Below are positions 1 to 21,068 of a DNA stretch of 21,068 nt, one piece after another; the first letter of the stretch is position 1; each line of letters starts with the position of its first letter. The position numbers were made by a program, and so were the translations under genes. This DNA comes from a virus: positions 1-21,068 of IMG/VR virus record IMGVR_UViG_3300001851_000500. The stretch is one strand, 5' to 3'. The notes under the pieces are model-generated. The model was not told where the DNA came from and did no database searches. It worked only from the letters and a program-made list of their open reading frames with translations.

Positions 1-61
1 AATAATTACCTATTTGTCAAGTGGTACCTAACTTATTGATTTTATTGACTTTTTTCAAAAG
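1..61 (-). promoter_or_regulatory. Early promoter cassette, copy 1 (cut by window edge)
   Basis: Read leftwards, a TTGACA -35 box lies at 15-20, preceded by an ACTTGACA context. The -10 box would fall just outside the window. The upstream flank at 28-55 is nearly identical to that of the copy at 1247-1274. Between flank and -35 sits a 5-base variable block, here GGTAC. It presumably drives a gene to the left of the window. The match to the two complete copies makes the call good although the -10 is not visible. Confidence 0.7.
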
Positions 62-63
62 TT

Positions 64-79
64 CCTGTAGTATTACAGG
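64..79 (-). terminator. Short hairpin ahead of promoter copy 1, possible terminator
   Basis: CCTGTA and TACAGG form a perfect 6-bp stem around a 4-base loop. The hairpin overlaps the stop codon of the 66-aa gene and is followed by AACTTTTG rather than a clean T run. Stem-loop then promoter is the arrangement of the early-promoter stem-loop cassettes known in T4-like phages. As a terminator it would be weak. Confidence 0.35.
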
Positions 80-273
80 TCACCCTTGTTGTGTATGGAA
101 ATTTCCATCGGGATATCCTTCTGAAAGCTATGCGCCAGACGTACACAGGTACACATATCAGTCACAAGACCCTTTCGTGCAGCCTTCATTGCTTGCTCCA
201 GATAATCCGTCATTAAACGTACCGAGGTATTGCTATGGTGCCGAACTTGGCTTAATTTGTTTAATTTCTTCAT
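73..273 (-). CDS. Small hypothetical phage protein (66 aa)
   Basis: I do not recognise this protein. The frame is open further upstream, but that part overlaps the preceding gene, so I place the start at the ATG at 273, 13 bases after the upstream stop. It is basic in its first half (MKKLNKL, RHHSN) and carries a helix-like stretch around YLEQAMKAARKG and a CTC pair near residue 44. There is no membrane segment or signal peptide and no clear ribosome binding site. It lies behind the same early promoter as the 118-aa gene and its stop sits in a small hairpin. It may be one of the host-takeover proteins typical of phage early regions, but only its position supports that. Confidence 0.5.
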   Translation of the reverse strand: MKKLNKLSQVRHHSNTSVRLMTDYLEQAMKAARKGLVTDMCTCVRLAHSFQKDIPMEISIHNKGDL

Positions 274-286
274 TTGAGATATAATA

Positions 287-643
287 TTATGCAGCTTGTT
301 TTTTAAAATAGCCGTACGGTAACTCATTGAGTAAACAGAAGTATTCCCAATCCCCATTCGCTTCGGAAGCATCAATAAGCCACTGGAGAGCTGTCTGCCG
401 ATCCTTCGCACCGACCTTGATTACATTCTGTACGGTCTGCTCGAACGTAGCAGCAGCTTTGGCTTGTGCAGTCTGCTCACGCTCGATCTCCTCTTCTAAC
501 ACCTTACTCAAACGATCAAGATCATTACGTGCTTCCTCAACAGAATCAGCACGATACCAGCGAGCCTTGACACCGTAAACGTCCTTGTATAGTTCACAGT
601 ATATCTCCTCAAGTTTCTGCAATTCGGTTAGCGATTCGTTCAT
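287..643 (-). CDS. Conserved-type phage protein, early region (118 aa)
   Basis: The frame opens with TTG at 664, but the first ATG, at 643, gives a normal leader of about 28 bases from the promoter at 678-706, so I prefer it. The protein is charged and helical, with a likely coiled coil at residues 36-70 (EEARNDLDRLSKVLEEEIE and following). A C-terminal block reads GDWEYFCLL and then LPYGYFKK; I recall similar WEY...LPYGYF endings in small proteins of several myophages, without a known function. There is no catalytic motif. GC content is visibly higher than in the middle of the window. It is the first gene behind early promoter copy 2. Confidence 0.75.
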   Translation of the reverse strand: MNESLTELQKLEEIYCELYKDVYGVKARWYRADSVEEARNDLDRLSKVLEEEIEREQTAQAKAAATFEQTVQNVIKVGAKDRQTALQWLIDASEANGDWEYFCLLNELPYGYFKKQAA

Positions 644-657
644 TACATTCACTATTA

Positions 658-725
658 CAATCAATTATTCAGACTACATTATACCAAATAATTACCTATT
701 TGTCAAGTAGTCGCTAACTTATTGA
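658..725 (-). promoter_or_regulatory. Early promoter cassette, copy 2
   Basis: Minus-strand TTGACA (701-706), a 17-base spacer and TATAAT (678-683) form a perfect sigma70 consensus. Bases 658-708 are identical to 1191-1241. Then comes a 5-base variable block (709-713), then a shared 12-base flank (714-725). The stop codon of the upstream 58-aa gene lies inside this flank. It drives the 118-aa and 66-aa genes. Confidence 0.85.
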
Positions 726-895
726 AATACAAGACTTTTACATACATCACCACATCGTGGACATTTAAATGTCATTGTATCATAACCCTGTATATCTTCC
801 TCGATATTCAGGAATTCCACCTCGCTAACATAGAATTCGGTCGGATATCCATCACTGTCCGAACATTTACACCGAACAAAACATTCTTTGTTCAT
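719..895 (-). CDS. Zinc-ribbon-like small protein (58 aa)
   Basis: The frame is open to 946, but the stretch before 895 overlaps a separate 24-aa ORF. The ATG at 895 has GGAAG just upstream and begins two bases after that ORF's stop, so it is the better start. Residues CFVRCKC near the N-terminus and CPRCGDVC near the C-terminus form two Cys clusters that could bind one zinc. Between them lies a beta-rich, acidic stretch with a SEVEFLNIEED core. It is probably a small zinc-binding early protein; partner unknown. It sits in the transcript that starts at promoter copy 3. Confidence 0.65.
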   Translation of the reverse strand: MNKECFVRCKCSDSDGYPTEFYVSEVEFLNIEEDIQGYDTMTFKCPRCGDVCKSLVFQ

Positions 896-897
896 TG

Positions 898-972
898 CTA
901 CTTCCATGCCTTTTCTTGAGATTCTTTCCAGGTTTTCTCGATCCATTTAAGCCATTCTTTGCGGGTCATCAT
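898..972 (-). CDS. Micro-ORF, 24 aa, Trp/Lys-rich
   Basis: The reading is MMTRKEWLKWIEKTWKES and then QEKAWK. It has an AAGGA ribosome binding site 9 bases before the ATG at 972 and is followed after two bases by the start of the zinc-ribbon gene. Its upstream neighbour stops at 978, so this ORF fills the gap exactly. It is an amphipathic, basic peptide with four Trp. Similar short TRKEWLKW-like peptides occur in T4-like phages as far as I recall. Coding status rests on ribosome binding site, spacing and composition. Confidence 0.45.
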   Translation of the reverse strand: MMTRKEWLKWIEKTWKESQEKAWK

Positions 973-977
973 AATAA

Positions 978-1181
978 TCAATCCTTAACAGTAATAACTT
1001 CAGTATGATCCAGTATTACACGTGTAGTGGATTCAGTGCGCCACTTCAATTGAATGGGTTTATCAAGAACTACAGTGTGTTTTACACTGCCACCATATGC
1101 AACACGTGACAATTCAACCTTACCTGATACAGGAACTTCACAGTAAGTACCAGTCACAGTCATTCCTTCAAGATTCCACAT
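978..1181 (-). CDS. Small beta-rich conserved phage protein (67 aa)
   Basis: The frame opens with a TTG at 1193, only about 11 bases from the expected transcription start. The ATG at 1181 leaves a leader of about 23 bases, so I use it. The protein is almost all predicted beta strand, with a pattern of the form G-x-Y-x-x-V-P-x-S-G-K-V and YGGSVKHTVVLDKPI, ending in a strand with ILDHTEV. This looks like a small barrel seen in phage hypothetical proteins. I cannot name the family or function. It is the first gene behind promoter copy 3. Confidence 0.7.
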   Translation of the reverse strand: MWNLEGMTVTGTYCEVPVSGKVELSRVAYGGSVKHTVVLDKPIQLKWRTESTTRVILDHTEVITVKD

Positions 1182-1190
1182 ATCAATACT

Positions 1191-1276
1191 CAATCAATTA
1201 TTCAGACTACATTATACCAAATAATTACCTATTTGTCAAGTGATCACTAACTTATTGATTTTATTGACTTTTTTGG
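1191..1276 (-). promoter_or_regulatory. Early promoter cassette, copy 3
   Basis: Minus-strand TTGACA (1234-1239), a 17-base spacer and TATAAT (1211-1216). Bases 1191-1241 are identical to copy 2. The 5-base variable block (1242-1246) here creates GTGATCAC, and the upstream flank at 1247-1274 matches copy 1. A palindrome, TTTTGGTACCAAAA, abuts the upstream end at 1271-1284. It drives the 67-, 24- and 58-aa genes. Confidence 0.85.
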
Positions 1277-1297
1277 TACCAAAATTAGCATTAATTT

Positions 1298-1369
1298 CTA
1301 TGGTTTAATAGTATAATTTGGTATTAATTGTATATAATCGGTGGCAATCCTAAGGATTTCATCGATCAT
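1298..1369 (-). CDS. Micro-ORF, 23 aa, uncertain
   Basis: A short frame starts at the ATG at 1369, overlapping the end of the 26-aa membrane peptide by 11 bases, and ends with TAG at 1298. It begins MIDEILRIATDYIQL. No strong ribosome binding site is present, and the length is within chance expectation. I list it because the overlap style matches other junctions in this genome. Confidence 0.25.
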   Translation of the reverse strand: MIDEILRIATDYIQLIPNYTIKP

Positions 1370-1439
1370 TACTGCCGAATACAAGGAGCAATAATACAAA
1401 AATTATAAGTGAAAGTACAACATAATTGAGGTTTTCCAT
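1359..1439 (-). CDS. Single-pass membrane micropeptide (26 aa)
   Basis: ATG at 1439, with GGGAA about 7 bases upstream. The peptide is MENLNYVVLSLIIFVLLLLV followed by FGSNDR: a short polar head, one hydrophobic segment of about 16 residues (6-21), and a charged tail. This is the typical layout of very small phage membrane peptides that modulate host envelope functions. It is the first credible ORF behind the promoter at 1586-1614, after a leader of about 140 bases that contains the 32-bp tandem repeats. Function unknown; coding status is inferred from hydrophobicity and ribosome binding site. Confidence 0.45.
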   Translation of the reverse strand: MENLNYVVLSLIIFVLLLLVFGSNDR

Positions 1440-1483
1440 ATTTGTTTCCCAAAATAAAAAAAGATTACAATTAAGGTTCCATT

Positions 1484-1547
1484 GGTTTCATTGAATGGTA
1501 CCTATAGGTTCCGGTGGTTTCATTGAATGGTACCTATAGGTTTCGGT
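1484..1547. repeat. Two tandem 32-bp repeats with internal palindrome
   Basis: The units 1484-1515 and 1516-1547 differ at one base. Fragments of a further unit flank them on both sides (around 1475 and 1548). Each unit contains the palindromes ACCTATAGGT and GGTACC. They lie 30-95 bases downstream of the predicted start of the promoter at 1586-1614, so they are either operator sites in DNA or structured elements in a 5' leader. Confidence 0.75.
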
Positions 1548-1585
1548 GGTTTTTGGTATTTTATTTTAATTTTTTGTGGATATCT

Positions 1586-1614
1586 ATTATATCAAATAAT
1601 TGTTTATTTGTCAA
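1586..1614 (-). promoter_or_regulatory. Early-type sigma70 promoter, divergent copy
   Basis: Minus-strand TTGACA (1609-1614), 17-base spacer, TATAAT (1586-1591). It shares the ACTTGACAAATA context and the AATTATTTG part of the spacer with the other cassettes but is otherwise diverged and lacks their conserved upstream flank. The predicted transcript starts near 1579 and reads through the tandem repeats into the 26-aa membrane peptide. Confidence 0.8.
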
Positions 1615-1632
1615 GTGGTAAATAAGCGAATA

Positions 1633-1959
1633 CTACCAGGTAATATTATCATCATCATCATCAAAGGATGGTATATTTATGGCATAGTCATCTGGTTTGA
1701 GAATATATTGGTTATTTTGTAATTTGGATTTATTAATTTTTTTATTTTTATTGGTATTAACAATGGATTTTAAAGTTGAGATACCTTGGGGTGTTTTAAA
1801 GAATTCTTTTTGTTTAATGGATTTAATTTGGTTTAGGGTATCATATTTGGTATGTGAATAATTTCTATGGTTTCCGCATGATCTTGAGCAATATTGTCCT
1901 CGTTTTCTGAAGGGTTTATTGCAATATAGGCAATTTTTTAGGCGGTAGACATTAGGCAT
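1633..1959 (-). CDS. Small C4 zinc-finger phage protein (108 aa)
   Basis: The ATG at 1959 directly follows the TGA of the upstream gene. Residues 10-28 hold CLYC, then CSRSC, four cysteines spaced as in a treble-clef or zinc-ribbon knuckle (CxxC...CxxxC), with RKRGQY between them and NHR after. The rest is Lys/Asn-rich and looks disordered, ending in an Asp run (residues 100-104). Such knuckles are common next to HNH or homing nucleases, but no HNH motif is present, so I call it only a DNA- or RNA-binding candidate. Last gene of the tail-fibre transcript. Confidence 0.65.
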   Translation of the reverse strand: MPNVYRLKNCLYCNKPFRKRGQYCSRSCGNHRNYSHTKYDTLNQIKSIKQKEFFKTPQGISTLKSIVNTNKNKKINKSKLQNNQYILKPDDYAINIPSFDDDDDNITW

Positions 1960-2163
1960 TCAAGCGATGAATATGGTGGTGGTATTGAGGAATGATTTTG
2001 CGTATAGGATGGCATCTGCTTTGGCTACTGAATCTGGGTAATTTTGGTGGATTACAAAGGTTTTGGATAATTTCCAGAATAGTAATTTTTTGTGGTAGAC
2101 TGCATATGTTTGGTGGAAGGGATTATAAATTACTTTAACTTTTTTCATGGTGGAGTGTCTCAT
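1960..2163 (-). CDS. Small conserved-type phage protein (67 aa)
   Basis: The start ATG at 2163 shares its A with the stop of the upstream gene (TAATG), which decides it over an earlier in-frame ATG. The protein has a beta-rich front with YNPFHQTYAVYHK, a WKLSKTF strand and a helix SVAKADAILYAKSFL, then a short hydrophobic end. The order strand, W, strand, helix with A-x-x-x-A spacing resembles small T4-like phage proteins of unknown role. No catalytic or metal-binding residues stand out. Confidence 0.6.
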   Translation of the reverse strand: MRHSTMKKVKVIYNPFHQTYAVYHKKLLFWKLSKTFVIHQNYPDSVAKADAILYAKSFLNTTTIFIA

Positions 2164-2396
2164 TATGGATATTTTATACAAGTATTTTTACTTATACAGG
2201 TTGGGATCATATCTGTGGTACAGGTACAGAATACGGTTGATGATTTATTGGTTTGGATATTGGTTATTTCTGGAATAATTTCTGCGCCCAATTCTAGTTT
2301 TAGGTCATGGATAAAGGAATCTATTTCGGTTTGGATATAATCATCGGGTAATCGTTCGCGGTTTAAATTTATCAATAAATTGGCTAGTCTATTCAT
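2163..2396 (-). CDS. Small hypothetical protein (77 aa)
   Basis: TAATG overlap with the stop of the adhesin gene fixes the start at 2396. The N-terminal 45 residues are amphipathic helix (ANLLINLNRERL, SFIHDLKLEL). The C-terminus carries four Cys (FCTCTTDMIPTC and NTC), which may bind a metal or be fortuitous. It is unrecognised. Because it directly follows the tail-fibre adhesin, a chaperone or assembly role for that fibre is possible, as gp38 or gp57A-like helpers often follow fibre genes in T-even phages; this is inference from position only. Confidence 0.55.
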   Translation of the reverse strand: MNRLANLLINLNRERLPDDYIQTEIDSFIHDLKLELGAEIIPEITNIQTNKSSTVFCTCTTDMIPTCISKNTCIKYP

Positions 2397-3499
2397 TATG
2401 ATTGTAAGCCTTTTACATGGGTTGAGTCATTACCTGATACGAATGTTGCTACGAAACCATTTAAATTAATTGATTTACCTCCTGCTCCTGCGGCTCCACC
2501 TGTTTCAGAAAAATATAATGGTGTGGATACACCAGCACTGCCTGCTGTTCCCCAAGTACCGCCATTTCCACCATCTCCACCAGTAATATAATTGGGTGTA
2601 GGATAATTAATCGGATCATTATCATCATAAAAATAGTTTGAGGCTTCTGTTCCTCCTGTTCCTGCTCCACTAAAAGTTCCTGAAGTTCCTGGACCTGCAT
2701 TGCCTGGAGGACTAGCTGGATTATCATAACTATAATTTACATAAAAATAGCGATTTGGCAGGGACGCAGGACGCCATGGATCCTCCGGTGGGTAATAATA
2801 ATTACTTAGACTAAGCCCACCTGTACCACCACTTGTTGGATCAAAACTTTGACCTCCTCCACCACCGCCACCACCTGAGGCCCATTCGTAAATGTAATAA
2901 TAAGTTGCTTGGGAACTACCACCACCTCCTCCACCACCGCCACCGTAAATATAACCGTTAGCATTAGTTATTGATACATCAAGTGTAAGATTTAATGCAG
3001 GTCCACCAGCACTTCCAGACTGTCCATTATAATCAAAAACTGATATAAGAGAAGCGCCAGCACCTCCGGCTCCACCTTTACCAATAATATAACCATTATT
3101 AATAATAGTTACAGTTGATGTTGCTGGCCATCCTGCACCTGTATCAAAACCTGCATTAGATGTGTTTGTAGAATATACGTGGACTCCTGAATCTATTGTT
3201 ATGGTAATATCAGCGGGCATATTAAAATATGATGATCCATATAGTCCTACTAGATGATTATATAAATTGAAATCTGCTACATCGGATGTTAATGTAAGTG
3301 CATTATTATTTCTATTGGATGCGTATGTTCCGAAGAAATCACTTACTTTAATAGTACCGGATGTAGGAATTGTTGCAGTACCTGCGTGTGAAGTAACATA
3401 ACTTCCTCCTCTATAATATTCAGAAAAGGTTATAGGATTACTTCCTCCGAATTCAGTTTGGATTTCCGAAAATTCTACATTTGAAGTGCTTATTGTCAT
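2396..3499 (-). CDS. Glycine-rich tail-fibre tip / adhesin-like protein (367 aa)
   Basis: Residues 8-60 (EIQTEFGGSNPITFSEYYRG, then IPTSGTIKVSDFFGT) match a short domain I know from many aquatic phage tail-fibre proteins. From about residue 135 on, the protein is built of glycine-rich blocks: GGAGGAG, a run of nine G, a run of eight G, GGTGGLS, GGDGGNGG and GGAAGAGG, separated by Tyr/Asn/Ser-rich loops. Such blocks form polyglycine-II sandwiches in the gp38-type adhesins of T-even phages, where the loops between them choose the receptor. So this is probably the receptor-binding tip. It follows a late promoter (3535-3542) and an AAAGGT ribosome binding site. Confidence 0.8.
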   Translation of the reverse strand: MTISTSNVEFSEIQTEFGGSNPITFSEYYRGGSYVTSHAGTATIPTSGTIKVSDFFGTYASNRNNNALTLTSDVADFNLYNHLVGLYGSSYFNMPADITITIDSGVHVYSTNTSNAGFDTGAGWPATSTVTIINNGYIIGKGGAGGAGASLISVFDYNGQSGSAGGPALNLTLDVSITNANGYIYGGGGGGGGGSSQATYYYIYEWASGGGGGGGGQSFDPTSGGTGGLSLSNYYYPPEDPWRPASLPNRYFYVNYSYDNPASPPGNAGPGTSGTFSGAGTGGTEASNYFYDDNDPINYPTPNYITGGDGGNGGTWGTAGSAGVSTPLYFSETGGAAGAGGKSINLNGFVATFVSGNDSTHVKGLQS

Positions 3500-3534
3500 T
3501 TATATACCTTTATAATAACTTTACAAATATTTTA

Positions 3535-3542
3535 TATTTATG
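3535..3542 (-). promoter_or_regulatory. T4-type late promoter (CATAAATA)
   Basis: Minus-strand CATAAATA lies 36 bases before the adhesin ATG at 3499, in an otherwise non-coding gap. T4 late promoters need only a TATAAATA-like -10 read by gp55. One mismatch at the first base is common in relatives. Confidence 0.6.
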
Positions 3543-3556
3543 CTAACGGAGGATAT

Positions 3557-3796
3557 TCATTGTAATGAATCTGTAATTAAAATAAAATTTATAAAATCAA
3601 TTGCTAATTTTTCGTCATGGAAATATTGTGTTAAAACGGTTCCTGTTTTTAGGGATATACAAAAAACCAATATATTTGTACTATTATATGTTGAAAATTT
3701 TATTAACCATCCTTTTTGGATAATTTGTTTAAAACTTTTAAAATTTGAAGAAATTTTCTTGAAAGAAAATGTTTTCTCTGATTGTTTTTTTGACAT
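3557..3796 (-). CDS. Small conserved-type phage protein (79 aa)
   Basis: The ATG at 3796 has AGGA four to five bases upstream, better than the in-frame ATG at 3814. The first 25 residues are basic (KKQSEKTFSFKK, FKSFKQ). The rest reads as a small alpha/beta fold with GWLIKFSTY, an ILVFCIS strand, a TGTVLTQYF strand and a helix DEKLAIDFINFI. I recall similar short proteins in T4-like phages with W-x-x-x-F-S and DE...A..FI patterns, function unknown. It overlaps the end of the 69-aa gene by 59 bases in another frame, an unusually long overlap. Confidence 0.6.
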   Translation of the reverse strand: MSKKQSEKTFSFKKISSNFKSFKQIIQKGWLIKFSTYNSTNILVFCISLKTGTVLTQYFHDEKLAIDFINFILITDSLQ

Positions 3797-3947
3797 TTTT
3801 TCCTGAATATTCAATAACAGATTTAATATTATCTAAGTATATATTCATTGGATTTTTTGATAATTTTGAGAATGAATCAAGAAAAAATATAGAATTTTTT
3901 GTTTGGATATCGGTAAAATCTTCAAGAAATTGTTTAATATTTTCCAT
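3738..3947 (-). CDS. Small hypothetical protein (69 aa)
   Basis: A strong ribosome binding site (AAGGAG, 7 bases before the ATG at 3947) supports translation. The protein is helical, Lys/Asn/Phe-rich, with no Cys and no membrane segment. It begins MENIKQFLEDFTDIQTKN. Its last 20 codons overlap the next gene in another frame; either the overlap is real or a +1 shift once joined the two frames. Function unknown. Confidence 0.6.
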   Translation of the reverse strand: MENIKQFLEDFTDIQTKNSIFFLDSFSKLSKNPMNIYLDNIKSVIEYSGKNVKKTIRENIFFQENFFKF

Positions 3948-4029
3948 TTTGGAACTCCTTTTTGATTAGGATACGTGCTTCAATATAGGAATTAATGATA
4001 TTTTTTAAAAAATGTTTAATTGTTTTCAA
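3934..4029 (-). CDS. Micro-ORF with TTG start (31 aa), possible
   Basis: AAAGGT lies 7 bases before a TTG at 4029. The frame reads TIKHFLKNIINSYIEARILI and ends 14 bases inside the next gene. The pattern of a short amphipathic helix with F-L, SYIEAR is like very small proteins I recall in T4-like marine phages. It sits about 30 bases downstream of the late promoter's expected start. The rare start codon and small size keep confidence low. Confidence 0.3.
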   Translation of the reverse strand: MKTIKHFLKNIINSYIEARILIKKEFQNGKY

Positions 4030-4065
4030 TTTAGATACCTTTATGTTGTTGATAGAATATACTAC

Positions 4066-4073
4066 TATTTATA
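4066..4073 (-). promoter_or_regulatory. T4-type late promoter (TATAAATA)
   Basis: An exact TATAAATA on the minus strand, in the 154-base gap after phoH, placed to start a transcript near 4060 covering the 31-, 69- and 79-aa ORFs. This is the perfect T4 late consensus. Confidence 0.7.
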
Positions 4074-4077
4074 ATAT

Positions 4078-4097
4078 TTATGTGCAGTGCAACATAA
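4078..4097 (-). terminator. Hairpin just after phoH, weak terminator candidate
   Basis: TTATGT pairs with ACATAA, continued by a GC pair of bases after one bulged T and closed by an ACT loop. It begins 5 bases after the phoH stop and is followed by AATATT, not a T run. Together with the late promoter right behind it, it marks an operon boundary. Confidence 0.3.
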
Positions 4098-4101
4098 AAA
4101 T

Positions 4102-4833
4102 TTATTGGGAGGGTATTAATCCTTTATTTTGGCAAGCTATAATAAAGTTTTTTGTAAGGGAACTTCTGATAATATCATCTGGGGTAAAATTTATTTCACT
4201 GAATTCGGGCATGGTTCTGGCTACATCTAGGAATTTGGATAGGCCTGAGGTATCATTTTTATTTTTTATAAGATCATTTTGGAACAGGTCACCGCAAATT
4301 ATTATTTTTGATCTATAGCCGACTCTGGTCATTACTGCGGATAGTTCCATCCAGGAGAGGTTGGCTGCTTCATCGACTATTAGGATTGCATCATCAAATG
4401 TTCTGCCTCTGATAGCGGTAGTGGATATAAAATCTATATGGGATTGTTCACATAATCTTTGCCATGCATCTTTTCTGGAGAATAATGTTTTACAAATATC
4501 GATATAAGGAGTTTCATACATTGCCATTTTTTCTTCGAGTGTACCTGGTACAAATCCTTGGTCTCTAACTTGGACAGCGGAACGTATTATAACAACTTTT
4601 TCGAAGCTATTTGCTTTATCTAATACTTCTTCTAAACTTTTCAATAATGCTAAAAATGTTTTACCTACGCCTGGGCTTCCTAGAAGTGCAATAAAATAAT
4701 CACCTCGTTTATACAATTCGAAGAATTTTTTTTGGTTATTTGTTAGTGGATCAAATGTTTGTAAATCATCTATTTTTATTTTTAGGTGTACATTTCCTTT
4801 AGGAGTACTAATTGATTCTGTTTTTTTAGTCAT
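4102..4833 (-). CDS. phoH: PhoH-like ATPase
   Basis: P-loop NTPase of the PhoH family (243 aa). Walker A is GSPGVGKT at residues 52-59; Walker B is ILIVDEAAN with D154-E155; CGDLFQND further on fits the sensor region. The conserved Q of the PhoH N-terminus (TNNQKKFFELY, about 30-41) and the R-x-A-V-Q segment are present. PhoH proteins are ATPases with RNA-helicase-like folds; in phages of phosphate-poor waters the gene is very common, though its role in infection is not settled. It overlaps the GIY-YIG gene by ATGA, so translation is coupled, and it ends the nucleotide-metabolism operon. Confidence 0.93.
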   Translation of the reverse strand: MTKKTESISTPKGNVHLKIKIDDLQTFDPLTNNQKKFFELYKRGDYFIALLGSPGVGKTFLALLKSLEEVLDKANSFEKVVIIRSAVQVRDQGFVPGTLEEKMAMYETPYIDICKTLFSRKDAWQRLCEQSHIDFISTTAIRGRTFDDAILIVDEAANLSWMELSAVMTRVGYRSKIIICGDLFQNDLIKNKNDTSGLSKFLDVARTMPEFSEINFTPDDIIRSSLTKNFIIACQNKGLIPSQ

Positions 4834-5231
4834 AATTTACCTTTTACATGAGATTTGTGTATTTTGCAGCTACACCAAGAATTATACCAATCATCTGATA
4901 ATAGACATTTATTTTTAAATATTTCCCATGTTTCCATATATGAACATGTGGCTCTTGTTTTGCATAGATGGAGAATTATTCTTGTAAAATTTTCTTTTCC
5001 AAATTTTTTTATATCATTTTTAAGTTCATCTGATGATGACCAATAATTTTCCCAATCGCTAGGTTTACGAATTTTTTTTCGTTTACCTTTAATTTGTTTT
5101 GTTGATGCTTTGGAAAAATATTTACGCCCTATATACGATTTATTTGTAAGATTATTACGGATAATATAAACGAATCCATAATAACCTTCTGTTTGATCGG
5201 CTGTAAATGGTACTAAATTATAAATCCACAA
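4830..5231 (-). CDS. GIY-YIG nuclease-like protein (133 aa)
   Basis: The GIY-YIG core is seen at residues 17-39: GFVYIIRN for the GIY half and SYIGRKYF for the YIG half, then RKPSDWENYWSSSDEL, KKFGKENFTR and a METW segment that places the catalytic Glu region. This form occurs in many T4-like phages and is annotated there as Seg-like. Whether it is a homing nuclease or a domesticated resolvase-like enzyme is not known. The gene starts with TTG immediately after the stop of the zinc-ribbon gene; M-W-I-Y as an N-terminus agrees with relatives I recall, and GAGAG lies 7 bases upstream. The start is therefore well placed though the codon is rare. Confidence 0.8.
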   Translation of the reverse strand: MWIYNLVPFTADQTEGYYGFVYIIRNNLTNKSYIGRKYFSKASTKQIKGKRKKIRKPSDWENYWSSSDELKNDIKKFGKENFTRIILHLCKTRATCSYMETWEIFKNKCLLSDDWYNSWCSCKIHKSHVKGKL

Positions 5232-5378
5232 TTAACAACTCTCATCTTGTTCATTTTCATCAACTATTATGTATTCAGCACAAAAAGGACAAAATTGTGG
5301 ATCAGATTCACAATCTATTTCATCATATATTATTTTGAATTTCGAATCACATTCATCACATATATGTTTTAATATCAT
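5232..5378 (-). CDS. Zinc-ribbon microprotein (48 aa)
   Basis: A short gene overlapping the nrdB stop by ATGA. The reading is MILKHICDECDSKFKI, an acidic middle, then FCPFCAEY and an acidic tail. Two CxxC knuckles 20-odd residues apart make a clean zinc ribbon. Equivalent short proteins with CxKCxSxF...CPFCG are common beside nrd genes in T4-like marine phages as far as I recall. The length, both coupled junctions and the paired CxxC motifs make this a real gene. Role unknown; possibly a redox or transcription factor partner of its neighbours. Confidence 0.8.
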   Translation of the reverse strand: MILKHICDECDSKFKIIYDEIDCESDPQFCPFCAEYIIVDENEQDESC

Positions 5379-6358
5379 GCCCAGACATCCTCCCATGTAC
5401 CAGATAATGCGGCTTTTGCATAATCTGTTGATCTATTTTCGAAAAAATTTGTGTGCCCTGGAGCATTTAACATAGTTTCTACCCAGAGCAATGGATTTCG
5501 TTTAACTTTGAATATACCTTTCAAACCCATAGAAATTAATCTTCTATCAGCAATATATCTAATATATTGTTTAACATCTTCGGATGTTAGATTCTGCATT
5601 GGACCTTGTTGAAATGCTAAATCAATAAACTTATCTTCTAATTCAACCATTTTGTCGGCAATTGTATAAATTTCTGTTTTAAGTTTATCATTCCAAATTT
5701 CTTTATTTTCTTCAATATAAGTTCGGAATAACTTAATCATTCCTTCACAATGTTGTGTTTCATCAACAATTGACCATAGAATAATTTGACCCATTCCTTT
5801 CATAATACCATTACGTGGAAAATTAAGTAACATAATAAAAGAACTAAACAATTGCATTCCTTCAGTAAATGCTGAAAAAGCGGCAATATTTGTTGCAATT
5901 GATTCTGATGTTTGTTTTTTCAATGATAGATTCATAAAGTATTCATGTTTATCTTTCATTGCTTGATATTCAAGAAATTCATTATATGTTGTATCTGGCA
6001 TACCTAATGTTTCAATCAGATGTGAATATGCAGCAATATGTAATGCTTCACGTGCAGCAAAACCCATTAACATCATTCTAACTTCTGGTTGTGGAAAATA
6101 AGGTAAATAATTTTTTACATAACCACCAGCAACATCAATATCACCTTGTGTAAAGAATCTAAAAATGTGTGTAAGAAAATGTTTTTCTTCTTTTGTTAGT
6201 TTATTTTTCCAATCTTTTACATCTTCAATCATTGGAACTTCACCGAAAAGCCAATGACTTTGTTCATGAGTTAACCATGCATTATATGCCCATGGATAAT
6301 TGAATGGGCGAAAATAATTTCTTTCTTCTACAAGTTTTTCTTTTGCTTTTTTTATCAT
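5375..6358 (-). CDS. nrdB: Ribonucleotide reductase class I, small subunit
   Basis: R2 subunit (327 aa), which houses the di-iron tyrosyl radical used by NrdA to make dNTPs. The ligands are all in place with E. coli spacing: D73, E104, H107, E166, E200 and H203. The radical tyrosine is Y111 (EALHIAAY), so this is a Tyr-radical enzyme, not the Tyr-less chlamydial type. An AGGA ribosome binding site 6 bases before the ATG lies inside the end of the 57-aa gene, with an ATGA overlap on both sides (57-aa gene before, zinc ribbon after). The C-terminus ends SGTWEDVWA and should dock to NrdA. Confidence 0.96.
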   Translation of the reverse strand: MIKKAKEKLVEERNYFRPFNYPWAYNAWLTHEQSHWLFGEVPMIEDVKDWKNKLTKEEKHFLTHIFRFFTQGDIDVAGGYVKNYLPYFPQPEVRMMLMGFAAREALHIAAYSHLIETLGMPDTTYNEFLEYQAMKDKHEYFMNLSLKKQTSESIATNIAAFSAFTEGMQLFSSFIMLLNFPRNGIMKGMGQIILWSIVDETQHCEGMIKLFRTYIEENKEIWNDKLKTEIYTIADKMVELEDKFIDLAFQQGPMQNLTSEDVKQYIRYIADRRLISMGLKGIFKVKRNPLLWVETMLNAPGHTNFFENRSTDYAKAALSGTWEDVWA

Positions 6359-6528
6359 TTCATTTCCTGTTCTATTATATGTATAATTGTATCTGTGATA
6401 CGTATTTCACGTTGTACCAAATTCATTCTTTCTTGTAACATTTCCATTTGTTGCTTATAGTATTCCAACTCTTGTTGTTTTAATCTTTTAGATTCATATA
6501 TTTCTTTTAAAAAGATTATTGTTCCCAT
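6355..6528 (-). CDS. 57-aa coiled-coil protein between nrdA and nrdB
   Basis: A complete small gene fills the nrdA-nrdB gap exactly: its ATG shares bases with the nrdA stop (TAATG) and its TGA overlaps the nrdB start (ATGA). The protein is MGTIIFLKEIYESKRLKQQE followed by a Gln/Glu/Met-rich stretch to residue 43 with hydrophobic residues at heptad-like spacing, then a short Ile-rich end (DTIIHIIEQEMK). A single coiled coil is likely. No family is recognised. Coupling to both subunits suggests a partner or regulator of the reductase, but only position says so. Confidence 0.7.
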   Translation of the reverse strand: MGTIIFLKEIYESKRLKQQELEYYKQQMEMLQERMNLVQREIRITDTIIHIIEQEMK

Positions 6529-8318
6529 TATTCACATGCAAGACAAATACCATCATCTGTTGCTAATGCTTTCAAATCTATTTCCTCAATTACTTTTCTC
6601 TCTATTTTTTTGGATACTTTATCTGCTTTACCAATTTTCTCGGAACGACAATAATAAAGCGTTTTTAAATGAGATTTCCATGCTTGAAAGTGAACTGCAT
6701 GTATATATTTGATATTGGCATCAGGTCTAAAAAATAAATTTAATGATTGAGATTGATCAATATATTCCTGTCTATGTGATGCATGATCAACAATCCATCT
6801 TTGATCAATTTCCATACTTGTTTTGAATACAAGTTTTTCATCTTCCGTTAAAATATCAAGATGTTGACAAGAACCATCATTTGCAATGATACTTGACCAA
6901 ATATCAGTTAATTCTTGTTCATCTTTTACTTTTTTGCGTAGAATAGAATCAAGAAATTTATTTTTTGTTAATGATGCACCAGATAATGTATCTTGTCTAT
7001 ATGCATTGGCTCGGTATGGTTCTATGGAAGGGCTAGTATTTCCCATAATAATAGAACTGGAAGCATTAGGAGCAATACTTGATACATGACTAAATCTAAG
7101 CCCTGTATCTTTTGCATCTGGTGCTTCTCCACGAATTTCACCCAATTCTTTATTTGCATCATCTAATTTTTTTCTTATATGTTTGAATATACGAATATTA
7201 GAGGATGTTGCAAGTGCTGATTCCCATGCAATATTATTCTTTTGGAGATATGCATGAAAACCTAATGCACCAACACCAATACTTCTTTCACGTTTTGCTG
7301 AGTATTTTGCTCTTGCAATTTCTTTAGGAGCATTATCAATAAAATATTGAAGGACATTATCTAGCATTTCGGCTACATCACGTAAAAATTGTTTATTGTT
7401 TTTCCAATCATCAAAATATTCTATATTGACGGATGATAAACAACATACCGCAGTTCTATCTTTATCTGTAGGAAGTATAATTTCTGAACAAAGATTTGAT
7501 TGTTTGATACTTAGACCAAGTTTCTTTTGAAACTCTGGCATTTTACGATTTGATTCATCAATAAAATGTATATATGGTTCTCCGGTATGCATACGCATTT
7601 CAAGAATACGTTGCCACAATTCTTTTGCGGATACTTTTTCTCTGACTTCACCATTATGTGGATCTTTTAATTCCCATGTATCATCTGTTTTTGGATCAAT
7701 CATACATTTTTCAATTATATGCATAAAATCATCAGTAATATTGATTCCATGATGGAGATTTAAACATCTCATATTTTGATCACCAGTAGGTTTTCTCATT
7801 TCAAGAAACATAAGGATATCTGGATGACTAATATTTAAGTATGCAGCATAACTACCACGCCGAGTTTTACCTTGTCTATAAGCTAATGATGATGCATCAT
7901 ATGTACGAAGATGTGGCATTACACCAACAGATTTATCATCAGATGATCGGATACCAATACCAATACCAATACCACCACCTAACATTGAAAGCCAATTTAC
8001 TTCTGATAAACAATCCACCAAACCTTCTGCACTATCATGTAGATAAGGTAAAAAACAAGAAATAGGCAAACCCCGCATAGTGCGACCAAAAGCGAGAATA
8101 GGAGTAGAATATGACAACCAATGTAATGAAGAATATTCATAAAGTCTTTGTGCATGTTCTTTATTTGTGCCAAATACGCTTGAAACATATGCGAACCTTT
8201 CTTGTGGTGATTTTTCATCTTCTTTCATATATGAATCTTTAAGACGTTTCAATCCTAATTCATCAAAAAGTTTATCTCTGCTATAATCTACCTTTATACC
8301 GTGAATGATATCTTCCAT
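6528..8318 (-). CDS. nrdA: Ribonucleotide reductase class I, large subunit
   Basis: R1 subunit (596 aa from the ATG at 8318), reducing ribonucleoside diphosphates. Active-site elements: the redox Cys in PISCFLPY (about C88), the NLCSE motif giving N275, C277 (thiyl) and E279, the second redox Cys in AVCCLSS (about 292), the radical-transfer pair YY in LKTLYYCRS, and the C-terminal CLACE tail that is re-reduced by thioredoxin or glutaredoxin. There is no N-terminal ATP cone (E. coli NrdA has 761 aa), so dATP shut-off is probably absent, as usual in phage enzymes. An earlier ATG at 8336 overlaps the methyltransferase stop, but GGAG five bases before 8318 favours the later start. Confidence 0.96.
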   Translation of the reverse strand: MEDIIHGIKVDYSRDKLFDELGLKRLKDSYMKEDEKSPQERFAYVSSVFGTNKEHAQRLYEYSSLHWLSYSTPILAFGRTMRGLPISCFLPYLHDSAEGLVDCLSEVNWLSMLGGGIGIGIGIRSSDDKSVGVMPHLRTYDASSLAYRQGKTRRGSYAAYLNISHPDILMFLEMRKPTGDQNMRCLNLHHGINITDDFMHIIEKCMIDPKTDDTWELKDPHNGEVREKVSAKELWQRILEMRMHTGEPYIHFIDESNRKMPEFQKKLGLSIKQSNLCSEIILPTDKDRTAVCCLSSVNIEYFDDWKNNKQFLRDVAEMLDNVLQYFIDNAPKEIARAKYSAKRERSIGVGALGFHAYLQKNNIAWESALATSSNIRIFKHIRKKLDDANKELGEIRGEAPDAKDTGLRFSHVSSIAPNASSSIIMGNTSPSIEPYRANAYRQDTLSGASLTKNKFLDSILRKKVKDEQELTDIWSSIIANDGSCQHLDILTEDEKLVFKTSMEIDQRWIVDHASHRQEYIDQSQSLNLFFRPDANIKYIHAVHFQAWKSHLKTLYYCRSEKIGKADKVSKKIERKVIEEIDLKALATDDGICLACE

Positions 8319-8328
8319 TTCTGCTCCA

Positions 8329-9081
8329 TTATTCATATTTTCTAATAAATTTATCTTGTATATATGATTCTACAACTTCACTATTCGTAGGTTCTCTGCT
8401 TTTCAGTAAAAGTAAATCGATACCCATTACTTCACTGAAAGTAAAATTGTTATAATTTAATTCATATCGAAAATATTTTAACAAAATTTTAATATAATGT
8501 TTTACATATTTTTCTCTTGCAATATATACTTTATTATCACCTATCGCAAACATTTTCCATTCTTTATTGATCAAGCAAAATTCGGTAACTGCTGTATTGA
8601 TACCTGGATATTGTATATCATTAATATCATCTACAACAATAATACCATTATCACAAACTTGCTCATGAAAATTGTTCAAATCATTTAATAATGATGTATG
8701 AAAATGACATGCATCAACATGAAGTAATTTCAATTTATTTTGAAATACAATATCTTTTTTGTCTAGTTTCATTAAATCTATTATATTTAATTTTATATCT
8801 TTTCTATTGCCATAATTAATTATATTCTGGACAACATTTTCATGTTCATAAAGATCATACATGTAAAAATTTTCGCCTTCAGATCTTAATAGTGATAACA
8901 TAACTGCACTTTTACCAAAAGCAACACCTAATTCGCAAATATCACCCTTCAATTCACTCTCATTACCTTTCAAAAGATGAGAGATACTTAGAATATCAAG
9001 AGCATAAAGCCAACCAACAACATTTTTATTCACTACATTTTCATAATACTGCAACATTTCTCTGCCATTATTAATATTCAT
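8329..9081 (-). CDS. Class I SAM-dependent methyltransferase (250 aa)
   Basis: Rossmann-type methyltransferase. Motif I is GDICELGVAFGKSA at residues 46-59; an acidic strand end (YMYDLY) binds the SAM ribose; a later LLHVDACH strand and IIVVDDINDIQYPGI (about 147-161) match the Methyltransf_24/TylF-like group, whose members usually methylate small molecules or sugars. A C-terminal extension of about 70 residues is Lys/Tyr/Phe-rich. There is an AAAGGT ribosome binding site. It sits between the 2OG oxygenase fusion and nrdA in the nucleotide operon, so a nucleotide or DNA-sugar substrate is possible; a surface glycan is the other option. The class is sure, the substrate is not. Confidence 0.85.
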   Translation of the reverse strand: MNINNGREMLQYYENVVNKNVVGWLYALDILSISHLLKGNESELKGDICELGVAFGKSAVMLSLLRSEGENFYMYDLYEHENVVQNIINYGNRKDIKLNIIDLMKLDKKDIVFQNKLKLLHVDACHFHTSLLNDLNNFHEQVCDNGIIVVDDINDIQYPGINTAVTEFCLINKEWKMFAIGDNKVYIAREKYVKHYIKILLKYFRYELNYNNFTFSEVMGIDLLLLKSREPTNSEVVESYIQDKFIRKYE

Positions 9082-9097
9082 TTTAAAATACCTTTAT

Positions 9098-10261
9098 TTA
9101 TTTTTCGGTTGGTTCATAGTATGAATCATTTCTTTTTGTAAACTTCGGTTTTAAATGTGTCATAAAAGAAATACTATATCTTTTTTCTTGAAAAGGAACT
9201 ACTGGTACCACATAATGTTCAAGGGTTGCGGGGAATAATAATAATATTCCTTCTCTAGGCTGTATAGAATAACTACCACCAAAATAAAAATTTTTATCAT
9301 ATTTTTTAGATAATGTCAATCGTTTTGCTACATTAGCAGGATCAATCAATATTAGTGATGATGAATTTTTTTTACCTTGATTATATAATTTTACATAAGA
9401 ATCACAATCAAAATCATCTAAATTCATAGTATCACTTCCTATACTTTTTGGATAATATACACCAGTCCAAAATGAGTTATGTTCTGCATGTATATGAGGA
9501 TGTGACCAACCGCCTTCTTTGAATACAACAACACTCCAAAAATTATTAACAATAACATTTTCCTTAAGTTCTTTTTTAAAATGTGTCATATCCAATAAAG
9601 AACTAATAGTTGAACCTACAAGTTTTCTAAGAACTCTAAATGAATTATATCTCACTTCAAGACCAAATTTTGATTGCCATGAACAATCATTATCACCAAA
9701 TGATCTTTTATGTGTTTCAACTTCAGACATTTCATTATCAATATCATTTACTAGATTTTTATTTAATTCTCTACTCATTTCACCAAAATTAACTACAGCT
9801 AGAGGTGAAGGAAAAATAGATAATAAATTTAACTGTGGATTTTTGTTCATTATTTTTTCCTCAAAAAATTTCAATTGACTACTATAAGGATTTTGTTCCT
9901 TTATATTAGCATATTCTAACCATTGTAATATTTTAATATATTTTTCTTCTACATTACCATCAAGTATTGATGATATTCTATTTCTTAGGGTACAGAATAT
10001 ATATACAATTTCTTCTGTTTCATTTCCTATTAAATCTTTTATTTGTTGTCTATCAATATTTAATTTTATTGAATTCTTATAATATTCTGTTCCGTAAATA
10101 GAATGGAATAATCCAGCTTTTTGTTCTGAAATACTTCTTCCATAATTTTTTAGAATTTGACTTGTACCAATTAAATGATCAAGTAAAGTTTTTCCTGAAT
10201 GTGGAAGTTTATCTGCACCTATTTGCTTTAAAAAATCAATTTCTTTTTCAAAATTATTCAT
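9098..10261 (-). CDS. DUF6817 (HD-like) + 2OG-Fe(II) oxygenase fusion (387 aa)
   Basis: The N-terminal part (about 7-95) has DKLPHSGKTLLDHLIGT and AGLFHSIYGTEYY with H21, H29 and H53. This matches the DUF6817 family, an all-helical HD-phosphohydrolase-like domain. The C-terminal part (about 148-370) is a 2OG-Fe(II) dioxygenase of the Oxy_5 type: HPHIHAEHNSFWTGVYY (H254-H261), LLFPATLEHYVVPV with distal iron ligand H349, and R361 in KRYSISFMTH for 2-oxoglutarate. It would hydroxylate or oxidise an unknown substrate. It overlaps the MazG-like gene by 8 bases (ATGAATAA). The fusion is unusual to me; the neighbours suggest nucleotide or DNA-base chemistry, not proven. Confidence 0.82.
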   Translation of the reverse strand: MNNFEKEIDFLKQIGADKLPHSGKTLLDHLIGTSQILKNYGRSISEQKAGLFHSIYGTEYYKNSIKLNIDRQQIKDLIGNETEEIVYIFCTLRNRISSILDGNVEEKYIKILQWLEYANIKEQNPYSSQLKFFEEKIMNKNPQLNLLSIFPSPLAVVNFGEMSRELNKNLVNDIDNEMSEVETHKRSFGDNDCSWQSKFGLEVRYNSFRVLRKLVGSTISSLLDMTHFKKELKENVIVNNFWSVVVFKEGGWSHPHIHAEHNSFWTGVYYPKSIGSDTMNLDDFDCDSYVKLYNQGKKNSSSLILIDPANVAKRLTLSKKYDKNFYFGGSYSIQPREGILLLFPATLEHYVVPVVPFQEKRYSISFMTHLKPKFTKRNDSYYEPTEK

Positions 10262-10595
10262 TACAAAATTTGCTCAGATTAGGTTCTTTCCATCCTTCGG
10301 GTTTTAATATTTTTCCATCTTCTCTTTTTATAACTTTACCTGTATTACTATCAATTTTAGAAAGATTTGATTGTGCAACTTCATTCCAAGCACCTTGAAC
10401 ATCCCATCCTTTCATATAACAATAACCTAAAATAACCCAAATCATATCCATACATGCATCCAATGTTTCTACATCATTATTAGCATTTATGAATTCATTA
10501 TATTCTTCATTTATTAATTTGAAATATAATCGAATATTATTCTCATTTCTTTCTTGATCACATGCTTTAATAAATTCAATAACATCTTTATACAT
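10254..10595 (-). CDS. MazG-like NTP pyrophosphohydrolase (113 aa)
   Basis: All-alpha NTP-pyrophosphatase. The metal-binding pattern is EEYNEF (residues 29-34), followed by a second acidic helix with DACMDMIWVILGYCYMKG (D46, D50). A conserved tail WNEVAQSNLSK, KREDGKILKPEGW is typical of the phage branch. Such enzymes hydrolyse NTPs or dNTPs to monophosphates; in T4-like aquatic phages they are thought to clean the nucleotide pool or lower (p)ppGpp, the latter debated. The start overlaps the thyX stop by 8 bases (ATGTATAA). Placement between thyX and nrd fits dNTP supply. Confidence 0.85.
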   Translation of the reverse strand: MYKDVIEFIKACDQERNENNIRLYFKLINEEYNEFINANNDVETLDACMDMIWVILGYCYMKGWDVQGAWNEVAQSNLSKIDSNTGKVIKREDGKILKPEGWKEPNLSKFCNE

Positions 10596-11253
10596 TTACA
10601 AACTCCATTATCATAGGAAATATTGGTTCAATTGTTTTTGCACAAGCAACCGCAATTTCACGGTGTTCTTTTTGTGTTCCATTACCACTTCTCAATTGAA
10701 TATAATGTATCCAACTGCGAACTGTACCATTCATATACAAACGAGATTCTATTAGCCCTTCAGGTAATACAACTCTTGCTTGTTCTTTAGCAATATTATT
10801 TTTAATTGCCCAATTATAAACATTATTAGCGTGATCAATTAAATCATTTTGTATATCATGCCAATCCATTTGAATATCATGATTCACATTTTCAATACTA
10901 TTTTGACGATTTTTCAAATCTTGTGATCTTGCTTCTCTTGTAACGAAATTCAAATCTTTTGTTGGATCAGCATATCGTTGAGAAAATTCCTGAAAACTGA
11001 AACTACGATGCCGAAGTATTTGTCTAGCAATATCACGGGTGGTAGTAATACCTAAACATATATTAACCATTTCAAATGGACTAAAATGGGAATTTTTCAA
11101 AAGATATCTTACCAACTTTTCGGATGTTTCTGTATTATTCTGATTTGATGGATTTGATACTCTAGCACAAAAAGCAATTTGATCAATTAATTTTGTTCCA
11201 TCACATCTACAACCTTCTGGTTGTTGACTATAATTTATCAATTCAACATTCAT
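10588..11253 (-). CDS. thyX: Flavin-dependent thymidylate synthase
   Basis: ThyX makes dTMP from dUMP with FAD, NADPH and methylene-tetrahydrofolate. The signature RHRX7S is exact: R81-H82-R83 and S91 in RHRSFSFQEFS, followed by QRY. The dUMP-binding region near residues 163-190 (ARVVLPEGL, SRLYMNGTVRSWIHYIQLR) is complete, as is QKEHREIA. The length of 221 aa is normal for the family. An AAAAGGA ribosome binding site precedes the ATG at 11253, which follows the primase stop by one base. It works with the reductase genes downstream to raise the dTTP pool, fitting an AT-rich genome. Confidence 0.96.
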   Translation of the reverse strand: MNVELINYSQQPEGCRCDGTKLIDQIAFCARVSNPSNQNNTETSEKLVRYLLKNSHFSPFEMVNICLGITTTRDIARQILRHRSFSFQEFSQRYADPTKDLNFVTREARSQDLKNRQNSIENVNHDIQMDWHDIQNDLIDHANNVYNWAIKNNIAKEQARVVLPEGLIESRLYMNGTVRSWIHYIQLRSGNGTQKEHREIAVACAKTIEPIFPMIMEFVNV

Positions 11254-11254
11254 T

Positions 11255-12304
11255 TTATGTCCTTTTCCAAAATGTATATTTAGTTAGTGCTTGTATTTCT
11301 TTAAAAGTATTATTACTTATAATATTTTCAATTTCATCTTCTGACATCCCCAATTGTATCATTTCATTGATATCTTTACCAATAACAGTATCAGGCCATA
11401 TTAAAACTTTATAACCCAATTTTATAGAGGATTCAGTCATTTTACATATTTCTTTATTTCTATTCTCATTATCTGAGCATAATACCAGATTTTCTTTAGA
11501 AAATCCTTTTGCAATCAAAGTTTTTGCAGCAAGAGAAAGATTTGAATCACCGGATGCAATTGCATTTTCAATAAAAATAGAATCAATAGGTCCTTCTACA
11601 ATATAAACGGTTTTATATTTATTGACTGTATTCAATCCATATAACAATTTATCGGTACTTTCATTTGTTCTTATTGTTACATATCTAAGTTTTTCTGATG
11701 CATTTTCTAATGCACGCCCTGAAACTGCAATTAAACTATTAAATTCATCATAAAAAGGTATAACTAATCGTTTATCATCAGTAATATTTTTGCCATGTGA
11801 TGGATAAATTTCATCACAGAATTTTTTATAATTATCAGTATAATAGAATTTACTGAAATGTTTTTTATCTATATGTCTATTTTTTAAATATTCAATACAA
11901 AAATGATTTGAAGGAAGTTTATCACATCTTTCTGCATTTTGATATGTAATATCGGTAGATATCTTATCAAATTTAGGAGGTGGAATTATGAATTTGGGTT
12001 TTTTGATATTGGTATGTTTACCGCCAGCACCAGACGAATATCGTTCCATGATATATTCCTTATACAAATTTTCATCTAATCTTTGTATAATATTACCTAT
12101 ACTGGTACTTGCTCCACAATTATGACAAATATAATTTAATCTATCCTGTTTTCGGTAAATATAACCACGCATTTTGGACTTATTTTTCTTTGAATCTCCA
12201 CATAGAATACATCGACAATTCCATAGGTAATCATTTTTTCTTACTATTCTCTCAAATCTACCACTTATAAGAGATACAAATTTAACATCAATATGGAGGG
12301 ACAT
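11255..12304 (-). CDS. 61: DNA primase, T4 gp61 type
   Basis: Primase of 349 aa, close to T4 gp61 (342 aa). The N-terminal zinc ribbon has CILC and CHNC knuckles about 28 residues apart, with the family signature CGDS next to it. After a basic, Pro-rich linker comes the TOPRIM core: RLVIPFYDE, SGRALE, then YIVEGPIDSIF (catalytic Glu and the following D), LVLCSDNENR (metal Asp) and DINEMIQLG. gp61 works with the gp41 helicase to lay RNA primers on the lagging strand. Two ATGs are in frame (12310, 12304); GGA lies 8 bases before the second, so I use it. First gene of the replication operon, behind the promoter at 12341-12369. Confidence 0.93.
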   Translation of the reverse strand: MSLHIDVKFVSLISGRFERIVRKNDYLWNCRCILCGDSKKNKSKMRGYIYRKQDRLNYICHNCGASTSIGNIIQRLDENLYKEYIMERYSSGAGGKHTNIKKPKFIIPPPKFDKISTDITYQNAERCDKLPSNHFCIEYLKNRHIDKKHFSKFYYTDNYKKFCDEIYPSHGKNITDDKRLVIPFYDEFNSLIAVSGRALENASEKLRYVTIRTNESTDKLLYGLNTVNKYKTVYIVEGPIDSIFIENAIASGDSNLSLAAKTLIAKGFSKENLVLCSDNENRNKEICKMTESSIKLGYKVLIWPDTVIGKDINEMIQLGMSEDEIENIISNNTFKEIQALTKYTFWKRT

Positions 12305-12340
12305 AATCATAATCCAAGAAAAATTTCAATCAACTATAGC

Positions 12341-12369
12341 ATTATATAATTTTTTACTTAGTATGTCAA
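12341..12369 (-). promoter_or_regulatory. Perfect sigma70 promoter for the replication/nucleotide operon
   Basis: Minus-strand TTGACA (12364-12369), 17-base spacer, TATAAT (12341-12346). The predicted start near 12334 leaves a 30-base leader to the primase ATG. This would be the entry point for the compact operon running to phoH. Confidence 0.88.
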
Positions 12370-12400
12370 CGATATAGAAAATATTTACCATATTTTTTAC

Positions 12401-12429
12401 TTGACAGATATTGATTATATCATTATAAT
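12401..12429 (+). promoter_or_regulatory. Perfect sigma70 promoter pointing right, antisense to holin
   Basis: Plus-strand TTGACA (12401-12406), 17-base spacer, TATAAT (12424-12429), in the same ACTTGACA context as the early cassettes. It is back to back with the primase promoter. No plus-strand gene follows; the transcript would run antisense into the holin and endolysin genes from about 12436. The sequence match is exact; activity is inferred. Confidence 0.75.
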
Positions 12430-12450
12430 GGCGGTGTTGCAGTTTACATA

Positions 12451-12726
12451 TTAGTTATTTGATGGTTTCATAGCTTCAATCTTTTCCTTTGATCTACCAA
12501 AGGAAGTAATGCCCAAAACAGCACCCATAGCCAGATGATATAATCCTGAACTTTGTAGTGTTATTGGTTGCCATATAATTAAAGATTGTTTAGTATAAAC
12601 TTGTAAGAAATTCCATAAAACAGGAAAAATAATAAAATCTGTAATACAAGTTATTATATAGACCCATCCCATCATTGGACGCCATTTTTTATTAATCCAA
12701 TTTTCTGAATTATTTTTTTTATACAT
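12451..12726 (-). CDS. Holin, three-TM family (91 aa)
   Basis: Small membrane protein that would trigger lysis by opening the inner membrane. A basic head (YKKNNSENWINKKWRP) leads to hydrophobic segments at about residues 19-37 (GWVYIITCITDFIIFPVLW) and 62-75 (GLYHLAMGAVLGIT), with a weaker one between, then a charged tail ending EKIEAMKPSNN. The W-R-P-x-x-G-W entry and the G-A-V-L-G-I-T helix fit the GTA_holin_3TM group. The start is chosen at the ATG overlapping the endolysin stop by 8 bases (ATGTATAA), the same junction as thyX-MazG. An upstream ATG at 12768 with AGGA is the alternative. Confidence 0.8.
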   Translation of the reverse strand: MYKKNNSENWINKKWRPMMGWVYIITCITDFIIFPVLWNFLQVYTKQSLIIWQPITLQSSGLYHLAMGAVLGITSFGRSKEKIEAMKPSNN

Positions 12727-13348
12727 TAAGTATTGATAATGCTTTTTGATATAGAAATAATCTATCATGCAATCCTAGTGTACCACCATTTATCCTTCTA
12801 GTTATAGAAATCATATCATCCATATCAGCTAAAGGATTTAAATTTGATCTTGTCCAAAACCAACAAGCAGATGATGTAGCACCTTCTTTAGTTACCAAAT
12901 AATCTGCAATTTCTTGTATATCTTTTCCAATAGAATTAGCAAATGCTAGATAATTATCATGTCCGGTTAATTGTATAATACCTTTTCCGGAATATTTCCA
13001 ACCATCACCACTTTCTTCATTACCATTTCCCATACGATTAGCATAAGCACGATTAGCAATTTTTTCAGGTTTAAACTGATATTGTTTAGCAATTTCTTCT
13101 GTAGGAAAAACTGAACGCCAAGTTCTCATTAATCCTGAAGAATTATAATTAAGATTTTCTTTTAAAACTGTAAAATTAAGGGATTCGTGCCCACATTGTG
13201 ATAAAAAAGCAGCAACCCTTTTAGGAGTATTAATATCATACTGTGGTAATATTTGATATAACGCTTGATACCATTCAGGAATTTCTTTATTTCCGAGTAA
13301 TATCATTCTTAATTGTGTTTCATTAAAATCAAATGTGAAATCTGACAT
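12719..13348 (-). CDS. Endolysin, glycoside hydrolase family 19 (209 aa)
   Basis: A muralytic enzyme of the chitinase-like GH19 family, used by phages to cut the peptidoglycan glycan. The catalytic acid is E55 in QCGHESLNF. The substrate-cleft block GDGWKYSGKGIIQLTGHDNY follows at 114-133, with GNGNEESGDG before it, then SACWFW and the C-terminal TRRINGGTLG typical of the fold. There is no signal peptide, so export depends on the holin encoded next. GGAG and GAGG-type ribosome binding bases precede the ATG at 13348. It lies between the spanin pair and the holin, a complete Gram-negative lysis cassette. Confidence 0.93.
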   Translation of the reverse strand: MSDFTFDFNETQLRMILLGNKEIPEWYQALYQILPQYDINTPKRVAAFLSQCGHESLNFTVLKENLNYNSSGLMRTWRSVFPTEEIAKQYQFKPEKIANRAYANRMGNGNEESGDGWKYSGKGIIQLTGHDNYLAFANSIGKDIQEIADYLVTKEGATSSACWFWTRSNLNPLADMDDMISITRRINGGTLGLHDRLFLYQKALSILNV

Positions 13349-13361
13349 AATTTCCTCTCCT

Positions 13362-13973
13362 CTATTTTTCGTAAATTTTCTTTTGTTCTTTATACCAATT
13401 TTGCCAAGAAATAACTTGTTCTCTTATTTCGTGACAGGTTTGGTAGTTTTCTGCGACTGTTCTGAGGAGTTCACTTGCTTTAACATCGGAGGTTCCTTCA
13501 TCAATTCCGCTGGTACTTCCGGGAATTTCATTTTGACTGGCTGAGTTATGCACCCCGATAGCAGCATTAGACAAGGTACACAAATTATCATATTTTGTAA
13601 CAATTTTTTCGATATATTTAACATTTTCTTTACCTCGTTCTTTTATTAATTTAACTTTGTCAACATATTGTATTTTTATTACTTCATTTTTTATTTTTGA
13701 TCTTTCTTCAGCAAGTTTCAATTCTCGCTTTATTTCTTCTATTTTTTTCTGATGTTCTTCTCTACAACTAAAATTACCTTCCAAATATACTCCTATGAGA
13801 AATACAATAAAAAATATAGGTAATAATAATTTTATTTGATTACCTACTAAAGGTAAATTGTTTACGAATTTTAATATCAAAAAACATACTAGTGAAACTA
13901 TTACTAATATATGTGTAAAAATAATAAAAACATCAATGGGAATTATTGAGAATATCCAATCTATAGATAACAT
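13362..13973 (-). CDS. Rz: i-spanin (Rz-like), 203 aa
   Basis: Inner-membrane spanin subunit. Hydrophobic segments lie at about 13-36 and 47-64, then a periplasmic coiled coil at 72-125 rich in Glu/Lys with heptads, and a C-terminal block SELLRTVAENYQTCHEIREQ followed by WQNWY, which I recognise from i-spanins of T4-like aquatic phages. Most Rz proteins have one membrane segment; the apparent second is unusual. Its start overlaps the upstream stop (TAATG) and AAAGGA is present. It pairs with the o-spanin nested in its own sequence to fuse the inner and outer membranes in the last lysis step. Confidence 0.88.
   Translation of the reverse strand: MLSIDWIFSIIPIDVFIIFTHILVIVSLVCFLILKFVNNLPLVGNQIKLLLPIFFIVFLIGVYLEGNFSCREEHQKKIEEIKRELKLAEERSKIKNEVIKIQYVDKVKLIKERGKENVKYIEKIVTKYDNLCTLSNAAIGVHNSASQNEIPGSTSGIDEGTSDVKASELLRTVAENYQTCHEIREQVISWQNWYKEQKKIYEK
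13424..13624 (-). CDS. Rz1: o-spanin (Rz1-like lipoprotein), embedded in Rz
   Basis: A 66-aa gene lying wholly inside the i-spanin gene in the +1 frame. It has a basic N-terminus, a hydrophobic signal (MIICVPCLMLLSG) and a lipobox LLSG-C with lipidated Cys at 25. The mature 42 residues are Pro/Lys-rich (FPEVPAELMKEPPMLKQV), as usual in o-spanins, which are outer-membrane lipoproteins. GAGG lies 8 bases before the ATG at 13624. Embedded Rz1 genes are the classical lambda arrangement. The lipoprotein implies a Gram-negative host. Confidence 0.88.
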   Translation of the reverse strand: MLNISKKLLQNMIICVPCLMLLSGCITQPVKMKFPEVPAELMKEPPMLKQVNSSEQSQKTTKPVTK

Positions 13974-14293
13974 TATTTTCCTTTACCGTATCTTAAATAA
14001 CACATTGCTCCTGTTTGTTCATCTTCAATAATAATACCTTCATTCCAATTTTTATTTGCATATTCAGAAATTTCTTTTGAAATGCCTGCATCTCCAATAT
14101 ATTGCTCAAATCTTTGATACTTTCTTTTTAACATTCTAGCCATAACAAAATTTTTAGTGGGTACTTTAAATACCCTTGCACCTGCAAATTTTTTTATTCC
14201 TGGTTCACCTTGTGGACCTACACCTAAACCAGCAATAGAACCACCTCCAACATTATTTGCAGGTGCAGCACCTATATCTTCTTTTATTGACAT
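13973..14293 (-). CDS. Conserved phage protein, virion region (106 aa)
   Basis: The N-terminus is a flexible Gly/Ala-rich stretch (IGAAPANNVGGGSIAGLGVG, then PQGEPG). A compact domain with FKVPTKNFVMARMLKRKYQR, a helix ISKEISEYANKNW and the end IIIEDEQTGAMCYLRYGKG follows. I recognise the PQGEPG plus TGAMCYLRYG layout from aquatic T4-like phages, without a known function. The mixture of disordered arm and small basic domain fits a structural or packaged protein. The ATG at 14293 overlaps the previous stop by 10 bases, with AAGGA upstream. Confidence 0.75.
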   Translation of the reverse strand: MSIKEDIGAAPANNVGGGSIAGLGVGPQGEPGIKKFAGARVFKVPTKNFVMARMLKRKYQRFEQYIGDAGISKEISEYANKNWNEGIIIEDEQTGAMCYLRYGKGK

Positions 14294-14682
14294 TTAATTT
14301 TCCTTAATATATTTACCATTTTCAAATCTATAGGTATATCTGAAGATAAAATATCTTTACCATTAATACCTCTTACAATTTCTGGCATATAATTTAAAAA
14401 TACCAAATATGTTTTAAGTACACTATAATATTTTTTATCAATTTTAAAAAACAACATTCTTGTTGATGCTACATTACCAAATAAATTGTATATTACTACT
14501 AGATGATTTATTATCAATCTTTCTCTTATTTCATCATAATTTACATATTTAAAAAATAAACGCTTCAAATAATTGAAATGCTTCATATCATGTTTAAATT
14601 CACTAATTAAACAACTAGGATTACGATATTCTTTCATAGCATAAATTATTAAATTATCACTAGTCAAATTGTCTACCATCAT
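14284..14682 (-). CDS. Conserved phage protein, DUF7207-like (132 aa)
   Basis: An all-helical protein with YAMKEYRNPSC near the start, a basic helix KRLFFKYV, IRERLIINHLVVIYNLFG in the middle, and TRMLFFKI then YLVFLNYMPEIV. I recall this layout (RLILNHLIVLYN, MLFFK) from conserved proteins of T4-like aquatic phages, tentatively the DUF7207 family. Function unknown; its neighbours are virion genes, so an assembly role is plausible. The start shares an A with the previous stop (TAATG); a second ATG follows at once. Confidence 0.75.
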   Translation of the reverse strand: MMVDNLTSDNLIIYAMKEYRNPSCLISEFKHDMKHFNYLKRLFFKYVNYDEIRERLIINHLVVIYNLFGNVASTRMLFFKIDKKYYSVLKTYLVFLNYMPEIVRGINGKDILSSDIPIDLKMVNILRKIKCQ

Positions 14683-15041
14683 TACATTTCTTCTTCTTCT
14701 TCACCCCCATCAGATAGCAATTCTTCTATTCTATCATGATTAGCAAGTTCAGCATAAAATTCATAATAACCATTTTCCTCAATTGCATAAATTACATATA
14801 AAGATAATGAATTTTCTGATTCCATATCAGTAATACCTAATACTAATTCGTCACCTTCTGTATCTAATCCTAAAATTGGTTCTAAAAAAATACGATGTTT
14901 AAATAATACATCACGAATACGTTTTAATCCAATTTCAGGTGCCAATATATTATCTGATAATACATCTTCTAAACAAATGTTTATCGTTGAAACATCGGAA
15001 GGGGAAATTTCCCCTTCCATTAAATGTAAAATATTATGCAT
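14682..15041 (-). CDS. Acidic hypothetical protein (119 aa)
   Basis: The ATG at 15041 overlaps the upstream stop by 8 bases (ATGCATAA); a TTG two codons earlier is the alternative. The protein is strongly acidic, with a Glu run at the very end. It has alpha/beta character: a helical first half with GLKRIRDVLFKHRIFLEPIL, then beta strands (DELVLGITDM, LSLYVIYAIEE, YYEFYAEL). No family name comes to mind. Acidic assembly chaperones or scaffolding-like proteins are possible in this virion gene block. Confidence 0.68.
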   Translation of the reverse strand: MHNILHLMEGEISPSDVSTINICLEDVLSDNILAPEIGLKRIRDVLFKHRIFLEPILGLDTEGDELVLGITDMESENSLSLYVIYAIEENGYYEFYAELANHDRIEELLSDGGEEEEEM

Positions 15042-15375
15042 CAGCAAAAGTTACATCATCGTTTGCTGAAGCACTACCGTCACCTGTCATAGAACCCATA
15101 GCAACAAGAGTTTCAACATGTTTACGCCCAGACCTACCACCTGTTCCTGTTTTCAATAATACCCATCCAGCATGACCACCACGTGGATTTGAAGCAACTT
15201 GTTGTTCAGTTGTATCTACTCCAAATACACCAACAGCAGCACCAGTAATAAAAGCACTAGTGGTAGTATTTCCATACACCAAATTACTGTTACTTTGTGT
15301 ATTAGCTAATTTAACCAAATTTGGTGCAAATTTTGGAACACTTGTATTTGCATCTGTGTTAGACCATAAAGCCAT
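15034..15375 (-). CDS. Small virion structural protein (113 aa)
   Basis: It begins MALWSNTDANTSVPKFAPN and ends with the block GGHAGWVLLKTGTGGRSGRK, HVETLVAMGSM. I know this pair of ends from abundant structural proteins of cyanophages and other aquatic myophages, where the middle varies in length. Here the middle is short (TTSAFITGAAVGVFGVDTTE). Its place in the virion (head decoration, neck or tail) is not clear. AAGGAG lies 7 bases before the ATG and a late-promoter-like AATAAATA about 30 bases upstream, both fitting strong late expression. Confidence 0.8.
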   Translation of the reverse strand: MALWSNTDANTSVPKFAPNLVKLANTQSNSNLVYGNTTTSAFITGAAVGVFGVDTTEQQVASNPRGGHAGWVLLKTGTGGRSGRKHVETLVAMGSMTGDGSASANDDVTFADA

Positions 15376-15402
15376 TTTATTTCTCCTTTAGATTTGTTTT
15401 TA

Positions 15403-15410
15403 TATTTATT
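15403..15410 (-). promoter_or_regulatory. T4-type late promoter (AATAAATA)
   Basis: Minus-strand AATAAATA 28-35 bases before the ATG of the 113-aa virion protein, overlapping the end of the preceding gene. One mismatch to TATAAATA. Spacing to the gene matches the other two late promoters here. Confidence 0.5.
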
Positions 15411-16485
15411 ACATATTTCTCATAATTTGTGTATTTAATTCTGGTTCAGATTCAAATTTTTCATCTGAATTTATTTTTTTACCTTTTGTTTGTTTTTCAG
15501 TGTTTTTAACAACTCCTCTGAAAGCCAAAGACTTTTTTGCTGGTGTTTGTATATCATCATTTTGTTCTGTTACTTTTCTACGTGCTGCCATTTTTGCTAA
15601 ATGTTTTACACGTGACATTGCTGTATGTTTTGCACCAGATTTATCAACAACAGGCGTTTGTATTTTTTTCCAAGGTTTTTCAACTTTCCAAGAACCTTTA
15701 GAATCACTCGAAGTATCATTACTTTCAGACACACCTTGCTTTTCTGCTTGCTTTTCACCTTGCTTTTCTGCTTGCTTTTCACGTTGTTTTCTTGCTGCAA
15801 TTTGTGCAAGTTTTGTTGCAAGAATCTTGTGCCCACGTGATTCATTAGTCATAGAAATAACTTCTTCACTAACTTGTGCATCTTTCATGATACCACGAAC
15901 AAGAGGTGCTTTCAATTGTTTGTGTCGTGGTACTGCAATATGTTTTTCTGATTTTGGATGTGTATACACATCATGACTGCCTTTTGTGCGAGTCAATGAC
16001 CAACCAGATTTTCTTAGATGTTTATGAACTGCACGTGTATCCATATTTGCACCAGGCATTTCTTCAATCTGTTCAACCTCCTCATTCTTTGGTGTTGCTT
16101 GAGGTGCAGATTTGTTTACCGATTTCGCAGGTGCAGAAGTGAATTTACCATCAACAGCTTCACGATCTTTTTCTGGTTTATCAGATACAAATTGTTCACC
16201 AACAGGAACACAGTTAGGAACTTTTCTACCATTCTTTTCTTTCATACCAATAGCAGTATAACCTTTCCAGCAAGCATCTTTCAACTTGCTGGTAGGTTCT
16301 TTTACTTCTTCTTTTACATGTTCATAACCCATGCGTTTGTATTTTTCAGCAGCAGTAGCTACCACACGAAGTTCTTTACCTGAATCTTTATGACGAACAG
16401 TTATAACTTTTTCTTTATTATGAACAGAACCGTCAGGAGATGATTCCCTTATGCTCTGAATGATATCATAAAACTTTTTAGTCAT
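15409..16485 (-). CDS. Putative internal-head polyprotein with HicA-like module (358 aa)
   Basis: AAGGAG before the ATG at 16485 decides this start; the frame is open further up but only over the previous gene. The first residues MTKKFYDIIQSIRE, then S, resemble a T4 capsid-targeting peptide ending in I-x-E. Modules follow: residues 15-60; CWKGYTAIGMKEKNGRKVP at 72-90, a block shared by many aquatic phage proteins; linker EEVEQIEE at 135-142; a HicA-like domain at 149-202; VSEE at 205-208; then a basic Lys/Gln region with tandem EKQAEKQG and a Lys-rich tail. I infer a precursor packaged in the head and cut by the prohead protease. No phage annotation of this kind is known to me. Confidence 0.7.
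   Translation of the reverse strand: MTKKFYDIIQSIRESSPDGSVHNKEKVITVRHKDSGKELRVVATAAEKYKRMGYEHVKEEVKEPTSKLKDACWKGYTAIGMKEKNGRKVPNCVPVGEQFVSDKPEKDREAVDGKFTSAPAKSVNKSAPQATPKNEEVEQIEEMPGANMDTRAVHKHLRKSGWSLTRTKGSHDVYTHPKSEKHIAVPRHKQLKAPLVRGIMKDAQVSEEVISMTNESRGHKILATKLAQIAARKQREKQAEKQGEKQAEKQGVSESNDTSSDSKGSWKVEKPWKKIQTPVVDKSGAKHTAMSRVKHLAKMAARRKVTEQNDDIQTPAKKSLAFRGVVKNTEKQTKGKKINSDEKFESEPELNTQIMRNM
15735..15782. repeat. Two identical 24-bp tandem repeats in coding sequence
   Basis: Units 15735-15758 and 15759-15782 are identical, each made of two similar 12-mers. They encode the EKQAEKQG repeat of the 358-aa protein. Unit length is a multiple of three, so copy number can change without a frameshift. 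Confidence 0.85.
15880..16041 (-). other. HicA-like RNase toxin domain inside the 358-aa protein
   Basis: Residues 149-202 follow the HicA/YcfA pattern: HLRKSGWSLTRTKGSHDVY with the catalytic-type His of GSH (H171), HPKSEKHIAVPRHKQL with the VPRH strand end, then a helix VRGIMKDA. HicA domains have a dsRNA-binding fold and cut mRNA; the partner antitoxin HicB is not encoded next to it. The domain is bounded by an EEVEQIEE linker and a VSEE sequence, so cleavage would free it as a peptide of about 65 residues. Confidence 0.7.
16060..16083 (-). repeat. EEVEQIEE linker, copy in 358-aa protein
   Basis: It codes residues 135-142 and ends in I-E-E before Met. At DNA level it is a close match to the linkers at 16637, 17405, 19186 and 19390. 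Confidence 0.7.
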
Positions 16486-16486
16486 T

Positions 16487-17599
16487 TCACTTTTCTCCTT
16501 TAGCAATCTTTGTAGCGGTAGCGTAAAGAACTTCTTTACCACGGTTGCCATAACGCTCTTTAAAGCCAGCAAGATTTTTCTTCATACTCTTTACAACTTT
16601 TTCACGCTTATCCATTTCTGGTTCAGTCAATGTGCGTTCTTCAACTTGTTCAACTTCTTCATTCTTTACTGATTGAACAGATGCAGCAGCAATATCTGCT
16701 TTCTTATTTTTACCAGAGTCTTTTTCTTTCTGTGCTTCAACTTCTTTTGTGAAAGTTTCGTTATCAACTTCCTCTTTTACAGAATTATAAAGTTTTGCTG
16801 CGGATTTATGATCTAAAAATCCTGAATGTGCTGGTTTACCGTCAACATGAACCATATGATTACCACCAATAGAATTCCATTCCACTTTTTTACCTTGTTT
16901 GTTTTTTACACTGGCGATAGCCATTTCTTCAATATCATCAGCATCTTCAACAATTTGCATATCTTCCATTATAGATTTTAATCCACCTGTTTTGTATGAA
17001 TCAATCAAATGTGAAAATTGTTCTTTATATACTTTAGTGTTATATCTACGTTTAAATGTTCCTTTGGGACGACCACGACCACGTTTTTCTGGCTGTGCAG
17101 GTTTATCATCGGCATCATCTTTTCCTTCTGGATCTTCATAGTCTGCACCATATGATTTACCTTTGATTGTACGTTTTGGCAAATCTGCTAATTTGATTTC
17201 ATCAATTTGTTGAACTTGTTCTTCAACTGATATAGTACTAACAAGTTTACCAATCTTATTACCATCATAACTATGTGAGTTTGTTTCTTTACCATGAACA
17301 CCTTCACCTGTATGATGAATCATTCCATTTTTAACATGAACTCGTCCAGATCCGTATGCGTCTTTCATTGCTTTTACATGAGCATCTGGTATTTTTATTT
17401 TTGCTTCATCAATTTGTTCAACTTCTTCTTTTGCTACTTTTTTGCCTGCACGAAGCAATTTGAAATCATGTGCATCAACTTTGTTGTTATTGTTTGCATC
17501 AATTTTGTGTTGATTACCCTTTAATTCTTCATTAACTTGTCCTTCCATAACTTTCGTTACAGCCTTTGCTACATCACGTAGTTGTTTATTGTTATACAT
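16487..17599 (-). CDS. Putative internal-head polyprotein with AT-hook and EF-hand-like loop (370 aa)
   Basis: AAGGAG six bases before the ATG at 17599 fixes the start. Modules in order: helix 1-27; calcium-loop-like DANNNNKVDAHDF at 34-46 (D, N, N, K, D, D at positions 1, 3, 5, 7, 9, 12, as in EF-hand or dockerin loops); linker EEVEQIDE at 58-65; an His/Gly-rich module 66-125; linker QVQQIDE to 134; AT-hook KRGRGRPKG at 172-180; IEE at 223-225; a small beta module with WNSIGGNHMVHVDGKPAHSG at 241-260; linker EEVEQVEE at 314-321; and a C-terminal helical block MDKREKVVKSMKKNLAGFK, RYG, VLYATATK, known from many aquatic phage proteins. Probably packaged and processed in the head; the AT-hook should bind AT-rich DNA. 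Confidence 0.7.
   Translation of the reverse strand: MYNNKQLRDVAKAVTKVMEGQVNEELKGNQHKIDANNNNKVDAHDFKLLRAGKKVAKEEVEQIDEAKIKIPDAHVKAMKDAYGSGRVHVKNGMIHHTGEGVHGKETNSHSYDGNKIGKLVSTISVEEQVQQIDEIKLADLPKRTIKGKSYGADYEDPEGKDDADDKPAQPEKRGRGRPKGTFKRRYNTKVYKEQFSHLIDSYKTGGLKSIMEDMQIVEDADDIEEMAIASVKNKQGKKVEWNSIGGNHMVHVDGKPAHSGFLDHKSAAKLYNSVKEEVDNETFTKEVEAQKEKDSGKNKKADIAAASVQSVKNEEVEQVEERTLTEPEMDKREKVVKSMKKNLAGFKERYGNRGKEVLYATATKIAKGEK
16637..16660 (-). repeat. EEVEQVEE linker, copy in 370-aa protein
   Basis: It codes residues 314-321. The last three residues are V-E-E, a weaker version of the I-x-E cleavage type. Followed by the KSMKK module. Confidence 0.6.
17060..17086 (-). other. AT-hook motif coding segment
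   Basis: Residues 172-180 read KRGRGRPKG, with the R-G-R-P core that inserts into the minor groove of AT-rich DNA. Flanked by an acidic/Pro stretch before and KRRY after. Confidence 0.7.
17198..17221 (-). repeat. EQVQQIDE linker, copy in 370-aa protein
   Basis: It codes residues 127-134, ending in I-D-E before Ile. It is the most diverged linker of the set but keeps QxQQIDE. Confidence 0.65.
17405..17428 (-). repeat. EEVEQIDE linker, copy in 370-aa protein
   Basis: It codes residues 58-65, followed by Ala, giving I-D-E then A: the best match in the window to the T4 gp21 cleavage rule (I or L, any, E, then A or G). Confidence 0.75.
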
Positions 17600-17619
17600 G
17601 TAAATCTCCTTTTTGAATA

Positions 17620-18909
17620 TTAAATTGTATGTTCTTGCCAAGACAATGATACAATAGCATCATCGTTGTTTGTTGTTGGTTCTACTGCAATTGTCAATAT
17701 GTCACCATTTGCTTGATTAATGGTTTTTGTTAATTGCAAAGTATGATTAAACGATTTGGTTAAATCAAATGGAGCAACAGTATCTTGACCTTTAAATAGC
17801 CCTTCAAAAACTACTTCGCCACCAGTCAATGCTGAAGCTGAAATATCATATTCAACCGAACTTACAGAATCAACTGTTGTCCACGATGCACCAGTTAATG
17901 AAGTGACATTTCGCATAACATAGAATTTATATGCAGTTGATTGAAGTCCATAAAAAGATATCATTGATGGTACAACAACAGAATCAGTTCTACCATCACG
18001 CAGTCTAATACTCACCATAGGATTTCTAATTGAATTGGCTAGATTCTTTCCTGTGATTGGATTAGATGCTGATCTACTTAATGATACTTGATTATATCCA
18101 CCCTCTGACATTACAACTGAGCATATCTTACGCATCAAACTGCCTGATGTTGTATTTCCATTATTGTTTATTTCATATCTTAACGGTAAACATGCTGTCT
18201 GCATGTATGTGGAAGTACCTAAATTTGCATGATGGAATACATGTGCAATATGCATTTGACCATTGATTACGAAACCACATCGAACAGAGCCGACACCTAA
18301 CCATTCCAAATCTGTCCAGAATATTTGTGATTTAGTTAAATCTAATGTAAGACCACTTGGACCATTACCATCAAAGGTATCAACATTCCAATTCGTTTGT
18401 ATTATTGTATTATTATTAACACTTCCTGTTGAAATACTTCGCATAACAATATATGCTGAACTATCAGTTTGTTCTAGATATATACCATTATTAGAACTGT
18501 AATAACCTATTCTTTGTGTGAGATTTGCTTTTGGTTCTGCAAATGTTGCAGTCATCATTATCAATAATGATTTACCTGGTTGATAAGGAAATGTTTTTTT
18601 AGTTTCATATAAAATGGAATCAGAGGATGCTGTTCCCAATGTCATATGAACACAACCCTCATTGTTCGCAAAAACTACAGATGAATTACCGGTGTTTGCA
18701 TAGTTCCATCTTGTTCCTGAAATTCCAAATCTATCAAAAGATTCAAATAATGTATGTGGTTCACCCACACGCAAACGACCAAAACTATCTACAGAGGTAC
18801 CACCAGTACCACCCGCTAGATTACCATACTTGTCAGCCAACATCACCACTTCATAAATGGTTTTGTTGTTATTTAAATAATCGTTTGTCTGTGTGCTAAA
18901 CTGTGTCAT
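17620..18909 (-). CDS. Virion structural protein (429 aa)
   Basis: The block GGTSVDSFGRLRVGEPHTLF near residues 36-55 is one I know from structural proteins of many aquatic phages and related prophages. The rest is beta-rich, with repeated Ser/Thr/Asn strands, FWTDLEWLGVGSVRCGFVI in the middle and a Trp/Glu end (VSLSWQEHTI). There is no Cys cluster or coiled coil. It may form part of the head surface, neck or a fibre; I cannot tell which. It lies between two polyprotein-like genes, so it belongs to the late virion transcript. The start at 18909 has only a weak GGA upstream. Confidence 0.8.
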   Translation of the reverse strand: MTQFSTQTNDYLNNNKTIYEVVMLADKYGNLAGGTGGTSVDSFGRLRVGEPHTLFESFDRFGISGTRWNYANTGNSSVVFANNEGCVHMTLGTASSDSILYETKKTFPYQPGKSLLIMMTATFAEPKANLTQRIGYYSSNNGIYLEQTDSSAYIVMRSISTGSVNNNTIIQTNWNVDTFDGNGPSGLTLDLTKSQIFWTDLEWLGVGSVRCGFVINGQMHIAHVFHHANLGTSTYMQTACLPLRYEINNNGNTTSGSLMRKICSVVMSEGGYNQVSLSRSASNPITGKNLANSIRNPMVSIRLRDGRTDSVVVPSMISFYGLQSTAYKFYVMRNVTSLTGASWTTVDSVSSVEYDISASALTGGEVVFEGLFKGQDTVAPFDLTKSFNHTLQLTKTINQANGDILTIAVEPTTNNDDAIVSLSWQEHTI

Positions 18910-18912
18910 GTA

Positions 18913-19677
18913 TCAGCAATTCCATTTACGCAAGGCTTTATTGATTCGTGAATCTGGATCACGTGCAGTTTCAGAAGATGTTAATTTTTCTTTCATTCCA
19001 CTCATCCGACTACAAAATGATTTACGTCGATTAGCTGCTTTTGAACCGGGTTTCAATTTACTAGGTTCTGTTGTAACTGCTTTTGAAAGTTTTGATCCTG
19101 GATGCTCACGACGATATGAATCAATACCTTTCTGATTTAAACCACCAGATTCAGATTTACCTTCTTTACGTTGCCAAGCAGCAACTTCATCAATCTGTTC
19201 AACTTCCTCATCCATTTTATAACCACGCTTTTTCAAGTCAGTAACAACATCTTCATGTGATTTACTGTGTTGTTCTTTCTTTTTTGTTTTTGTGTGTTCA
19301 ACTTCATAGTTATATCCGCCTTCGCCGCCTTTGTGCCAGATATATGCCTTACCGTGTTCTGGGTGTCTTACAATACCAACGAGTTTAACTTCATCAATCT
19401 GTTCAACTTCTTCTTTAATATGCCCATACTTTTTCTTGTACCAATCAGGCATTCCATTTTTTTGTCGCCAGTATCTAACTGTTGCGGAATCATTTGCTTG
19501 ATCACGATATTTGTTTTCTGCATCAGTATTATGATTTTTCATTGCTTCCGCTGCCTTATGTGCATCTTTAGCAATATATTCTAATTGTGCATCAGTTTTT
19601 TTGTGGTAATCATGACCCTCAAGAGGATGTCTCTGAGATGGTCTACCTTCAGATATATGTTGTTTTAGGGATTTCAT
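18913..19677 (-). CDS. Putative internal-head polyprotein with capsid-targeting peptide (254 aa)
   Basis: The N-terminus MKSLKQHISE, then G, has the length and form of the T4 capsid-targeting sequence (compare MKTYQEFIAE, then A, in T4 internal proteins) and ends in I-S-E. Module 1 (11-88) is His/Lys/Ala-rich with RYWRQKNGMPDWYKKKYGH. Linker EEVEQIDE at 89-96. Module 2 (97-156) is a small beta domain with YIWHKGGEGGYNYEVEH. Linker EEVEQIDE at 157-164. Module 3 (165-254) matches DUF6321: AAWQRKEGKSESGGLNQKG, YRREHPGSKL, RRKSFCSRMSGMK, DPDSRINKALRKWNC. I infer packaging in the prohead and cutting into three peptides. The start shares an A with the upstream TGA. Confidence 0.75.
   Translation of the reverse strand: MKSLKQHISEGRPSQRHPLEGHDYHKKTDAQLEYIAKDAHKAAEAMKNHNTDAENKYRDQANDSATVRYWRQKNGMPDWYKKKYGHIKEEVEQIDEVKLVGIVRHPEHGKAYIWHKGGEGGYNYEVEHTKTKKKEQHSKSHEDVVTDLKKRGYKMDEEVEQIDEVAAWQRKEGKSESGGLNQKGIDSYRREHPGSKLSKAVTTEPSKLKPGSKAANRRKSFCSRMSGMKEKLTSSETARDPDSRINKALRKWNC
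18916..19185 (-). other. DUF6321-like C-terminal module
   Basis: Residues 165-254 of the 254-aa protein. It is basic, with single conserved Cys residues in SFCSRM and at the C-terminus (KWNC). I know this module as a stand-alone or fused domain of phage proteins, function unknown. It begins exactly after the second I-D-E site, as expected for a released product. Confidence 0.7.
19186..19209 (-). repeat. EEVEQIDE linker 2 in 254-aa protein
   Basis: It codes residues 157-164, followed by Val. Nearly identical in DNA to the linker at 19390-19413. Confidence 0.75.
19390..19413 (-). repeat. EEVEQIDE linker 1 in 254-aa protein
   Basis: It codes residues 89-96, followed by Val. Same eight residues as the copies at 19186 and 17405. 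Confidence 0.75.
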
Positions 19678-21068
19678 CAGAAATTTCCTCTCTTTGTTTT
19701 AAATGTTTGTAAACTAATACCTTGTTTTTGCAGTTCATCGGTTTTTTGATCACCAATACTTGCACCCGTTTCATCACCTGTCAATTCAGTAACAGCCTTA
19801 CCAGTTTTTCTGTCTATCTTTTCTTTATTATATCCTGCTAATGGCATACCGACTTCGGTACCAAAATCAATTTCGTTTATTTTTTCTTTGTTTTGGTAGT
19901 TTTCTGTTTTGATGATACTTTCTTTTTTACTGTTGGTGTTTCTACCGATTGTGGTTCTTGTATTACAGGTTGTTTCTTCTTGAATAAATTTTTCAGTATT
20001 GATAACATCTTCGTTCTCCGTTAGTTTAACATAATAACCATTAGGAACTTTCACTACTTCTCCTTTTTTTGTATGTGCTTCTTTTGCTGCTTCTTTTCTT
20101 AATATGAATTTTCTTGGTTTTCCAAAACGATCTAAAATATATTTACATTTTTCCATTTCTTCTTTAATTATACCTGTACCAAGAGTCAATAAATTAAAAG
20201 CAGAAAAATCAGTTAAAGATTTTTGTTCTTCAACTTTTTCTTCTTCATCCTCAGATTTGATTAAATGCAAAGTTTTTTTCAATTCTTCTGGTGTATCAGC
20301 TTGAATTGTAAATGTAACAGCTTCAGTTAAGAACATTTCTAATTCTGTATCAACATCTTCTTTTTTGATATCTTTTGGTAATTTTGAAGATTGTTTTGCT
20401 TTTTCAAATTTTTCTTTTTGTTTTGTACCATACTGCATTGAAGGTGTATATTTAATATCACTTGATTTTTCAGGCTGTTTATATTGACCAACTTTTACAA
20501 GTTTATCATGAACTGAATGATATGTAACTTTTCCATCTGTTCCATATCGTCCAAATCCATAATATTGTAAACCCATTTTCATCGCTTCTTCATATGCAGA
20601 TGAATTAGTATTTACTGACAATTCAGATTGTTTTTGTGGTACAACCAAATTTTCCTTTTTGTTTAATTCGGTTGCAATCCAAGAAGTTGCTTTTTCATTT
20701 TTTACTGGTTTTTGTGTAAATTCTCTAATTTTTTTGAAGATTTGCATTTGTTCTTCTTGTTTTGCATCTTTAATTTCTGGTGAAGCAACCCTCAAATCAT
20801 CAGAATTATCATATTCAATATAATTATTGCGAAATAATTTAGCATATTCTGGTCTACTTTCCTGAACACCATCCCATTTTGATTTTCTTATTTTTTCAGG
20901 TACAGTTCTACCACCACGTTGTCCACGATCAATATTTCTTTGTTTTGATACTTCATCAGAAGTTAAAACACAAACCATTGATGTTTCATATCCAAGTTCT
21001 TCTAGTCTTTTTTTAATTTTTGCTATTTTATTATGATCATCACCTGTTCCATTAATAATCAATCCATT
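19677..21068 (-). CDS. Kinase-like multi-module phage protein, 5' end cut by window (463 aa visible)
   Basis: The frame is open to the right edge, so the true start is outside; an apparent TTG start at 21062 is not convincing because NGLIINGTGDDH runs straight through it. The visible first 90 residues look like the second half of a P-loop kinase (zeta-toxin-like or polynucleotide-kinase-like): LIINGTGDD strand, CVLTSDEVSKQRNIDRGQRG as a lid-type R-x-x-R helix, and WDGVQESRPEYAKLF. The Walker A would be in the missing part. Next are a YYGFGRYGTDGKVTYHSVHD module (about 169-188), and FLTEAVTFTIQADTPEEL (about 246-263), with L-T-E then A, a good prohead-protease-type site. The tail is Lys/Glu-rich and flexible. 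Substrate unknown. Confidence 0.72.
   Translation of the reverse strand, partial: NGLIINGTGDDHNKIAKIKKRLEELGYETSMVCVLTSDEVSKQRNIDRGQRGGRTVPEKIRKSKWDGVQESRPEYAKLFRNNYIEYDNSDDLRVASPEIKDAKQEEQMQIFKKIREFTQKPVKNEKATSWIATELNKKENLVVPQKQSELSVNTNSSAYEEAMKMGLQYYGFGRYGTDGKVTYHSVHDKLVKVGQYKQPEKSSDIKYTPSMQYGTKQKEKFEKAKQSSKLPKDIKKEDVDTELEMFLTEAVTFTIQADTPEELKKTLHLIKSEDEEEKVEEQKSLTDFSAFNLLTLGTGIIKEEMEKCKYILDRFGKPRKFILRKEAAKEAHTKKGEVVKVPNGYYVKLTENEDVINTEKFIQEETTCNTRTTIGRNTNSKKESIIKTENYQNKEKINEIDFGTEVGMPLAGYNKEKIDRKTGKAVTELTGDETGASIGDQKTDELQKQGISLQTFKTKRGNF

Follow-up and report, generated by a model that had tools for sequence, protein, structure and literature searches.

Three minus-strand genes on a fragment of phage DNA probably encode head-cargo polyproteins, that is, internal proteins of the T4 type that chain together several small modules, most of them basic. 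The proteins, of 254, 370 and 358 aa (P0001, P0002 and P0003), contain six acidic linkers that resemble cleavage sites of a T4-type head protease, and their counterparts were detected in virions of three cyanophages. That the linkers are cut and the modules injected is inferred.

Locus and gene organization

The window, the whole stretch of 21,068 nucleotides that was analysed, is a 21-kb fragment without gp21 or gp23 genes of its own. The following genes, all on one strand, were considered.

15034..15375, (-): P0006, small head-type protein of the same locus (phrog_613, E=0.009)
15409..16485, (-): P0003, predicted 358-aa precursor with the N-terminus MTKKFYDIIQSIRE/S, a CWKGY and a HicA module separated by a linker, and a KSGAKHT region (here and below, a slash marks the cut or cut-like boundary)
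16487..17599, (-): P0002, predicted 370-aa precursor expected to yield four mature modules
17620..18909, (-): P0005, 429-aa "virion structural protein, head and packaging" (phrog_1645, E=2.6e-111)
18913..19677, (-): P0001, predicted 254-aa precursor that runs from a targeting sequence through an RPSQRH, a middle and a DUF6321 module, with a linker before each of the last two
19677..21062, (-): P0004, zeta/AAA-kinase-type protein truncated by the contig end, with its C-terminal part remaining (PF06414, E=1e-5)

The three multi-module proteins have the lengths and strand given in an earlier interpretation of the DNA letters (the sequence-only reading), which had called them neighbours. They share a locus, and P0005 lies between P0001 and P0002, so the three precursor genes are not all adjacent. 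P0004 includes the sequence FLTE/AV; a same-locus protein of a related genome begins MKAYTQFLKE/LPSKKVV...GRFQPPTTGH.

The locus is syntenic with near-complete relatives, and gp20-gp21-gp22-gp23 were present in 13/13 of these. Their capsid maturation sites read (L/I/M)xE/(A/T), aligned to T4 FLTE/A. The sequence-only reading had staked its proposal on capsid sites of the I/L-x-E form; with no gp23 in the window, the sites of the relatives bear on this point, and they did not refute the proposal.

Unrelated modules joined by a repeated linker

Modules and linkers were assigned as follows.

19648..19677, (-): capsid-targeting-like sequence MKSLKQHISE of P0001, predicted cut before Gly11, resembling T4 IPIII MKTYQEFIAE/A
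19414..19647, (-): RPSQRH module of P0001, aa 11-88, basic (pI 9.5 without linker); 43/43 upstream contexts end in [ILVM]xE
19390..19413, (-): linker EEVEQIDE/V, after the RPSQRH module in P0001; pLDDT <50 at residues 85-105
19210..19389, (-): swappable middle module of P0001, aa 97-156; in relatives, unrelated modules take its place and the flanking linkers are kept
19186..19209, (-): linker EEVEQIDE/V, before the DUF6321 module in P0001; pLDDT <50 at residues 154-180
18916..19185, (-): C-terminal DUF6321 module of P0001 (PF19846, E=4e-17)
17405..17428, (-): linker EEVEQIDE/A, following an EF-hand-like module in P0002
17198..17221, (-): linker EQVQQIDE/I, preceding the IKLADLP module in P0002; 7/7 IKLADLP contexts end in [ILVM]xE
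16637..16660, (-): linker EEVEQVEE/R, preceding the C-terminal EMDKREKVVKSM module in P0002; 16/16 EMDKREKVVKSM contexts end in [ILVM]xE
16060..16083, (-): linker EEVEQIEE/M, preceding the HicA module in P0003; 16/16 HicA contexts end in [ILVM]xE
15874..16032, (-): HicA-type RNase toxin module of P0003, aa 152-204 (PF07927, E=3e-12; pLDDT ~90)

All six linkers of the form E(E/Q)V(E/Q)Q(I/V)(D/E)E were found in the proteins, and followed by the residues (V, V, A, I, R and M), that had been reported before, with one strict linker only in P0003. None was expected by chance when the three proteins were shuffled 20,000 times. The modules between them proved mutually unrelated, as had been claimed: DUF6321 ends P0001 and HicA lies inside P0003, where H171 and H176 are invariant (alignment A2). 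Several unrelated domains per polypeptide is the arrangement described for polyvalent proteins, and the predicted pieces are basic (pI 8.5-10.4 without linker), as are the small mature proteins of the internal protein (IP) type. Relatives of P0002 were found by blastp within the fetched loci; a viral-contig scan yielded no confirmed ones.

The linkers double as joints for module swaps between phages. Module exchange occurs exactly at them and their codons vary somewhat less than those in other places (GTT 79% vs 52%), as would be expected if the linker served chiefly as a joint for recombining modules at the DNA level and did nothing in the protein. We regard this as very improbable, since 89 linkers comprise 66 different DNA sequences and the P3/P1 amino-acid pattern persists far beyond DNA similarity.

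Module boundaries carry a protease-like signature

The identical module was found to begin straight after a targeting sequence in some proteins and straight after an internal linker in others, as in MKSFKQYLEE/VKKPTGELKDACWKGY and RNEEVEEIDE/VKKPTGELKDACWKGY, or in MKNFKTFITE/GRPSQ and KEEVELTE/GRPSQ. Across non-redundant contexts, P1 was always Glu and P3 was I/L/V/M except for Thr at three sites, while P2 and P4 were free, which is the pattern expected of a protease site. The AxE motif of the SPN3US gp245 type was not found, P3 never being A in the contexts tested. The boundary signal was weak in some modules (EF-hand-like 47% and CWxGY 26% at one fixed offset), and for the DUF6321 core it was no higher than 18%, since the anchor used is deep within that module.

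Acidic and predicted to be unstructured in AlphaFold models whose overall confidence is low (mean pLDDT 57 and 55), the linkers might instead be flexible spacers only, in multi-domain internal virion proteins left uncut except for the N-terminal peptide. Virion presence would fit such whole proteins as well. A spacer gives no reason, however, for Glu at P1 and an aliphatic P3 with P2 and P4 free, nor for being exchangeable, at one and the same residue, for the boundary of the targeting peptide, and we consider this explanation unlikely.

The conservation of EEVEQ exceeds what a bare (I/L)xE site needs, and EEVEQIDE-type linkers predominate. Both features would suit a motif by which each module docks to the scaffold (gp22) or to the inner face of the capsid and so enters the prohead, the IxE match being secondary. 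But a binding motif should retain P2, P4 and the upstream residues, whereas many boundaries keep (I/L/V/M)xE without EEVEQ (TLQE, FISE, NLEE, VSE and IRE). Docking as the main role thus seems quite improbable, although it can coexist with cleavage.

For the cleavage reading, the P1' residue had been proposed to require a relaxed protease preference. This holds for the V, I, K, R or M found after linkers and some targeting sequences, and the linker residues V, I, R and M are unlike the A/T of capsid sites; it does not hold for the many like boundaries with G, A or S at P1' (G in 43/43 RPSQRH contexts). P1' and P2' are constant in any one module family, in part owing to homology among its modules. 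The sites, if used, would release nine mature pieces and three N-terminal peptides, close to the "at least ten" peptides first suggested.

N-terminal capsid-targeting-like sequences

The N-terminal decamer of P0001 (MKSLKQHISE/G) ends in (I/L)xE and resembles the N-terminus of T4 IPIII and IPII (MKTYQEFIAE/A). In the T4 targeting peptide, residues 4 and 7 serve targeting and residues 8 and 10 processing, and replacing the P1 Glu by Asp stops processing while targeting persists (PMC9026906). Proteins of related loci open with 94 distinct decamers of targeting type, and the targeting pattern was commoner at the first Met than at internal Met (82/756 vs 16/2118, p=1e-33). In T4, IPII, IPIII and gp61.1 were the only proteins that matched it. 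The strict T4-type decamer was absent from P0002 and P0003. That cargo proteins commonly copy the N-terminal arm of the capsid protein was unsupported in the 13 genomes tested.

Related proteins are present in cyanophage virions

Syntenic modular proteins and the neighbouring nucleotidyltransferase were detected in the published virion proteomes of S-SCSM1, S-CREM2 and S-SZBM1; the window's own phage is a metagenome contig only, so the mass spectrometry (MS) concerns relatives with the same modules or position, and the published tables give coverage only. The modular S-SCSM1_29, 89 and 92 are marked as virion proteins; the first has DUF6321 as its C-terminal module, and the linkers of the other two read EEVENVDE/R and EEVELDE/R. 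From S-SZBM1, _139 and _140 were MS-detected in the virion, as were _190, which looks similar to P0005, and _136, a look-alike of P0006 at the same place.

A full-decamer targeting regex fixed beforehand matched 4/219 S-CREM2 proteins, and 4/4 were in the virion (p=0.003, a test resting on four proteins). Looking for the targeting core at any position among the first 40 residues gave p=0.06, and the loose pattern [ILVM]xE[AGST] in the first 20 residues did not separate virion from other proteins (p=0.57), so that the full decamer pattern alone separates them. S-SCSM1 ORF30 has a targeting-like start, yet was undetected in the virion.

Proposed mechanism

Judging by the match to T4 targeting sequences, an N-terminal capsid-targeting peptide, clear in P0001 and divergent in P0002 and P0003, would bring the chain into the prohead core. 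A gp21-type protease would then cleave after the Glu of (I/L/V/M)-x-E, both where the targeting peptide ends and at every EEVEQIDE-type linker, as the site pattern suggests. The modules would remain with the packaged DNA; relatives are placed in the virion by published MS, and their location inside the head is the probable one. After delivery into the host, the HicA, kinase or nucleotidyltransferase modules could act early, by analogy with T4 IPI and Alt. The core of the earlier idea, packed precursors cut at IxE, is supported independently by a targeting-type N-terminus, the equivalence of that boundary and the linkers, gp21/gp22/gp23 with (L/I/M)xE capsid sites in all near-complete relatives, and MS detection of relatives in virions.

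More broadly, aquatic T4-like phages may run an open-ended cargo platform, in which effectors joined by a cleavable joint share one targeting peptide, are freed in the head and co-injected, the joint serving as exchange point; we see about an even chance of this. The effector modules would comprise HicA RNase, NMN-adenylyltransferase and kinase types and many unknown folds.

Comparison with known systems and significance

T4 IPI/IPII/IPIII share the N-terminal targeting peptide of 10 residues with its (I/L)xE end, a diverse cargo that is small and basic, and T4-type head genes (here in relatives), but are single-module and cut once, whereas here unrelated modules are chained by a repeated internal cut-like linker. 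T4 Alt is likewise a packaged enzyme that is targeted, gp21-cut and injected, but a single one without a module chain. The head proteases phiKZ gp175 and SPN3US gp245 cut internal (inner-body, ejection) proteins after Glu, sometimes at several motifs per protein; in SPN3US, however, the motif is AxE with Val at P4, and 13/14 sites serve to take off N-terminal propeptides, not to free several mature cargo modules (PMC10052503). Polyvalent proteins (Iyer and colleagues 2017, PMC5512222) are also chains of several effector domains that are packaged, or transferred, along with DNA, and their processing into pieces has been proposed. Unlike them, P0001-P0003 showed no peptidase family or built-in zincin-like metallopeptidase domain in Pfam and PHROGs scans, and their cut-like sites fit a prohead protease.

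None of the papers searched, including those on capsid targeting sequences in cyanophages, described T4-type head precursors with several modules, in line with the sequence-only reading, which knew of no system packing so many linked modules; text searches for EEVEQIDE and DUF6321 found no paper. The polyprotein interpretation would carry the best-known cargo strategy of T4 beyond single proteins to polyproteins, and would offer a common explanation and a testable mechanism for many unnamed virion proteins of T4-like phages that infect cyanobacteria and other bacteria of aquatic habitats. DUF6321, CWKGY, RPSQRH and other such modules are nearly all listed as "unknown function" in databases. 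The targeting-peptide pattern provides a simple rule predicting packaged, probably injected phage proteins, examples being a HicA toxin module and two S-CREM2 proteins, a SAM hydrolase and a Cas9-like nuclease.

The three proposed head-cargo precursors and their locus

The three neighbouring proteins that the sequence-only reading had proposed as head-cargo precursors, joined by EEVEQIDE-type linkers, were confirmed as genuine open frames, and the six linkers were found where that reading had placed them (0 in 20,000 shuffles of P0001, P0002 and P0003).

Features of the putative precursor locus
18913-19677, minus strand: P0001, open frame of 254 aa
16487-17599, minus strand: P0002, open frame of 370 aa
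15409-16485, minus strand: P0003, open frame of 358 aa
Between P0001 and P0002: P0005, head-class virion structural protein (phrog_1645, E=2.6e-111)
Upstream of the precursor genes: C-terminal part of a zeta/AAA-kinase-type protein
Downstream: small head-type protein, DUF7207, holin, endolysin, primase, thymidylate synthase, both ribonucleotide reductase subunits

The window is a complete virus record (21,068 bases), and its gene order is that of the same region in near-complete relatives and agrees with the annotated genes of the isolated cyanophages S-SCSM1, S-CREM2 and S-SZBM1. Elsewhere in the window, a small protein (4830-5231) labelled 'NAD synthetase' in PHROGs also matched homing-endonuclease families (E=1e-11), and DUF6817 is fused to a 2OG-Fe(II) oxygenase domain at 9098-10261.

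Modules are shuffled between loci

DUF6321 was identified at the C-terminal end of P0001 (4e-17) and a HicA toxin domain within P0003 (3e-12). The other modules of the three proteins matched no named family, and PHROG matches were of 'unknown function' except for a HicA-type toxin family; HicA is the only module with a clear predicted activity. Among 145 related loci fetched, 156 linkers of this kind were found in 110 frames, with a common stock of modules whose order changes between loci. Most rows of the P0001 alignment retain the first and last modules with the middle ones swapped for unrelated sequence, and linker residues E89, E92, D95 and E96 are invariant. The linker DNA is diverse (66 sequences among 89 linkers) with only mild codon bias, indicating that selection acts mainly at the protein level. 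Like T4 internal proteins, the predicted pieces are basic, with a pI of 8.5-10.4 when the linker is left out. Apart from the HicA domain, at a pLDDT near 90, the AlphaFold models were weak, and the linkers of P0001 fell below 50.

In one relative (L070, G008 173878-174420), the HicA module directly follows a targeting peptide and short linker, MKSFTQFINE↓EVEILDE↓MPGANMDTRAVHQ (arrow, known or predicted cut), an arrangement suggesting that the toxin may be packaged cargo.

Linkers and targeting boundaries are one kind of site

T4 internal proteins start with a 10-residue capsid-targeting sequence removed by the prohead protease gp21 (IPIII, MKTYQEFIAE↓A), in which residues 4 and 7 serve targeting and 8 and 10 processing (PMC9026906). 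P0001 starts with MKSLKQHISE↓G, and relatives carry MKNFKTFITE↓G or MKTFKSFIVE↓G ahead of its first module type; the window's own proteins would accordingly be candidates for capsid targeting. A decamer regex fixed on 13 near-complete genomes matched 82/756 first-Met M[KR] starts versus 16/2118 internal ones (p=1e-33, a guide only, as the sequences are related).

The same module can be preceded by a targeting peptide or by an internal linker (MKSFKQYLEE↓VKKPTGELKDACWKGY versus RNEEVEEIDE↓VKKPTGELKDACWKGY). Before the RPSQRH module, [ILVM]xE stood at the same preceding residue in 43/43 distinct upstream contexts, and likewise before HicA (16/16), EMxKRE (16/16), KWAQ (10/10), IKxADLP (7/7) and YDYEGDMA (22/26); in the shuffled-flank control for these six modules it reached at most 15-57% at any position. 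With near-duplicates removed, P1, the residue before the predicted cut, is always Glu and only three cases lack I/L/V/M at P3, whereas P2, P4 and the positions upstream are variable; judged from sequence, this pattern is a protease-site signature rather than a docking motif or plain spacer, and the linkers would be cut. The P1' residue differs with the module: several modules have G or A there, and others have V, I, K, R or M.

T4-type gp20, gp21, gp22 and gp23 are present in 13/13 near-complete relatives, the window phage's own copies lying outside its 21,068-base record, and the relatives' capsid maturation sites, aligned to T4 FLTE↓A, read (L/I/M)xE↓(A/T) in 13/13.

Cargo with a single targeting peptide (T4), multi-domain injected proteins (polyvalent proteins) and internal proteins cut at multiple sites (SPN3US) are known. 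The open-access papers searched contained no description of T4-like phages that chain unrelated cargo modules through a standard (I/L/V)xE joint.

Related proteins are present in virions

Mass spectrometry gave 45 virion proteins for S-SCSM1 (PMC9602691); the phage's sequence record labels as virion proteins ORF29, which has CWDGY and DUF6321 modules, ORF91 (MKSFLQFLKE↓A), and ORF89 and ORF92, which carry the linkers EEVENVDE↓R and EEVELDE↓R. Also virion-detected were modular gp137 and gp160 of S-CREM2 and, in S-SZBM1, modular ORF139 and ORF140 (MRFRQFIIE↓A), ORF190 (like P0005) and ORF136 (like the small head-type protein P0006). P0001, P0002 and P0003 would lie inside the head and might be injected.

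The regex matched 4/219 S-CREM2 proteins, 4/4 being among the 52 virion-detected (Fisher p=0.003; table in PMC10665884); virion-detected targeting-sequence proteins are gp6 (SAM hydrolase), gp13, gp14 (kinase) and gp154 (cytidylyltransferase), the last type being found in S-SM1 virions as well (Sullivan and colleagues, PMC3037559). In S-SCSM1 it matched a virion-detected NMN-adenylyltransferase, a small protein not detected in virions and a frame lying within a tail-fibre gene; in T4 it matched IPII, IPIII and the uncharacterised gp61.1.

The last (NC_000866.4 18966-19130, L283) starts with a perfect decamer, MKTFKEFIKE↓D, followed by sequence resembling by eye the mature N-terminal arm of gp23, and may be an unrecognised packaged protein. 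A stretch like the mature N-terminal arm of the phage's own capsid protein also occurs in virion proteins S-CREM2 gp160 (L259) and S-SCSM1_97 (L281) (GFTGAAAPEGPVAGYDPLM; GGFTGSSAAEGPTAGYDPLM), and did not show up as a general feature of cargo across 13 related genomes. In S-CREM2 (OR473000, L257), targeting-type N-termini on virion-detected gp6, gp12 (Cas9-like nuclease; LRFASFMAE↓A at residues 17-25), gp13 (a small protein) and gp14 (APH-type) would explain their entry into the head. Targeting-peptide proteins in many loci (e.g. L104, L111, L084) resemble nucleotidyltransferases (GRFQPPTTGH), HAD-type phosphatases (LHMFDVDDTLFHT) or the HMEHLEDLVFNEGV family, and are candidate injected enzymes.
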